From positions 1 to 60,990 of the forward strand of contig JAJHQS010000005.1 of the NCBI GenBank assembly GCA_020833225.1: DNA of 60,990 nt, written 5' to 3'. Positions 1 through 60,990 of the stretch are shown one piece after another; within the stretch, counting starts at the first letter, position 1; the number at the start of each line of letters is the position of its first letter. The stretch is from Desulfurococcaceae archaeon. GTDB taxonomy: Archaea; Thermoproteota; Thermoprotei_A; Sulfolobales; Desulfurococcaceae. Position numbers and translations under genes: made by a program. The notes below the pieces were generated by a model. It made no database searches and had not been told where the DNA came from. It saw nothing but the letters and a program-made list of their open reading frames with translations.

Positions 1-106
1 GCCCAACCTCCTTCCCCAATTGCTCCGTCCTCTCCTCAAGGTATTTCACAGTCTCCTCAATACCAGGCTCCAGCTCTCCAAGAACCTTCAAAACAAGGTT
101 TTTCAC
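1..106 (-). CDS. Partial ORF, N-terminal part of an unrecognised protein
   Basis: On the minus strand an open frame runs off the left edge from a GTG at 106, with a TAA about 25 bases upstream of that start. The roughly 35 visible residues begin MKNLVLKVLGELEPG and are rich in Lys, Glu, Leu and Val, the composition of a helical crenarchaeal protein. They look more protein-like than the plus-strand reading of the same bases, which suggests that the plus-strand primase remnant is already truncated here. No family is recognised and too little is visible to name one. Confidence 0.3.
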   Translation of the reverse strand, partial: MKNLVLKVLGELEPGIEETVKYLEERTEQLGKEVG

Positions 107-121
107 ATACGCGGGGACACT

Positions 122-973
122 GAGCCCATATTAGAAAACATGTATTATGACAGGATAGCCTACGACTTCGACAGCGAGTGGAGCCCGCAGCTAGCAGTTG
201 AGACAGCCAGGGAGTTCTTGAGGTTGTTGAAATAGACGTATGGATTTGACACTGTCCTAGTTAAATCGGGGTTTAAGGGAGCACACGTCTACATACCCCT
301 CAAAACCCCGGTTCAATGGGAAGACTACCAAGTGCTCTGGAGGAGCCTGTTGAAGCTACTGCCACCCGAGAAGCAACAACTATGCGACTACAACATGCTA
401 CAGTGGAATAGATTAGCAAGAATACCAATGACCATTAACTACAAGGAGGGCAAGAAGGCATGGGCATGGATAATCCAGCCAAAGGTGCATGGATGGCTGA
501 ACTTCAAGTGGGAGGGGCTTGAGCCATTAAACCCCGCTGACCTACCAGTAGCGAAGATCAAGGTGGCAATCCCCACGCTTCAAAGACACTTCATTGAGCC
601 CGTAGACGACGCTACACCGGCGACCAGGGATGACCAGGCCCCACCCACAAATAGGAAGCCTAGGAGATACGAGTGGGTGGAGAAGATCATCGAGAAAGGC
701 CTACCAGATGGCAGAAAACGCTTCATACTATACGTGCTCTCAGCGTACCTAGTTAATGTAAAGAGGCTTAGCGAGGAGGAGGCCATACAAGTAGTACAAG
801 AGTTCCTCGAGAACTCTTGCAGGAACTACAACAACTGCGAGAAGATTTGCGAGTCCTTCATACGCGGAGACCTCCACAGAGTAAAATCCAAGGGTCTTAG
901 GCCAGTCAGCCTAGAGAAGCTAAGGGAGAAAGACCCAGAGCTATACTCATTGATAACCAGGTCTCTTGCCTAG
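122..973 (+). pseudogene. Plasmid/virus-type archaeo-eukaryotic primase, broken by in-frame TAG
   Basis: The frame encodes an AEP-superfamily primase of the type carried by crenarchaeal plasmids and integrated elements. Motif I is visible as YDFDSE (about 167-184), and motif II as SGFKGAHVYIP (about 266-300). The C-terminal third (from about 670, GLPDGRKRF...) resembles the helix-bundle/PriX-like domain found after the catalytic core in such primases. A TAG at 233-235 lies between motifs I and II, and the same frame continues on both sides with no base missing, so a single substitution would explain it. The N-terminus before motif I is not recognisable. As written, the downstream part could only restart at a GTG near 332, without the catalytic motifs. 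A pseudogene of an integrated element is the simplest reading. Confidence 0.6.
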
Positions 974-1094
974 TGCAGGTAACACGTACCCTGCATACTA
1001 GACAATTTTGCCTAGGTGCGGTTAGATAAAGTTTGGATTAGTCTCTTGACGCTACAGAGAGTATGTATAGCTGGTACTGGTATTTAATAGTGAT

Positions 1095-1391
1095 CTAATG
1101 ACTTCTTCCTGCGAAAGCCTCTCTCCTAGTGTACGTGTAGACAACTGATACAATGCCTAGTACTAACGCTATTACACTGAATATTATGAATATTCTACCT
1201 ATGTTGAGAGCGTCCTATATATTTCGGGTGAGGCCGCTACCATAGAGTAAGTCTATTAGCCAGCCCCACGTATTCAACAAAGTCTCCACGTTTATCAGTA
1301 GTATTACATCTATGAGTATAATGATGAACAATAGCGCGAAAACGAAGACCGAAAGAGCAATGCAATCTTGTGTTAGTGAAGTATAAGCCAC
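1095..1391 (-). pseudogene. Small two-segment membrane protein split by in-frame TAG
   Basis: From a GTG at 1391 the frame runs 58 codons (one hydrophobic segment, FVFALLFIIILIDVILLI), meets TAG at 1215-1217, and continues in the same frame for another 39 codons with a second hydrophobic segment (IFIIFSVIALVLGIVSVVY) and a basic tail, ending at TAG 1095-1097. The two halves look like one short two-TM protein. No family is recognised and there is no clear ribosome binding site. A longer frame could start at a TTG inside the tRNA-like fragment (1436), which is less likely. It sits inside the same element remnant as the primase. Confidence 0.35.
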
Positions 1392-1403
1392 TATCTTTGT
1401 CTT

Positions 1404-1451
1404 AGAGCCGGTGGGGATTACCCCGCGCGGGTTCAAATCCCGCCCCGGCGC
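1404..1451 (+). other. Attachment-site remnant: 3' half of a class II (tRNA-Ser-like) tRNA
   Basis: The stretch contains the 3' side of an anticodon stem (AGCCGG), a 6-bp variable-arm stem with an ATTA loop (GTGGGG/CCCCGC), a perfect 5-bp T-stem with TTCAAAT loop (1427-1443) and an acceptor 3' strand CCCGGCG. The long variable arm marks it as Ser or Leu, and its sequence is like archaeal tRNA-Ser. No D-arm or 5' acceptor strand precedes it, so it is not a gene. One C appears to be missing from the expected acceptor strand. Crenarchaeal tyrosine integrases commonly recombine in tRNA 3' halves and leave such a fragment at the far end of the element, which implies that the intact tRNA lies to the left, outside the window. 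Confidence 0.6.
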
Positions 1452-1527
1452 TTAAGACCATATTCTACAATAATATCTCAATACGTGTTAAAGTACTTAA
1501 GTAAGAAGAGTATAGAAAAGAAAAAAG

Positions 1528-2865
1528 CTAAATTGGCTTTGTTGTACCCCACTTTTCAAGGGCTCTTGCAAGCTCTTTGTGGGTTTTAGCATATTCTTCT
1601 AGTGGTATGTTTTTGTTTATTGCTTCAAGTGCTTGTCTAACAGCTGCTGCGCCAGCTCGTGGTCCATCTGGATGTCCAATTACGCCGCCTCCGATTTGTA
1701 GCACAATGTCTTTTCCAAGCGCCTCTATAACAGGTGGTAATATTCCTGGGTGTAATCCACCAGAAGATACAGGGATAGCTGGCTTAATATGATACATCGG
1801 CTGTTCAATGTGGAATATGTCGTCTAGATCTGGTTTGAAATGCTCTTCACGGAGTATCTTAGCATATTTAATAACGTCTACTTTTTCCCCTTCGAGTTTA
1901 CCGACGCCAGCTGTTCCAACATGTAACTGGTCTACACCAATAACTCTATATAGTTTTGCGAGTACAAACATTGATATGCCGTGATACTTGTTTCTAGTAA
2001 ATGCAGCATGCATGGCTCTATGTGCGTGAATCGCTAATCTATATTCCTCGGCTAAGTCTCTAATATATGTCAATGCACTCCAACCCGTGATCACAACGTC
2101 AACCATCACATAGGGGTTACCATAGTCTGCTACAAGCTTTAATCTTTTCTCCATTTCTCTAACATCGGCTGTTATGTTTGCAAACCAAACCTTTTTTTCA
2201 CCTGTTTCTTTCTCGACTCTATCAATAACTTTCATAATTGCTTTAGCCCTAGCTTCAAATCTACAGAAGCTGGGACTGGCTAAGTTCTCGTCATCTTTAA
2301 TATAATCTAATCCACCTGAAAGTATCTCATATGCTAATTTTTCAACTTCCTCGGGTGTATATCCCTCTTTAGGCTTTGGTACTGTGCCAACAATTGGCCT
2401 ATCATAAACCTTAAAGATCTCTCTAACTCCACTAAGCCCCTTGCTAGGTCCTTTAAAGTACTTTAAAAACTTTTTGGGTAAATATAGGTCTTCAAGTCTT
2501 AAGCCAGCAGCTCTCCTCATCCCAAAGATATTGCCAGCTACACTAGCTAAGAAACCTGGCATATTCCCCTCTTCAAATAGGTCAACGGGATATGCTACTT
2601 TAACTAAATATGAGCCATCTCTAAGGTCACGTATCTCATACACCTTAGCACTAAGCTTCTTAACTCTCTCAACATCATACCATGGGTATAGAGTAGTCCA
2701 AGTCCCAGTACTACTCTCAGCGCCTATCCCACTAGCAACTTCTTCAACTTTAAACCCCTGTGCAGGTGTAACTCTAAATACAGCTATAACGTCGTTATCA
2801 AGATCCGGCGTATAGCCTGGTGAGAGGTACTCATAATAAGACTCGAATTCATATTTCCTACTCAT
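1528..2865 (-). CDS. rbcL: Form III ribulose-bisphosphate carboxylase large chain
   Basis: At 445 residues this is a full-length archaeal form III RuBisCO. In the archaeal AMP pathway it carboxylates ribulose-1,5-bisphosphate, made from nucleotide ribose, to 3-phosphoglycerate. Active-site signatures are present: TVPKPK with both lysines (K164, K166), the carbamylated lysine in YIKDDE (K190, then D192 and E193), the loop-6 region GTAGVGKLEG, and GGGVIGHPDGP near the C-terminus. No small subunit is expected for form III, and none is present. The AMP phosphorylase and ribose-1,5-bisphosphate isomerase are not in the window. It is divergent from archease and lies directly beside the element's attachment-site remnant. 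The ATG follows AGGGTGTCTAC. Confidence 0.95.
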   Translation of the reverse strand: MSRKYEFESYYEYLSPGYTPDLDNDVIAVFRVTPAQGFKVEEVASGIGAESSTGTWTTLYPWYDVERVKKLSAKVYEIRDLRDGSYLVKVAYPVDLFEEGNMPGFLASVAGNIFGMRRAAGLRLEDLYLPKKFLKYFKGPSKGLSGVREIFKVYDRPIVGTVPKPKEGYTPEEVEKLAYEILSGGLDYIKDDENLASPSFCRFEARAKAIMKVIDRVEKETGEKKVWFANITADVREMEKRLKLVADYGNPYVMVDVVITGWSALTYIRDLAEEYRLAIHAHRAMHAAFTRNKYHGISMFVLAKLYRVIGVDQLHVGTAGVGKLEGEKVDVIKYAKILREEHFKPDLDDIFHIEQPMYHIKPAIPVSSGGLHPGILPPVIEALGKDIVLQIGGGVIGHPDGPRAGAAAVRQALEAINKNIPLEEYAKTHKELARALEKWGTTKPI

Positions 2866-2968
2866 GTAGACACCCTGATTTTTAAGAGTACTATTATAAG
2901 CCTATTATATTTTATTTCTCAAACAAGTATATTTCGTATAGTAGAGAGATAAACATGGTGAAGTCTCT

Positions 2969-3439
2969 TTGAGCACAGAGAGAGTTATTTATCGATATAG
3001 AGATGTTTACGAGCAACTTGAGCACACAAGTGACATTTATATTAAGGCTTATGGTAGGGATTTAGTCTCACTACTAGAAAACAGCGGCTTAGCTCTCTTT
3101 GACACTATGGTGAATATTGATGATGTTGAATGCTGTGAAGAGAGAACTATTAGTGTTGAAGGTTTTGATTTTGAAAATCTATTATATAGGTGGCTAGAGG
3201 AACTATTGTTACTATATTATTCTGAGAACTTAGTGTGTAGTAGAATTATAATTAATAAATTTGAAGTTACACGAGAAGGAACTGATCTTATATATAGAGT
3301 ACACGGTAGCACTTGTTGTGAGAAGTTTAATAGTCAAAAACACGAGCCCCGTGTAGAGGTTAAGTCGCCAACATATAGCTTAATGCGAATTTTAAAAACA
3401 GAAGATGTTTGGATCGCGTATTTCGTTCTCGATATTTAA
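2969..3439 (+). CDS. Archease, RNA ligase RtcB cofactor
   Basis: The 156-residue protein has the archease pattern near its N-terminus, EHTSDIYIKAYG (about 17-28), with conserved His and Asp that in this family bind metal and help guanylate the tRNA-splicing ligase RtcB. The length is typical. A TTG start is inferred from reading-frame extent. Two Cys pairs (CCEE at about 50, TCCEK at about 113) are unusual additions that might form disulphides. It is divergent from the RuBisCO gene, and RtcB itself is not in the window. Confidence 0.85.
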   Translation: MSTERVIYRYRDVYEQLEHTSDIYIKAYGRDLVSLLENSGLALFDTMVNIDDVECCEERTISVEGFDFENLLYRWLEELLLLYYSENLVCSRIIINKFEVTREGTDLIYRVHGSTCCEKFNSQKHEPRVEVKSPTYSLMRILKTEDVWIAYFVLDI

Positions 3440-3480
3440 ATTATAACGTGCCTATATGTACTCGGTCAAAATCAATCTAA

Positions 3481-4065
3481 TTAATCTTGTGATAATTTAG
3501 AGCGCAAAATGGCTTTACAATTTTCGCAAAAAGTGAAGTCTTTTTCATCGACTTCGATTATGCTATTGCTAAATTTCATAACACACCTCGTGTTTAAACA
3601 GTGTTGTAAACCAAGTAAGTGTCCTAATTCGTGTATAACTTCTTTAACAAGTCTCTCAAAGTATAAATTATAGTTTATGGGCTCACCGTAAAATTCTGGT
3701 TTAAGTCTCTTTGTGAAGACGACTGCAACCCGGCTCTGGGGATCAGCCTCACCAAACACGAAGTTTAATCCATACTCAAAGCCATCAAGATATCCAATAC
3801 CAATAATATAACTTTTACCTACTAGTCCAATTAATTGAAAAATTCCTTTAATGTTTTCAATTATACATGCAGCATGATATTGCACTCTCTCCCAATTGAA
3901 ACACTTCATAGTTGGCTTAATCACATCCGGCCATACTATAGTATCTACACTTATCCCCACAGTTGTTAAAATATCTCTGATATAGTTACTTAAATTATCA
4001 GTAAACTCTAAGACTCCGTAACTAGTTAAAGGTACGAGAATTATTTGAATAATACGGTTACTCAA
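3481..4065 (-). CDS. amzA: Archaemetzincin, zinc metalloprotease
   Basis: The archaemetzincin signature is complete: HELGHLLGLQH (residues 145-155) followed by C156, C161 and M163, then C180 and C183. The first motif binds the catalytic zinc with Glu146 as general base, and the four cysteines form the family's second, structural zinc site. The length of 194 residues is normal for the family. There is no signal peptide, so the protein is cytoplasmic. Its substrates are unknown. It is convergent with archease and precedes tRNA-Phe. Confidence 0.9.
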   Translation of the reverse strand: MSNRIIQIILVPLTSYGVLEFTDNLSNYIRDILTTVGISVDTIVWPDVIKPTMKCFNWERVQYHAACIIENIKGIFQLIGLVGKSYIIGIGYLDGFEYGLNFVFGEADPQSRVAVVFTKRLKPEFYGEPINYNLYFERLVKEVIHELGHLLGLQHCLNTRCVMKFSNSIIEVDEKDFTFCENCKAILRSKLSQD

Positions 4066-4146
4066 ATATAAGCACCTTACACACCACTTTTAAATCTAAT
4101 GTGAACTAGGATAATTAATAAATATGTGAAAGGGAAGGGTAGTAAA

Positions 4147-4220
4147 TGCCGCCGCGGGGATTTGAACCCCGGACATCCCGGTCTTCAGCCGGGCGCTCTC
4201 CCAGGCTGAGCTACGGCGGC
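4147..4220 (-). tRNA. tRNA-Phe (GAA)
   Basis: On the minus strand the sequence folds into a standard cloverleaf: acceptor GCCGCCG/CGGCGGC, D-arm starting TAGCTCAG, anticodon stem CCGGC/GCCGG-type with loop CTGAAGA giving anticodon GAA, T-stem CGGGG with TTCAAAT loop, and discriminator A at 4147. No intron is seen and CCA is not encoded. Confidence 0.95.
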
Positions 4221-4242
4221 TCCCCCTGTGATACTACTTTAG

Positions 4243-4256
4243 TTTTTATTTTTAAG
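4243..4256 (-). promoter_or_regulatory. Likely TATA box of tRNA-Phe
   Basis: Read on the minus strand this is CTTAAAAATAAAAA, an archaeal TATA-like element about 25-30 bases upstream of the tRNA-Phe 5' end, the usual spacing for the archaeal promoter. Confidence 0.45.
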
Positions 4257-4370
4257 GGTTTATTAGGGTTTCTCCTCGGGTCTTTTTTGTAATTATGCAT
4301 CTACAATGCTTTTTCACATATCAATTTATGTTTTTAAGTTCTAAGGCTCTATTATTTATTTTACTGGTGA

Positions 4371-5081
4371 TTGTCCTTGCTTGCGGCTATATTGGCTGGT
4401 GGTTTTGGGAAGAGACTTCGACCTTTTACTGAAGAGGTTCCTAAACCAATGATCCAGGTTGGAAATAGGCCTATTTTGGAGTGGCAGATATTGTGGCTTA
4501 AGAAACATGGTTTTAATGAAATCGTCTTATTGGTGGGTTATAAGAAAGAGAAAATAATCGAGTATTTTGGTAGTGGTAGTAGACTTGGCGTAAAACTAAC
4601 ATATGTGGTTGAAGATGAACCTCTAGGTACTGGTGGAGCAATTAAGAATGCAGCACATATACTTGCCAAGGAGAATATTTTTCTAGTGGTTAATGGTGAT
4701 ATAGTGACTAATATTGACCCTACAATATTAGTTAATGAGCTCTCATCAAGTCAGAAATATCTCGGAGCCATAGCCGTTATACCACTACCAAGTCCCTATG
4801 GAGTAGTAGAACTAGTAGATAAGACTGTTAAAGGATTTACTGAGAAACCTCTGCTAAGAGATTATTGGATTAATGCAGGTGTATATGCTCTAAAACCTGA
4901 GGCTCTTAAATATCTTCCTGAGAAGGGTGATTTAGAGAGAACAGCTTTCCCAGACATGGCGAGAGACGGCGTTCTCTGCGCTGTGAAATTTACAAATATA
5001 TTTTGGAGGGCTATTGACACCTATAAAGACCTAGAAGAAGCTAGCAAAACTATACATGAAATTTTCAAAGAATACGAGTAA
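4371..5081 (+). CDS. Sugar-phosphate nucleotidyltransferase
   Basis: A 236-residue NTP-transferase domain. The N-terminal nucleotide-binding signature LAGGFGKRLRP (about 8-18) and EEVPKPM are followed by GTGGAI and the metal-binding VNGDIV segment. Such enzymes join a sugar 1-phosphate to an NTP to make the NDP-sugar used for N-glycan or surface polysaccharide synthesis. It is short, with no C-terminal left-handed helix, as in many archaeal mannose-1-P guanylyl- or glucose-1-P uridylyl/thymidylyl-transferases. The exact sugar and nucleotide cannot be told. The start is TTG, preceded by GGTGAT. Confidence 0.8.
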   Translation: MSLLAAILAGGFGKRLRPFTEEVPKPMIQVGNRPILEWQILWLKKHGFNEIVLLVGYKKEKIIEYFGSGSRLGVKLTYVVEDEPLGTGGAIKNAAHILAKENIFLVVNGDIVTNIDPTILVNELSSSQKYLGAIAVIPLPSPYGVVELVDKTVKGFTEKPLLRDYWINAGVYALKPEALKYLPEKGDLERTAFPDMARDGVLCAVKFTNIFWRAIDTYKDLEEASKTIHEIFKEYE

Positions 5082-5202
5082 AATCAGTATTTCCAGCGTA
5101 CATCACCACTCAAAAGACCCTCTTTTCATCACTATTAATAAACAGAGATATAGTTCTTATTAAACTTATAAGGACGAGATTAAAAATTACACTTACTAGG
5201 AG

Positions 5203-5278
5203 GCGGCGGTCGTCTAGCCTGGACTAGGACGCCGGCCCTCCAAGCCGGAGATCCCGGGTTCAAATCCCGGCCGCCGCA
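5203..5278 (+). tRNA. tRNA-Gly (TCC)
   Basis: Cloverleaf with acceptor GCGGCGG/CCGCCGC, anticodon stem CCGGC/GCCGG enclosing loop CCTCCAA (anticodon TCC), T-stem with TTCAAAT loop, and discriminator A at 5278. It marks the left border of a stretch of decayed genes, but no repeat of its 3' half was found nearby. Confidence 0.95.
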
Positions 5279-5626
5279 CACCTCCTTTAAACACCCAGAT
5301 AAACTCTATAGAGCGACCCCTAATACTTCACGGTTCCGCGGAGAAGGTGTGAAATACTGGGGAAATAATGCTAGGCGATCCCTAGTATGCAGGGATCAGC
5401 ATTAGTGCTCTCAATGAGGACGCGAGAAGGCTTACATTGGAGCGCGTGTCGAGAGGAGCGGGGTTTTACTAGAACCCTTAAAGTGCTGAGTCACTACTAA
5501 GGGAGTTACACAACTATTTAAGTGGAGTTAGACGTGCACCAAGTGAAGTAGGAAGGGCACTACGATATCCCGGTGAGCTAGGAGGTATTATGGTTTAATA
5601 TTGTGATTTAAAAAGATGTATTAGCC
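5279..5626 (+). other. GC-rich intergenic stretch with a strong hairpin; no confident gene
   Basis: This 350-base stretch downstream of tRNA-Gly is visibly richer in G and C than the other intergenic regions, a sign of structured RNA in hyperthermophiles. A hairpin at 5367-5403 has two perfect arms: AATGCT/AGCATT and GATCCCT/AGGGATC, with a 4-base one-sided bulge (AGGC) and a 7-base loop. A weaker inverted repeat (TTCAC/GTGAA) lies at about 5320-5353. The 3' part carries protein-like frames described separately. It may be a structured RNA, a decayed gene, or both. Confidence 0.4.
5387..5598 (+). pseudogene. Possible frameshifted coding remnant, family unknown
   Basis: From ATG 5387 a 37-codon frame ends at TAA 5498 (…TRTLKVLSHY). 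A neighbouring frame is open from just before that stop to TAA 5596 and reads RELHNYLSGVRRAPSEVG... then RALRYPGELGG. Joined by one frameshift, the two would give a continuous Arg-rich C-terminal tail. The frame has no recognisable motif, and it overlaps the hairpin, so it could be fortuitous. Confidence 0.22.
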
Positions 5627-5658
5627 TCAAGGGATGGTTTTCTGTGCTGCGTTCCCCT

Positions 5659-5841
5659 CTACTTCTTCCTCTTTAATAAGAATACCGGCAAAACTACTAT
5701 GATTACTACTAATGCCCCGAGTATAATCATCTTGTTGCTTCGTCCCAGTTGCTGAGTACTCTGTGTACCCTCGGCGACTGGGTTGCCGAATACACAGTCG
5801 TAGATACTGTGCACCTGTTTTAGACATAGTGACTGACGCAT
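5659..5841 (-). pseudogene. C-terminal remnant of a membrane-anchored surface protein
   Basis: The 60-codon frame ends with a Thr/Gln/Ser-rich linker (EGTQSTQQLG), one hydrophobic segment (MIILGALVVIIVVLPVFLL) and a basic KRKK tail, the layout of the C-terminal anchor of crenarchaeal secreted proteins; the peptide-binding protein at 40024 ends the same way. Upstream the Thr-rich reading (ATTITNASVTMS) continues in another frame, so a frameshift probably separates the anchor from the lost ectodomain. An upstream TTGAGAG-plus-TTAAA motif resembles the promoters of the genes at 7794 and 8572. Confidence 0.4.
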
Positions 5842-5978
5842 TGGTTATCGTAGTGGCTGTGCAGTCATAGGCAGAGTAGTGGGTTCTCTATAATCAAATG
5901 TCTCCTTCATAAGGTTTAATAGCTCTCAATAAAACTCAAGGCTACCTCGTCTTAACAGTCGGTGTAAATAAAGTTTAG

Positions 5979-6257
5979 TTAGAGAAGCCCATAATCTCTT
6001 AGCAGGGATTTCATTTTTCTAAGTTCTTTCACAAGCTCCATCCCCTTAGTGGTTAAAACCAGTTTTGTGAAGCCTTTGCGCTCATCTGATGGGAGACTTT
6101 CTACTAATCCGCGTGCTATTAAATAATCCAGGATCTTCTTTACCCTATCATATGATAAGTTTACTTTAATAGATAACCATGTAGGATTTATCCCTTCTTC
6201 CGAGTTTATTGCTTCTAGGATCTCCATGATGAGCTCTAGCCTACTCCTCTTCTTCAT
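5979..6257 (-). CDS. Winged-helix transcriptional regulator
   Basis: A 92-residue protein with a winged-helix DNA-binding fold: NPTWLSIKVNLSYDRVKKIL forms helix-turn-helix (about 24-43), followed by LIARGLVES and a beta wing ending KLVLTTKGMEL. It resembles the small archaeal regulators of the Sso10a/HTH_45 kind, which act as DNA-binding dimers. It is the last gene of a four-gene minus-strand operon and overlaps the membrane-protein gene before it by 4 bases, so it is probably co-expressed and may regulate that operon. Confidence 0.7.
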   Translation of the reverse strand: MKKRSRLELIMEILEAINSEEGINPTWLSIKVNLSYDRVKKILDYLIARGLVESLPSDERKGFTKLVLTTKGMELVKELRKMKSLLRDYGLL

Positions 6258-6823
6258 ACTATTATAACCTTCTTCAAATGATATAAGGCAAATAGTAGAG
6301 TTGCAAGTGCCATTAGAAACTCCGAGAATACGATAAGGTATAAGCTTAGCTGAGTAAGCATAAGGAGAAAACCTACACCTCTAAGCAGAAATGTTATTGA
6401 AAGCATGAGTATATAGTTTTTCAAGTACTTGCCCTTAACTAAGAGAGACGTCACAAGAGAAAGCGCAAACGATATCAAGTCAGGAAAAGACAGCACTATA
6501 AGCGGTGGGACTACAATAAACACCTCTTCTCTCTCTGAGAATCTAATAGAAAACAACATTATGAGAAAAGCTACTGAAGCCGTTGAAGACGACAAAGTAT
6601 GCATCGTGAGGGAGAGCTTAGGATCTTCTAAAACCGTGGAAACCGCGGAAATAAATTGACTCAATGTTAATAAAATAAATGATAGTGAAAAGAATCCAAG
6701 GGACTCGATTTTAGCCCTTAAATATGATCTAGTGAAGAAAATAGAGATGTACAGGAATAAAGCAAAGCTAATAGTATTTAATACTAGTAGAGTTATGCAG
6801 TAGAAATCCAATGGAGACCTCAT
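6254..6823 (-). CDS. Multi-spanning membrane protein, unknown function
   Basis: The 189 residues are almost entirely hydrophobic, with about six predicted membrane segments (for example ITLLVLNTISFALFLYISIF at the N-terminus and LIVFSEFLMALATLLFALYHL at the end) and short charged loops. No transporter or enzyme motif is visible. It overlaps its upstream neighbour by one base and its downstream regulator by four, so the genes are translationally coupled. A membrane sensor or channel working with the two extracytoplasmic products of the operon is a guess. Confidence 0.65.
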   Translation of the reverse strand: MRSPLDFYCITLLVLNTISFALFLYISIFFTRSYLRAKIESLGFFSLSFILLTLSQFISAVSTVLEDPKLSLTMHTLSSSTASVAFLIMLFSIRFSEREEVFIVVPPLIVLSFPDLISFALSLVTSLLVKGKYLKNYILMLSITFLLRGVGFLLMLTQLSLYLIVFSEFLMALATLLFALYHLKKVIIV

Positions 6824-7287
6824 TAACCCCGTATTGCATAATATGTTTGATTACCTAAATGAACTTCTATAACTATCCCGACAAATCCTCTATGTGTTTC
6901 AAATACTTCTACTACGAGAGTTGCGTTATTACTCATGATCAATGATGCTATGTCGTTAGCTGAAATAATTCTACCACTCTCTTCATCTATGTAACGAGGT
7001 TGCAGAATAAGTAAAACCCTTTGCCTCCTCTCCTGCCAATACACATAAATAACTCTACCTACCTTCTCTATCTCCGGTCTCACAATCGGGCTTCTTCCCC
7101 GATGAAGACCTATATTCATGGAACCTATGAGGAATGGGGACGGTTTAACTGGCAGATCCATTAAAGCTTCCTCTAAGCCAGTCTCGTAACCTCCAGTATT
7201 TGGATACGTGAAGTATACGAATAGAGGAGGTATTACCACTAGTAAAGCACAAGTAGTGGCGATGAGATCATTCCGCAATAAAGACAC
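6823..7287 (-). CDS. Membrane-anchored extracytoplasmic protein, unknown function
   Basis: The 154 residues begin with one hydrophobic segment (IATTCALLVVIPPLFVYFTY, about 9-28), which anchors or exports a soluble domain of about 125 residues. The domain has alternating hydrophobic strands (VGRVIYVYW, VLLILQPRYI, VVEVFETHRGFVGIVIEV) suggesting a beta-rich fold. No family is recognised. It is the second gene of a four-gene operon. Confidence 0.6.
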   Translation of the reverse strand: MSLLRNDLIATTCALLVVIPPLFVYFTYPNTGGYETGLEEALMDLPVKPSPFLIGSMNIGLHRGRSPIVRPEIEKVGRVIYVYWQERRQRVLLILQPRYIDEESGRIISANDIASLIMSNNATLVVEVFETHRGFVGIVIEVHLGNQTYYAIRG

Positions 7288-7320
7288 CTAGAAAAAAATG
7301 ATGATTAAAAAAATAAAAAT

Positions 7321-7794
7321 TTACCTTGGAGTTTTACATGGACATATGCACTCTTGTCGGTAAATTAGTGAGTGGTATGATATAAGGTTTACGGAGTTGT
7401 TGGAGATGTCTACTAGGTACATATATACCGCTGTACTATTAGATAGTACAACTATCGACTGTGTAGCTTTAAACGATACATCACCATTAGCATTTACATA
7501 TGCCTTTATCAATGGCCGAATCGCTATGACGCTGTAACCTTGATTCATCAGCTGTGATGTCTCCGAGTTAGATCGCAGTATATTTAATACTGTTGAATTA
7601 TACTCCGGGCTTACCTCTACTGCTGATAATGCTGGACCTCTTCCAAATTTACCATGATACCTCAATAATACCTGGGGCTGATACGTTGTCGTCGGAGTGG
7701 TTATCACCTGAGCATGTGAGCTGTTCACATAGCCTGTCATTACAGCTACTACAGCGACTAATATAATACCAACTATTATACTCTTTGTCTCCAC
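7321..7794 (-). CDS. Secreted protein with signal peptide, unknown function
   Basis: The 157-residue product starts with a signal peptide or anchor (IIVGIILVAVVAVMTGYV, then SSHAQ) followed by a Thr/Pro linker and a beta-rich domain. Its C-terminus has a cysteine cluster CICPC (about 150-154) that could bind metal or make a disulphide. The GTG start is supported by GAGGTGAGATC just upstream. It is the first gene of the operon. Its promoter has a TATA-like element preceded by an inverted repeat that recurs upstream of the permease fragment at 8572. Confidence 0.6.
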   Translation of the reverse strand: METKSIIVGIILVAVVAVMTGYVNSSHAQVITTPTTTYQPQVLLRYHGKFGRGPALSAVEVSPEYNSTVLNILRSNSETSQLMNQGYSVIAIRPLIKAYVNANGDVSFKATQSIVVLSNSTAVYMYLVDISNNSVNLISYHSLIYRQECICPCKTPR

Positions 7795-7821
7795 GATCTC
7801 ACCTCAATGGATTAAACCAGT

Positions 7822-7857
7822 ACTTATAATTTTAAAAGTAACTCTCAAGAAGAGAGT
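7822..7857 (-). promoter_or_regulatory. Promoter with inverted-repeat operator for the 7794-5979 operon
   Basis: Read towards the operon, the perfect inverted repeat ACTCTC-N5-GAGAGT (7841-7857) is followed by TACTTTTAAAATTATAA, a TATA-like element, and the GTG start 30-45 bases on. The same arrangement and nearly the same bases occur at 8507-8535. The repeat lies where an archaeal activator or repressor would contact TBP/TFB. Confidence 0.5.
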
Positions 7858-7873
7858 CTCTTATGGAGAGTAA

Positions 7874-8075
7874 TTAAAGTTCTAAATACTTATTAACAGC
7901 GGTATCATCAATCAGCCCCACTACTCTATAATCTCTCATAACATATGCCTGTTCACATTGCTCAACGACCGTGGTTCATGCGTAGTAACGAATGAAACAC
8001 TCTATATCCCCACACTTTTCCTATAAACCTCGTTAAACCACCTGATTTCTCGGAGTCTAAGTTTGCTGCTTGTTA
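7874..8075 (-). pseudogene. Frameshifted ABC-transporter ATPase C-terminal remnant
   Basis: On the minus strand a frame reads LREIRWFNEVYRKSVGI, then a stop, then SVSFVTTHEP in the same frame, the H-loop region of an ABC ATPase (strand plus VTHEP). After a frameshift comes AYVMRDYRVVGLIDD and NKYLEL before a TAA at 7874-7876, matching the C-terminal tail of a LolD/MacB-type ATPase. Walker A, the signature motif and Walker B are gone. The nearby truncated permease of the matching type suggests that the two were once parts of the same kind of exporter. Confidence 0.55.
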
Positions 8076-8146
8076 AAATTCACTAATACATTTGGAGGAT
8101 TTAATACTATGAGTACTCGCAAGTAAAGGAATTTACCAAGAAAATA

Positions 8147-8290
8147 TTGTTCCTCAATGAGCACGTTAAAAAGATTTACTTTATGGAATATACTAAAGTA
8201 CCAATTTTACGAGCTCTTAGTTTGCTTAGCGAGTACTACTTAAAGGTGAAGCGGAGAGCAGTATTGAAGACCATTGGAATACGGCATTAA
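8147..8290 (+). other. Short open frame in decayed region
   Basis: A 47-codon frame from TTG 8147 to TAA 8288 encodes a basic helical peptide (for example VKKIYFMEYTKVPILRALSL). It has no ribosome binding site and no recognised family, and it sits between the ATPase remnant and the permease fragment. It may be another piece of a decayed gene. The rest of 8076-8506 shows nothing supportable. Confidence 0.15.
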
Positions 8291-8506
8291 AAACGAGTTG
8301 AGTTACCGCACCTCTCAAGCCAACTCTACGAATACTAATAGACCCTGCTAATTCACACAATTTAAAATACAGCCTACGTGATACTCCAAGAATATAATAA
8401 ACCCTTAAAAGCCAACTAAACTACTAAACAATCCCCACGAGAACACATATATGTTTTCAAAGCCCCTCGTTCATTAACATAGTTTAACCAAACACGTCAC
8501 ATAAGG

Positions 8507-8535
8507 CTCTCAATTTGAGAGTTAGCTTAAAATAT
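8507..8535 (+). promoter_or_regulatory. Promoter with inverted-repeat operator before the permease fragment
   Basis: The perfect inverted repeat CTCTCAA-T-TTGAGAG (8507-8521) is followed by TTAGCTTAAAATATC, a TATA-like element about 40 bases before the ATG at 8572. It aligns closely with the repeat-TATA block of the operon at 7794. Confidence 0.5.
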
Positions 8536-8571
8536 CTCTTTTACTGGAGGATCATAGAGGTGTTAGACATG

Positions 8572-8859
8572 GTTGATGTATTGTGGTTGTTGAACACGGC
8601 TCTAAAAGATCTATTCTCAAGGAAGACTAGGAGTATATTGACTATTGCAAGTATCGCTATTGGAATAGCACTATTATTCTCGCTAATTTCACTTGTAAAT
8701 GGAGTAAAATCAAGAAGTGCAACTATGATTAGACAATTAACCTCAGCTGATATAATTATACGAAACACCACGAGAGTTGATACTTCAACAGTGATACCGA
8801 GTCCTGAGGAGACACGCGGATTTATTCGGCCTATTGCTCTAAGCCTAATTCACAGTTAA
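8572..8859 (+). pseudogene. Truncated MacB/FtsX-type ABC permease
   Basis: The 95 residues from ATG 8572 (after GAGGTG) match the N-terminus of MacB/FtsX-type permeases: a cytoplasmic start with LKDLFSRKTRSILT, one transmembrane helix (IASIAIGIALLFSLISLVNG) and the beginning of the extracytoplasmic domain. Such permeases have about 400 residues and three further C-terminal helices, which are absent; the frame ends at 8859 just before SRP19. It retains a promoter-like region, so it may still be transcribed. Confidence 0.6.
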
Positions 8860-8878
8860 ATCAGCTCTTATCTAGTGT

Positions 8879-9202
8879 TTATTGTGTCTTGGTGGTTTTT
8901 AGTTTCTCTCTTAAAGCTTTTGCAAGTAGTAAGAGGGTTTGTTGCTTACTTATATACTTATTAACAACTATTCTCCCCCTAATAGTGGGATCTTTAGGGT
9001 ATTTTTCTTCTAGAGAAATTTCAGGATCTAATCCTATCTCTTTAGCGATAGCCGCGATCACCTCGATACTAGGGTTTTGTATAGCCAGGGAGCGTGGAAC
9101 TTTTCTACCCTCTCTGCGACTTCTATTATAGTCAAAGTAGACGGGATATATGACTACTCGTTTGCCACGATATTCTCTACTCAAGGGTAACAACCTTTTC
9201 AC
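8879..9202 (-). CDS. srp19: Signal recognition particle 19 kDa protein
   Basis: The 107-residue protein has the SRP19 pattern VVIYPVYFDYNRSRREGRKV near the N-terminus, then VPRSLAIQNPS and a C-terminal basic helix. It binds helices 6 and 8 of SRP RNA and prepares the RNA for SRP54. The GTG start is chosen because the ATG eight bases upstream opens a frame with an immediate stop; AAGGAGG lies some 20 bases upstream. It is downstream of ribosomal protein S8e on the same strand, a likely shared transcript. Confidence 0.92.
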   Translation of the reverse strand: MKRLLPLSREYRGKRVVIYPVYFDYNRSRREGRKVPRSLAIQNPSIEVIAAIAKEIGLDPEISLEEKYPKDPTIRGRIVVNKYISKQQTLLLLAKALREKLKTTKTQ

Positions 9203-9232
9203 AATCTCATCTCTGAGAAAACCTCCTTAGAG

Positions 9233-9616
9233 CTACTTAATTAATACACCGTTTAACACGCCATCTTGCCCTGGCCTAGAAGTGATCTTTACTAATCCTA
9301 GCTCTGTTTTCACTACAGAGCCTTGAGATATTATTTTGGATTTTGCATGTTGCGGATTTTCAGGTGTTTCAATAACGTCAAGCACTTTAACCTTCTTGAC
9401 AACGCCATCTGGTAAACATACATTAATATATACTGCTTCTTTTAACCTAACTTTAATATTACCACCATAAACACTCTCAATTTTTCTCTTCTCCTCGCTT
9501 CCTATTTTTGTAAGAGTAGGAGGTGAGCCGAGTTCATATTTTCTCTTCACTTTTCTATGTCTACCTCTAAACCCACCACTTGGTTTCCGCAAGTCACTAC
9601 CCTGGTAGTAAGACAA
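9233..9616 (-). CDS. rps8e: Ribosomal protein S8e
   Basis: The product begins SYYQGSDLRKPSGGFRGRHR, the classic S8e N-terminus, and has the expected 127 residues. The start is taken at TTG 9616 because GGTGA lies just upstream (GGTGAGATCTTG) and because it places YYQG at the N-terminus. A longer frame back to 9670 would add 18 non-conserved residues. It is a small-subunit component shared by archaea and eukaryotes and lies upstream of srp19. Confidence 0.93.
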   Translation of the reverse strand: MSYYQGSDLRKPSGGFRGRHRKVKRKYELGSPPTLTKIGSEEKRKIESVYGGNIKVRLKEAVYINVCLPDGVVKKVKVLDVIETPENPQHAKSKIISQGSVVKTELGLVKITSRPGQDGVLNGVLIK

Positions 9617-9705
9617 GATCTCACCTGACAACACTAAAGTAAAGGTTATTTCAAACCTCTTTAAAAACACTATGTATAGAGTCTACTATATCTTATCGTA
9701 CTTAG

Positions 9706-10536
9706 GTGAATATGGTGTTTATAAAGTGGTTTAAGAGATTTACGAAGAGGTTGACACTGCGATTTCTACCTTTCATACTTAAACCAGTATATAAGCTCTA
9801 CGAGAAGTACTTATGGATGCAAATAGAGAGTGGACCAATACCACTACATGTGGGTATTATTCCAAATGGTAATAGGAGATGGGCTCAAGAAACGGGTTTA
9901 CCTATACTAGAAGGACATGTTTACGGCTATGAGAAGTTAAAAGATGTTTTAAAATGGCTGTGGGAGCTTAAAGTACCATATGTAACAGTATTTGCTATGA
10001 GCACAGAGAATTGTCTCTACAGGAGTAGAGTTGAAGTTGAAAACTTATTTAACATCATTAGAAAGGGGCTAGTAGAACTTCTTAATAGTAATGAAATACA
10101 CAAGAACAGAGTTAGAGTGTCTGTTATTGGAAGATTAGAGTATGTGCCTAGTGATATAAAAGATCTTATTAGGAAGCTAGAAGAGAGTACTGCAAGTTAC
10201 GATAACTATTTCTTGACAATTGCACTATGTTATGGTGGTAGACAAGAAATAGTAGATGCTGTTAGATCTATTGCACACGATATCGCCAGCGGCTTATTAA
10301 GAACAGATGAAATAAATGAGGAGGTATTTTCTAAATACTTGTATACACGAAATATACCAGACGTTGACTTAATAATTAGAACTAGTGGAGAAGAGAGAAT
10401 AAGTAACTTCCTACTCTGGCAGTCTGCTTATAGTGAGCTCTACTTCTGCGACGTCTACTGGCCTGAGTTTAGGAAAATAGATTTGTGGAGAGCTGTAAGA
10501 AGTTATCAGAAAAGAGAACGTAGATTTGGACGTTAA
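9706..10536 (+). CDS. uppS: cis-Prenyl diphosphate synthase (UppS family)
   Basis: A 276-residue Z-type prenyltransferase that would extend allylic diphosphates with isopentenyl diphosphate to make the dolichol-like carrier for archaeal glycosylation. It has an N-terminal basic/hydrophobic extension of about 45 residues, then HVGIIPNGNRRWA (48-60), FAMSTEN, and the C-terminal IPP-binding block RTSGEERISNFLLWQSAYSE with RRFGR at the end. In the first motif the usual catalytic Asp (DGN) is Asn54 (NGN), which in characterised enzymes would strongly lower activity. All other key residues are kept. Confidence 0.85.
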   Translation: MNMVFIKWFKRFTKRLTLRFLPFILKPVYKLYEKYLWMQIESGPIPLHVGIIPNGNRRWAQETGLPILEGHVYGYEKLKDVLKWLWELKVPYVTVFAMSTENCLYRSRVEVENLFNIIRKGLVELLNSNEIHKNRVRVSVIGRLEYVPSDIKDLIRKLEESTASYDNYFLTIALCYGGRQEIVDAVRSIAHDIASGLLRTDEINEEVFSKYLYTRNIPDVDLIIRTSGEERISNFLLWQSAYSELYFCDVYWPEFRKIDLWRAVRSYQKRERRFGR

Positions 10537-11436
10537 TTACTCTTCCTCGGAGACTCCATGTAGTATTTTAAGTTCTTCAAGACTATACCTCTTCTTATTA
10601 GGTTCATTTGTTTTTGCCATTATAAATCGTCTTTTAGACTCTAAAAGAGCTTTCTCTTTCTCCTTCGCGATGCTTGTAATCAGGTTATTGTATTCTTGTC
10701 TAAGTGCTGTTAATTTCGATGTTAAGAACACTATATTGTTATCACACTCACTAATTTCTTTCTTCTTATTTTCAAGGAGATTTTTTACACCCATATACTC
10801 TGAGAGACAAGCGTTAATTCTGTTCTTTAACTCTACTATTTCATTACTTTTCTCGTTAAGCAATTTCTTAATTTCACTAATTTTACTTGTAAGCTCACTA
10901 ATACGGCTTTTAAGAGACAAATAAAGCGCGCGAAGTTCTAAGTACTCTTCTCTTTCTTTCCTAGCATTTAGAGCTCTTTTTATAAGTGAATTATATGCTT
11001 GAATTTTCCTTATAACCTCTTTTTCTTCTTCTAACGTGAGAACACTGGTTTGTAAACGCCACTCTAACTCCTCTATTTTGTGTTTTACAGTAGTTATAGG
11101 TATTTTAACTTCCTGAACAAGAGTTTGATATGTGTTTTTCTTATTCTGCATAAGTTCTTTAATAGCTCTTAACTCATCAATTAAACTTCTACGCTCTTCT
11201 ACAAGTTTTTTAAGCCCTGCTACTAAGGCTTTATGCTCTCCTACGCTTTGTTTAAACTGAGATCTTATTTTCCTAAGATTTTCTAGAAGAGCATTTTTCT
11301 TTTTTCTAATCTCTTCGAGCTCACTTACGAGTTTAAGTCTCTTCTCTTTTAACATCTTAATGGTTTCTCTTACTTCATGTAGTTCTCGAGCGACGCTTTC
11401 AGCGCGCTCTTCAAGTGCACTTAGAGAATTACTCAT
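10537..11436 (-). CDS. Coiled-coil protein, function unknown
   Basis: The 299 residues are nearly all charged heptad-type helix (long runs of Glu, Lys, Leu and Arg), predicted to form a long coiled coil with a break around residues 125-145 (TLEEEKEVIRKIQAYNS). Similar large coiled-coil proteins are conserved and often mis-annotated as phosphatases in archaea. It abuts the acetyl-CoA synthetase beta gene (the ATG is adjacent to that gene's stop), so it is probably co-transcribed. It is convergent with uppS, with no gap. Confidence 0.6.
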   Translation of the reverse strand: MSNSLSALEERAESVARELHEVRETIKMLKEKRLKLVSELEEIRKKKNALLENLRKIRSQFKQSVGEHKALVAGLKKLVEERRSLIDELRAIKELMQNKKNTYQTLVQEVKIPITTVKHKIEELEWRLQTSVLTLEEEKEVIRKIQAYNSLIKRALNARKEREEYLELRALYLSLKSRISELTSKISEIKKLLNEKSNEIVELKNRINACLSEYMGVKNLLENKKKEISECDNNIVFLTSKLTALRQEYNNLITSIAKEKEKALLESKRRFIMAKTNEPNKKRYSLEELKILHGVSEEE

Positions 11437-12156
11437 TTAATGTGACACCTTGCTTAGAATAACACGTGCATCTACAACAATGGCTCCATTAGAGTATACT
11501 ATTACAGGGTTTAAGTCTATAGAAGATATTTCCTCGTTTTCTATCATGAGCTTTGAAGTCTTTACTATGATCTCAGCTATGGTTTTCTTATCTACAGGTC
11601 CTTGTCCTCTATATCCCTCTAATATTTTACTAGACTTTATCTCGTCGATCATTTCAAGAGCATCGGTGATTCTTACAGGGGCTATTCTGAATGATACGTC
11701 TTTAAGGACCTCAACGAAAATTCCTCCAAGTCCAAACATTATGGTTGCTCCAAAGACGGGATCTCTCACACCTCCTACAATCACCTCGAGACCTGGTGGA
11801 GCCATGCGATACATTAAAACTCCTAGAACTCTGGCGTGTGGAACTCTAGTTGAGACTGTTTTCAACATCTCTTCAACTACACGAGCAACTTCATCCCTGT
11901 TCATTAAGCCTAATCTTACGCCTCCCACATCGCTCTTGTGAATAATGTCTGGAGAAACTATTTTTAACGCTATTGGATATCCTATTGTATCCGCTAGTTC
12001 ATAGGCTTCTTTGGGATCTCTCGCTAATAGGGTTTCAGGTACAGGTATTTCATAGTATTTTATGAGTTCAAAGGCCTCGTGTTCCAGCAATTTTAACCTT
12101 TCTTCACTAAGGGCTTTTCTAATGATCTCTTTAGGGCTTCTCGTGGTGGTCACCAC
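11437..12156 (-). CDS. acdB: Acetyl-CoA synthetase (ADP-forming), beta subunit
   Basis: A 239-residue ATP-grasp subunit with the lysine-containing IALKIVSPDIIHKSDVGGV and VIVGGVRDPVFG segments and the C-terminal SIDLNPVIV strand. With the alpha subunit it converts acyl-CoA, ADP and phosphate to acid, CoA and ATP, the main energy-yielding step of peptide and sugar fermentation in anaerobic archaea. The gene overlaps the 3' end of the alpha gene by 26 bases and would be translated from the same mRNA. Confidence 0.9.
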   Translation of the reverse strand: MVTTTRSPKEIIRKALSEERLKLLEHEAFELIKYYEIPVPETLLARDPKEAYELADTIGYPIALKIVSPDIIHKSDVGGVRLGLMNRDEVARVVEEMLKTVSTRVPHARVLGVLMYRMAPPGLEVIVGGVRDPVFGATIMFGLGGIFVEVLKDVSFRIAPVRITDALEMIDEIKSSKILEGYRGQGPVDKKTIAEIIVKTSKLMIENEEISSIDLNPVIVYSNGAIVVDARVILSKVSH

Positions 12157-13531
12157 GTGTTTTTATTATACTGTACGTATAAAGAGCTTTTAACGCTTTT
12201 GCAAGCCTCTCGGGAGATTCAAAAACAGTTACTTCTCCCTTCTCGAGCTTCTCTGCTACTTCGAGAGAAACTTCACTACCGATAGTTAAAGCAACTATTG
12301 GTTTTTTATATTCATTTTTAAGCTTAATAATGTGGTCTATAAATGATCCCTTAATACCCGGTATTTGTGGTAACGCGACTACTACAATAGCATCTACGTA
12401 GGGTTTTTCAATTAAAATATCAAGTACGCGCATATACCTCTCATCGTCAGCATCACCGGTAAGATCAATGGGATTTTCTATAATGCAGTGAGGTGGAAGC
12501 TCTTTTCTTAATATATATTTGAGATCGCTAGGAGTCTGAGGTACTTCGAGTCCAACACTAGTTAAGGCATCTGTTAACATGACGCCAACACCTCCAGCAT
12601 CTGTTACAATATAGACTCTATTACCCTTCATTAGAGGTTGATGTAGAAAGATCCTGACAACATCCATCATCTCGTCAAAACTATCTACCTCGATTATGCC
12701 TGCTTGTTTAAAGGCAGCTTTATATATACTATATTCACCAGCCATAGCTGCTGTGTGACTAGCGGCTGCGAGACTACCTCTACTAGTCTTACCGGCCTTA
12801 TATATTATGACTGGCTTTTTCTGAACAACTCTCTTAGCGACTTCAATAAATAGTTTACCACGGCCTGGTTTTAAGTCCTCTATGTACATTAAAATAACTT
12901 TGGTCTTTTCATCTTCGCCGAGATATTCTAAAAGATCAATATCGTCTATGTCTATCTTGTTACCATAGCTAATAGCCCTAGAAACACCGATATTATGATA
13001 AGCCATCCAGTCCATGAGAGCTGATGAAAATGCTCCACTTTGACTTATGAAGCCTACAAATCCACGAGGCGGTCTCTTCATTTTAGGCAAGAAATATGTG
13101 TCTACACCACTCCAGTTATCATAAATCCCAATACAGTTTGGACCTAGTATTCTTATGCCATAAGTCTTAGAGATTTCTTCAAGTTCTTTTTCTAGCTTCT
13201 CTCCTTCAGGCGTACCTGTTTCTCTAAAGCCGCCGCTAATAACAATAGCTATACGTATGCCTTTAATAGCGGCTTCACGGATAACAGCTGGAACGCTGGG
13301 GGCCGGTATAGCTACAACTAGGAGATCTGGTGTTTCTGGGAGATCTGTAACGCTCTTATAGCATTTAAGCCCAAAGATCTCATCATAGCCTGGGTTTACA
13401 GGATATATTCTCCCATGAAATCTCTTAATAAAGTTCTCTAATATGGCACGTCCAATTTTGCCTTCTTTTGGCGTGGCTCCAACTATTGCAACGCTCTCGG
13501 GATTAAAGAGTTTTCCAAGAATATGTTCCAC
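12131..13531 (-). CDS. acdA: Acetyl-CoA synthetase (ADP-forming), alpha subunit
   Basis: The 466-residue protein has a CoA-binding Rossmann domain at the N-terminus (SVAIVGATPKEGKIGRAIL), a succinyl-CoA-synthetase-like flavodoxin-type domain, and the phosphorylated histidine in ASHTAAMAG (His259) that carries phosphate between active sites. Alpha and beta are separate genes, as in Pyrococcus. The ATG is followed downstream by acdB and the coiled-coil gene in one operon, and it is divergent from the ChrA-like transporter. Confidence 0.92.
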   Translation of the reverse strand: MEHILGKLFNPESVAIVGATPKEGKIGRAILENFIKRFHGRIYPVNPGYDEIFGLKCYKSVTDLPETPDLLVVAIPAPSVPAVIREAAIKGIRIAIVISGGFRETGTPEGEKLEKELEEISKTYGIRILGPNCIGIYDNWSGVDTYFLPKMKRPPRGFVGFISQSGAFSSALMDWMAYHNIGVSRAISYGNKIDIDDIDLLEYLGEDEKTKVILMYIEDLKPGRGKLFIEVAKRVVQKKPVIIYKAGKTSRGSLAAASHTAAMAGEYSIYKAAFKQAGIIEVDSFDEMMDVVRIFLHQPLMKGNRVYIVTDAGGVGVMLTDALTSVGLEVPQTPSDLKYILRKELPPHCIIENPIDLTGDADDERYMRVLDILIEKPYVDAIVVVALPQIPGIKGSFIDHIIKLKNEYKKPIVALTIGSEVSLEVAEKLEKGEVTVFESPERLAKALKALYTYSIIKTRGDHHEKP

Positions 13532-13608
13532 TCTTAAGCACCTAGTCCACTATAAGTACATAAAGGTTTTTAAATATCGTTGTATAAATTAACATGGTGT
13601 AGTCTCTT

Positions 13609-14163
13609 ATGGCGTCTTATATAGAGATCTTCATAGAGTTCTTTAAAATAGGATTATTCATGTTTGGTGGAGGTTATGGTGGAATAGCATTATTTTACAA
13701 GGAACTTGTTGAAAATAAAGGGTGGATTAGTGAAGAAGAGTTCCTTAAGATTTTAGGTATTGCTGAAAGCACACCTGGACCTATAGCTATTAATACAGCT
13801 ACATGGGTTGGATATATACTTGGAGGATTTCCCGGCTCTATTATTGCAACTATGGGGGTTATTCTCCCAGCATACCTTGTAATATTAGGTGCTGTAATAG
13901 TCTTTAGACCCTATTTAGAGCATGAAATAGTTAAAGCTATTTTTAGAGGTATTAACGCAGCTGTTATAGCATTAATTCTCTACGCATTCCTCAGATTAGC
14001 GCGGACAGCTCTATTCGTAAAGAACACTTTCACATTAGATCCCATCTCAATAACTCTATTTTCAATATCACTAATACTCTTATTGACAACTAAAATACAT
14101 CCAATAGCTATTATAGGCTTAACAGCTACATTAGCACTATTAATAAAAGCACTTGGTCTATAA
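13609..14163 (+). CDS. Short-chain chromate-transporter (CHR) family protein
   Basis: The 184 residues form a single CHR domain: FFKIGLFMFGGGYGGIAL with the typical FGGG, ESTPGPIAINTATWVGY and several hydrophobic segments. Short-chain CHR proteins usually work as pairs encoded by adjacent genes; here there is only one, followed by about 660 bases without a gene. It may act as a homodimer or have lost its partner. In archaea the natural substrate is uncertain; chromate is a family name rather than evidence. Confidence 0.75.
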   Translation: MASYIEIFIEFFKIGLFMFGGGYGGIALFYKELVENKGWISEEEFLKILGIAESTPGPIAINTATWVGYILGGFPGSIIATMGVILPAYLVILGAVIVFRPYLEHEIVKAIFRGINAAVIALILYAFLRLARTALFVKNTFTLDPISITLFSISLILLLTTKIHPIAIIGLTATLALLIKALGL

Positions 14164-14825
14164 GAAAACACAGTGTTTTTACTTTTAATAAATACAAAAC
14201 ACTAAGCTAAGCGTGTTATTTGCAAGTAGATCTCCTACTCCTACATCTCGCAGTAGAACGTGGATTAGAGCTCGACCATAATATATAGAAGTGAGATTTC
14301 AAGGCAAATTATGGATTTGTGGTTTCCATAACAAATAATAAGGTCTCAACAGCATTGTATTATAAGATAAGAATAGCGGTGTTGGTATTAGAGTCCTAGT
14401 TAACGATGCTTTAAGCTTTTGCGTTAACTAGTAATATTTCTCCATAGCTTTACTCATCGAAAAGGGGAAAATAGTGGGACAGGTGAGTTAGAGTGACTTC
14501 TAGTTCTAGTACTTTAATGAAAATCTCGAAGGGTTTTTCAAGGGCACCAAGCTACATAAACTTAAAAACTCAAAATAACAACTAAGGTCGAATATTTGAT
14601 ACTATTATAAACATCACCCTTAGGATGTTTTAACCAAATCACTATATATTAAATCTTCCGCTCTCTTGTCGTGATTAGTGCTAAGTGTTGGCAAAGCATT
14701 TATAAGCTTTAAAGCAAGTTATGAGTTAGATACCCAAGATACCATAAAACAATATAAACTCGTATAGAAGCTGAACCTCTCACAAAACCAAAAGCGTAAT
14801 ACATGTTGAAAAACTACTTATTACT
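14164..14825. other. Gene-poor stretch
   Basis: About 660 AT-rich bases with stops in all frames. The only frame with a plausible ribosome binding site (GGTGAG, then GTG at 14493) encodes 30 residues ending at TAA 14583 (MTSSSSTLMKISKGFSRAPS...), which could be a gene fragment. No RNA signature or repeat was recognised. Confidence 0.4.
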
Positions 14826-15521
14826 CTATTCTATTAATACGACTTGCATGGGTTGGCCTTGTGGTTGACTAGGAGGCGTTTTTTCTGCTTGTTTAACGCC
14901 TATTGCAGGTGCAAGTGGTAAGGCTTCTAAAGACTCTATTGCGTCGATATGTTTTTTAAGAGATTCTTTTTCTTTTATGAGTATTTCAAGGCTTTTCTTC
15001 ATGGAGTTTAATGCTTCTAAGTAGGGTTTTTCAGGTATTTCACCAGATAGATAGCTTGTCTTTAGTGAACCCATGGATTTTTCGACTTCAGCTATTAAAC
15101 CCTCTACTTCGTGAATACGTTTTCTCAAAACCTCTTTTACCTCGCGAGCACTATTCTTTAACTTAGCTAATTCCTCTTCAAGCTTCTTTTTAAATCCTTC
15201 ATAGACATGTATTGGTATTTCTTTTTTAGAGTAGAGGTCTTCTAGTGAGGCGAGTCTTGCTTTTACTATTTTTAATCTATTTTCAATAAGAGTAGCGTTA
15301 TATTCATGTTCTGGTATTAATACTACTCCCTCTACTGAGGCAGAGAACCTCTCTATTGGTACTTCTCTATATTCAACTTCATTGAAATTTACCTCGAGAG
15401 CGTATACTCGGCCGTCAACGTTGCTGTAGTAGCTTACTATATAGCCTAATCGCCTACCATAGGGATCAACAACCGGTTTATTAAGGCACTCTGCAATTTT
15501 TTCAATAGACTCACACACCAT
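14826..15521 (-). CDS. cdvA: Crenarchaeal cell division protein CdvA
   Basis: The 231-residue protein has the CdvA layout: an N-terminal PRC-barrel-like domain (to about residue 75, including PVVDPYGRRLGYIVSYY), a long central coiled coil (about 80-200), and a Pro/Gln-rich tail ending QVVLIE, where the family carries its ESCRT-III-binding motif. CdvA binds membrane and DNA and recruits CdvB to mid-cell. In many crenarchaea it is followed by cdvB and cdvC, but neither is next to it here; downstream is the gene-poor stretch. The ATG lies in TTATCATGGTG. Confidence 0.85.
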   Translation of the reverse strand: MVCESIEKIAECLNKPVVDPYGRRLGYIVSYYSNVDGRVYALEVNFNEVEYREVPIERFSASVEGVVLIPEHEYNATLIENRLKIVKARLASLEDLYSKKEIPIHVYEGFKKKLEEELAKLKNSAREVKEVLRKRIHEVEGLIAEVEKSMGSLKTSYLSGEIPEKPYLEALNSMKKSLEILIKEKESLKKHIDAIESLEALPLAPAIGVKQAEKTPPSQPQGQPMQVVLIE

Positions 15522-15744
15522 GATAACTACACCACAATATTCTTCAATAATTTATACTTAAAAATAGAGGGATACAAGAGTTTACACTTGAATAGTGAAA
15601 AAGACATTAGAAATTTTCAGAAGCCTGGTGTTCGCCATCGCTACTGCTCAGCGCTTTTAACCCTCATCATAAAAACCCTACGTTGTAATATTAGCCATGC
15701 TCCTTAAAACTCTAACCCACTTGATTTTATGCTGGGGATTAGAT

Positions 15745-15999
15745 GTGAGTGAGACTACTGTAAACACTATAGTGGCATTTTTAGAGAGATTAGTAAGCGT
15801 ATTTAGTAGTGTGAGTGGAGTGGGTTTCTGGGTGTTTTTAGTTGGATTTACATTAATATTACTAGTAGTGGCGGCACTATTCATAAAACTTCTCATTACT
15901 CTAGTAAAGCTAATACCAAATATGACTGTAGGGCAATTTCTAAAACTTATAGTAGTTATGGGAATAGTACTCATAGTTGCCGGGTTCTTTATTCCATGA
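15745..15999 (+). CDS. Small membrane protein, unknown function
   Basis: About 84 residues from the likely GTG at 15745 (MSETTVNTIVAF...), with two hydrophobic helices (FWVFLVGFTLILLVVAALF and LIVVMGIVLIVAGFFI) separated by a short polar loop. A longer frame from 15697 is possible but the first 16 residues look non-conserved. No family is recognised. It is convergent with enolase and divergent from cdvA. Confidence 0.5.
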   Translation: MSETTVNTIVAFLERLVSVFSSVSGVGFWVFLVGFTLILLVVAALFIKLLITLVKLIPNMTVGQFLKLIVVMGIVLIVAGFFIP

Positions 16000-16013
16000 G
16001 GAACGAAGAGAGA

Positions 16014-17324
16014 TTAGGGCTTACGTGGGAAAACTCTAAAGCCAGGATATCTGGGTTTTTCGAGTTCATCGTGTATTTCAAGTAACCTATTATATTTACT
16101 AGTCCTTTCACCGCGTGCAGGAGCACCTGTTTTAATTAACCCAGTTTGGAGAGCTACCGCTAAGTCAGCTATAAATGTATCTTCAGTTTCACCACTTCTA
16201 TGACTTACAATAACCTTATAATTGTTCTCTACTGCGAGTTTTACAACATCTATTGTCTCTGTGAGTGTTCCGGCTTGGTTAACTTTTATTAATATGGCAT
16301 TTGCACTATGTTTCTCAATACCCAGACTTAATCTCTTGTAATTTGTGGTAAAGAGGTCATCACCGACTATTAAACACCTTGATCCCAGTTGACGCGTTAA
16401 CTCGGCGAAGCCTTCAAAGTCCTCTTCGTATAAAGGATCTTCAATACTAACTAGTGGGTATTCTTGAATCAGCTTCTCGTAGAAGGATATTAAGTCATCC
16501 CTGGTAAACTCGAAACTCTCAACAACATATATGTTCTTATCTCCTCTATATAACCTAGAAATAGCAGCATCTATTGCTAAAGCTACTTGTCCTCCAGGCT
16601 CATAGCCAGCCTTCTCTATAGCTTTTATAAGTAAATCTAGGGCTTCACGCGTTTTTTCAAGTGGCGGGGCATACCCCCCCTCATCACCAACATTAACAGC
16701 GCTGGGGCCATATTTATCTTTTAATATTAGCTTTAAGACATTATATATTTCAATAGAAGCTCTCAATGCGTCTGTAAAACTACTAAATCCTGCGGGCACG
16801 ATCATGAATTCCTGGAAGTCTAATTTGTTCCCAGCGTGAACACCGCCATTAATTATATTTAACATTGGAACAGGTAAGAGATCTGCTTGAACCCCTCCAA
16901 TATACATGTATAGTGGAATTCCTAGTGTTGATGCAGCTGCCTTCGCTACCGCGAGACTTGTTGCAACTATAGCGTTACCTCCAAGTCTACTTTTATTAGG
17001 TGTACCATCTAGCTCTATCATTTTCTCATCAATATAACGTTGTCTTAAGGCACTTACACCTATTATAGAGGGTCCAATAATCTTGTTAACGTTTTCAATA
17101 GCTTTTGTCACACCTTTACCTAGATACTCTCTCCCACCATTACGTAGCTCTACAGCTTCATGTTTACCCACAGACGCGCCACTAGGAGCATTTGCCACCC
17201 CCACACCATAACCCTCAGTTACAACTTTCACCTGTATTGTTGGATTACCTCTACTGTCAAGAATCATCCTAGCTTTTACATCTCTTATTATAAAGGGCTC
17301 TTCTACCATACTATAATTTAGCAT
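16014..17324 (-). CDS. eno: Enolase
   Basis: At 436 residues this is full-length enolase (2-phosphoglycerate to phosphoenolpyruvate). It shows the N-terminal ARMILDSRGNPT, the metal/substrate region NVGDEGGYAPP, VSIEDPLYEEDFEG, KVNQAGT with the catalytic lysine, and SHRSGETEDTFIADLAV. The true start may be the second Met (MVEEPF), five codons in. It sits alone on the minus strand, with 21 bases between its start and the divergent next gene. Confidence 0.97.
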   Translation of the reverse strand: MLNYSMVEEPFIIRDVKARMILDSRGNPTIQVKVVTEGYGVGVANAPSGASVGKHEAVELRNGGREYLGKGVTKAIENVNKIIGPSIIGVSALRQRYIDEKMIELDGTPNKSRLGGNAIVATSLAVAKAAASTLGIPLYMYIGGVQADLLPVPMLNIINGGVHAGNKLDFQEFMIVPAGFSSFTDALRASIEIYNVLKLILKDKYGPSAVNVGDEGGYAPPLEKTREALDLLIKAIEKAGYEPGGQVALAIDAAISRLYRGDKNIYVVESFEFTRDDLISFYEKLIQEYPLVSIEDPLYEEDFEGFAELTRQLGSRCLIVGDDLFTTNYKRLSLGIEKHSANAILIKVNQAGTLTETIDVVKLAVENNYKVIVSHRSGETEDTFIADLAVALQTGLIKTGAPARGERTSKYNRLLEIHDELEKPRYPGFRVFPRKP

Positions 17325-17345
17325 TTACAACACCGGGTACTAGCA

Positions 17346-17645
17346 GTGAGTAGTATATTACTAATAGTTAATATAGTATTGTCATATGTGATCTGGATAG
17401 TATCTACGAGAATACTTTATAGTAAAATCAAAAATCTCTTGATCTATGTTACATTGACATGTACTATATATTCTCTCTTACCGCTGTACTATGTCCTAGT
17501 ATACTATAAACTAGTAGTTTTACTACCAATTATATTAGTGTATATTTTAACTCTAATATCTCATGGTGGAACAAGTTTCCTAGAAACGGCTTTAATACCC
17601 TCTCCTATAATAATAGTCTCAGTATATTTGTTAATGGTGTACTAA
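17346..17645 (+). CDS. Small membrane protein, unknown function
   Basis: 99 residues with three or four hydrophobic helices (for example LLIVNIVLSYVIWIVS and VVLLPIILVYILTLI). No recognised motif. It starts an operon with the zinc-ribbon and signal-peptidase genes: its stop is two bases from the next start. Confidence 0.5.
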   Translation: MSSILLIVNIVLSYVIWIVSTRILYSKIKNLLIYVTLTCTIYSLLPLYYVLVYYKLVVLLPIILVYILTLISHGGTSFLETALIPSPIIIVSVYLLMVY

Positions 17646-17647
17646 GT

Positions 17648-17944
17648 TTGAAAAAAGAGAAAAAGACATTAGTGTGTTCTAAATGTGGTTCAAATAGCGT
17701 AGATGTTGTAAAAACATGGAACCTTATATCACCATTACCAGATAGAGAGGGAAGAATAACTGTTACTATAATGGGCGTATTAAAGTGTAAAAAGTGTGGA
17801 TACTCCTGGAAGAGTGTAGTTAGTAAACTTAAAGTTGGAACAGGTATAGAGGTCGAGGAGGGTAAGAAGAAGAAGGTTATTCCCGAAGAAGAGAGAAAAC
17901 CAAGAGAGATCATAATTGACCTCGACGAGATTAAAGAAGAATAG
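17648..17944 (+). CDS. Zinc-ribbon protein, possible RNA-polymerase-associated factor
   Basis: 98 residues with a Cys4 zinc ribbon (CSKCG at 10-14 and CKKCGYSW at about 48-55) and a charged C-terminal tail of Lys and Glu. The fold resembles the small ribbons of archaeal transcription factors, but the catalytic acidic pair of TFS is not seen, so a specific role is not assigned. The TTG start follows GGTGT. It lies between two membrane-related genes in a tight operon. Confidence 0.5.
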   Translation: MKKEKKTLVCSKCGSNSVDVVKTWNLISPLPDREGRITVTIMGVLKCKKCGYSWKSVVSKLKVGTGIEVEEGKKKKVIPEEERKPREIIIDLDEIKEE

Positions 17945-17956
17945 GCCGCTTCAAAT

Positions 17957-18394
17957 ATGCCAATTAGATTAACATCACTATTATTCATACTACTCATACT
18001 TGTGTTCTTTGCATTACTATTAGGGGTATTTTCACGCGAAGTACCAGCTGCTATTGTTAAAGGACGTAGTATGCTTCCACTACTAAGAGAAGGCGATATA
18101 GTGTTTATTATACGTTGTAAACCAGATGAGATCAAAGTTGGCGATATAATAGTCTATAAAAGCAAAATTGAGGGTAAACTAATTATTCACAGAGTAATCA
18201 ACATATTGTATAGTAATGGAGAATATTATTATATCACGAAAGGTGATAATAACGCGATCATGGACATAGGCGAGTTTGATCGAAGCCTCGGTATTAATCA
18301 GAAGAGAGTTGTAGGTAAAGTTCTCTCGCTCGGCAATTATGTATTCAAAATACCTTACATAGGTAATTTAGCGTTAATGTTGAGAAAGAGTTAA
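17957..18394 (+). CDS. Signal peptidase I (Sec11-type, S26B)
   Basis: The 145-residue protein has an N-terminal membrane helix (LLFILLILVFFALLLGVF), the nucleophile motif GRSMLP, KVGDIIVY, the general-base region LIIHRVI with histidine in place of the bacterial lysine, and TKGDNN. This is the archaeal/eukaryotic ER-type signal peptidase, which cleaves Sec signal peptides at the outer membrane face. A second hydrophobic stretch lies near the C-terminus. Confidence 0.88.
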   Translation: MPIRLTSLLFILLILVFFALLLGVFSREVPAAIVKGRSMLPLLREGDIVFIIRCKPDEIKVGDIIVYKSKIEGKLIIHRVINILYSNGEYYYITKGDNNAIMDIGEFDRSLGINQKRVVGKVLSLGNYVFKIPYIGNLALMLRKS

Positions 18395-18411
18395 TGAAAG
18401 TGCATCTATTC

Positions 18412-20529
18412 TTACGTTAATTTTCGGAGCTCAACATGCTCTATTACATCACGTATAAAAATACCTGTGCTCCTCATACTTAATAGTTTTTTAAGATACT
18501 CCTTATATGTTATGTTTTTACGTTTATACCATTCCCCATATGATTCTCGGAGCTTTTTAAGTGCTTCAGAGTGGTATTTACATAGAGAGTTTTCATGTAT
18601 TTCTCTACGACACGTTGGTATAGAGCACTTTGCATAGCTATTTATAATACCCAATCGCGACGCGAGGAGTATTCCAATATTATCTATTTGTTGATTAAAG
18701 CTTTCTAAAAGCTTCCTTATAACGTCTTTTGCTTCTTCAATTACCTGTATTCGGCTCTTACTACCAACTTTAACTTCACTTATTAATTGTTCAAATTTCC
18801 TAGTAAGATCTATGCTCGTGAGCTCTGGGAAAAACTGGGAGATAACTTCTACTACCCCTAATCCCAGATCAGTTATTTCAATACCATTCTTAGTGTTCTT
18901 CAAGTATTTTCTCTCAAATAACTTCTCTATGATGGGTGCTCTAGTAGACTCTGTTCCTATTTCAACATTTTCCATCCACTTTAAAACATCTATTTTCTTT
19001 AACTTAGCTGGAGGCCGTGTATAAGACTCTCTTACTATTACACTTACGACTTCAATACGTTCACCACGTGTTAATTTAGGTAATATCTTTGTCGAAGGCG
19101 TATGATAAGGATAATATATAAGCCATCCTTGAAATTCGACATTAATACCGCTACATATAAACTTATAGCTTGCAGATGGTGTTTCTAAGAGTGCTCTTGT
19201 ATAAGAAATTATAGCATTTGGCGCGAAAGCCGCTAGAAAACGTCTCACAACGAGATCATATATAGCCCATTGCTCTCTCGTTAGATTCTGTGGAATATTG
19301 CCGGTGGGATATATTGCTGGGTGTGCTGGATCTTCTTTTTCGCCTTCTACAGGCCTTAAAACACCGCGTGTTTCTTTTATTAATTGGGAAATTAATGTCT
19401 CATATTTATTTATACGTGAAAGCTTCTGTAGTATTTCTCTATAGTTTAATGTTGGAGGGAGTTTCTGACTATTTGTTCGCGGATAGCTTATAAGTGCTTC
19501 TAAATAGAGATCTTCCGCTATTTTTTGAGTTTTCATAGGGCTAAAACCAAAAATTCTGGCAGCTTCGTACTGGAGATCACTTAGATTGAATGGTGGTGGT
19601 GGAGTGAGTTTTCTTTTCTCAATTGTGTATTCGCGCACGAGGAGATATTTATCTCTTAGAACAGTGTTTTTAATAATATTAGCGTTATTTACACTGTCAA
19701 CAGGATTCTCTATAAATTCTGCGGTGAATACTCTATCAGTTTTTCTAAGCTTAACGGTTACTATGTATTGTGGTAGTGGGATAAATAATGCTCTCTCCAG
19801 CTCTTTCTCTGTAATGAACTTTAATGTTGGGGTTTGAACTCTCCCAGCACTTAGGGTAATTTTTCTCTTAGTAGCGTTAAAAACGGCTTTCATTAATGCT
19901 CTACTAACATTAATACCCCAAACCCAGTCTAGCTCGTGTCTACAAAGCCCTGATTCTATCATGTCGTAGTCTAGTGATGTCAAGTTTTCAAAAGAAGATT
20001 TCAGCTCACTATGTACTAGGCTTGAGAACTTAGCTCTAAAAGCACGTTTTTCATCTCCGTGAAATTTTATTATAAGATAGCCGATAACGCTTCCTTCAAT
20101 ATCGTAGTCACATGCATTTACATAATATAAACACTTGTGGGCAAGTTTATCAAGAAGTTCGAGATATAAGCGAGTATACTTCTTTTCCTCATCAATTACA
20201 TATGCAGGAACCCATTTATACTCAAAAACAGGGTATTCTTGTAGCTCAGTGTATAATGTGTAGAGATGACCTACTGCACTAGCAACATATATTACTTGTG
20301 ACGTAGATTTAATTTCATAGTATGATATATTACCATATTTCCTAGTGATAAAGTGTTGTGAAAGTGCTTCAACTATTTTCTTAGCTGCCTTAGGCTTCTC
20401 GGCTATTACTAATACAGGTCCTCTCAGCGTCCAAATGCTAGTTTTAACCTGCACATCAGCCCCTATATGTGAGTTACGTACCATTTCAATGTAAGCTTTA
20501 CTTGTAGTTTTATGGTTATATGAATACAT
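18412..20529 (-). CDS. topA: Type IA DNA topoisomerase (topoisomerase I/III)
   Basis: The 705-residue enzyme has a Toprim start VLVIAEKPKAAKKI, NACDYDIEGSVIG with acidic metal ligands, SAGRVQTPTL and the active-site tyrosine in ALISYPRTNS. It relaxes negative supercoils and decatenates through a 5'-phosphotyrosine intermediate. It has no helicase domain, so it is not reverse gyrase. A small C-terminal Cys/His cluster (CSIPTC...CKYH) may bind zinc. The N-terminus is uncertain: the first 30 residues are not typical, and translation may begin at a later Met or Val before the Toprim strand. Confidence 0.9.
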   Translation of the reverse strand: MYSYNHKTTSKAYIEMVRNSHIGADVQVKTSIWTLRGPVLVIAEKPKAAKKIVEALSQHFITRKYGNISYYEIKSTSQVIYVASAVGHLYTLYTELQEYPVFEYKWVPAYVIDEEKKYTRLYLELLDKLAHKCLYYVNACDYDIEGSVIGYLIIKFHGDEKRAFRAKFSSLVHSELKSSFENLTSLDYDMIESGLCRHELDWVWGINVSRALMKAVFNATKRKITLSAGRVQTPTLKFITEKELERALFIPLPQYIVTVKLRKTDRVFTAEFIENPVDSVNNANIIKNTVLRDKYLLVREYTIEKRKLTPPPPFNLSDLQYEAARIFGFSPMKTQKIAEDLYLEALISYPRTNSQKLPPTLNYREILQKLSRINKYETLISQLIKETRGVLRPVEGEKEDPAHPAIYPTGNIPQNLTREQWAIYDLVVRRFLAAFAPNAIISYTRALLETPSASYKFICSGINVEFQGWLIYYPYHTPSTKILPKLTRGERIEVVSVIVRESYTRPPAKLKKIDVLKWMENVEIGTESTRAPIIEKLFERKYLKNTKNGIEITDLGLGVVEVISQFFPELTSIDLTRKFEQLISEVKVGSKSRIQVIEEAKDVIRKLLESFNQQIDNIGILLASRLGIINSYAKCSIPTCRREIHENSLCKYHSEALKKLRESYGEWYKRKNITYKEYLKKLLSMRSTGIFIRDVIEHVELRKLT

Positions 20530-20569
20530 ATTTTCTCCTAACCGTAATATATGTACCGCGTATTACTCA

Positions 20570-21733
20570 TTAAAACACCGGTACTGGTATAGTGAGAAGT
20601 AGTAGTATTAGATATGCTAATATACAGAACTTACACTGTGATTTATCATATTGATCAGCCGCTCCTGGATGAGGATTTCTATTAACCACTAGCTGTAAAA
20701 ATGTAACTAGTAATCCAAGACCCAGATAGAAATACCCGGCTTCACCGAGTATGAGGAGTGAGAAGCCTGATACTAATAGTATGATTGATACTAGAAATCC
20801 TAATAGCCTGTGTTTACGTGCACTCATAATACTCCTTGCAATGTGTCCACCATCAAGCTGCCCTATTGGTAGTAGATTAAGAAATGTAACCATGTAAATA
20901 ACGTATGTTATGAATAGCAATGGATGAATAATGAGAACTCCGTGTACTGGGCGAAGCCTTATTAGTAACTCTAATGCAAGATTAGATATGCCGATCTGTG
21001 TTATTACACCTTTTTTAATAAGCTCCTCAGCGACCTCAAATGATATTACAGGTGAGAGAAATAGCCCTACAAGACCTACTAATGTTCCAGTTACGAAGCC
21101 CACGAGGGGGCCGCTGATACCTAATTTTGCTAGATCTCTCCTACTACATGGAGGAGTTTTAGTAAATATTACAGCGCCAAATGTACCTATAAATCCGAGT
21201 TGAATTGGCGGTGCAGGTATTAGGATGGGGCCTTCACTCTGAATACCTGTATGTTTATTCACGTAAAGATGCCCTAGCTCATGTGAGAGGAGAACTAGTA
21301 AGAATAGTATAGTGTAGAGTATTGAGGTAGTGTACTTATCTATGTATAGTATGTTGTACCCAATAATAGACTGCAGGTTTTCAAGGCTCTCACTTAGCCC
21401 TAAACCGGTGAGAAATACAGTTATAAATGTCATTATTGCTAAAAGCCACTTATACCGAGCTATCCTAGGAGTAGTTTTCTCATAGACTACTACTCTTATA
21501 ATTGGAGGTGTTGTTTTTAATTGAAATACCAATAATCCATGTTCTTTAAGCAATTTCTCATATATTTTTCTAAATACACTGTTTTCTAATGGTGTATTTA
21601 TAACGAGGTCTACAGCACTATAATATATCCTAGACTCTACGACTAATATCCCAGCTTTCGAGAACAGAGTTAAGATATCTCCTAATTTCTGGTGTAATAA
21701 GCTTGTCGACTGAGATAAGCTCGTATCTGCCAC
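20570..21733 (-). CDS. Site-2-protease-like membrane metalloprotease (M50)
   Basis: 387 residues with the zinc-site motif LLSHELGHL in one membrane helix and the third-ligand motif LPIGQLDGGH in a later helix, in a polytopic membrane protein of about six or seven helices. Archaeal S2P homologues cleave within membranes; substrates are unknown. The GTG start at 21733 lies inside rpoK, giving a 104-base overlap, because no other start codon follows in the N-terminal 60 codons that would spare the conserved region. The N-terminal 90 residues form a soluble domain. Confidence 0.85.
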   Translation of the reverse strand: MADTSLSQSTSLLHQKLGDILTLFSKAGILVVESRIYYSAVDLVINTPLENSVFRKIYEKLLKEHGLLVFQLKTTPPIIRVVVYEKTTPRIARYKWLLAIMTFITVFLTGLGLSESLENLQSIIGYNILYIDKYTTSILYTILFLLVLLSHELGHLYVNKHTGIQSEGPILIPAPPIQLGFIGTFGAVIFTKTPPCSRRDLAKLGISGPLVGFVTGTLVGLVGLFLSPVISFEVAEELIKKGVITQIGISNLALELLIRLRPVHGVLIIHPLLFITYVIYMVTFLNLLPIGQLDGGHIARSIMSARKHRLLGFLVSIILLVSGFSLLILGEAGYFYLGLGLLVTFLQLVVNRNPHPGAADQYDKSQCKFCILAYLILLLLTIPVPVF

Positions 21734-21962
21734 CCTCTACTGGTCTCAATATGGACATTGGTAATCGACTATTTAATAACTCAACTATAGCAATATATAT
21801 AGGATCCTTCACAGAGATATTATTTACATCTATTAGTGGTGGAGCCCCCATAGCTAATTGTAAAGCTCTTACCCCAATGACTCTCGCCAACTCAAAGCGT
21901 GTAAGTTTTGTCTTAATAGCACTCCTATATACAGCTCTAATATCCCACTCTTTCTCACTCAC
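21630..21962 (-). CDS. rpoK: DNA-directed RNA polymerase subunit K (Rpb6/omega)
   Basis: The RpoK signature is clear: TRFELARVIGVRALQLAMGAP, then DPIYIAIVELLNSRLPMSI and RPVEGGRYELISV. It clamps the largest polymerase subunit. The GTG at 21962 is chosen because AGGTG lies nine bases upstream and it gives a 110-residue protein. A C-terminal extension of about 20 residues (ITPEIRRYLNSVLESWD) goes beyond the usual end and lies within the overlap with the protease gene. Confidence 0.9.
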   Translation of the reverse strand: MSEKEWDIRAVYRSAIKTKLTRFELARVIGVRALQLAMGAPPLIDVNNISVKDPIYIAIVELLNSRLPMSILRPVEGGRYELISVDKLITPEIRRYLNSVLESWDISRRV

Positions 21963-22064
21963 AGTAAACACACCTAAAATTAGACACAGTTTAAAGGATG
22001 AGAAACAAAGAGATTTAAAAAACAATTATATTAGAAAACTATGTGTATTGTTAAATTCTTCTCC

Positions 22065-23726
22065 CTAGAACTCTGATGAAGGCTTAAAGCTCTCTTCCTC
22101 CTCTTTCTTTTCTTTTTCTTTCTCCTTCTCCTTCTTAGCGGGACTAGCAGCTATTACATCATCTATTTTCATAATTGCTAAGGCAGCTTCCACAGCTGTT
22201 TTTATCATAGCTTCTTTTACTAGTAGAGGCTCTATAACGTTCTCCTCAATCATGTTTTTAACTACTTCGCCGGTGATTACGTTAATACCGGCGTGTATGT
22301 GACCTTCACCATGGAGTTGTCTAAGCTTCATTAATACTTCAAGCGGATCTTTACCGGTAGAACTAGCAAGGATCATTGGTATCTCCTCAAGTGCGGCTGC
22401 AAACGCCTCTATAGCGAGCTGTTCTTTACCGCCAACTTTTGCAGCGTAATCTCTGAGTTTCATGGCGATTTCTAACTCGGTAGCACCACCACCAGAGCAT
22501 ATTTTTGGTGTTTTAAAGACATTTCTTAAAACATTTAGAGCATCTTTTAGACTCCTCTCAATTTCATCTAGTACCATGTCGCTTGCTCCACGTACGAGTA
22601 TAGTCACGGCCTTGGGGTTTTTACAGCCCTCAATAAATACCATTTTGTCATTACCAATTTTCCTCTCTTCAACTAGTGCCGCATATCCTAGATCTTCTGG
22701 CTTTAAGTCTCTCACGCTACTTACAATCTTACCACCTGTAGCTCTCTCGAGCTTCTCGAGATCACTCCTCTTAACTCTCCTCACAGCTAAAATACCCTTC
22801 TTAGCGAGGAAGTGTTGAGCAACCTCATCAATACCTTTTTGACATATTACAACATTAGCACCTACTTCGGCAATTTTATCTACCATTTCTTTCAATATTT
22901 TAGCCTCTTCGTCGAGGAAAGCCTTAATCATATCTGGACTTGTAATGTTGATCTTGGCTGTTATCTCGGGCTTTTCAACTTCGAGAGCAGCATCTAATAA
23001 GGCTATTTTTGCATTTTCAACTCTCCTAGGCATACCTGGGTGAACAACCTCTTTGTCGATTACAATACCATATATCAACTGTGTATCTAGTACATTACCA
23101 CCTTTCTTCTTCTCTATTTTAACATCATCAACTCTGAATTCCCTCGTTTCATCGGGCTTTTTCTCTGAAACTGTAAGAGCAGCATCTATCGCCATCTCTG
23201 AGAGTTTACTTGATACAATGTCTCCACCAACATATTTACTCGCAATAGCTGTTCTCACAATTTTTCTGAGGGTATCTCTATCTTCGATATTTACTGGTAC
23301 TGCTATCTCCCTGAGTATTCTAAGAGCTTCGCGAAGAGCCTTTGTATAGCCTTCAATAATGATACTTGGGTGTATATCTTGATCTAGGAGTTCTTCGGCC
23401 TTAGCTAATAATGTACCAGCTAATACTACAGCGCTTGTGGTACCATCACCCACTTCAGCATCTTGAGCTTTAGCAACTTCTACTAGTAGTTTAGCTGCTG
23501 GGTGTTGAACCTCCATTTCCTTAACAATAGTAGCTCCATCATTAGTTACAGTAATATCACCAAAACTATCAACAAGCATTTTATCAAGTCCACGTGGTCC
23601 AAGACTAGTCTTAAGTACTTCAGCTAAGGCCTTAGCAGCAGCTATATTTGCTCTTATTGCGTCTCTTCCAACTGTTCTCCTAGTACCCTCTTTGAGTATT
23701 AATACAGGTATTCCATAGAGAGCCAT
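22065..23726 (-). CDS. ths: Thermosome (group II chaperonin) subunit
   Basis: The 553-residue protein has chaperonin motifs [44 protein letters not shown] and DDVIAASP at the end of the folded core, followed by a Lys/Glu-rich tail. It forms the double-ring ATP-driven folding machine. Which thermosome subunit this is (alpha, beta or gamma) cannot be decided here. It has a dedicated promoter with two palindromes (23748-23801). Confidence 0.97.
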
Positions 23727-23747
23727 ATTGCTACGCCCTCTTCGTAA

Positions 23748-23801
23748 GCCTTTAATGGATATTAAAAGGCTTCTATATAAATCTTATTTACATAATTATG
23801 T
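23748..23801 (-). promoter_or_regulatory. Thermosome promoter with TATA box and two palindromes
   Basis: Towards the thermosome gene: the perfect 12-base palindrome ACATAATTATGT (23790-23801), then the TATA box TTTATATA (23774-23781), then an inverted repeat GCCTTT-N11-AAAGGC (23748-23770) at about the expected transcription start. Palindromes on both sides of TATA suggest control by a heat-shock-type regulator. Confidence 0.6.
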
Positions 23802-23929
23802 AATTTTTTAATGAGGACAATAATGTTGAACACGGGCACTCCATCATAAAGAAATATAAATACCAATACTGCACTTTTAAGCTATTTAGAGCTGAGAATT
23901 AGAGAGAAGTATATTAGGATTGATGTACA

Positions 23930-24280
23930 ATGTACGAGTTAAAAAGTAAAGAAGAGTTTATCAGAGCCCTAAATGGTAACGAAGTAGTACTTGTAGGCTT
24001 CTATGAACCCGGCATTCGTGAAAACAACATCTTTAATGAATCTCTAAAGAACTTGGAGAGAGTTATTGATCAGAGAATACTAATCTGCAGAGTTAATATG
24101 AAAGATCACCCCGAAATAGAACACGACATCTACAAAACACCAACTATTAGAGTATACTATAGAGGAGAACTTGTATTTGAACAAATAGGATGTCTCAATA
24201 CTGTTGAGTTAAATGTTAAGGTTATTAGAAGAGGTATTAGAGAAGTGTTTAGAAAGCGTAATATTAATGTTAAAATATAA
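23930..24280 (+). CDS. Thioredoxin-fold protein without CXXC
   Basis: 116 residues with a thioredoxin-like order: VVLVGFYEPG strand, helix, ILICRVNMKDHPE, then TPTIRVYYRG with the cis-proline and LVFEQIG. The redox CXXC after the first strand is absent (EPGIREN), so it cannot act as a normal disulphide reductase. It may serve as a binding or scaffold domain. It is divergent from the thermosome gene, about 200 bases away. Confidence 0.6.
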   Translation: MYELKSKEEFIRALNGNEVVLVGFYEPGIRENNIFNESLKNLERVIDQRILICRVNMKDHPEIEHDIYKTPTIRVYYRGELVFEQIGCLNTVELNVKVIRRGIREVFRKRNINVKI

Positions 24281-24298
24281 TGTTAAATTAAGAGCGAA

Positions 24299-25174
24299 TT
24301 ATACTTGTAGTTCTCGAGAATTTATCTCCTCAGTAATCTTAGAAATTTCACTTGAGATCAGGTATATTGGGTATACTACGTTGTTCTCGAGTCTAGCTCG
24401 TGGAGATCTAGGATAATAAACACCCTTCTCACCTACTAAGACATATCCATACCTCAAAACCTCATTTAACTCAGCAACACTAGCTGTTTTAACGTATAGT
24501 TCAAATTTATCAGTAAAACTTAGAGCTCTCCGAATATATTCTTCTGTTACAACATGTCCACAAACACTACAAGAATTCTCAGGTGTAATGGCGTTAAATT
24601 TACATTTAGGGCACTCTACCATGCCTTTAGGTCCATGAGTATTCCATATGTGTCTTAACTGTTCAATTAAGTCTTCTCTCTTATACGTTAGAGCTAATCT
24701 ATAAAGCTTCCCAATTTCGGGTATCAGTGTTTTTGAGCCATGAGAGACTATATACTCTAATTGCTCAGGCGTAGGTTTATCTAGAGTTTCGAGTAACTTT
24801 GAGACAACATATTCGTAGAGAACGCGAATATTCCTTTTAGCTTTTTTCAAAATAGCGTCTATACTTGGTTTACTACTATATTCAGAAGCGATCATTTCAA
24901 CTATCTCTCTAACTATTTGCTTAGAGGTCTCTTCTGGAAGGCTTAGATCATCTGTGAGAGAGAGAAGGGCTAACATAGGTTCATAGGCTTCTTCAAATAA
25001 CTTATCAATATCATGTTTCTTGCTTCTACTAGTTTTTCTCTTGGTAGATGTTTTCTTAGTAGTCTTCTCGCGAGTTACTTGAACTTGAGGTGTTTGTAAA
25101 TGTTTTCTCTCCTCAACTTCAATCTCTTTAGCTTTTCTTCGCCTACTTGGAGTATTTTTTTGTTTTCTAGGAAT
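24299..25174 (-). CDS. Zinc-ribbon protein, probably starting at ATT; unknown function
   Basis: The conserved part (residues from the ATG at 24976) is helical and holds a zinc ribbon CPKCKFNAITPENSCSVCG. The same frame stays open 66 codons further upstream with no ATG, GTG or TTG. GGTGAT (25180-25185) lies six bases before an ATT at 25174, and translation from there adds a basic Lys/Thr/Arg-rich N-terminus (for example TTKKTSTKRKTSRSKK), which would fill an otherwise empty gap. The product would have 291 residues. If the start is ATG 24976 it has 225. No function is recognised; nucleic-acid binding is plausible from the basic tail. Confidence 0.5.
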   Translation of the reverse strand: MPRKQKNTPSRRRKAKEIEVEERKHLQTPQVQVTREKTTKKTSTKRKTSRSKKHDIDKLFEEAYEPMLALLSLTDDLSLPEETSKQIVREIVEMIASEYSSKPSIDAILKKAKRNIRVLYEYVVSKLLETLDKPTPEQLEYIVSHGSKTLIPEIGKLYRLALTYKREDLIEQLRHIWNTHGPKGMVECPKCKFNAITPENSCSVCGHVVTEEYIRRALSFTDKFELYVKTASVAELNEVLRYGYVLVGEKGVYYPRSPRARLENNVVYPIYLISSEISKITEEINSRELQV

Positions 25175-25200
25175 ACTATATCACCAATTATCTAGAAGCA

Positions 25201-25485
25201 CTATTCCTCTCTATTTAGTACTTTACTTATAAAGTAACTAAGTATTAAACTAGCTACATTTCTCTTTGATCGGAGATTATTTAAATACTCTATAATGTCA
25301 CTAGTACTACCCTTACCACGTAGTACTTCTCTCTTAATTTCTCTTGCAATAGCGTATAATAATCTTTCATAGTCCTGATAGCCTTCAACTCTATCACTAT
25401 AATACTTGTTAACGAGCTCGTCAATTATGTCGCCTACAGCGCTGTCAATGTAGTCTACTAGTTTACGCTTGTACTGGCTTTTCAT
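25201..25485 (-). CDS. Small helical protein, unknown function
   Basis: 94 residues from ATG 25485, supported by GTGGT just upstream. A longer frame from GTG 25506 is less likely. It is all helical and charged (KRKLVDYIDSAVGDIIDEL...). No family is recognised. It lies between the zinc-ribbon gene and the PPP phosphatase on the same strand with gaps of 15-30 bases, so it is probably part of their operon. Confidence 0.55.
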   Translation of the reverse strand: MKSQYKRKLVDYIDSAVGDIIDELVNKYYSDRVEGYQDYERLLYAIAREIKREVLRGKGSTSDIIEYLNNLRSKRNVASLILSYFISKVLNREE

Positions 25486-25520
25486 ATTACCACACTTGTA
25501 AACCACGTAATAACGGGTTA

Positions 25521-26444
25521 TTAAAGCTCAGAACTTGGTTTAATGCAGAGTGCTTGTGGTATATAGTTATTTTCCTTGTATACTAGTTTTAAAACGCCAG
25601 CGCAATTTAAGTTGTAAACAATACTCGCTGTAAATACTGTAAATACAAGGCCATTATGATTGGTCTTTACGCCGTTTACTGCTTCATGACCTCTAATAAT
25701 ATATCTCCCCCTAATTAATTTCAGGGCCTTATTTGTGACTTTCTTACCAAATAAGACACCAGCACCTCTAGGAGACTCTAAGTACTCTAGATCCTCTTCC
25801 ACAGGATCGCTCCACAATATTTCTTCAAGTACTCTACTTGAAAACCCCTCTCTCCCAGCTTCAAACGCATCTTGCCAACTACTACTAGTTAAGACGGTGA
25901 GTGGGGGTCCTCCATGTAGAGCTATAAAGAAGTCTTCTAGAATAGCTACTAGTGGTAGAGTATTAAATAAGTTTAGTGATGTCTGATATAGATCTCTCCA
26001 TGTAGAGCTAAATCTGGTGCTTAAATAATAGGGGTAATCATGTGGATATGGTGTTAACCATGTGGGGGGTTCATGGTTACCTCTCAATAATACTATCTTC
26101 TCATGGTAATTTTTCTTTAAGAGGAGAACTAATGTAAGTGTTTCTAACTGATAACTCCCCCTATCAACGTAGTCTCCTAGAAACACTGTAATACATTCTC
26201 CAGTAAGCTCGCTCCACATAGATTTTAAAACACTATGTGCAGAGCTTAGATCACCATGTAAATCGCCAATAAAGAGAAAGCAGGGAGCTTTTGGTAAAAT
26301 AATAATGCCGGGTTTAATTATGCCTCCACCACAAGGGGGTATTGTGACAATACTAGTTGATTCTTCTAAAAGCCGTCTGTATTTACTAGAATCACTAGTA
26401 ATCTCTTTAACAGAGCTCAAGAGGTCTTTTAGCTCGTGGCTCAC
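25521..26444 (-). CDS. PPP-family serine/threonine protein phosphatase
   Basis: The 307-residue protein has all three PPP metal motifs: GDLHGD, GDYVDRG and RGNHE, plus a later HGGPP and RGHEAVNG. This is the PP1/PP2A-type dinuclear metal phosphatase found in some crenarchaea, where it reverses Ser/Thr phosphorylation. It probably leads a transcript with the two small genes downstream. A TATA box at 26470-26479 puts the transcription start close to the start codon (leaderless), with a palindrome just above it. Confidence 0.9.
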   Translation of the reverse strand: MSHELKDLLSSVKEITSDSSKYRRLLEESTSIVTIPPCGGGIIKPGIIILPKAPCFLFIGDLHGDLSSAHSVLKSMWSELTGECITVFLGDYVDRGSYQLETLTLVLLLKKNYHEKIVLLRGNHEPPTWLTPYPHDYPYYLSTRFSSTWRDLYQTSLNLFNTLPLVAILEDFFIALHGGPPLTVLTSSSWQDAFEAGREGFSSRVLEEILWSDPVEEDLEYLESPRGAGVLFGKKVTNKALKLIRGRYIIRGHEAVNGVKTNHNGLVFTVFTASIVYNLNCAGVLKLVYKENNYIPQALCIKPSSEL

Positions 26445-26469
26445 GAAGTATACACCATGAAGACTAAGC

Positions 26470-26495
26470 GTTTATATAGATCAGCACGCTCGTGC
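26470..26495 (-). promoter_or_regulatory. Phosphatase promoter with GC-rich palindrome
   Basis: On the minus strand CTATATAAAC (26470-26479) is a good TATA box about 26-35 bases before the start codon. Immediately upstream is the inverted repeat GCACG-N2-CGTGC (26484-26495), a candidate operator. Confidence 0.5.
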
Positions 26496-26540
26496 ACAGT
26501 CACTCCTCCTAGAAATTGCTAGTTTCATCATTATTTATGC

Positions 26541-26592
26541 TCGGTTTAATGCCTTTAAATCACTACTCATTGCCGGAGGTATTCCTCATCGC
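26541..26592 (-). ncRNA. Candidate box C/D guide RNA
   Basis: Just after the gatE stop, the minus strand has a C-box-like GCGATGA (26586-26592), about 52 bases before a D-box-like CCGA (26541-26544), with weak internal D'/C' elements (ATGA, then GTGATTT). Size and position, immediately downstream of a gene, fit archaeal C/D RNAs. The boxes are imperfect and no rRNA target was checked. Confidence 0.2.
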
Positions 26593-26596
26593 CATT

Positions 26597-28516
26597 TTAC
26601 TCTATTTTTAAGAGCTCTTTTAATTTATATTTAACACGTTCTGCTACGAATTTACCATCTACACTTCCACGCACAGCCTTCATGACTTCACCCATCACAA
26701 TGTTAAATGCTTTATCAGGCCTCTCTAATATCTTAGCTTTAAATTTCTCAATAGTACTCGTTATAAGCGTGTCAAGTTCTTCTATACTTAACTTTTTAAT
26801 TTTAAGAGCGTTTACAGCGTCTAAAGCATTTATTCCTGGATTTTTAGCCATATAGGCTAAGATGTCTGGAACAGCCTCTTTAGCTATAACTCCGTCAGCT
26901 AGAAGCCTCACAACGTCCTCAATAGATTCCTCACTTAACTCATCTACGGGAATACCTTCTCTTCTCAACATGGGTATAGTGTTTATAAATATTGATGCTA
27001 TCACAGTATAAGGGACCTTATATCCATATTTATCAGCAAGATATTCGTAGAAGTCCAACATGAGGTCACCTAGTAAAGCAGAGGCCAGCTCCCTGCTCAA
27101 CTTATGTTCTTCTATAAGCCTCTTGTATTTTACATCTGGATGTTCAGGCGTGTATTTAGAGGCCTCTTCGAGAAGTTCATCTGTAATAAGTACTGGTGGT
27201 ATATCTGTCTCGGGATACATGCGTGCAGCTCCAGGTCTAGGTCTCATATATCTCGTAGTGCAGTCGGGATTTGCAGCCCTAGTCTCCTCTGGAATACCGA
27301 TAATAGCATGTGAAGCTCTCTCAGCCACAGCTAATAATGCTCTTTCAGCTCTTTCTGCGCTATCAGCTACTATTACCACAGCGTCTCTCGTGGGGTCAGC
27401 GCCCACGGTAGAATATAGTTTTGAAACCTCACTCTCAGATATTCCATATCCTGGTAATTCATCTGTGTGAAAGATTCCTCCAACACCCCCCCATGCTTTT
27501 GCATAATCGCTTAACTCTGTACCAAATCTCCTATTTGGCTGAATACTCCTTGAGAGTAATCCTTTAAAACTGGGTAGTACTAGTGCAGCTACAATACCAC
27601 CACTCTCTAGTGCTTTCTTTATAATTTTAGATGAAGTATTCTTGAAGACCTCTGTCACATCTATAATATTAGGCTTTATATCCTCAGGTCTTAGGCCTCT
27701 AGCTCTCAGTTCATCTCGTATTTTTAAGAGTTCTAATTGCCTTTTAACTTCATACTCTACAACTAAAGGTATCATGTAAAGGTGTTGTATTCCCTTAATT
27801 TCTATTTTAGCTCCACCTGTAATACTGACGTTAATGTCTTGTCTAATACTACCAAGACCCCACTTAGCTTTACCAGTTAATCTAACAAGTTGCCCGATTT
27901 TAAGTGCTACTTTGAGAGCTAAATCTGGAGAGTCTATGTCTGGTGCTGTAGCGATCTCTATGAGTGGTATTCCAAGCCTATCGAGCATGTAGACTACTTC
28001 TGCAACGCTTTCTCCGGTTTTTCTTGCAGCGTCTTCTTCGAGGCACAGGGTCTGTATACCTATTTTTCTCCCTTCAACTTCAATATAGCCATTTAACGCA
28101 ATTAAAGCTGTTCTCTGGAAGCCACTAACATTACTACCGTCAATAACAATTTTCCTCATAACATGTACTTCATCTACAATCTTCATATTCAGAGCTTTAG
28201 CCACAGCAAGAGCTACTAATAGTGATTCTCTATCTAACATGTGTGGTGGCTCTTCATCAGCCTCTACAAGACAAGACTCCTCTAAAGGTACTAAGTAGTG
28301 GTAAGTCCTCTTCCTACTCCACTCTACGAGTGCAGCTGGGTCTACTTCTCCTACTTCACTTCTAGCAGGTCTAAGATATCTTGTAAACTCATCTATGTGG
28401 CTATTAGCTAGTCTAGTTGGACAAGGACAGAAGAGTTTTCTCTTAGTATTTAACTGAATGTGTATTTCAAGCCCTACTTTTAACCCTAGCGACTTATAGT
28501 CTAATATATTATTCAT
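26597..28516 (-). CDS. gatE: Glutamyl-tRNA(Gln) amidotransferase subunit E
   Basis: The 639-residue protein has the GatB/E N-terminal catalytic cradle ([23 protein letters not shown], then LEEDAARK), the GatE-specific insert resembling aspartyl-tRNA synthetase, and a C-terminal helical/YqeY tail that binds tRNA. With GatD it converts Glu-tRNA(Gln) to Gln-tRNA(Gln), the archaeal route to glutaminyl-tRNA. It overlaps gatD by 8 bases. Confidence 0.95.
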
Positions 28517-29867
28517 GAGGCCACCTCGGGTAAAGCTTTAATGAATGTCTCTCATTTAACTCTCCTACGAGATTCCTAGTCATCCACTCTTTAACTTCTT
28601 TTACATCACGTGTTAGAGACCCTAGTATCCAAGAGAGTTTTACATATGCTACTTCAGGTAACATATCTCCCCCGGGAATTACTCCTGCTTCGAGTAATCT
28701 ACGCCCAGTACTATAAACATTCATATTGACGTGTCCAAATAGACACTGACTAGTCATTACGACAGGGATATTATTTTCTACAGCTCTCCGAATAGAATCT
28801 ATGACTCTGTTCGCTATATGGCCAAGCCCGGTTCCCTCAATAATTATTCCGTGAAAGCCCTTGTCAACTAGAAAATCTATTATTTCTTCTTGTATTCCTG
28901 GATAAGCCTTTATGAGTACTACTTTCTCGTCAAATTTTCCTCTGAGAGTAGGAGTTTTTGAGGGATCTCTATATTCAAAAATTCTTCCAGTAATTCTTAT
29001 CTCCCGCTTAATTGGATCCACACGTGCTATAGGAATGTCATTTATTGATTGAAAAGCATCTCTCCTACTAGTGTGCATTTTTCTCGTTTTAACACCTCTA
29101 TGTACTAGTGTATAGGGGTCTGATGGTGTAGCATGCATGGTGATTACAGATTCTGCGAAGGGGGCTCTAGCTGCTACTAGAAATGCTGATATTAAGTTAA
29201 ATACGGCATCTGTACTAGGCCTATCACTACTTCTCTGTGATCCCACGAAAACAACTGGTACTGGTTTATTTTGTATAGCAAAAGCTAGTGCAGATGCTGT
29301 ATAAGTCATAGTGTCTGTTCCATGTGCTACTATAACTCCACTTACACCACTAGTTATTTCTCTATAGACATTTTCAGCTATGTGCCCCCAGTGTTGTGGT
29401 GTCATGTCTTCACTAAATATGCTCATTAACTCTTTAACATCAATTAAAGCTATTTCTCTAAGTTCAGGAATCCACTCAGTTATCTCATCTACTGAGAGTG
29501 CGGGGGTGACAGCGCCTGTCTCGTAGTCTACTTTAGAAGCAATAGTACCACCAGTGCTAATTAGAGTTACTCGCGGCAGATCTCCCCCCATGTGGGCGGT
29601 TTTTGAAGTAATTAGGGATTTCCCAGCAGATCTCGCTTCAACTAATTGAATATCTAATACTTTATCTACTCTGACTCCGATGTTATAGCCATTTTCAAGT
29701 TTAATTATAATTGCTTGTGAAGTGCTATAAATTACCGGCCTAGGCATTAAAATACCATGTAGTATGGTATTATCTTTTAAAACTAATGTAACGATATCTC
29801 CGGGTTTAATACCTCTAGATGCTAAGAGCTCTGCTACTAGACCAGTATAACCATAGTAAACTCTCAT
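28509..29867 (-). CDS. gatD: Glutamyl-tRNA(Gln) amidotransferase subunit D
   Basis: The 452-residue protein has an N-terminal GatD-specific SH3-like domain (to about 75), then an asparaginase-type glutaminase: [16 protein letters not shown] with the catalytic Thr and [15 protein letters not shown] with the second Thr and Asp. It releases ammonia from glutamine for GatE. It is the first gene of the gatDE pair. Confidence 0.95.
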
Positions 29868-29979
29868 AATTAATTACCGCTTTTTATAATTAATATGGTT
29901 AGTTAACTATTTTAGCTTCAATTAGAACTAGAGAATAGAGTGTTAAACATGGGGTTTTAATTAATAAAAGTGCTGGGTT

Positions 29980-30147
29980 TTAAGCCTGTAGAGGAACGGT
30001 TTCTTGTTGTTGTTTAACAATAAATCTCTTAACATATTCTACTCTATTTCTAACTCTGGGGGGTTTATTCTTTTTCGGCTTAGGCGGTATTTTTGGCGTT
30101 TGACTTCTAACCTTACCTGCTTTTGTCAGTGAGCCGTGAGTAGGCAC
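29980..30147 (-). CDS. rps30e: Ribosomal protein S30e
   Basis: A short 55-residue gene from GTG 30147 to TAA 29980. The product begins with the S30e hallmark [17 protein letters not shown] and continues with a Lys/Pro-rich stretch, [10 protein letters not shown], and ends QETVPLQA. It is a basic small-subunit protein. GGTGA lies five bases upstream of the start. It is divergent from nop5 with an intergenic gap of only about 75 bases. Confidence 0.9.
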
Positions 30148-30223
30148 ATAATCACCTCTATAGATACTTAGTTAGTGGGGTATTTAAATACCCGTTCTAG
30201 TTATCCTATTAAGGCTGATATTT

Positions 30224-31453
30224 ATGTCTACTAGAGTCTATGTAATTGAGACTCTTATAGGCGTTATAGCTGTGAATGAAAGTGGAGAGGTTGTGGAATT
30301 TATAGCTGCTCCTCAAAAATTTGATGACTTAGTAGAGTATGTTATAAGTACTGAGAGAGGAGATCTCACACCACAACTCATAGAATTATTCAGTAAATTG
30401 AAGGAAAAAGGTATTAGTGACGTAGTTGTTGAATCTTACTCGGCAGCTAAGGCTGCTTCTTCACAGGGGCTTATACCAGTAGTTTTATTAGGATCAAAAC
30501 CCATTCTTCAAGTAAGAGAAAAATTACCTGAATTAGCAGTTAAATATGGCTTTACTACAAGTGTTGAGGGGTATTTTGAAAAACTACATGAAGTGATGTT
30601 AGAGTGTACTAGGAGAAAACTAAGAAGAGCTGCACAGAAAAGAGACTTATTAGCAGTTCAGGCTATTAGAGCTATAGATGATATTGATAAGACAATAAAC
30701 CTATATGTTGCTAGGTTGAGAGAGTGGTATAGTTTACACTTCCCAGAACTAGACGAGCTAGTAAAAGATCACTTGGAGTATGCTAGGCTAGTACATGAGC
30801 TTAGAGATAGAGCTAATTTCACAGTGGAGAACCTTATTAAACTAGATATCACAGAGGATAGAGCTGAGAAAATAGCGTCAGCGGCTAGTAGCAGTATTGG
30901 GGCTGAATTGAGTGATTTCGACTTGAATTACATTGGAGTATTAGCAGGTATAATACTGGACTTATATAAGCTTAGAGACACCCTTGAAGACTATATTGAG
31001 GCTGTAATGAAAGAAGTAGCTCCAAATATAGCAGCACTAGTGGGTTCTAAGTTAGGTGCTAGACTACTAAGTTTAGCCGGTGGATTAGATAAAATGGCTA
31101 GATTACCGGCTAGCACTATACAAGTATTAGGTGCGGAAAAAGCTCTATTTAGAGCGCTGAGAACAGGTGGTAAACCACCAAAACATGGTGTTATATTCCA
31201 ACATCCAGCAATACATAGGGCTCCAAGGTGGCAGAGAGGTAAAATTGCAAGAGCCCTTGCAGCTAAGCTAGCTATAGCAGCTAAAGTAGACCTCTTCACG
31301 GGTAGATTTGTTGGTGATAAGCTTCTAGCAGAGTTTCAGCAGAGAGTAGAAGAAATTAAGAAACTTTACCCTAAGCCACCACCAAAAGTAGAGAAGGTTA
31401 AAACACCTGAGAAGAGAAAGAAGAAGAGTGAGGGAGAGGGAAAAAAGAAATAG
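30224..31453 (+). CDS. nop5: Nop5/Nop56-related box C/D RNP protein
   Basis: The 409-residue protein has an N-terminal domain, the coiled coil, and the NOP domain with GSKLGARLLSLAGGLDKMARLPASTIQ, then GAEKALFRALRTG and HGVIFQHPAIHRAP, and a basic tail. It bridges L7Ae-bound guide RNA and fibrillarin for 2'-O-methylation of rRNA and tRNA. It is followed at once by fibrillarin, a universally paired gene arrangement in archaea. Confidence 0.95.
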   Translation: MSTRVYVIETLIGVIAVNESGEVVEFIAAPQKFDDLVEYVISTERGDLTPQLIELFSKLKEKGISDVVVESYSAAKAASSQGLIPVVLLGSKPILQVREKLPELAVKYGFTTSVEGYFEKLHEVMLECTRRKLRRAAQKRDLLAVQAIRAIDDIDKTINLYVARLREWYSLHFPELDELVKDHLEYARLVHELRDRANFTVENLIKLDITEDRAEKIASAASSSIGAELSDFDLNYIGVLAGIILDLYKLRDTLEDYIEAVMKEVAPNIAALVGSKLGARLLSLAGGLDKMARLPASTIQVLGAEKALFRALRTGGKPPKHGVIFQHPAIHRAPRWQRGKIARALAAKLAIAAKVDLFTGRFVGDKLLAEFQQRVEEIKKLYPKPPPKVEKVKTPEKRKKKSEGEGKKK

Positions 31454-31462
31454 GTGTATTTT

Positions 31463-32170
31463 GTGAGTACAGCTCTCTCTATAAGACCCCATGAGAAGTA
31501 CTATGGAGTTTACGTAGTAGAACTTGAAGATGGCTCAATAAGGTTAGCAACAAAGAACCTAGTACCAGGTCATAGAGTATATGGTGAGAGGTTATTTAAA
31601 CAAGGTAATTTAGAGTTTCGAGAGTGGAATGCATTTAGAAGTAAACTAGCTGCAGCATTACTTAAAGGACTTGACGATCAACCGATTAGAGAGGGAGATA
31701 GAATACTCTATTTAGGAGTAGCCTCAGGTACCACAGCTAGCCATATATCAGATATTGTGGGGTTACGTGGAAGAATATACGGCGTTGACATAGCACCTAG
31801 AGTTATGAGGGAATTTATTATAGTTGCAGATGTTAGGAAAAACCTTTATCCAATATTAGCTGATGCTAGAAAGCCCTTAGATTATAGACACATAGTTGAA
31901 CTAGTAGACGGCATTTACGCTGATATAGCTCAGCCAGAACAAGCGGCTATAGTAGCTGATAATGCTGATGTATTTCTAAAAGACTCAGGTTACTTACTGC
32001 TAGCTATTAAAGCGAGGAGTATTGATGTAACTAAAGAGCCTAGTGAAATATACAAGAGAGAAATAAATGTACTTAAAGAGAGAGGCTTTGAAATATTAAG
32101 CGTAGTTCACTTAGAGCCTTATGATAAAGACCATGCAATGATACTTGCACGTTATACTAGAAGAAAGTAA
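31463..32170 (+). CDS. flpA: Fibrillarin-like rRNA/tRNA 2'-O-methyltransferase
   Basis: About 235 residues with a short N-terminal region and a Rossmann methyltransferase: [16 protein letters not shown] binds S-adenosylmethionine, [11 protein letters not shown], and [16 protein letters not shown] 31463 is preferred because GGTG lies eight bases upstream; an earlier GTG at 31454 overlaps that site. It acts with Nop5 and L7Ae on box C/D guide targets. Confidence 0.95.
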
Positions 32171-32245
32171 GTATTAACGGGTTTTGGGAAGATTAAATAA
32201 GTTTTTAATTGTTTTTAATTAAATTATCTCTTAGGCTAAAACACT

Positions 32246-33142
32246 ATGAAGAATGTAGAGTTAACTGAAGAAACAACATCTATACTTAGGAGAGCTGGGT
32301 GTAGAGTAGAGATTATATCTTACCCGCCTGAGAATAGAGGTATAGATATAGTGGCATATAGGGATATAGGTAAACCACTGGTTATTAAGGTATCAGAAGA
32401 CCTCGAAGAAGTGAGTAAAGCGGAGTTAGAAGACTTAGAAAAGAGTGGTAAGGCGTATAGTGCAGTATCACTACTAATAGCTCTTAGGAGAGGTAGTAGT
32501 GAGCTTGAAGATGACATTATATATGAGAAACGAGGAGTTTTCGCCGTAACAGTAAGAACTCTAGAGAAATACCTCACTAAGAATGAGAAACCTATAGTTA
32601 TATATAGTAGAGGTGGATATTACTTAAAGATAGATAGTAAGGTGTTTAGAGAGAAATTAAGAGAATATGGATATACCAGGGGTGAGTTAGCAGAGTTACT
32701 AAAAGTAACTAAGAAGACTATATATTTATATGAGCGCGGAGAGCTACTAGTACCTGTGGATAAGGGGCTAATACTAGCAGAGCTCATTGGGGAAGATATT
32801 TTTGAAGATCTAGATTTTGCAAATCAACAGGGGATAATGTACAGTGAGGAAATAACTAGTGATACCCCACGCGATGAAATTGAAGAAGTCTTGTGGGAAC
32901 TAGCTTCAAAACTCAATAAGTTATTTTTAAATTTCACAAGGACACCTATAGATATCGCTGTTAAAAACAACACAATGATCATACCTATCACAAAAGCCAT
33001 CAATACAAACGGCCTCCTCAGAAGTAAAATAGAGAATGCAGAGAAAATAGCTGACCTAGTAAACGCGCCCTTAGTAGTTGTAAAGTCCCTTGCCGATATT
33101 AAACACGTAAAAAACGCTATTTTAAAGAAAACACGTGGTTAA
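32246..33142 (+). CDS. Archaeal HTH-domain regulator with N- and C-terminal sensor domains
   Basis: 298 residues: an N-terminal nuclease-like domain (GIDIVAYRDIGKPLVIKV) resembling restriction-endonuclease-like folds, a central Xre-type helix-turn-helix (YTRGELAELLKVTKKTIYLY, about residues 143-163) and a C-terminal domain (PIDIAVKNNTMIIPI). This domain order is that of the conserved putative HTH-type regulatory proteins of archaea; their targets are unknown. It is two bases from the THEP1 gene and probably co-transcribed with it. Confidence 0.75.
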   Translation: MKNVELTEETTSILRRAGCRVEIISYPPENRGIDIVAYRDIGKPLVIKVSEDLEEVSKAELEDLEKSGKAYSAVSLLIALRRGSSELEDDIIYEKRGVFAVTVRTLEKYLTKNEKPIVIYSRGGYYLKIDSKVFREKLREYGYTRGELAELLKVTKKTIYLYERGELLVPVDKGLILAELIGEDIFEDLDFANQQGIMYSEEITSDTPRDEIEEVLWELASKLNKLFLNFTRTPIDIAVKNNTMIIPITKAINTNGLLRSKIENAEKIADLVNAPLVVVKSLADIKHVKNAILKKTRG

Positions 33143-33144
33143 AA

Positions 33145-33678
33145 ATGAAACTAGTAATAACTGGTAGACCAGGTGTAGGTAAGTCTACATTATTCAATAC
33201 TATTGTAACTTCATTGAAGGATAAAGGAATTATTGTAGGAGGTATAATTACACCTGAGGTAAGAGTTAGTGGTAAAAGAATAGGATTTAAAATAGTGGAT
33301 TTACTGACAAGTGAAGAGACATGGCTTGCTAAGAGAGAGTATCCTAGTTCTGTGAAAGTGGGATCTTATGGTGTACTTATAAATGAAGCCTCACGTCTTG
33401 TAGAGAAAGCCCTGAGTAGAGCTATTAGTGAGGCCCTGGTTGTTGGAGTAGACGAGGTTGGACCCATGGAACTCAAACTCCCAGTTTTCAAGCCACTTTT
33501 ATTAAAGCTTTTAAAATCTGGTAAACACGTAATTCTAGTTGTTCACTATAATCTAAGTGACCCGGAGATCACCAGTGAAATTAAGGATGCTAAAAGAGTC
33601 GTATTAAACATGGAGAATAGAGAAGTATATAGGAGAACACTACCTTTAGAGGTCCTCCGCGAGCTTAAATTAATCTAA
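33145..33678 (+). CDS. Nucleoside-triphosphatase THEP1
   Basis: 177 residues with Walker A GRPGVGKST at the very N-terminus, GGIITPEVRVSGKRIGFKI, and Walker B AISEALVVGVDEVGPMEL. It hydrolyses several NTPs in vitro; the physiological role is unclear. It overlaps the convergent DUF167-like gene by 14 bases. Confidence 0.88.
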   Translation: MKLVITGRPGVGKSTLFNTIVTSLKDKGIIVGGIITPEVRVSGKRIGFKIVDLLTSEETWLAKREYPSSVKVGSYGVLINEASRLVEKALSRAISEALVVGVDEVGPMELKLPVFKPLLLKLLKSGKHVILVVHYNLSDPEITSEIKDAKRVVLNMENREVYRRTLPLEVLRELKLI

Positions 33679-34000
33679 CAACTCTTAGAAGTTTTGTTAT
33701 AAGGTCGTCTGGGTCTATATCAGAGATCAATACGCGTTTAACGCGTTCACGTACGCCGTAAACAATGTCTATTTTTGAAGAAGGTATTTTTAATGTTCTT
33801 GAGAGAAAGCTTATAAGTGCAGCATTCTCTCTACCAGTTAAAGACTTAATAGGTGTTTTAAATACTAATTCATCGCTCTCAATAAATAGGGCTTCTTCAT
33901 CACCCTCTTCAACTCTAATTACCACAAGAGTACCTTCGCCAGATTCATTTATATTTTTCCTAAGAACAGAGAAGACGCGAGCTCTGAGATCCTCAGACAC
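33665..34000 (-). CDS. UPF0235/DUF167-type small protein
   Basis: 111 residues containing the DUF167-like order FKTPIKSLTGRENAALI (insertion of a small residue after the proline-lysine pair), FLSRTLKIPSSKIDIVYGV and ERVKRVLI. The family has a small alpha/beta fold with unknown function. The N-terminal 50 residues are less conserved. The resemblance is moderate. Confidence 0.55.
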   Translation of the reverse strand: MSEDLRARVFSVLRKNINESGEGTLVVIRVEEGDEEALFIESDELVFKTPIKSLTGRENAALISFLSRTLKIPSSKIDIVYGVRERVKRVLISDIDPDDLITKLLRVVRLI

Positions 34001-34100
34001 AAATACTACACCCGGTATAGTTTATACTACTGCTTAAAAATACTTTTATTTCTTAGCTTCTGAAATGAACTATTATTTAGAGGACTTAATGTATTTGATT

Positions 34101-35348
34101 TTACGAGGATTTAAGGAGTATTTCTTTTAACTCTTCGAGTGGAGCTGTTGTTTTTATCCCTCGAATATCCATATGTGTTCTTGTAGCTTTGAACCCTTTC
34201 TCTCTGAGCTTGGTAATTAATGTGTTGATTTTAGGCATATTTATTTTTAGAACACCACATAGTTTATCTAATCTAACATATAGTGTATTTATTTCTGCCT
34301 CGTTTTTTAAGAGTACAAGTATTTTTATAGTATCTGGGTTTAAGAAGTTCATAGTATTAACTTCACGTAGAGCTCTCTCTGCAATCTCTGGGATTGTAGT
34401 ATTACATATCCAGATCTTTCCAAACACTACGGGTTTTTTACCACTAGAACAACTTGGTACATCAATAGCTTCTTTAGTGTAGCCACGTTCAAGTGTATCT
34501 GGACAATACCATATGTAGCCTAGGCATCCACTGATCTGTTTATATGCCCTACTATAGCTCCTTTCTACTTCTAAAAAGACCCTTACATAGTGTCTATGTA
34601 CCATTGAGAGAAAAGGTGTAATAGAGAAGCCTAGTGCAGCGGATCTCAGGGCTATATTAGCTAGTAGTAGTCTAAGTGCATATTCCTTGCTGAAGTCAAC
34701 TTTAATACATCTATCCCAATATCTTACCAGAGTCTTATGTGGATGTGTACATGAGAGAGGTGCTAGATCTGTTGCTGATATACCAATAAAAGCCCTTTTA
34801 GCTAAAGGTTTAAATACTGAGTCTATGAAGGGTACTGGTGATCCGTAGGGGTCGACGTCAATATAGTCTACGAATATTCCTGAAAACACTAACATGTTTA
34901 ATAGAGTATTAGCTTCTTGATTATATGCCTCTAATCTTTCCTCCAGCTTGTTTAGTGAAATATTTCTTTTAATGTAATAGTAGGCTCTTGGATCAACATC
35001 ATTTAGTAATCCATAACCACCGACTTCTAACCCTATTCTAATACCACGAATACCTGTACCCGAGAGGAGGTCGATGTAGAAGAAGTTACGAGTATTCATA
35101 GTAGTCTTTAAAAACACTACTGTGAGATCTCTACTCACTACTGCATGTGGATTATAGAAAACAGGCATCCAAGCAGGCTCTATACTACCGTCTTCTCTCT
35201 TATAAAGCTCTATTCGAGGAACTATGAGCTTAGCTAACCCCTCCTGAATAATCTCTTCACGCTCACTTGCAATGTTAGGAGAAGCTATATACATGTTGTA
35301 ATCATCAATAATAATATTATTATTGATTTCTCTAAATATATCTAACAT
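34101..35348 (-). CDS. trm1: tRNA (guanine26-N2)-dimethyltransferase Trm1
   Basis: 415 residues. The methyltransferase core shows FYIDLLSGTGIRGIRIGLEVGG for SAM binding and FVDYIDVDPYGSPVPFIDSVF with the catalytic DPYGSP motif, followed by GISATDLAPL. The C-terminal domain contains a Cys-containing segment (CLGYIWYCPDT) typical of the family. It makes N2,N2-dimethylguanosine at position 26 of tRNA. Confidence 0.92.
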   Translation of the reverse strand: MLDIFREINNNIIIDDYNMYIASPNIASEREEIIQEGLAKLIVPRIELYKREDGSIEPAWMPVFYNPHAVVSRDLTVVFLKTTMNTRNFFYIDLLSGTGIRGIRIGLEVGGYGLLNDVDPRAYYYIKRNISLNKLEERLEAYNQEANTLLNMLVFSGIFVDYIDVDPYGSPVPFIDSVFKPLAKRAFIGISATDLAPLSCTHPHKTLVRYWDRCIKVDFSKEYALRLLLANIALRSAALGFSITPFLSMVHRHYVRVFLEVERSYSRAYKQISGCLGYIWYCPDTLERGYTKEAIDVPSCSSGKKPVVFGKIWICNTTIPEIAERALREVNTMNFLNPDTIKILVLLKNEAEINTLYVRLDKLCGVLKINMPKINTLITKLREKGFKATRTHMDIRGIKTTAPLEELKEILLKSS

Positions 35349-35464
35349 GAGGTGATCTCAATTGTGCGAACAGTATTCAGTCTGAGAGCTCTTCATCACA
35401 AATCTGACGGTTTACTACTCATCACTTGTAAATTTATTTATACCTCAGAACTCTTTTATTTTCG

Positions 35465-36361
35465 TTATCGCTTAGCTTTATTAATAATGTATTCTACAAT
35501 GTAGTCTGGTGGATTTACGCCAGTAGCTCTACGTAAACCCTCCCAGTGTGGGAAGGCGTTTACTTCTAGAACATAGTGTTTTTGCGTCATAGTATCATAG
35601 GCTATGTCTACGCCAGCGTATTCTAAGCCCAATATTTTAGTGGCTTTTAATGCGAGATTACATATTTCAGGTTCTTCTTCTACTTTAACAGCTATACCTT
35701 GAGCTCCTTGAGCGATATTTGTCTTCCAATAACTACTAGTTCTCTTCATGGCGCCAATCACTTGATCACCAACTACGAAGACCCTGTAATCATATCCTGG
35801 TTTTTCAAGGTAAACTTGATAATAACTCGGTATACCTGCATTTCTTAAACTCCTAGTTGTGTTAAAAGCCACGTCTGGATCAGCTATTAAAACACTACCA
35901 AGACCTAGACTACCCATAATAGGCTTTAATACCGCCTTCTTCCTGATAGATACAAAGTGCATAGCTGAAAACGGGTTTTCAGTTATAAGTGTCTCAGGGA
36001 CAGGAATACCGCTCATAGATAATTTAAGAAGGCATCTCCACTTATCTCTAGCCGTGAAAGACGCCACGGGATTATTTACAACTGGGATTTTCTGTGCTAG
36101 AGCTTCTAAGACACCAAGCCTCTTCATAAAGACCTCTAGGCTTAAGAAGAAACCTATATTTCTAAGTATAGCAGCATCTATGTTAACCTCTTCTTTTCCA
36201 TGATATATAATGATATCTCTCCCCGATATTACAGCGTCTAATATATGTGCTTTTAAATATATAGGAGTGTGATTTCTCCTTTCAATAGCCTCTAAGAGTT
36301 CTTGAGCTGATCTGGGAGGTGTACTCCTATATTCTATTACAGCTATTTTCACACATACCAC
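35465..36361 (-). CDS. RimK/LysX-type ATP-grasp ligase
   Basis: 298 residues with the ATP-grasp order: AVLKPIMGSLGLGSVLI (ATP-binding loop), YRVFVVGDQVIGAMKRTS, NIAQGAQG and YAGVDIAYDT...VLEVNAFPHWEGL (metal-binding Glu and Asn). Such enzymes add amino acids to carrier proteins or cofactors, as in LysX or MptN. No LysW carrier or other lysine genes are nearby, so the substrate is undefined. It overlaps the small membrane protein gene by 13 bases. Confidence 0.75.
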   Translation of the reverse strand: MVCVKIAVIEYRSTPPRSAQELLEAIERRNHTPIYLKAHILDAVISGRDIIIYHGKEEVNIDAAILRNIGFFLSLEVFMKRLGVLEALAQKIPVVNNPVASFTARDKWRCLLKLSMSGIPVPETLITENPFSAMHFVSIRKKAVLKPIMGSLGLGSVLIADPDVAFNTTRSLRNAGIPSYYQVYLEKPGYDYRVFVVGDQVIGAMKRTSSYWKTNIAQGAQGIAVKVEEEPEICNLALKATKILGLEYAGVDIAYDTMTQKHYVLEVNAFPHWEGLRRATGVNPPDYIVEYIINKAKR

Positions 36362-36693
36362 CTCGTAGATAAAATAGTGTAGATCAATAATAACATGCCA
36401 ATAGATATTGCTGTAAGTAATGAGAGTAGTGTAGGCGAGAAGAACATGCCCAGAAGAACACCTATTGAAGTTGAAAACACTATTAATTGTAAGACACCTT
36501 GAAATTCACGCATACTACGCATTTTTTCACAGTAAATTAAAAGTATTATTAGTGAGATTGCATAAAGAGTTAAGCCTACACTTACCACGTAGTAATTATT
36601 GGGTATTGCTACTAGAATAGATGTGCTTACTACGAGTACTATTAATAGCAAACCCAATGTTTTCTTTGTTAAATTCACATTTACCCACCACAT
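36349..36693 (-). CDS. Small membrane protein, unknown function
   Basis: 114 residues with four hydrophobic helices and a basic end. No motif is recognised. It is upstream of and overlaps the ATP-grasp gene, so the two are probably co-translated. Confidence 0.5.
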   Translation of the reverse strand: MWWVNVNLTKKTLGLLLIVLVVSTSILVAIPNNYYVVSVGLTLYAISLIILLIYCEKMRSMREFQGVLQLIVFSTSIGVLLGMFFSPTLLSLLTAISIGMLLLIYTILSTRWYV

Positions 36694-36739
36694 ATAAGCT
36701 GGTTTTTAGAGTATTTTATCTTCTATGATATTTTAGTAT

Positions 36740-37660
36740 TTACTTCTCACTTTTACCACATGGAAATAGCAGGTAATATGAGAGCATTGCTATATAGATT
36801 CCAGCTTCTAAAGGATCTGTGTTAATGAGTATTTCTAGTGTTGTATGTGGCGCTCTCGCCCAATATTCTCTCCTAACTCGATCCTCGACACTAGAGAACA
36901 CTAAGAGGGCTTTTTCCACTCTCTCAGAGAGCTCTGTGAGGCCGTATTGTATTGGTAAATTAGATCTTCTGAAAGCATATATAAGTGTGAGTGTAGCTGG
37001 TTCAAGAAATCTACTTGAGAAAACTACTATAGGTTCTCTAGATTCTACTACTTCTTCGAGAACACCTCTATATTTCTCTATGAGAGACGGTAAAAACTGT
37101 GCAAAACCCTCTTCACCGTGTTTAGCTAGTCGTAGACCTCTACTCTGGAAATTACCGCGGTGTTTTCTCGCGAGAGCGTGAAATACTGAGAGTCCTAGTA
37201 GTAGTGAAGCTTCAACAGGGTTGTTAGCGCTATATGTTTTCACATTGTAGTGTTTTAGTAGTGTTTGTAATCTCTCGTCAAGAGGTAGTTGTGCAAAGGC
37301 TAAGTATTGGTATTCGAGTGTTTTTATCGCGTGTAATGCTGATATGAGCTTAGAGTACTCTTCTATGCTAAAAGCCAGTATTGAGCCTTTTTCTCTATAT
37401 GGTAGTAGGTGTAGTGAGATCTCTTCAACTTCTCCTAGAATACACTTTGAGCTACTTGACATTATAGTTAAATACCAGTACATTATACTAGCTGGTAAAT
37501 AGCCGAGACCCGTATATGTTATGTAGAGGTCTTCACTAGTTTGATTTAAAAAAGACTCAATTAGTAGTGAATATTCTCTAGCTTTCTCCTCTATGTGTGA
37601 GAGAGCTTTCTCGGCTTGTTCTAGACAAGTGCTGTCTCTAAGCTTTTGCAACAACTGCAT
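36740..37660 (-). CDS. SIS-domain-like protein, possible sugar-phosphate isomerase relative
   Basis: 306 residues in two alpha/beta halves, suggestive of a double SIS domain: [20 protein letters not shown], then [20 protein letters not shown] at the N-terminus and [21 protein letters not shown] in the second half. The serine/glycine sugar-phosphate loops of typical isomerases are poorly conserved. It overlaps the 3' end of the MTA phosphorylase gene by 40 bases, so it belongs to the same transcript. The assignment is tentative. Confidence 0.45.
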
Positions 37661-38442
37661 TCTTTCTCATCTGGTTCGCTTGGTAATAGCTCTACTACTC
37701 GGGGTATTAGTCTTTTAACTTTTGCAACGTTCTCACTCATAGTCTTCATTACTTCTTCAGCTGTAACAGGTCTCTCAGCCCATACATCGTAATCAGTAAC
37801 CATAGCTATAGTTGCATAGCACAATTGTGCTTCACAAGCCAAACTCACTTCTGGAACAAGAGTCATTCCAATAATATCTGCTTTAAAGACATCTTTCCAC
37901 ACCCTACTCTCAGCTCTAGTACTAAAGCGAGGACCCTCAATACATACGTATGTTCCTCTATTGTGAATTCTAATATCAGGAAACTCTAAGCTAGCTTTTA
38001 ATATAATCTTCCTCAAGTGATCGCAGAATGGATCAGCTGTACTTACATGTGCTACTACACCTCCCTCAAAGAACGTGTGAGGTCTTATACCCTTAGTCAT
38101 ATCTATAAACTGGTCGGGTAGTACGAAGTCTCCTGGCCTATAATCTTCTCTCAGACTACCAACAGCTGAGACCGCTAATACCCATTTAACGCCAAGTGTT
38201 TTTAAAGCCCAGATATTAGCTCTATAGTTAACTCTATGTGGCGGTATTCTATGTCCACGTCCATGTCTAGCTAGAAAAGCAATTTTTCTACCTCTAAGTT
38301 CACCGATAATAATGTTATCACTTGGCATGCCATATGGTGTGTAGACCTTTATTTCTCTAATATTCTCTATCCCGGGTAACTCGTAGAGACCACTACCACC
38401 AATAATACCTATTTCAGCTTTAAGTTGGGGCTCTACTAGCAC
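37621..38442 (-). CDS. mtnP: S-methyl-5'-thioadenosine phosphorylase
   Basis: 273 residues of the PNP/MTAP family: [36 protein letters not shown] (phosphate site), [13 protein letters not shown] and [13 protein letters not shown]. It splits methylthioadenosine to methylthioribose-1-phosphate and adenine. The C-terminus has a Cys cluster (KECSCC), as in thermostable archaeal MTAPs, where disulphides stabilise the enzyme. It is adjacent to a phosphoribosyltransferase that could recover the base. Confidence 0.93.
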
Positions 38443-38446
38443 AGGG

Positions 38447-39130
38447 TTACACCACTATTTTGTATTTTTTAGTGTTTTCACTATATGTTATAATACCTTT
38501 TTCCACGAGTACTTTTAGAGCTCTCTTATAGTATTCATCACCTACATCTATACCATACCACTCTCTAAAACCACCCACGATCTCCTCGTAAGTCCACTCG
38601 GTCTTACCGGTCTCTTTATATGTCTCTGTGAGCATTCTCTTAATGAATTGATATGTATCTTCTAGTCTTGTCCATGGGTATTGAAACCAAATCCACTCTT
38701 TAACTTCAATGTAATAGTAGTCTGGTTTAAATTTAGCTACAGGACTAATCCATTGTAATGCAGCTGTTTTCGCCTCGAGCGGTCTCCAATGATCTCTAAT
38801 GTAATTTCTAGCTAAAGCTAAGGTTTCTCCTGTATCAACAATGTCATCTACGACTAGGATTCTTAGTCCACTCGCATCTATATTATAGGGGAATTTTAAA
38901 ATAGCTCTTTCCTCAGCTTTAGCAGCCTCGGTCCAGTGTTGACTTTGAATACTCATGAGGTTCTCTACACCTAGAAAATCACATAGTAATCTTGCAGGTA
39001 CAAAGCCTCCACGTGAGACAGCTACTAAGAGGTCTGGTCTATAGTTATCTCTAATAATTATATCTGCGAGGTGCATTGACCAATCTACAATTTCCTCCCA
39101 AGAGACAAGTTTAGTCTTTACGCGGGGCAT
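38447..39130 (-). CDS. Purine-type phosphoribosyltransferase
   Basis: 227 residues. The PRPP-binding motif is [17 protein letters not shown], preceded by [18 protein letters not shown]-terminal tail of about 70 residues ([20 protein letters not shown]...[12 protein letters not shown]) looks like a small winged-helix-like extension seen in crenarchaeal relatives of adenine or hypoxanthine-guanine phosphoribosyltransferases. Its position four bases upstream of mtnP suggests purine salvage of the adenine released there. Confidence 0.8.
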
Positions 39131-39198
39131 TCTCTCACAATAAGTTTATGGTGAGCTTTCAGCTTATAAAGTTGTCTATGAGGATTAGACGTGAACAG

Positions 39199-39747
39199 CT
39201 ATTTCTCTGCTAAAATAAGCCTACTACTAGTAGTAAAGCCTCTTCCAGCGTGGTGTAGTAGTATTCTCGTCTTTGATAGATCCCACCCATATTTAGTGTA
39301 AAGATCTTCTCTCACATATATAGCTTTAACCTCAGCAATAAATACTGTAGATTCATCGAGATCTATCTCTTTAACTACTTTACACTCAAGAAAACCCAGC
39401 ATGTCTTCTAATCCAGGCGTGTTAATATTCTTCGATGGCATGATCTTTAAGCCTAGTAGCGTTAACTTATCTACTTCACGGCCACTTATAGAGCCTGCTT
39501 TGAAAACCATGTTAACTTGTTTCTCACTAGGAATATTAATCGTAAACTCACCTGTTTCTCTAATATATTGATATGTCAAACTACCTTTCCACACTGAGAG
39601 AGCAACTAGAAAAGGTTCATCTGAGACCGGTGAAACCCAAGAAGCAGCCATAACATTCAATCTACCACTACTACTACGTGAGACAACTAAGTAAACTGGT
39701 CTTGGATGTAATACATGGTAACTATCTAGACTAATAGACTTATACAT
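39199..39747 (-). CDS. Flavin reductase-like FMN-binding split-barrel protein
   Basis: 182 residues: HPRPVYLVVSRSSSGRLNVMAASWVSPVS is the typical N-terminus of the flavin reductase/DIM6 family, followed by SLTYQYIRETGEFTINIPS. It probably binds FMN and acts as an electron-transfer or flavin-reducing protein; the partner is unknown. Confidence 0.85.
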   Translation of the reverse strand: MYKSISLDSYHVLHPRPVYLVVSRSSSGRLNVMAASWVSPVSDEPFLVALSVWKGSLTYQYIRETGEFTINIPSEKQVNMVFKAGSISGREVDKLTLLGLKIMPSKNINTPGLEDMLGFLECKVVKEIDLDESTVFIAEVKAIYVREDLYTKYGWDLSKTRILLHHAGRGFTTSSRLILAEK

Positions 39748-39827
39748 AACTCATACACCAAGATAGTTACACTCAGAACAACATATTTAAGAATTTAAAG
39801 CTTACTTAAAGTAAAAATAAGTATAGT

Positions 39828-39912
39828 GCGGGGGTGCCCGAGCTTGGTCAAAGGGGTCGGGTTGAGGACCCGATGGCGTAGGCCTGCGTGGGTTCAAATC
39901 CCACCCCCCGCA
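39828..39912 (+). tRNA. tRNA-Leu (GAG)
   Basis: 85 bases: acceptor GCGGGGG/CCCCCGC, D-arm, anticodon stem TCGGG/CCCGA around loop TTGAGGA (anticodon GAG), a long variable arm GGCGTAGGCCTGC as expected for Leu, T-stem GTGGG/CCCAC with TTCAAAT loop, and discriminator A at 39912. Confidence 0.95.
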
Positions 39913-39970
39913 CTACCTAATATAGTTTTCTACTAGGAGTCTTAGGGTAAAAGTTATAAGCCAGAGTACG

Positions 39971-39984
39971 TAAAGCTTATAAAT
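39971..39984 (+). promoter_or_regulatory. Promoter of the peptide-binding protein gene
   Basis: TAAAGCTTATAAAT is a good BRE-TATA element about 40 bases before the ATG at 40024, with a GGTAGGTG ribosome binding site between them. Confidence 0.55.
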
Positions 39985-40023
39985 CCTGCCGCTACTCTAG
40001 ATCTTAGGTAGGTGTCTCTAAAA

Positions 40024-42798
40024 ATGAGTAAAGTTTTAATAAGTATGATACTAGCGGTACTACTAGCTCTAAGCCTACTCTACATAATACCTGTACAGGC
40101 GCAGGAAGTTCCTAGAGGACCATGGGTAGATGAAATAGTATTTGATTCTAGTAGACCTGAAATTGGTATTGAGAGATTAATAGCTGGTGAAATTGACTGG
40201 TGGCATGACACCGTAGATGATCCTGGTACGTTTAAGAGAATACAAGATGCAAAGTTACCTTACACTGTATCTTATGGTCTATACTACGAGTTAACATTTA
40301 ACTACAGGTGTAAAATGAATGAGACAACTGGAGAAATAATTGAGCCAGTCTTTCCTAATCCAAGTAAACTACCAAGACCTGAAGTTGAAGGAAAAATACT
40401 AATGAACCCGTTCTGCAGTAGGAGAATTAGAGAAGCTATGCATTATATTGTAAACAGAGAGTTTATAGCGACACAAATATTTGGTGGATTAGCTGAACCA
40501 AGATATACAGCTATAACACCAAACTTCCCAGATTATGGTAGACTATATGACGTATTAATGGAAATTGAAGAAACATATAAATATGACTTTGAAAAAGGAA
40601 AGGCTATTATATTTGAAGAAATGCCAAAACTAGGTGCTACTCTAGTAGAAGGTAAATGGTATTATAAAGGTGCACCAGTAATAATAATCTTCCTAATTAG
40701 AACAGAGGATTTAAGAAAAGACATAGGCGACTACGTATCAGCACAACTAGAGCTATTAGGATTTACTGTTCTAAGATATTATGGTACCAGTAGAGACCTC
40801 GCACCATATTGGATACGCGCAGATCCTGATGATGGAACATTCCACATATATACCGGTGGCTGGATCACTACAGTCGTAGATAGAGATCAAAGCGGTAACT
40901 TCGGCTTCTTCTACACAAAGCTCGGTAGACCTGAAACCTTGTGGAAGAAGATTATTAATACTCCAGAGTTCTACGAGGTAGCTGAAAGACTCTGGAACTT
41001 AAACTTCACTTCTCTAGAAGAGAGAAGAGAACTAATGACTAAGGCATTATGGCTATCTATGAAAGAGGAAAATCAAAGAATATTCATAGTTAATAGAGTT
41101 GCAGTATGGCCTAGAAGACCACACGTAGTATTAGCATCAGATCTCGCTGGCGGATATTCTGGTGCATGGCTATGGCCATGGACAATTAGAATTGTAGGTC
41201 AAGTTGGAGGTAAACTTAAGACTTCTATGAGAAGTATTCTCGTAGAGCCCTGGAATCCTGTTGGCGGTAGTAACTGGATCTATGATCAGACCATAATTAG
41301 AGCTACTGGAGAAACTGCTACAGAGCCAGACCCATACTCTGGTCTATATTGGCCACACAGAGTTAAAAAAGCTGAGGTTTACGTGCAGAAGGGATTACCA
41401 GTCTTTAAGTCACTTGACTGGGTTACATTAGAATTTGTCGATGAGAACAAGGTTCCAGATGACGCGTGGTTGCTATTTGACTGTAATACTACAAAAATAT
41501 ATACCGTTGGAGAAGTTAAGGTTAAACCAGAACTACTAGGAGCTTTTGGTGTGACGCCGGAAGTTAAAACAACATCTTTAGTTAAAGTTGTAGTATATTA
41601 CGATGAAAACTTGTTCCATGGCTATAAGTGGCATGATGGTAGCTTATTCAGCCTAGCAGATATAGTCTACACATTTATAATCACATTTGACAGGGCATGC
41701 CCAGGTAGTAAACTATATGATTCAGCATATGTACCAAGCTTCCAGTCTTGGCTATCACAGTTTAGAGGATTCAAAATAGTTCAGAAAGATCCACTTATAA
41801 TAGAATACTACACTGATATATGGTATATGGATGCTGAGTGGAGTGCAAGCAGTGCGGCAAACGCTTTCTGGCCATATTATAGTCAGGGTCCCGGACCATG
41901 GCATGTTGTTGAGATGATTGCTAGAGCTGAGAGAGATGGTAGATTAGCATTTACTTCAGATAAGGCTAACTTATTGGGAGTTGACCAGGCTAACTTGATA
42001 GGAGGTGTTTCACTAAGCATTATTGCTGGGTATGTTGATAAGTCTATTGCTGAGAAGTGGATACCATATAGAGAAGTATTAAAAGACTATGTTACGGAGA
42101 CTGAGGCTGTTACTAGGTATACTAATTTAAAGAACTGGTATACAGCTAAAGGCCACTTCTGGGTTGGTAATGGGCCATTCTACCTAGAAAAAGTAGACTA
42201 TGCTGCTAGAACAGTAACTATTAAAGCCTTCAGAGAACATGTTGATAGAGCAGATAAATATGCGTTCCTAGCTGAACCACCAAGACCAGTTGTTAAAATA
42301 GAAGCGCCATCAGAAGTAACAATTGGTAAAGAAGCTGAAATAACCATTAAAGTTCTCATGCCTACAGGTGAACCATATAAATCCGAATACGTAGAGCTTG
42401 TGAGATATGTAGTAACACACTTAGGAGGTAGATTTACAGGACTAGCTGAGCTTGTAGAAGAAGGTGTATATAGAGTAAAACTCACAGAGGCAGATACAAG
42501 TAAACTAGCACCAGGACCAGTATCAATTAAAATGATAGCTGTCTCAAGAATAGTCGGTATTCCAACCACTGAGGAAATAGTCATAGTAGCAAAGCCATAT
42601 GTCCCAATACCTACACTTACTCCATCACCTACTCCAACTCCAACAACTCCGCCAACAACACCACCGCCAACAACTCCATCACCTACTCCAACTCCAACAA
42701 CACCTCCACCAGCGATCCCGCCAGAGATGATTGCAATAATAGTAGTGGTTGTCTTAGTGGTCATAGCGCTCATAGTGTTCCTCACGAGGAAGAAATAA
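40024..42798 (+). CDS. Membrane-anchored ABC-transporter peptide-binding protein
   Basis: About 924 residues of solute-binding protein family 5. A signal peptide (VLISMILAVLLALSLLYIIPVQAQ) precedes two binding lobes, which include FCSRRIREAMHYIVNREFIA and KWHDGSLFSLADIVYTF. After residue 860 comes a Thr/Pro/Ser linker (TPSPTPTPTTPPTTPPP) and a C-terminal membrane helix with RKK tail, tethering the lobes to the cell. It captures peptides outside the cell for DppBCDF downstream. A longer frame from GTG 40012 would add only four residues. It has its own promoter. Confidence 0.9.
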   Translation: MSKVLISMILAVLLALSLLYIIPVQAQEVPRGPWVDEIVFDSSRPEIGIERLIAGEIDWWHDTVDDPGTFKRIQDAKLPYTVSYGLYYELTFNYRCKMNETTGEIIEPVFPNPSKLPRPEVEGKILMNPFCSRRIREAMHYIVNREFIATQIFGGLAEPRYTAITPNFPDYGRLYDVLMEIEETYKYDFEKGKAIIFEEMPKLGATLVEGKWYYKGAPVIIIFLIRTEDLRKDIGDYVSAQLELLGFTVLRYYGTSRDLAPYWIRADPDDGTFHIYTGGWITTVVDRDQSGNFGFFYTKLGRPETLWKKIINTPEFYEVAERLWNLNFTSLEERRELMTKALWLSMKEENQRIFIVNRVAVWPRRPHVVLASDLAGGYSGAWLWPWTIRIVGQVGGKLKTSMRSILVEPWNPVGGSNWIYDQTIIRATGETATEPDPYSGLYWPHRVKKAEVYVQKGLPVFKSLDWVTLEFVDENKVPDDAWLLFDCNTTKIYTVGEVKVKPELLGAFGVTPEVKTTSLVKVVVYYDENLFHGYKWHDGSLFSLADIVYTFIITFDRACPGSKLYDSAYVPSFQSWLSQFRGFKIVQKDPLIIEYYTDIWYMDAEWSASSAANAFWPYYSQGPGPWHVVEMIARAERDGRLAFTSDKANLLGVDQANLIGGVSLSIIAGYVDKSIAEKWIPYREVLKDYVTETEAVTRYTNLKNWYTAKGHFWVGNGPFYLEKVDYAARTVTIKAFREHVDRADKYAFLAEPPRPVVKIEAPSEVTIGKEAEITIKVLMPTGEPYKSEYVELVRYVVTHLGGRFTGLAELVEEGVYRVKLTEADTSKLAPGPVSIKMIAVSRIVGIPTTEEIVIVAKPYVPIPTLTPSPTPTPTTPPTTPPPTTPSPTPTPTTPPPAIPPEMIAIIVVVVLVVIALIVFLTRKK
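42619..42701 (+). repeat. Direct repeat in the Thr/Pro linker
   Basis: The 29-base unit starting ACTCCATCACCTACTCCAAC occurs at 42619-42647 and again at 42673-42701, with a spacing of 54 bases (18 codons) and in frame. It encodes part of the Thr/Pro linker before the membrane anchor and probably arose by tandem duplication, which would vary linker length. Confidence 0.75.
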
Positions 42799-43047
42799 TT
42801 TAAAACTCTTTTTTCCTAATACTTCTTTTCAACTCTTCAATTTAAACTAGCTTAAGAAGCTATATAGTGTTCACGCTTCTAATAGCGTTTAAAGAAGAAC
42901 TGATCATTAGCTACAGAGGATATATTTACATTATTAGATAAAGATCTTCTTCTTGTTAATCGCCAAAAATCATATTGAACGCTATGTGTATGTCAAATAT
43001 TTTTAAATAAGCTTTTTGTAGAATAAAGTGTTAAGGGGGTAATAGTT
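42799..43047. promoter_or_regulatory. Intergenic: T-rich terminator-like end and permease promoter
   Basis: Right after the binding protein stop, T-runs (TCTTTTTTCC, then CTTCTTTTC) fit an archaeal oligo-T terminator. Near 42999-43008 TTTTTAAATAAG is a likely TATA box for dppB, and GGGGG is its ribosome binding site. Thus the binding protein may be expressed separately from the permease genes. Confidence 0.4.
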
Positions 43048-44202
43048 GTGAGTAGTGCTGCACGTAGGAGAAGAGAAATAGTGCGATATTTGAGATTTGT
43101 AGGTGTTAGAAGCGCATCAGTACTAGCTGCCCTAGTACTTGGAATGTTACTTGTCGTTATTATTGCTAATCTTGGCGGTAAAATAGATCAGATAATTGAG
43201 GCTGACATTAGATTTTCAGTTGGCATGGTTTTTCAAGACCCCACTATGAGAAAGCAGATAGAAGAGAGGTGTAAACAAGAGTGTTTAGCTAAGGGTATTG
43301 AAGAAGAGGAAGCTCTAAGAAACTGCATTGAAGAGTGTAAAACGTCATGGGTAGAAACACAAGTTGAGATCTTAAAACGGGCAAGAGGACTTGATAAACC
43401 CTTTGCTATAAGGGTGTTTTACTATTTAGGAGATGCTTTAACACTTAATCTTGGAAGAGCAATATATATGCATAGTGATACAGGATCTTCGAGAGTCTGG
43501 GACATTATTATTGAGAGACTTCCAAATACAATTCTACTATTTACAACAGCTAACTTAATAATATTCTTTGCAGAGCTGTTTTTAGGCTTAATGCTCTCAA
43601 GAAAATATGGAACAATACTTGATAAATTAGCAGTTTCACTAGCACCTCTCTCTTCAATGCCCGGTTGGTTCTACGGGTTATTTATGATCATAATATTCGC
43701 CTTCTGGCTAAAAATATTACCAAGCGGAGGTATGATAAGCCCTGAAACACCCCCAGATCCTCTCTTAAGAGCACTAGACATTATGAGACACATGATATTA
43801 CCACTACTCTCTTGGCTAATAGCATATGTGCCTATAGGCGTCTACTACTATAGGACATTTTTCTTAATGTTCTCAACAGAGGAGTATGTAGAATATGCTA
43901 GAGCACGCGGCATTCCTCCACGGATCATTGAGAGACGATATATACTCAGACCTACACTTCCACCAATAATAACTACACTTGTACTCACGCTCATAGGATC
44001 GTGGATGGGCGCGATTATTACTGAGAGTATATTTAGATGGCCCGGGCTAGGATCTGTACTTGCGGAGGCTATAGCGCGAAACGATTCACCAGTAATTGTA
44101 GGTATAATAGCGGTATATGCATATTTACTAGCAATAAGCGTAATTGCACTAGACTTCATATATGGTATTGTTGACCCAAGGGTTAGAGTAGGAGGCGAGT
44201 AG
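43048..44202 (+). CDS. dppB: Peptide ABC transporter permease (DppB type)
   Basis: 384 residues, about six membrane helices. The EAA-type loop is EEYVEYARARGIPPRIIERRYILRP and the C-terminal block ESIFRWPGLGSVLAEAI is typical of DppB/OppB. Between the first helix and the rest lies a cysteine-containing extracytoplasmic loop (RCKQECLAKG...NCIEECK, about 70-105) with a regular CX3C pattern that could form disulphides. It is two bases upstream of dppC. Confidence 0.9.
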   Translation: MSSAARRRREIVRYLRFVGVRSASVLAALVLGMLLVVIIANLGGKIDQIIEADIRFSVGMVFQDPTMRKQIEERCKQECLAKGIEEEEALRNCIEECKTSWVETQVEILKRARGLDKPFAIRVFYYLGDALTLNLGRAIYMHSDTGSSRVWDIIIERLPNTILLFTTANLIIFFAELFLGLMLSRKYGTILDKLAVSLAPLSSMPGWFYGLFMIIIFAFWLKILPSGGMISPETPPDPLLRALDIMRHMILPLLSWLIAYVPIGVYYYRTFFLMFSTEEYVEYARARGIPPRIIERRYILRPTLPPIITTLVLTLIGSWMGAIITESIFRWPGLGSVLAEAIARNDSPVIVGIIAVYAYLLAISVIALDFIYGIVDPRVRVGGE

Positions 44203-44203
44203 T

Positions 44204-45682
44204 ATGAGTCGGAGAACTCTAATATTACTTAGAAGAGCATTGCACTATAAGTCTTTTATACTGGGAATAGCTATTCTACTATTTTTTATTGGGCTCTCTA
44301 TATATGCAGAAGTAACTTGGCCTTTTGAAGAAGCCATTGTTTTGTGGAATAATCCCGAGGCATGGCTTGAGTATCCTAAATTTGCTAAACCAGAGTGGAT
44401 TACAGTATTCACAGGTAAGAGAGAACTGAGGGGTTCTCTTATATTAGACTCGCGAGTAGCAAACTTAACTGAGTGTGTAGTGGAGATATATGAAAATAAG
44501 AGTTTAACGATGTGTAAAGATCTATATAAAGAGCGTGAGATTCTCGCTGTAGGTAATCAACGAATACTAAGTGTTATTACCGAGATCACCTTTAACTACG
44601 AGTATGACGAGTTTCCATCAAGTGGTAAATATGAAGTTTACGTAAACACCACAGAAAAAGTCTATGTTGACCTAATACTTGTAAAGCCTAATGGCCTAGA
44701 AATTAGGCTGGAGGGAGGGTTTTACACAGCTGGTACTATACTAAAAACTCTTGAAGTAAAGCCTGGAGAGCTCTCACGTATTCAATTAAATTACGCTGAA
44801 GTTGTCAAGAAAACCTATGGTGTAGATGTAGATGTTAGTAAAATAGAGCCTGTAAAACTATTATTTATTGACGATAAACTCTTTATTGAAAAAGGTATAT
44901 ATAAGCCATTAAATGGAACATATAAGCTCGTAGTCAGTATTTACTCAACAGATATAAACGCCACTGCAGAGATAAGGGTATTAATACATGGCACTATTTA
45001 CGGAATTGCAGGCACTGATAGACTAGGCCGAGATCTCTTCATGGCCATAGCGTGGGGTGCACCTATTGCAATAGCATTTGGATTAACAGCATCTGTACTC
45101 TCAACATTACTTACAATGGTATTAGCCGCTATTAGTGCCTGGTATGGTGGAGTATTAGATAATGCGATGGCCCGTATTAATGAAATATTTATGATAATTC
45201 CATTTCTACCAACTATTATAATGTTGAGATTGTTTTATGGATTAGATTTGTGGGGGATGTTATGGATTATAATATTGTTTAGCGTGTGGGGTAGTGGCTT
45301 AAAGACTATGAGGGCGATGTTTCTACAGATCAGGGAGATGCCATATATAGAGGCTGCTAGAGCATATGGTGCTAGTAGTGCTAGAATAATAATTAGATAT
45401 ATGGTTCCAAGAGTAATACCAGTACTTATACCAAACATTGTAATAGCTATACCGAGTTTCGTATTCTTAGAGGCAGCTTTAGCTATTCTCGGAGTATCTG
45501 ATCCGAGGCTTATAACGTGGGGTAAGGTACTTGAAGATGCCTATGAAAATGCAGCTCTTACTCAGGGGCATTATCACTGGATACTAGGTCCAGCAATAGC
45601 ATTGTTCTTTATGGCTATAGCTTTTGCACTAATAGGATTTACACTAGATAGAATATTTAATCCAAGACTAAGAGAGCTCTAA
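44204..45682 (+). CDS. dppC: Peptide ABC transporter permease (DppC type)
   Basis: 492 residues, longer than usual (about 300) because a beta-rich extracytoplasmic domain of about 200 residues follows the first helix (FTGKRELRGSLILDSRVANL to the IRVLIHGTIYG segment). The core shows GTDRLGRDLFMAIAWGAPIAI and the EAA loop RAYGASSARIIIRYMVPRV with a final ALAILGVSDPRLITWG. The inserted domain may help dock the anchored binding protein. Confidence 0.9.
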   Translation: MSRRTLILLRRALHYKSFILGIAILLFFIGLSIYAEVTWPFEEAIVLWNNPEAWLEYPKFAKPEWITVFTGKRELRGSLILDSRVANLTECVVEIYENKSLTMCKDLYKEREILAVGNQRILSVITEITFNYEYDEFPSSGKYEVYVNTTEKVYVDLILVKPNGLEIRLEGGFYTAGTILKTLEVKPGELSRIQLNYAEVVKKTYGVDVDVSKIEPVKLLFIDDKLFIEKGIYKPLNGTYKLVVSIYSTDINATAEIRVLIHGTIYGIAGTDRLGRDLFMAIAWGAPIAIAFGLTASVLSTLLTMVLAAISAWYGGVLDNAMARINEIFMIIPFLPTIIMLRLFYGLDLWGMLWIIILFSVWGSGLKTMRAMFLQIREMPYIEAARAYGASSARIIIRYMVPRVIPVLIPNIVIAIPSFVFLEAALAILGVSDPRLITWGKVLEDAYENAALTQGHYHWILGPAIALFFMAIAFALIGFTLDRIFNPRLREL

Positions 45683-45701
45683 TACTATGTGGTGATTTAG
45701 A

Positions 45702-46661
45702 GTGTCAGAGGTGTTAAGAGTAGAAAATCTTAGAATGTACTATAGAACTATGAGTGGATTAGTGAGAGCAGTTGAAGATGTGAACTTTAGACTTAGAGAA
45801 GGCGAGACAATAGCATTAATTGGAGAGTCTGGTTGTGGTAAGACATCTCTAGCACGGGCTGTTATAAGATTTCTGCCGAGAAATGTTGCAGAGCTCAGCG
45901 GTAGTGTAGTAATTGATGGTATTGAAACCATTGGAATGAGTGATAAGGATTTTGACTCAAAAATCAGGTGGAGGAAGATAACATATGTCTCACAGGCGGC
46001 TATCAGCTCATTAAACCCTGTCATTAGAGTAGTAGATCACATGATCGAGCCATTAGTAATACACTTCAAAGTACCTAAAACAGATGCTATTGAGCGTGCA
46101 AAAGAAATTATTAAGAGAGTTGGGATACCAGAAGACTTCTTGTGGAGATATCCATTTGAGCTTAGTGGTGGTATGAGACAAAGAGTTGTCATAGCAATAT
46201 CTCTTATAACAAATCCAAAAATAGTTATATTAGATGAGCCAACATCTGCATTAGACGTTATGACTCAAGCTAACATATTAAATATGTTAAAAGAGCTCAG
46301 ATCAAAAATAAACCTCTCATACATATTTATAACACACGACATAGCAGTATCAAGTGAGCTAGCTGATAAAGTTGCAGTAATGTATGCTGGGTGGATAGTT
46401 GAACTAGGTCCTGCTGAGAAGGTCTATGTTGACCCGCTACACCCATATAGTAAAGGTCTACTTGGAAGTGTTCCAAGACTGAGGTCTGATGTCCCAGTGA
46501 CATTTATACCTGGCACACCACCAAGCCTAATAAATCCACCTAAAGGTTGTAGATTTAGACCTAGATGTAGATATGCTATGCCTAAATGTGAGGAAATACC
46601 GCCTGTGATTAAAACAGGGTCCGAGGAGTATGTGAGGTGTTGGCTTTATGGAGAAAAGTGA
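45702..46661 (+). CDS. dppD: Peptide ABC transporter ATPase (DppD type)
   Basis: 319 residues: Walker A GESGCGKTS, Q-loop, signature LSGGMRQRV, Walker B VILDEPTSALD, H-loop ITHD, and the Opp/Dpp C-terminal block GTPPSLINPPKGCRFRPRC with the cysteines thought to hold an iron-sulphur cluster in this family. It overlaps dppF by 14 bases. Confidence 0.93.
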   Translation: MSEVLRVENLRMYYRTMSGLVRAVEDVNFRLREGETIALIGESGCGKTSLARAVIRFLPRNVAELSGSVVIDGIETIGMSDKDFDSKIRWRKITYVSQAAISSLNPVIRVVDHMIEPLVIHFKVPKTDAIERAKEIIKRVGIPEDFLWRYPFELSGGMRQRVVIAISLITNPKIVILDEPTSALDVMTQANILNMLKELRSKINLSYIFITHDIAVSSELADKVAVMYAGWIVELGPAEKVYVDPLHPYSKGLLGSVPRLRSDVPVTFIPGTPPSLINPPKGCRFRPRCRYAMPKCEEIPPVIKTGSEEYVRCWLYGEK

Positions 46662-47640
46662 AAATATGAGTCGAGGAGATATACTGGTAATTAAAGATCT
46701 CAGGGTGTGGCATCCAGTTAGAAAATTACTCTCTATAGTTGGCTATGTGAGAGCTGTTGATGGAGTAACTTTTAATATTCCACGTGGTAGAATAGTAGCT
46801 ATTGTTGGAGAATCTGGTTGTGGTAAAACTACATTAGCGAGAGCAATAATGGGGTTAATTCCAGCTACTAGTGGTAGTATTATATTTGAGGGCAGAGATC
46901 TCACGAAACTCCCGAGAACAATTATTAGAAAATGGTATACTGGGCAAGTAGGCCTTGTACAACAAGACCCCTACGCTGCTATGCCCCCATTTATGACAGT
47001 TAAAGGTATATTGGAAGAGCCTATGAAAATACATGGAATACCTAAAGAAGAGAGGTCTAAGAGAGTTCGTGAAATGTTAACTGAAGTAGGTTTAACACCA
47101 CCAGAAGACTTCGTATTTAAGTATCCACACATGCTTAGTGGTGGCCAATTACAGAGAGTGGCTATTGCGAGAGCACTAATATTAAGACCTAAACTAGTCA
47201 TAGCAGATGAACCCGTCTCTATGCTAGATGCATCAGTTAGAATAGAGATATTAACAATGTTTAGAGAACTCAAAGAGAAATACGATTTAACAGTAATATA
47301 CATAACACATGACTTTGCAACAGCAAAACACTTCTCAGACGAGATCATGGTAATGTATGCGGGGCAAATAGTAGAGATCGGAGATGCGAGAGATATTATT
47401 AAAAAACCAAAACACCCCTACACAGAAGCATTAATAAGTGTGTTACCAGACCCAGATCCCCAAAATAGGTTTACAATTAAGAAGACGCTTCCAGGTGAAC
47501 CGCCAAGCTTAATTAATCCACCACCTGGATGTAGACTTTGGCCTAGATGCCCATATGTCATGGATAAATGTAAGAGAGAAGAACCATCATTAATAGAGAT
47601 ACAAGATGGAAGAAAAGTGAAATGTTGGTTATATGCCTGA
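46648..47640 (+). CDS. dppF: Peptide ABC transporter ATPase (DppF type)
   Basis: 330 residues: Walker A GESGCGKTT, signature LSGGQLQRV, Walker B LVIADEPVSMLD, ITHD, and the C-terminal GEPPSLINPPPGCRLWPRC. It pairs with DppD to drive the two permeases. Confidence 0.93.
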   Translation: MEKSENMSRGDILVIKDLRVWHPVRKLLSIVGYVRAVDGVTFNIPRGRIVAIVGESGCGKTTLARAIMGLIPATSGSIIFEGRDLTKLPRTIIRKWYTGQVGLVQQDPYAAMPPFMTVKGILEEPMKIHGIPKEERSKRVREMLTEVGLTPPEDFVFKYPHMLSGGQLQRVAIARALILRPKLVIADEPVSMLDASVRIEILTMFRELKEKYDLTVIYITHDFATAKHFSDEIMVMYAGQIVEIGDARDIIKKPKHPYTEALISVLPDPDPQNRFTIKKTLPGEPPSLINPPPGCRLWPRCPYVMDKCKREEPSLIEIQDGRKVKCWLYA

Positions 47641-47851
47641 GAGTTTAAAAGAACTAGTAGAGCTCGTTATTGGTTTTTTAATGTTAATATCAGGCTGGAT
47701 GCTCTCCTTTTTAATAGTTCTCGAGATCTTGCCTAAGAACTTCATACTCACACTTTTAGCCTACGCTCTCTCACTAATGGGATTGGCATTAGCGTTACAC
47801 GGCTTTACAGGCATACTCATACTGAGAATAAAGAGAGGAAAGAAGGGTTAA
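47633..47851 (+). CDS. Small two-helix membrane protein
   Basis: 72 residues, two hydrophobic helices and a basic RIKRGKKG tail. It overlaps dppF by 8 bases and ends the operon. No family is recognised; it may be an accessory of the transporter. Confidence 0.5.
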   Translation: MPESLKELVELVIGFLMLISGWMLSFLIVLEILPKNFILTLLAYALSLMGLALALHGFTGILILRIKRGKKG

Positions 47852-47867
47852 TGCTTATTGATTTAAA

Positions 47868-48932
47868 CTACTTTACTTCTCTTAAAAGTTCAACTATGTA
47901 AAGTGTGTCTTTAACACTCTTAACTCTAGCTAAATAACTCCCTCCAATTTTCACTTTTAACTTGCCTGGTGATATGGCAACTAGACACTTATCCCCGTAT
48001 ACGCCAAGATATTCTCCTCTAAGCCATCCGCGTGAAGTTACAACTATTTCAACTACATCACCTAGTTTAATTGGGCCCTCTACTCTCCTAGTATAAGTCA
48101 TACCCCACTCCTCCATGCTCCACTTCAACCGCACGCCTAATTTTCTCTCAAGGAATTCTATAAATCGCCAAAAATCACTCCACGAAACTTCTCTTAAACC
48201 ACGACCTCTACCATACTTGTGCTTAATAAACTTCTGTACTGTGACAGGAGGCCACTTCTTACCAGCACCTATTCTCAAAGCCCACTCTAAGACTTGCTCT
48301 ACATCTTCATCATTAATACCCGGCAACCAGAGTGGTGTTACATGTAAATCTATACTTGTCTCTCTCACTAAGTATTCACAGACTTCTATTACTTTCTCAA
48401 CGCTATAAGCAGGGGTGCCATATAGTAATTTAGCCTTATTTGAATTTAATGTCTCTAAGCTTAAATTCACTCTATCTAAACCTGCTTCATGTAAGCGATC
48501 TACAAGTCTCTTTGAGAGAAGTAATCCATGTGTTTCAAGAGCAACAGATTTCACACCACTAATACCCTTAAGACTTTTAACTAGCTCTACGAGGTATGGA
48601 TATGTGAGAACATCCCCAATAGTATCTATAAGGGCCTCTACATAACACCCTTTAATAGATACAGCCTCTTTAACACCTCGCACAATTGGCTCTAAGTCAG
48701 CGATAAACTCAGCCCACCTATTACGCGAGCTAAGACCAGCATCAACACTACAAAATATGCAGTTTTGTGGACATATAGTTGTAGGTCTCACCTGTAAAAC
48801 ATTAGTACCCCTATCTATAACACCAAATGCTATATATCCATACGCCGGTGTACGTGGAGGAACCCTATAAATTAACCTACCATTTCTAAACTTGCCTATA
48901 ATACTGAACTGCACTCTACTACTCTCCCACAC
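47868..48932 (-). CDS. Radical SAM protein with C-terminal RNA-binding-like domain
   Basis: 354 residues. The Fe-S motif CPQNCIFC (in RPTTICPQNCIFCSVDAG) supports radical-SAM chemistry on a TIM-barrel core, including ALETHGLLLSKRLVDRL. The C-terminal 70 residues (GDVVEIVVTSRGWLRGEYLG...) look like a TRAM/OB-type domain that might bind RNA. Conserved archaeal relatives exist but the substrate is unknown. Confidence 0.75.
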   Translation of the reverse strand: MWESSRVQFSIIGKFRNGRLIYRVPPRTPAYGYIAFGVIDRGTNVLQVRPTTICPQNCIFCSVDAGLSSRNRWAEFIADLEPIVRGVKEAVSIKGCYVEALIDTIGDVLTYPYLVELVKSLKGISGVKSVALETHGLLLSKRLVDRLHEAGLDRVNLSLETLNSNKAKLLYGTPAYSVEKVIEVCEYLVRETSIDLHVTPLWLPGINDEDVEQVLEWALRIGAGKKWPPVTVQKFIKHKYGRGRGLREVSWSDFWRFIEFLERKLGVRLKWSMEEWGMTYTRRVEGPIKLGDVVEIVVTSRGWLRGEYLGVYGDKCLVAISPGKLKVKIGGSYLARVKSVKDTLYIVELLREVK

Positions 48933-49269
48933 TACTGGGTCTCTTAGAGACTTTATTAACTATGAAGTTCTTATTTCTTTAAACCATAATACTCATTAAT
49001 GAGGGGAATATTGATTTAAAGGTATATTTAAAGACACATTTAACCTTTAACATAAAGACTACTTAAAATACTCATTACATATCTAGGTCTCTCACATCGG
49101 TAAACTATATGTCTACGTATTTGTGTGTGACTATTAGTTCTCAAGATCTGTGGTTGAAACGTGACAGGGAAGCTCGTAAAGGCGGCAAAGAACTCTGAGG
49201 TTGGTTTAAAGTGTCTCAAAATATTATATTGAGTTCTCTAGAAGATCGACTGATATATAGAGTTACTTA
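48933..49269. other. Intergenic stretch with little recognisable content
   Basis: About 340 AT-rich bases between two radical-SAM genes. A 23-codon frame from GTG 49161 to TGA 49230 (MTGKLVKAAKNSEVGLKCLK...) is protein-like but very short and has no strong ribosome binding site. Nothing else supportable was seen. Confidence 0.35.
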
Positions 49270-50856
49270 TTAATGGATCTTCAAATATTTTTTAAATATT
49301 TCATATTGACTATGAGTGATTTTTTCTGAGAGGTCGTCTAGTTGAATAAAACTCCACGGTAGATCTTTTTCACTTGGATACCCCTTAAATACATAGTCTA
49401 AGTTAAATTCTCCTCCAAGATCTCTCACAGTACTTCTCCAACCTGAAAGACCACCGCCGTGTTGAGCCCATAATATAAATAGTCTACCTAGAGGTCTAGG
49501 TGCTAGTGCTAAATATGCCTGGATAATACCAAGATCTATGTCATATACTCTGGCCTCTATAAGTCCACGTAGATTTGACTTATAAATTCTCAGTAATGAC
49601 ATGAGGTCTTCTCTTTTAAGCATACCAATCCATTGAAAAATTGTGTGAGGTTTAGGGATAAGAGGATTAAGCGTTACAGTAATTCTCCTTTTCTTACTCT
49701 TAGCGTACTTTGATATTTCACGTAACACTTCTATATCTCTGTAAACTTCACTTATATCTAAACCCTTTATGCCATAAATCATGTATAGCTTAATGTCAAA
49801 ACCAGCATCAATGATATCCTTAATAAGCGAGATCACGTATTCCACGAGCCCTGTGTACTTAAAGAAGACAGATTGTAGTAGCCTAGAAAAAGATTCAGGA
49901 GCTATTGTAAGTGTTCGTTGTCCAAGCATTTTAATGAGCTCTAGTGACTTAATGAGATATGAGTTAAGTCTAAGAGAGGGCAGAGAAGCTGTAAAACCCT
50001 CTTTAACCAAGTATTCTAAGAGCTTAGAGTGAACAGGTGTTACTGGGAAAGATAGAGAATATATTATTACTCTCTTACCGCTAATAGTGTACTCTAAACC
50101 CTTATTAACAATATACTTGAGTGTAGAGAAACCCCGTTCACGATATGGTTGAAAAACACGTGTTTCAAGACAGAAACTACAGTGAAAAAGACACCCCCTA
50201 CTAACCTCGAGCTTTAAACCTCTACCATAAATAGGCTCTATTTTAGTATTTTCAACTTGCCTTATAGGATACACCGTGGAGTCTAAGTCTCTAACATATT
50301 CTCTCACTACAATATTACTTGTTAATCCTGGCACATAGACAAACTTAAAACTAGAAATAGCTTCAAGAAACCTCTTCTTGCTATCTCCATATTCAAGCCA
50401 GAGCTCTATAATTCTAGGTATTGTTGCCTCAGCTTCACCAATAATAAAAACATCTACTATATCACTATATGGTAAAGGATTCTCCATTACAACAGGGCCA
50501 CCAGCTATTATGATGTGATTTTCTCTTTTACTAGAGAAGACTTCTACTCCACCAGCTATTAATAACCTTACAAAATTCACAAAATCTAACTCGTAGTGTA
50601 GAGATGTAAGTATTAGTGGAAAGTCTCTAAGTCTACTCCCAGTCTCGAGGCTTCGAGGATCTTTTTCTACGCCGCGGAGTCTTTTACATGAGAAGCGCTC
50701 AAGATAAACATCTTCAAAATTATTTACAAGAGTATATATAATGTCTGGTGCAAGTCCAGAAATCATCACACTATAGATGCTTGGATACACATAAGCTACT
50801 CTAGAGCGAACTCTAGATAACCCTTTTCTAAATATGTTAAGCTCCATATTCCTCAT
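49270..50856 (-). CDS. Radical SAM protein with B12-binding-like N-terminal domain
   Basis: 528 residues: an N-terminal alpha/beta domain (HIIIAGGPVVMENPLPYSDIV...FIIGEAEATI) resembling those of cobalamin-dependent radical-SAM enzymes, then the Fe-S motif CLFHCSFC and a TIM-barrel core (IYGIKGLDI, TLNPLIPKPHTIFQW). The family includes methylthiotransferase-like enzymes of unknown target. It is unlike the 354-residue radical-SAM protein nearby. It is divergent from the aminotransferase. Confidence 0.75.
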   Translation of the reverse strand: MRNMELNIFRKGLSRVRSRVAYVYPSIYSVMISGLAPDIIYTLVNNFEDVYLERFSCKRLRGVEKDPRSLETGSRLRDFPLILTSLHYELDFVNFVRLLIAGGVEVFSSKRENHIIIAGGPVVMENPLPYSDIVDVFIIGEAEATIPRIIELWLEYGDSKKRFLEAISSFKFVYVPGLTSNIVVREYVRDLDSTVYPIRQVENTKIEPIYGRGLKLEVSRGCLFHCSFCLETRVFQPYRERGFSTLKYIVNKGLEYTISGKRVIIYSLSFPVTPVHSKLLEYLVKEGFTASLPSLRLNSYLIKSLELIKMLGQRTLTIAPESFSRLLQSVFFKYTGLVEYVISLIKDIIDAGFDIKLYMIYGIKGLDISEVYRDIEVLREISKYAKSKKRRITVTLNPLIPKPHTIFQWIGMLKREDLMSLLRIYKSNLRGLIEARVYDIDLGIIQAYLALAPRPLGRLFILWAQHGGGLSGWRSTVRDLGGEFNLDYVFKGYPSEKDLPWSFIQLDDLSEKITHSQYEIFKKYLKIH

Positions 50857-50908
50857 ACTCGTATAAGCATTTATATACTATATATACATACAAATACCTG
50901 GTGGGGAC

Positions 50909-52126
50909 ATGCTTGATTACTCCAAATATTATAGTAACTTAGCGAAGAGAATTAAAGCATCTGAGATTAGAGAGATATTAGCTATATTAAAAACGAAGAG
51001 AGATGTTATCAGCTTCGCCGGCGGAATACCTGACCCCACTCTCTTCCCTAAACAAGAGCTTGTAGAAATAGCGAGAGATGTTATTGAGCAATATGGTGAC
51101 GATGCACTACAATATAGTGAAACTAAAGGTGTTAGAGAAGTTAGAGAGGCTGTGTGTAAATTTATGTATGCTAAAAAGGGGTTTAAGTGTGACCTAGAAG
51201 ATGTAATTATAACTACTGGTAGTCAATCAGCATTAGACATCATAGCGAGGACACTGTTAGATCCTGGCGATGTAGTCATAACTGAAAACCCCTCATATTT
51301 AGCTGCAATAGGGGCTTTTAAAAACGCAGGTGGAAGACTCATTGGTGTAGATATTGATGATTTTGGTATGAAGACACATGTTTTAGAGGAAATATTGAGG
51401 TCTATGTCTGAGGTGGAGCGTAGTAAAGTAAAATTTATTTATACTATACCAGTAGCTCAAAATCCTGCAGGAGTATCACTTAGTAGTGAACGTAAAAAAC
51501 ACTTATTAGAAATAGCATCAAAATACGACCTACTAATATTAGAAGACGACCCATACAGTTACATTGTATTTGAAGAAGGTGTTGACAAAACCCCTCTAAA
51601 AGCACTAGATAGAGAAGGAAGAGTCATTTACATTAGCACCATCAGTAAGATACTTGCACCTGGATTAAGAATAGGGTGGATAATTAGCTTAAATGACTTA
51701 ACCAGAAAAATAGAATTAGTAAAACAATACGTAGATTTACATTCACCAACTTTTACTCAGTACATTACAGCTGAAGCTATAAAGAGAGGTGTTATTGACA
51801 AGGTTATTTCACGCGCCATACCACTTTATAAAGCGAAAAGAGACTTAATGTTAAAAGCCATGAAAGAACATTTCCCAGAGTATACTTGGTATTCTAAGCC
51901 TGTAGGAGGATTATTCATATTTGCCTATGTCTACAAGGAGGGTTTTGATGCCGGTAAATTGTTACCATTAGCTATTGAGAAGTATAAAGTAGCCTATGTT
52001 CCAGGCGGTAGTTTCCACGTAGATGGTAGAGGAGCTAATAGCATGAGAATTAATTTCAGTTATTCAACATATGAACAAATAATAGAAGGTATAAAGAGAT
52101 TAGCAACACTAATAAAGGAAAACTAG
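50909..52126 (+). CDS. PLP-dependent class I aminotransferase
   Basis: 405 residues: FAGGIPDPTLFP, ITTGSQSALDIIARTL, TIPVAQNPAGVSLS and the Schiff-base lysine in STISKILAPGLRIGW. It most resembles the 2-aminoadipate/aromatic aminotransferases of hyperthermophiles, which start amino-acid degradation with 2-oxoglutarate as acceptor. The ATG follows GGTGGGGAC. Peptide uptake and the ADP-forming acetyl-CoA synthetase elsewhere in the window fit this role. Confidence 0.9.
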   Translation: MLDYSKYYSNLAKRIKASEIREILAILKTKRDVISFAGGIPDPTLFPKQELVEIARDVIEQYGDDALQYSETKGVREVREAVCKFMYAKKGFKCDLEDVIITTGSQSALDIIARTLLDPGDVVITENPSYLAAIGAFKNAGGRLIGVDIDDFGMKTHVLEEILRSMSEVERSKVKFIYTIPVAQNPAGVSLSSERKKHLLEIASKYDLLILEDDPYSYIVFEEGVDKTPLKALDREGRVIYISTISKILAPGLRIGWIISLNDLTRKIELVKQYVDLHSPTFTQYITAEAIKRGVIDKVISRAIPLYKAKRDLMLKAMKEHFPEYTWYSKPVGGLFIFAYVYKEGFDAGKLLPLAIEKYKVAYVPGGSFHVDGRGANSMRINFSYSTYEQIIEGIKRLATLIKEN

Positions 52127-53016
52127 TCAAAAATGATGATAGTACCTAGTCCACGTGGTGGTAAAAGGCCTTTTACAGCCTCTAGATCGCTAACTTTAAT
52201 GGTCTTTAGGGCTTTTTGTAGTATTTGAAGAACTTTTTTACTCTTACTCATAATTACGCTTTCTAGTTCACTTATACTAATACGCCCTCTACCAATAACA
52301 TTAACTTTTACATTAAAGCTGTCTTTAATCGGCATCCAATCTGTTAGTGAGAGAGCTGAAATAACGAGATTACTGTATTCTAATTCTCTCATAACTTTAT
52401 ATTTAGATGCTACGTCTAAGCTAGTAATAACTATTGTTCTCCATTTCTTATTTAGATTACTTATGTATGATGCAACGTTGAGATCAAAAATTAAAGCATT
52501 TCTTTTACCACTCTCGCAGTAGAGCTGTGTTTCAACACCCATCTCTCTGAGAAGTAATCCTAAAGCAATACCTATAAAACCACATCCTTCTACTAAAACC
52601 GGCTCTTCACATTTAGATGCAACTAGTAGTGCATGATTTAATAGTGGTTTAACAGCATCTTGCGGCATTGGTGATGTTACTTCCTCTTCTAAATAAGAGT
52701 CATCTAGTGATACGTAATTTGAGAGTAGTCCATTAACATTTATACTTAATAATCCACGATTACCCAGCGGTGTAATAGTATAATATTTACCAGTATATTC
52801 AGTCTTTCCGCTGAGAACTTCAATAACTCTTACAACACCTGTAGAGCCAAGCGTAATTGGCTTAATTAGTGGAGTTATACCCATTAGAACGCTTCTCTCT
52901 AAGTCTCCAATGTACACGTATAGCGTTTTTGCGAGGATTTCACTAGAGACAATAACGGCTGGATATTCTATGACATCTACAAATCCACTACTATATATCA
53001 ATGATTTCTGCTTCAA
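52123..53016 (-). CDS. MDR (alcohol-dehydrogenase-like) protein without zinc motif
   Basis: 297 residues. The GroES-like N-terminal half (PLIKPITLGSTGVVRVIEV) and the Rossmann half (PVLVEGCGFIGIALGLLLREM) follow the medium-chain dehydrogenase plan. The usual GHE zinc signature and nearby cysteines are missing, so it is either a zinc-free reductase or a non-enzymatic relative. It overlaps the convergent aminotransferase by 4 bases. Confidence 0.5.
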   Translation of the reverse strand: MKQKSLIYSSGFVDVIEYPAVIVSSEILAKTLYVYIGDLERSVLMGITPLIKPITLGSTGVVRVIEVLSGKTEYTGKYYTITPLGNRGLLSINVNGLLSNYVSLDDSYLEEEVTSPMPQDAVKPLLNHALLVASKCEEPVLVEGCGFIGIALGLLLREMGVETQLYCESGKRNALIFDLNVASYISNLNKKWRTIVITSLDVASKYKVMRELEYSNLVISALSLTDWMPIKDSFNVKVNVIGRGRISISELESVIMSKSKKVLQILQKALKTIKVSDLEAVKGLLPPRGLGTIIIFD

Positions 53017-53111
53017 CGACTATTACACCTAGCTGAGTAGTTTTTCTTAAAATAACCTTATAAGCTCCAGAGTAGTTAAGTAGCTTTGAATAAACTTTTG
53101 GTGATGTGTGA

Positions 53112-53456
53112 GTGTCTACGAGTCGAGAGACTACGAGTAAATTCCCAGTTCACTGGATAAGTAAGGAAGCTAGGTATAAATTAGTAGAGTTAATGCTGAG
53201 TACGAGGAGCTTAACAGAGTTAGCAAAAGCCCTTGGAGTAACACCTACAGCTGTGAGAAAATATGTTAAAAGAACAGCTCATCCAAGTGACGAGATCTTG
53301 GTGAAGGCTCTTGAAGCCTTAGCACCATATGAGAGAGACTCAGCTATGTCTATTATAATTAACGATCTTGTGGGAGCTATTAAAGCACTATATGAGAGTG
53401 TTGAAGAGAAATATAAAGCTGAAATAAGATCTAAACTAGCAGAGATCGTGAAATAG
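53112..53456 (+). CDS. Small HTH protein
   Basis: 114 residues. SLTELAKALGVTPTAVRKYV (about 33-52) is a clear helix-turn-helix, followed by a helical region (EALAPYERDSAMSIIINDL). It is the first of four short, closely packed genes. It may regulate them. Confidence 0.6.
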   Translation: MSTSRETTSKFPVHWISKEARYKLVELMLSTRSLTELAKALGVTPTAVRKYVKRTAHPSDEILVKALEALAPYERDSAMSIIINDLVGAIKALYESVEEKYKAEIRSKLAEIVK

Positions 53457-53465
53457 TGGTTAAAT

Positions 53466-53849
53466 TTGAATTCTAATAGTGAAAAGCCCTTTTTATCCAC
53501 AGGTAAGCTCATTGAAAACTACAAGTTGCTTGTAAATTACATGAAACAGTGCAGGGATGCGGGTTTAGATTGTAGTCCTCTAATTCCCAGCTCAGATTTC
53601 CTACTAGAAGTAAAGAGACTTGTAGAGTCAGATTATATCTCAAAATTCTCAGACCTCGTTAAATTAGTTGAGAAGAAATTTGGAAATCTTATAAGTTGTG
53701 ATTTAGCATTAAGAGTCTTCACAGAGATCCATGGGTATGTTGTGAGTTGTGATCTAGTGAAAAACATGCTTATTACTCAGTTAGCGGGTTGGATTATTGA
53801 AATGCTAGAGACACTTGGCTATGTGAAAATAAAGTTCTCGTGGAGATAA
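53466..53849 (+). CDS. Helical protein, unknown function
   Basis: 127 residues, mostly helical, with three Cys (MKQCRDAGLDC and LISCDLAL). No family is recognised. It starts ten bases after the HTH gene and ends two bases before the next gene. Confidence 0.5.
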   Translation: MNSNSEKPFLSTGKLIENYKLLVNYMKQCRDAGLDCSPLIPSSDFLLEVKRLVESDYISKFSDLVKLVEKKFGNLISCDLALRVFTEIHGYVVSCDLVKNMLITQLAGWIIEMLETLGYVKIKFSWR

Positions 53850-53850
53850 A

Positions 53851-54171
53851 ATGGCGAAATTATACACAGTCAAGAACATTGTAGAGAGAGTAGTTAATTA
53901 TCTTAGAAGAGAAGGATTCTACGTAAATTACTGCGAGATTAGAGAGCATAGAGGGAAATTTGAGATACTCTTAAAATTAGAGAGAAATATCGCTGGGCTA
54001 AGTATTATTAAAATTGTTTTTAGTAAGAAAGGAGAGAAACTCTTTGTTTTTACTGGAAAAACTAGTTTGGATTTGAGATTAAAGAGGTTTATAAAGAGAA
54101 TAATAGAGGCTGAGAGGAGTGAAATCACCTTACAAGAAGAGGATACAGGTAGCAGTGCGACTACTAAGTGA
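53851..54171 (+). CDS. Small basic protein, unknown function
   Basis: 106 residues with alternating beta strands and basic helices (FEILLKLERNIAGLSIIKIVF, then LRLKRFIKRIIEAE). No family is recognised. Its 3' end overlaps the next gene by 53 bases. Confidence 0.5.
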   Translation: MAKLYTVKNIVERVVNYLRREGFYVNYCEIREHRGKFEILLKLERNIAGLSIIKIVFSKKGEKLFVFTGKTSLDLRLKRFIKRIIEAERSEITLQEEDTGSSATTK

Positions 54172-54886
54172 GTTTATTAGGAGACTAGAGGAATTAAACC
54201 GATCATCAGCTGTAGAGATCTTGAAGAAGATCTATAGCGAACAGAGACTTCAGCCAATAAGGGGTAAAACTACACCACCAGACTTATATGATAAAGAAAT
54301 GGCCACACTTTACGTTGTTAGCAAATATGGACTTAGACTAAATGAGGAACATCCAGAGCTCCACTCAAAGATATTCTATATAGAAGAAGCTCTTGAAAAC
54401 ATTGTAGAAGACATTGTAAATGATAGAGTTAATGAGGCTAGAGAGAAGTTGCGCGCTCTCTCACCAACTGGAGTTATAGATAGCAATATTGTTGCTAGAT
54501 TACTTAGAATACCGCTTACAAAGCTTATTCTAGGTTTTACTCGCGAGGAGTATTTCAAAGAGATCTTACAGAGAGTTATCAAAGCTATACCAGAAGAAGA
54601 GAAAACAGTAATTAACTACGTGAAGTTTTATATTAGTTTAAAGTTGTCAGAAGCGATCTACAGGGGTGAGGTTAAGAGTAGAGAAGTTAAAGAAGCTTAT
54701 AAGAAAGCCTTAGCAATAAGGCTTGGTTTTCCAAAGGCAACTCCAAGTGATAGCTATATATGGGAAGTGGCAAGAGCTGTTTTTAATATAAGTGAGAAAA
54801 AGATAGGCGATATTCTCACAGTAGAGAAGAGTAGTAAAGATACTAGTGAGATCCGGGGGAAGTCGCCTGGAGAGAAAAGACCTTAG
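54119..54886 (+). CDS. DUF2192-type crenarchaeal protein
   Basis: 255 residues, almost all helical (RRLEELNRSSAVEILKKIYSEQRL, ATLYVVSKYGLRLNEEHPE). The composition and length fit the crenarchaeal DUF2192 family, of unknown function; the match is from memory of the family pattern. It overlaps the preceding gene by 53 bases and the convergent helicase by 44 bases. The short tail after residue 235 may be poorly conserved. Confidence 0.5.
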   Translation: MKSPYKKRIQVAVRLLSEFIRRLEELNRSSAVEILKKIYSEQRLQPIRGKTTPPDLYDKEMATLYVVSKYGLRLNEEHPELHSKIFYIEEALENIVEDIVNDRVNEAREKLRALSPTGVIDSNIVARLLRIPLTKLILGFTREEYFKEILQRVIKAIPEEEKTVINYVKFYISLKLSEAIYRGEVKSREVKEAYKKALAIRLGFPKATPSDSYIWEVARAVFNISEKKIGDILTVEKSSKDTSEIRGKSPGEKRP

Positions 54887-57500
54887 ACTTTATTCTCTCA
54901 ACTACCATTTCGTGGAGTCTTACAAGCATTTTCCTCATATCTTCCATTAAAACAACATCACTATATCCATGTACAACTATGTGATGTGCAAAAGGAGATG
55001 GCACGTCGAGAGGTCCTATAAGTTTAACTTCAATTTCACCTCTCTGAACAGCTTTTAATACTTCTACAGCCTCATCTATATGCATATAGTCCATTAATAT
55101 CTCTCTGTAGGTTTCCTTTAACACCGGGAAATCGTTGATCTCCTCTACAGCCTTTAATAACTCTTCAGCGTTAACCTGTAGCTTATGTAGAGACTTCTCG
55201 GCATCTCTATAACGTCTCAGTAGCATAAAGCTTCTGACAGCTACGTGTCTAAACCTCCTCTTTATGAGATCTGTTCTCCTGATAACTCTTACCAACATGT
55301 CCCAGGCCTTATCAACTGGTATAGAGTAAAAAAGCTTTAGATAGTCAGCATCTAGGCGCCTAGGTAATGTGAGCATAAAGCCGTTATCTGTAACAGTGAT
55401 TTTCACATTAACTCCTAGCTGTGAACCTACAACATAAGCGTAGAGTCTTGCTAAAGCCTCATTAGCTTTTCTCCCAAAAAGAGCGTGAACTATAATATTT
55501 CTCTTTACCCCCTCATCATAGATCTCTATTAAGATGAGCTTATCTGATGGCACTAAACCCCCAGTATATTGAATTTGTTCTAGAATATAGTCACAAATAG
55601 CTTTAGCAGCATGTTTCTCCAGCTTATACTCTTTAGCAAGGAAGGTAACAACTTCATCTACACCCTTTTCTCTCAACATTTCAGCCACTATTCTCCTAAA
55701 TCTCCCAACTTCGATGGCAGAGTCATATGCTAGTGGTAACATTTCACTAAACCATGTTGGAACAGTGGGTCTTTGACCATCAGCCCTCTTCACAATAGCT
55801 ACAAATCCCCTACTCTGTAAGTACTCGTAAACTCTACCGCCTAGCACGAAGAGATCTCCCGGTGTTAAATACTCTACAAAACCCTCCTCGAGATCGCCAA
55901 CATATTTGCCGTCGACAGTAAAAACCCTCACTTTACTCTCATCTGGTATAACACCACTATTTAAATAATATATCATTCTAGTAGTCTTCTTTTTACCGAA
56001 AACACCTTCACTCTCATCAAGCCATATTTTAGAATACACACGTTGGTGCTCATAGAAATCGCCTAGTCTACCAGCTAAATAGCGCACAGTGTTCATGAAG
56101 TCTTCGTAGCTTAAAGTGTGGAAGCTATAAGATCTCTTAACTAATCTATAAGCGTCTTCAATTCTCCACTTATCTTCAAGTGCTAATCCCACAATATGTT
56201 GTGCTAATACATCAAGGGGGTTTCTAGGTATTCTAATTCTATCTATTCTCCTCTCTCCTGCTAGTTTACAGAGAACAGTGCATTCAACTAGATCATCTCT
56301 GTCAACAGCAATAACAAACCCCTTACTTAGCTCCCTAATGTGATGACCAGATCTCCCAACTCTCTGCAGCAATCTTGTAGTGCTCTTAGGGCTACTCAAT
56401 AACACAACGAGGTCTATGTAGCCTATATCTATTCCGAGTTCTAATGAAGTAGAACATACTACTACTCTTAAAAGACCCTTTTTCAATTTTTCTTCTATTT
56501 CGAGTCTAACATCTCTACTGAGACTACTATGGTGAGCCTCGACATCGTCAATATTTAGTATCTTCTCTTTCTCCATGATCTTTCTTAATTTAAAAACAAC
56601 TCTCTCTGTGGCACTTCTGGTATTTGTGAATATTAATGTTGTTCTATGCTTTTTTACAAGGTCAATTACACTCCTATATATAGATTCATTTAAGATCTCG
56701 GCGGGGGTGTGTATAATGTCTATAACTGGTACTTTAACGCGAATATCTAGTTTCTTATCAAATCTAGCGTCTACAATTATGCAGTCTCGTAATTCGCCGT
56801 TATCTCTATATCCTACAAGGAATGCAGCTACTTCTTCAAGTGGCGCTATTGTAGCGCTTAATCCTATTCTCTGTAGTGGTCTTTGAGCGAGGTGTTCTAA
56901 TCTCTCAATACTTAGTGCTAAGTGACTTCCACGCTTACTAGAAGCTAATTCGTGAATCTCATCTATAATAACTATGTGAGTATTTTTAAGAGCTTCTCTG
57001 AATTTTGGTGCATTGAGAGCTATAGCTAAACTTTCAGGTGTTGTTATTAATATGTGTGGGGGATTCTTAGACATCTTCTGCTTTTCATAGGGGCTTGTAT
57101 CACTAGTTCTAACAGCAACCCTGATCTCGGGTAGCTCAACGCCCATCCCACGAGCAATTTCAGTAATGCCTTTAATAGGCTCGTAGAGATTTCTTCTCAT
57201 ATCGTTATTTAAAGCTCTAAGTGGACTTACATAGACGACGTATACACCGCTTGGTAACGAGTTATTTTTCTCATAGTACTCGTAAAGGCGGTCAATTATA
57301 CCGAGAAAAACAGCCAGAGTCTTACCGGTACCAGTAGGACTAGACACAAGTACATTAGCTCCTCCTTTCACTAAAGGTATAGTCTTTCTCTGGACAGGTG
57401 TCATTTCTTCATACTTAGACTTAAACCAAGCCCTCACATAGGGCCTTAAGAGGCTTAAGACCTCTTCCTCGCTAGGATCACTGGTTGCATAAGTAAGCAC
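54843..57500 (-). CDS. Lhr-family ATP-dependent helicase (aLhr2-like)
   Basis: 885 residues: Walker A SSPTGTGKT (about 53-61), DEIHELASSKRG, SATIAPLEEV, then helicase motifs STSLELGIDIG and RVGRSGH, and a C-terminal winged-helix and Lhr core domain. The size fits archaeal aLhr2, an RNA:DNA-hybrid/DNA helicase, without the long bacterial extension. No nuclease or exosome gene is adjacent. Confidence 0.9.
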   Translation of the reverse strand: MLTYATSDPSEEEVLSLLRPYVRAWFKSKYEEMTPVQRKTIPLVKGGANVLVSSPTGTGKTLAVFLGIIDRLYEYYEKNNSLPSGVYVVYVSPLRALNNDMRRNLYEPIKGITEIARGMGVELPEIRVAVRTSDTSPYEKQKMSKNPPHILITTPESLAIALNAPKFREALKNTHIVIIDEIHELASSKRGSHLALSIERLEHLAQRPLQRIGLSATIAPLEEVAAFLVGYRDNGELRDCIIVDARFDKKLDIRVKVPVIDIIHTPAEILNESIYRSVIDLVKKHRTTLIFTNTRSATERVVFKLRKIMEKEKILNIDDVEAHHSSLSRDVRLEIEEKLKKGLLRVVVCSTSLELGIDIGYIDLVVLLSSPKSTTRLLQRVGRSGHHIRELSKGFVIAVDRDDLVECTVLCKLAGERRIDRIRIPRNPLDVLAQHIVGLALEDKWRIEDAYRLVKRSYSFHTLSYEDFMNTVRYLAGRLGDFYEHQRVYSKIWLDESEGVFGKKKTTRMIYYLNSGVIPDESKVRVFTVDGKYVGDLEEGFVEYLTPGDLFVLGGRVYEYLQSRGFVAIVKRADGQRPTVPTWFSEMLPLAYDSAIEVGRFRRIVAEMLREKGVDEVVTFLAKEYKLEKHAAKAICDYILEQIQYTGGLVPSDKLILIEIYDEGVKRNIIVHALFGRKANEALARLYAYVVGSQLGVNVKITVTDNGFMLTLPRRLDADYLKLFYSIPVDKAWDMLVRVIRRTDLIKRRFRHVAVRSFMLLRRYRDAEKSLHKLQVNAEELLKAVEEINDFPVLKETYREILMDYMHIDEAVEVLKAVQRGEIEVKLIGPLDVPSPFAHHIVVHGYSDVVLMEDMRKMLVRLHEMVVERIKSKVFSLQATSPGSH

Positions 57501-57658
57501 ACCAATACACCCCTCTTAACACCATACAACATGTGTGTTTTTAAAGTGTTTGTTTCACATGGAATCACCCGTAAAATGAGAAGTGTAAATCCAAATAAAC
57601 GCGGGATCAATGAATCCTTAAAGGAAATCCTCCTCTTTAAGGTAGTAGTTTGGCATTT

Positions 57659-59092
57659 TTACTTATAGAAGACGTCTCTAGGGAATCTTGCTACGACATA
57701 TAAGTATGCTGAGGCATGTAGAAGTAGGAATATAGCTGTTAATATAGCTTTTTGTAGTAGTGTAATTGCACCTGCGAATAGGAAGAGTAATCCTATTAGG
57801 AGCTCCCAAGGTATTCTTAGCCCTGTATATACTCGCTGGTAGAATCCTTTAGGCGTTCTCTTGTACTCGGTTTTAATTCTAAAAATTGCTCTCAAACTAC
57901 CAGTAAGGGTATAAGGCGAAATTGCATCTGTAACGGCGACTAATCTACCCATTAAAGTAAGCGTCTCCCATGTAGTACTAGTGTTTACTCTTACCTCTCT
58001 GTAGAGCATAGTGGAGTGTATTATCATGGCTACAATGTAGAGAAGCAGTAGTGGATAAGCTGCTGCAAGATAGTCAAAGGGGTATTTAATTTGTAATAGA
58101 GCTAATAGAATACTACCTAGAAATATGAGAACTTGTGGTATGTATTGAAGTAAGTAGAAATATGCTTCTAGTTTGACTGATAGGGGATAATTAGATCTAA
58201 ATATGTATCTTGCTCTCGTAATAGCAGTATCTAATGCTCCATATGCCCACCTGTATTGTTGTACTCGAAAAGCTCTATAAGTAGAGGGGTTTTCAACGTA
58301 AATAGAACACTCATCTACATAAGCTACTTTAAACCCTGCATACATAATTCTAGCACCTATCTCCATGTCATCTTGTACTCTACTCTCGTCCCAACCTTTG
58401 AGGATCTCCTTTAAGTAATCAGACCTGTAAAGAGTACCCGTGCCTAATGGATACGTGTAGAGTCCTAATATACTACGTGCTTTATATAGTGTTGTAGTCA
58501 TGTATTTTAAGCCAGCTGCTAAAGCTCTACTCAATCTACTCTCGTAGTTTAATGGCCCCCATCTTCCAACGACACATGCGTATTCACTATTAGACTCTAA
58601 TATGCTAACAGCAATGTCTAAAAAGCATTTCTCAGGATATGTGTCAACATCCATAATATACACGTAGGGGTTTTTTGAGGCATAGAGGCCTATATTAAGA
58701 GCCCCTGTTCTAGCACCTTTAGGAATACTCCTCCATATAAACCACACGTTACAACCTACTCTACGTGCTTTTTCCACAACTTCTACTATGGCATTCTTCA
58801 CTGAGAACTCATCATCAGATATTATTATAACCTCGTAGTTTGGTATGTTTAACTCACATATGCGTTTAATAGCTCTCTCAATATATTCTAGAGGCTCTCT
58901 CCTCACCGGAATAATAAAGGAAATATCATGTGCCTCTCTCTTTAAATATAAATATCTTATTTGTGACTTGCTTTTACTCACATGGATTAAGAACGCGTAA
59001 GCTATGTACATTACTATTTGTGGGACTAGTGCAAACATTACTGCAAATAATCCAATAGTGTATAAATCTAACACAGATAAGCACCGCAGCAA
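57659..59092 (-). CDS. Processive family 2 glycosyltransferase
   Basis: 477 residues: an N-terminal membrane helix (LFAVMFALVPQIVMYIAYAFLI), a GT-A domain with IMDVDTYP (DxD) and RVQDDMEIG, the QXXRW-type QQYRWAYG that marks processive enzymes such as hyaluronan or cellulose synthase, and about four C-terminal membrane helices. It probably makes an extracellular polysaccharide. It is divergent from the MBL-fold gene. Confidence 0.88.
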   Translation of the reverse strand: MLRCLSVLDLYTIGLFAVMFALVPQIVMYIAYAFLIHVSKSKSQIRYLYLKREAHDISFIIPVRREPLEYIERAIKRICELNIPNYEVIIISDDEFSVKNAIVEVVEKARRVGCNVWFIWRSIPKGARTGALNIGLYASKNPYVYIMDVDTYPEKCFLDIAVSILESNSEYACVVGRWGPLNYESRLSRALAAGLKYMTTTLYKARSILGLYTYPLGTGTLYRSDYLKEILKGWDESRVQDDMEIGARIMYAGFKVAYVDECSIYVENPSTYRAFRVQQYRWAYGALDTAITRARYIFRSNYPLSVKLEAYFYLLQYIPQVLIFLGSILLALLQIKYPFDYLAAAYPLLLLYIVAMIIHSTMLYREVRVNTSTTWETLTLMGRLVAVTDAISPYTLTGSLRAIFRIKTEYKRTPKGFYQRVYTGLRIPWELLIGLLFLFAGAITLLQKAILTAIFLLLHASAYLYVVARFPRDVFYK

Positions 59093-59100
59093 CTACTACA

Positions 59101-59112
59101 TCTATATATTTT
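59101..59112 (+). promoter_or_regulatory. TATA box for a leaderless MBL-fold transcript
   Basis: TCTATATATTTT lies about 27 bases before the ATG at 59134, so transcription should begin at or next to the start codon. No ribosome binding site precedes the ATG. Confidence 0.5.
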
Positions 59113-59133
59113 ACTCTAGAGATTTATTGATAT

Positions 59134-59784
59134 ATGGGTGAGAATGTGATTGTAACTTGGCACGGCCATGCATGCGTGTCTCTGAGCGTAAATGGCTATG
59201 TTGTTGTGTTTGATCCTCATGATGGTGTTAGCTTAGGGTTAAAGAGGCCCAGTGTTCAGGGAGATCTTGTCCTCGTGTCACACGATCACTTTGACCACAA
59301 CGCCGTTAACGTTGTCGCTAAGAGGACAACTAGGGTCTTTAAGATGTTCTATGGCGAGACTGTAGTTGACAATGTAAAAATAGAGGGGCTAAGAACTTAT
59401 CATGATAAGCAGAAGGGTAAAAGGAGAGGAGAGAACGCAGTATACGTGGTTACAATTAGAGATCTCAGGGTAGCACACCTCGGAGATCTAGGTGAAATAC
59501 CGGGAAAAGAAATCTTAGAGAAACTAAAAGGCGTAAACCTCTTAATTATACCTGTTGGTGGGACTTTTACTATTGAGCCGGAAGAGGCTTGGAGTATTGT
59601 TGAGTTAACAAAGCCTAGGAATATAATGCCAATACATTACTGGATACCAGGTTGTACTTTACCCTTAAAACCCGTAGAGGAATTTTTAAAACATGTGAGG
59701 GAATATAGTGTAATCAGATTAAATACTAATGCATTTAATCTACGAGAACACGACAAATCTATTATTATAACTGCGTCACCGTGA
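59134..59784 (+). CDS. Metallo-beta-lactamase-fold hydrolase (UPF0173/UlaG-like)
   Basis: 216 residues: VTWHGHACVSLS, VSHDHFDHN (the HxHxDH motif), AHLGDLGEIPG and NIMPIHYW. This is the UlaG-like branch of the metallo-beta-lactamase fold, with two metals; the substrate of the archaeal members is unknown. It begins a plus-strand run with two small genes. Confidence 0.88.
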   Translation: MGENVIVTWHGHACVSLSVNGYVVVFDPHDGVSLGLKRPSVQGDLVLVSHDHFDHNAVNVVAKRTTRVFKMFYGETVVDNVKIEGLRTYHDKQKGKRRGENAVYVVTIRDLRVAHLGDLGEIPGKEILEKLKGVNLLIIPVGGTFTIEPEEAWSIVELTKPRNIMPIHYWIPGCTLPLKPVEEFLKHVREYSVIRLNTNAFNLREHDKSIIITASP

Positions 59785-59790
59785 TAATAA

Positions 59791-59979
59791 TTGTCTATAC
59801 ACCACGCAGAGTCAATTATAGTAGAGCTAGATATGTTAAAGAAATACTCGAAGATCTTTTTAAAAAAGTACACTGGAATGTTAGATTATCAGCTAATGCA
59901 ACTAATTAATAAGGCTACTACAATATATAATGTACTAAGAGACTATGAAAAACACGTTAAGAAAATGATGAGGTTTTAG
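59791..59979 (+). CDS. Small helical protein, unknown function
   Basis: 62 residues from TTG 59791, helical and basic (LDMLKKYSKIFLKKYTGML, then NVLRDYEKHVKKM). The gap to the MBL gene is 6 bases. No family is recognised; a small regulatory or scaffold role is possible. Confidence 0.45.
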   Translation: MSIHHAESIIVELDMLKKYSKIFLKKYTGMLDYQLMQLINKATTIYNVLRDYEKHVKKMMRF

Positions 59980-60025
59980 GTCTCGGAGATGTGAAGAAGG
60001 ATCAACCGGCTGAGGTGTAGAAATC

Positions 60026-60307
60026 ATGGCATATACCTGGGAGCCTAAATGGGAAGTTTTTGAAGTAGACGTAGAAGGTATTAAGTTTAGGACTTGTAGA
60101 GATAAGATCACAGGGCTCATAGCATGTCCCATATGCATACATGCAGCTTCAAAATGCCTTGGTGAAAAAGCCCCATCAACATATACATATGAAAACTCAT
60201 TTTTCTATACTATCGAAGACTTATTAAAACACATGAAAGGTTATCATTTACTCGGCTTAAAGAAGAGGGTCACTAAGCTCGTTGAAAAGTTGCGTGAAGA
60301 AGAGTAA
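60026..60307 (+). CDS. Small C2H2-like zinc-binding protein
   Basis: 93 residues: ACPICIHAASKC followed later by LLKHMKGYHLLG makes a plausible Cys2-His2 metal site. It begins MAYTWEPKWEVFEV, a conserved-looking N-terminus of small crenarchaeal proteins, but no function is known. It probably shares a transcript with the two genes before it. Confidence 0.6.
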   Translation: MAYTWEPKWEVFEVDVEGIKFRTCRDKITGLIACPICIHAASKCLGEKAPSTYTYENSFFYTIEDLLKHMKGYHLLGLKKRVTKLVEKLREEE

Positions 60308-60359
60308 TATGTTAATAACGAACTCGTGATCAAGGGAATCAATATTAGTGATAATTATT

Positions 60360-60851
60360 ATGAAGTTTTGTTTATATGGTAATCCAACTATAGATGTTAT
60401 AATTACTAAGGAGTTTAAGAGAGTAGCTTATGGTGGTGGTGTTTATTACTCTGCACTTCCACTTATAAAGCGTGGTTTTACAATAGAAGTATACTCTGTA
60501 TTTAATACGAGATTAATAAAACATCCCATAGCTTCATACATTGTGAAATCGCAATATTCAAGTAGAACTAATATCTTTAACCTAGAGTACATTGATAATA
60601 GTAGAGTTATAAGAGTACTTGAAAAAGCACCTGCAATATACTCGTGGAATAGTCATGAAGATTATTGCTACACGGTTATTAACCCGGTTATAGGTGAAAT
60701 AGATATATCACTACTTAAATTAGTGAGGACAAAGTCTCAAATAATAGCCCTGGATATACAAGGATTCGTGCGTGATACTAATACCAAAGGGATTATATTT
60801 TTAAAGCCTTTCGCGGCTGTTTCGAGTTTTGTAAAGGTTTATAAGGTTTGA
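60360..60851 (+). CDS. PfkB-type carbohydrate kinase, N-terminal half only
   Basis: 163 residues from ATG 60360 (after AGTGATAATT; an earlier GTG at 60348 is less likely). The start CLYGNPTIDVI and AYGGGVYYSALPLIKRGF is the N-terminus of ribokinase/PfkB enzymes. The C-terminal half with the catalytic GAGD and ATP-binding segments is missing: the frame stops at 60851. The stop sits about 30 bases before a GC-rich block, so the gene may have been cut by an insertion. It may be a pseudogene. Confidence 0.6.
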   Translation: MKFCLYGNPTIDVIITKEFKRVAYGGGVYYSALPLIKRGFTIEVYSVFNTRLIKHPIASYIVKSQYSSRTNIFNLEYIDNSRVIRVLEKAPAIYSWNSHEDYCYTVINPVIGEIDISLLKLVRTKSQIIALDIQGFVRDTNTKGIIFLKPFAAVSSFVKVYKV

Positions 60852-60879
60852 CATTATCATATATTTTAATGTGGTTCTC

Positions 60880-60990
60880 TGTGAGGGGTGAAGAGCTCAT
60901 AGGGGCTCTCCCCGAGGGCAGTGGCTCAAGATGTGGGGTCTCAGGGGTGGCCCTGAACGCCCCCAAGGCAGATGCAGACCCAAGAAGCAA
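60880..60990 (-). other. GC-rich block at the window edge, possible end of a TnpB-type element
   Basis: About 110 bases of much higher GC content than the surroundings. Two hairpins are visible: AGAGC/GCTCT (near 60890-60910) and GGGG-N3-CAGGG-N4-CCCTG-N4-CCCC (about 60935-60965). On the minus strand the frame is open to the edge (…LLGSASALGAF, PEPLPSGRAP-like), and could be the C-terminus of an IS605-type TnpB with its overlapping guide RNA; a plus-strand frame is open too. A separate structured RNA with its own TATA-like CATATATTTT (60858-60867) is the alternative. Confidence 0.3.

Follow-up and report, generated by a model that had tools for sequence, protein, structure and literature searches.

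The question raised by this locus is why a sugar-kinase gene of a hot-spring archaeon lacks its second half beside a GC-rich block at the very end of a contig. The window analysed here is the entire contig (G000:C76, 60,990 nucleotides) of an archaeal assembly with 84 contigs and 1.47 Mb (G000), and its end falls inside a mobile element. As the earlier note had recognised, a pfkB-like ORF on the plus strand ends at 60851 without its catalytic half and adjoins the GC-rich block (60870-60990). The explanation that we consider likely, its inferred parts included, is that a pfkB-family kinase gene has been split by a non-autonomous, internally deleted TnpB-family insertion. The class to which such an element belongs, the PATE-like elements, is already known.

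The native kinase sequence in the window consists of about 150 N-terminal codons (60360-60808, plus strand) and can be aligned to residue 150 of the intact pfkB orthologues of relatives, which have 272-307 aa. Native sequence stops at about 60808, and the remainder of the called ORF (60809-60851) is the left-end DNA of a transposon. The absent half, including the catalytic GAGD motif, was found where the earlier note had expected it, on the far side, at the start of contig C11 (C11:1-399). C11 continues the kinase with no gap and an overlap of no more than one codon. The native frame in the window ends ...FLKP and C11 picks up with P-IPHIF, while the intact genes have a single residue at this place; the empty site thus reads AAAGCC|TATTCC (...KP|IPHIF... 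at the protein level). An alternative cut, GCCT|ATTCC, would require a right end of CCCCT, yet the base that follows CCCC differs from copy to copy. Eight relatives have the order UPF0173-type hydrolase, 93-aa gene, pfkB and C11 genes, and therefore C76 and C11 were once neighbours. The upstream anchors in the window are the hydrolase gene (59134-59784, plus strand; family name from reading the sequence) and the conserved 93-aa gene (60026-60307, plus strand), which has 43-82% identity to its counterparts directly upstream of pfkB. Downstream, the conserved order includes a C11 ORF of about 170 codons and, where the locus extends far enough, one of 464 codons. A Pfam search with the kinase half gave no match. 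The element accounts for both the broken kinase gene and the contig break.

The insertion begins after a CC dinucleotide (60807-60808, plus strand; site GCC|T), and C11 resumes the kinase with CCT. There is no target-site duplication, as the kinase codons run from C76 to C11 without a duplicated residue and only CC(T) is common to both sides at this one site. The left end (LE; 60809-60866, plus strand) carries a subterminal inverted-repeat motif common to the right end (RE). Its sequence corresponds to the LE found in full-length tnpB elements (L144, L158, L145 and C19 of the same genome) and in copies without tnpB, hereafter solo copies (L146, L153 and L150); complete short copies have both LE and RE in common with the tnpB-bearing elements L144, L145, L158 and C19/C20. 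Within the LE is a TATA-like motif, TTTATAAG (60838-60845, plus strand), recognised by sequence match and kept in window-type copies; a guide RNA standing by itself might be transcribed from it. The alternative given in the earlier note, a standalone structured RNA that has a TATA box to itself, is in part compatible with our reading, with the motif upstream of the scaffold described below.

Next to the LE is a relic of the tnpB start, MWFSVRGEELIGALPEGS (60869-60922, plus strand), comparable to MVSYSVRGEEP...ALPEGS of the intact L144 TnpB. It contains a 5' hairpin, GAGGGGTGAAGAGC/GCTCTCCCC (60885-60913, plus strand), that is kept in solo copies with a loop of varying length (alignment A4, 30 solo copies). 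The relic is fused to the tnpB 3' end (60923-60990, plus strand), which is also the first half of a predicted omega RNA scaffold. Across the final 67 bases (60924-60990), identity to C20:890-956, the plus-strand 3' end of a tnpB gene (...SRCGVFGVALNAPKADADPRS...), is 97%, and a covariance-model match of 59 bits covers 60927-60990. The ATG at 60869 opens an in-frame fusion, MWFSVRGEELIGALPEGS-GSRCGVSGVALNAPKADADPRS, to be compared with MVSYSVRGEEPTVVEALKARALPEGS...SRCGAPGVAPNAPK in the intact L144 protein; about the first 18 tnpB codons are joined to about the last 38 and some 350 internal codons are deleted. A conserved mini-peptide from this fusion (MWFSVRGEELIGALPEGSGSRCGV...) was considered and rejected, as other copies, read by eye, have stops or frameshifts.

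Complete copies elsewhere are 230-281 bp, too short for a transposase, and consist of the LE with its TATA-like motif, the 5' hairpin, a scaffold of about 127 nt and the RE, GAACCCC. The window holds 182 bp of a copy expected to be about 250 bp, and only the first half of the predicted scaffold, which runs past the contig end. Because of the size of the complete copies, the right 65-70 bp or so of this one, including the RE, would lie in the assembly gap between C76 and C11, where the junction is unassembled; the right junction is expected to read GAACCCC and then TATTCCTCATATTT. Rfam searches of the window and of its end region returned no relevant match, and no Rfam family matches the element in the window; a tRNA or other known ncRNA was rejected as well. 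Far from the element, close to a tRNA-Gly gene, Rfam matches the archaeal C/D box RNA sR20 at 5082-5136 on the minus strand.

The scaffold spans CAAGATG to GAACCCC, and in complete copies it lies at the tnpB 3' end and RE with the flanking DNA directly after it. The two strong hairpins described in the earlier note are indeed predicted; the stability of the fold, however, does not exceed that of shuffled sequences of matched composition (z -0.65). Minimum free energy was therefore set aside as evidence of structure, and comparative covariation was used instead. In a 62-copy alignment, 89% of the cells are paired and 11 of the 16 pairs have double changes; none of 500 shuffles did as well and sliding controls were lower. 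One 2-bp helix is seen as CC/GG, GG/CC and GC/GC. When the 34 solo copies are taken alone, the paired cells and the covariation score still exceed all shuffles, but the number of pairs with a double change does not rise above them (459/500). The scaffold looks like a conserved RNA structure, more weakly so in the solo copies by themselves, and the earlier suggestion of a guide-RNA-like scaffold overlapping the tnpB 3' end is supported. The same note had proposed that kinase DNA would supply the guide; this would hold for the C11 half and not for the half in the window.

Similar short copies are present in G004 (RSNS19; 90 and 89% identity), G047, G063, G005 and G007, and also in the Ignisphaera and Desulfurococcales MAGs RSNS13, RSNS17 and Bin S33; most of the named relatives that bear the element are MAGs of Desulfurococcaceae and Ignisphaera. 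The GXS.bins.2 MAG has 16 deleted solo copies with a variant hairpin, together with open frames that contain tnpB, 415 and 444 codons long, and have RuvC motifs. Its loci (GXS.bins.2.201912, L220-L270) comprise the 16 homogeneous tnpB-deleted copies and several tnpB-bearing ones, and the copies exchange blocks such as AAGCCC..CGG and AAGGGT..ACC. The complete 1.3-Mb genome G026 has 27 scaffold copies (L102-L128), mostly of a second deletion form, two of which (L109 and L114) are directly downstream of tRNA-like sequence; no intact cognate tnpB was found in this genome, where the best match is a 154-codon fragment. The genome of the window has only one cognate tnpB; its two parts lie on C19 and C20, which overlap exactly over 126 bp, and the joined gene has an in-frame TGA where relatives have a tryptophan codon. 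The protein belongs to the TnpB family according to Pfam (Cas12f1-like TNB) and to PDB matches with TnpB/Cas12f. The same scaffold and TnpB family also occur in a Methanomethylicota MAG (L222, L257 and L259) and a Nezhaarchaeota MAG (L236), by either horizontal transfer or a binning error.

Since the scaffold itself had served as the query, G026 was also searched with the LE, independently of the scaffold. Nineteen of the 22 LEs lead into scaffold and RE, the other three being LE-only remnants without an RE, and no copy in G026 has LE and RE without the scaffold; these copies are related by descent and not independent, and the RE overlaps the scaffold, so that its retention may serve transposition alone.

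How the element moves is a separate matter, and here we lean, with some reserve, toward IS607-like mobility over the IS605 type named in the earlier note, which is doubtful. The preference rests on the CC ends and on two carriers (G000 and the complete G026) that have serine TnpA genes and, in genome searches, no Y1 transposase. CC flanks the left end in all 27 copies with a recognised LE, the window included, mostly as GCC, and the RE ends in CCCC followed by a variable base. An imperfect inverted motif, TTCATATAGGTTTATA, is present in LE and RE at unequal distances from the tips, an arrangement described for IS607 (PMC6188088), a family in which recombination takes place at a dinucleotide that the partners have in common (PMC10711439). 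The empty kinase site is consistent with such a crossover. A dinucleotide at both ends, the lack of a target duplication and the unequal subterminal inverted repeats are likenesses to this family (PMC6188088, PMC10711439), although the same CC pattern would be seen if a target motif had simply been retained. Unlike IS607, the dinucleotide on the tnpB strand is CC rather than GG; none of the copies seen carries tnpA; the guide scaffold overlaps tnpB; and the base after the RE varies if the core is the last two C. The serine TnpA genes of G000 and G026 have ends unlike those of the window's element, and a search of 12 regions surrounding genes for serine or Y1 transposases brought up no element that has tnpA and these ends. 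Elsewhere in the window's own genome (L021, G000:C41:22000-25823), a serine recombinase gene is followed by tnpB as in IS607-type elements, again with unlike ends. Movement by a Y1 transposase of the IS200/IS605 type, with GCC(T) as a target motif and not a CC crossover, is a possibility to which we give roughly one chance in three: Y1 genes are present in G004, G047 and G054, IS605-type insertion would likewise account for a 5' motif that is fixed and a base after the RE that varies, and a guide RNA overlapping tnpB is typical of IS605 (PMC11061315). Difficulties for it are the CC at both ends, the IS607-like spacing of the inverted repeats and the absence of Y1 from two genomes with serine TnpA, one of them with 27 scaffold copies.

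The nature of the element itself could also be explained in other ways. The earlier reading, the right end of an intact IS605-type element whose minus-strand tnpB leaves the window, came from the GC-rich structured block and from an open minus-strand frame of 65 codons (60793-60990) that does run off the end. The frame is incidental, however, because the C20 match is the plus-strand tnpB 3' end; the tnpB homology adjoins the LE, the N-terminal kinase half abuts this left end and not a right one, and to the right, where a tnpB gene and TnpA had been expected, there is instead an internal deletion and then the other kinase half. The genome has no Y1, and both the strand and the full-length copies in other genomes refute this reading, which is extremely improbable. 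What does stand from it is that a TnpB-family insertion splits the kinase. Hardly more credible is an assembly artefact, a chimera at the contig end in which the 5' half of pfkB would have been fused with a tnpB repeat. The block is a repeat at a contig end, as such an artefact would require, but the same fusion of LE to tnpB 3' end occurs full-length inside contigs of other genomes, and C11 begins precisely at the complementary kinase codon. The most serious competitor, to which we give only a little less than an even chance, is that of a decaying PATE/MITE-like element in which LE and RE are kept for a transposase and the scaffold has no guide function, being either a passenger or a transposase-binding part. 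The many copies in G026 without an intact cognate TnpB, the stop in the cognate tnpB of the window's genome and the description of PATE-like elements with an LE, the last tnpB nucleotides and an RE (PMC7290912) would all fit such decay. It explains less easily why all 19 G026 copies that retain LE and RE have the full scaffold of about 127 nt with compensatory pairs, given that the protected region in the RE of an IS607-family member, IS1535, is only about 20 bp (PMC6188088), or why a MAG that has intact TnpB (at least one ORF of 415 aa with RuvC motifs) also has an amplified solo form.

In the reading that we prefer, the complete scaffold would have been kept because it provides a read-through guide for TnpB acting in trans. 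The element would depend on mobilisation in trans, as the many copies in G026 and the GXS MAG suggest, and the enzyme would be a serine TnpA of IS607-like type that recombines CC/GG dinucleotides. An RNA would start near the TATA box of the LE and pass through the 5' hairpin, the scaffold and the RE into the flanking kinase DNA, and a TnpB supplied in trans would then gain a guide that targets the kinase allele lacking the insertion; in this way the element would be restored after excision. To judge from the sequences, it is plausible that TnpB makes use of solo guide RNAs in trans. The coexistence of solo copies and TnpB in GXS and G004 supports this reading, while G026, without an intact cognate TnpB, and the stop in the tnpB of the window's genome weaken it, since neither genome then has a working partner nuclease. 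A bolder version, which we regard as unlikely though worth stating, is that these elements are "guide-RNA parasites" that discarded the nuclease gene and kept a standalone, promoter-driven guide RNA, that TnpB from a full-length relative makes the cut at the empty site by which the small element is restored, and that the solo guide RNA is a separate lineage with a compact 5' hairpin.

Among known systems, the element is most like the PATEs (palindrome-associated transposable elements) of Haloquadratum (PMC3119063), which are short, lack a transposase, have the ends of TnpB insertion sequences and make no target duplication. A PATE-like element of Halanaerobium has kept its LE, its whole RE and, of tnpB, the final 58 nt (PMC7290912), as the window's copy keeps the LE and tnpB 3' end and, by analogy, the RE. 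Unlike the PATEs, this family is present in several Desulfurococcales genomes and has a hairpin from the tnpB start, scaffold covariation and ends that look IS607-like. It also resembles the omega RNAs or reRNAs of TnpB (ISDra2 and the archaeal sotRNAs; PMC8612924, PMC12558985), in which a structured RNA covers the tnpB 3' end and RE and the flank serves as the guide, but here the body of tnpB is deleted and Rfam gives no match. What is less usual is the widespread, amplified retention of the complete scaffold together with the 5' hairpin from the tnpB start; we found no papers on standalone TnpB guide RNAs in the open-licence literature.

In this group of hyperthermophilic archaea, TnpB-less elements with an apparent guide RNA outnumber full elements, and their nuclease context differs, an intact nuclease being sometimes present and sometimes absent. 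Whether non-autonomous elements use TnpB in trans is therefore a directly testable question in these archaea. As a minor observation, at L153:1260-1414 (minus strand), sub-threshold Rfam matches to sot0042 and HgcC lie over the end of a TnpB-like gene (its 3' end) that is unrelated to the family described here, and the old HgcC family of high-GC RNAs from hyperthermophiles may in part consist of TnpB guide RNAs.
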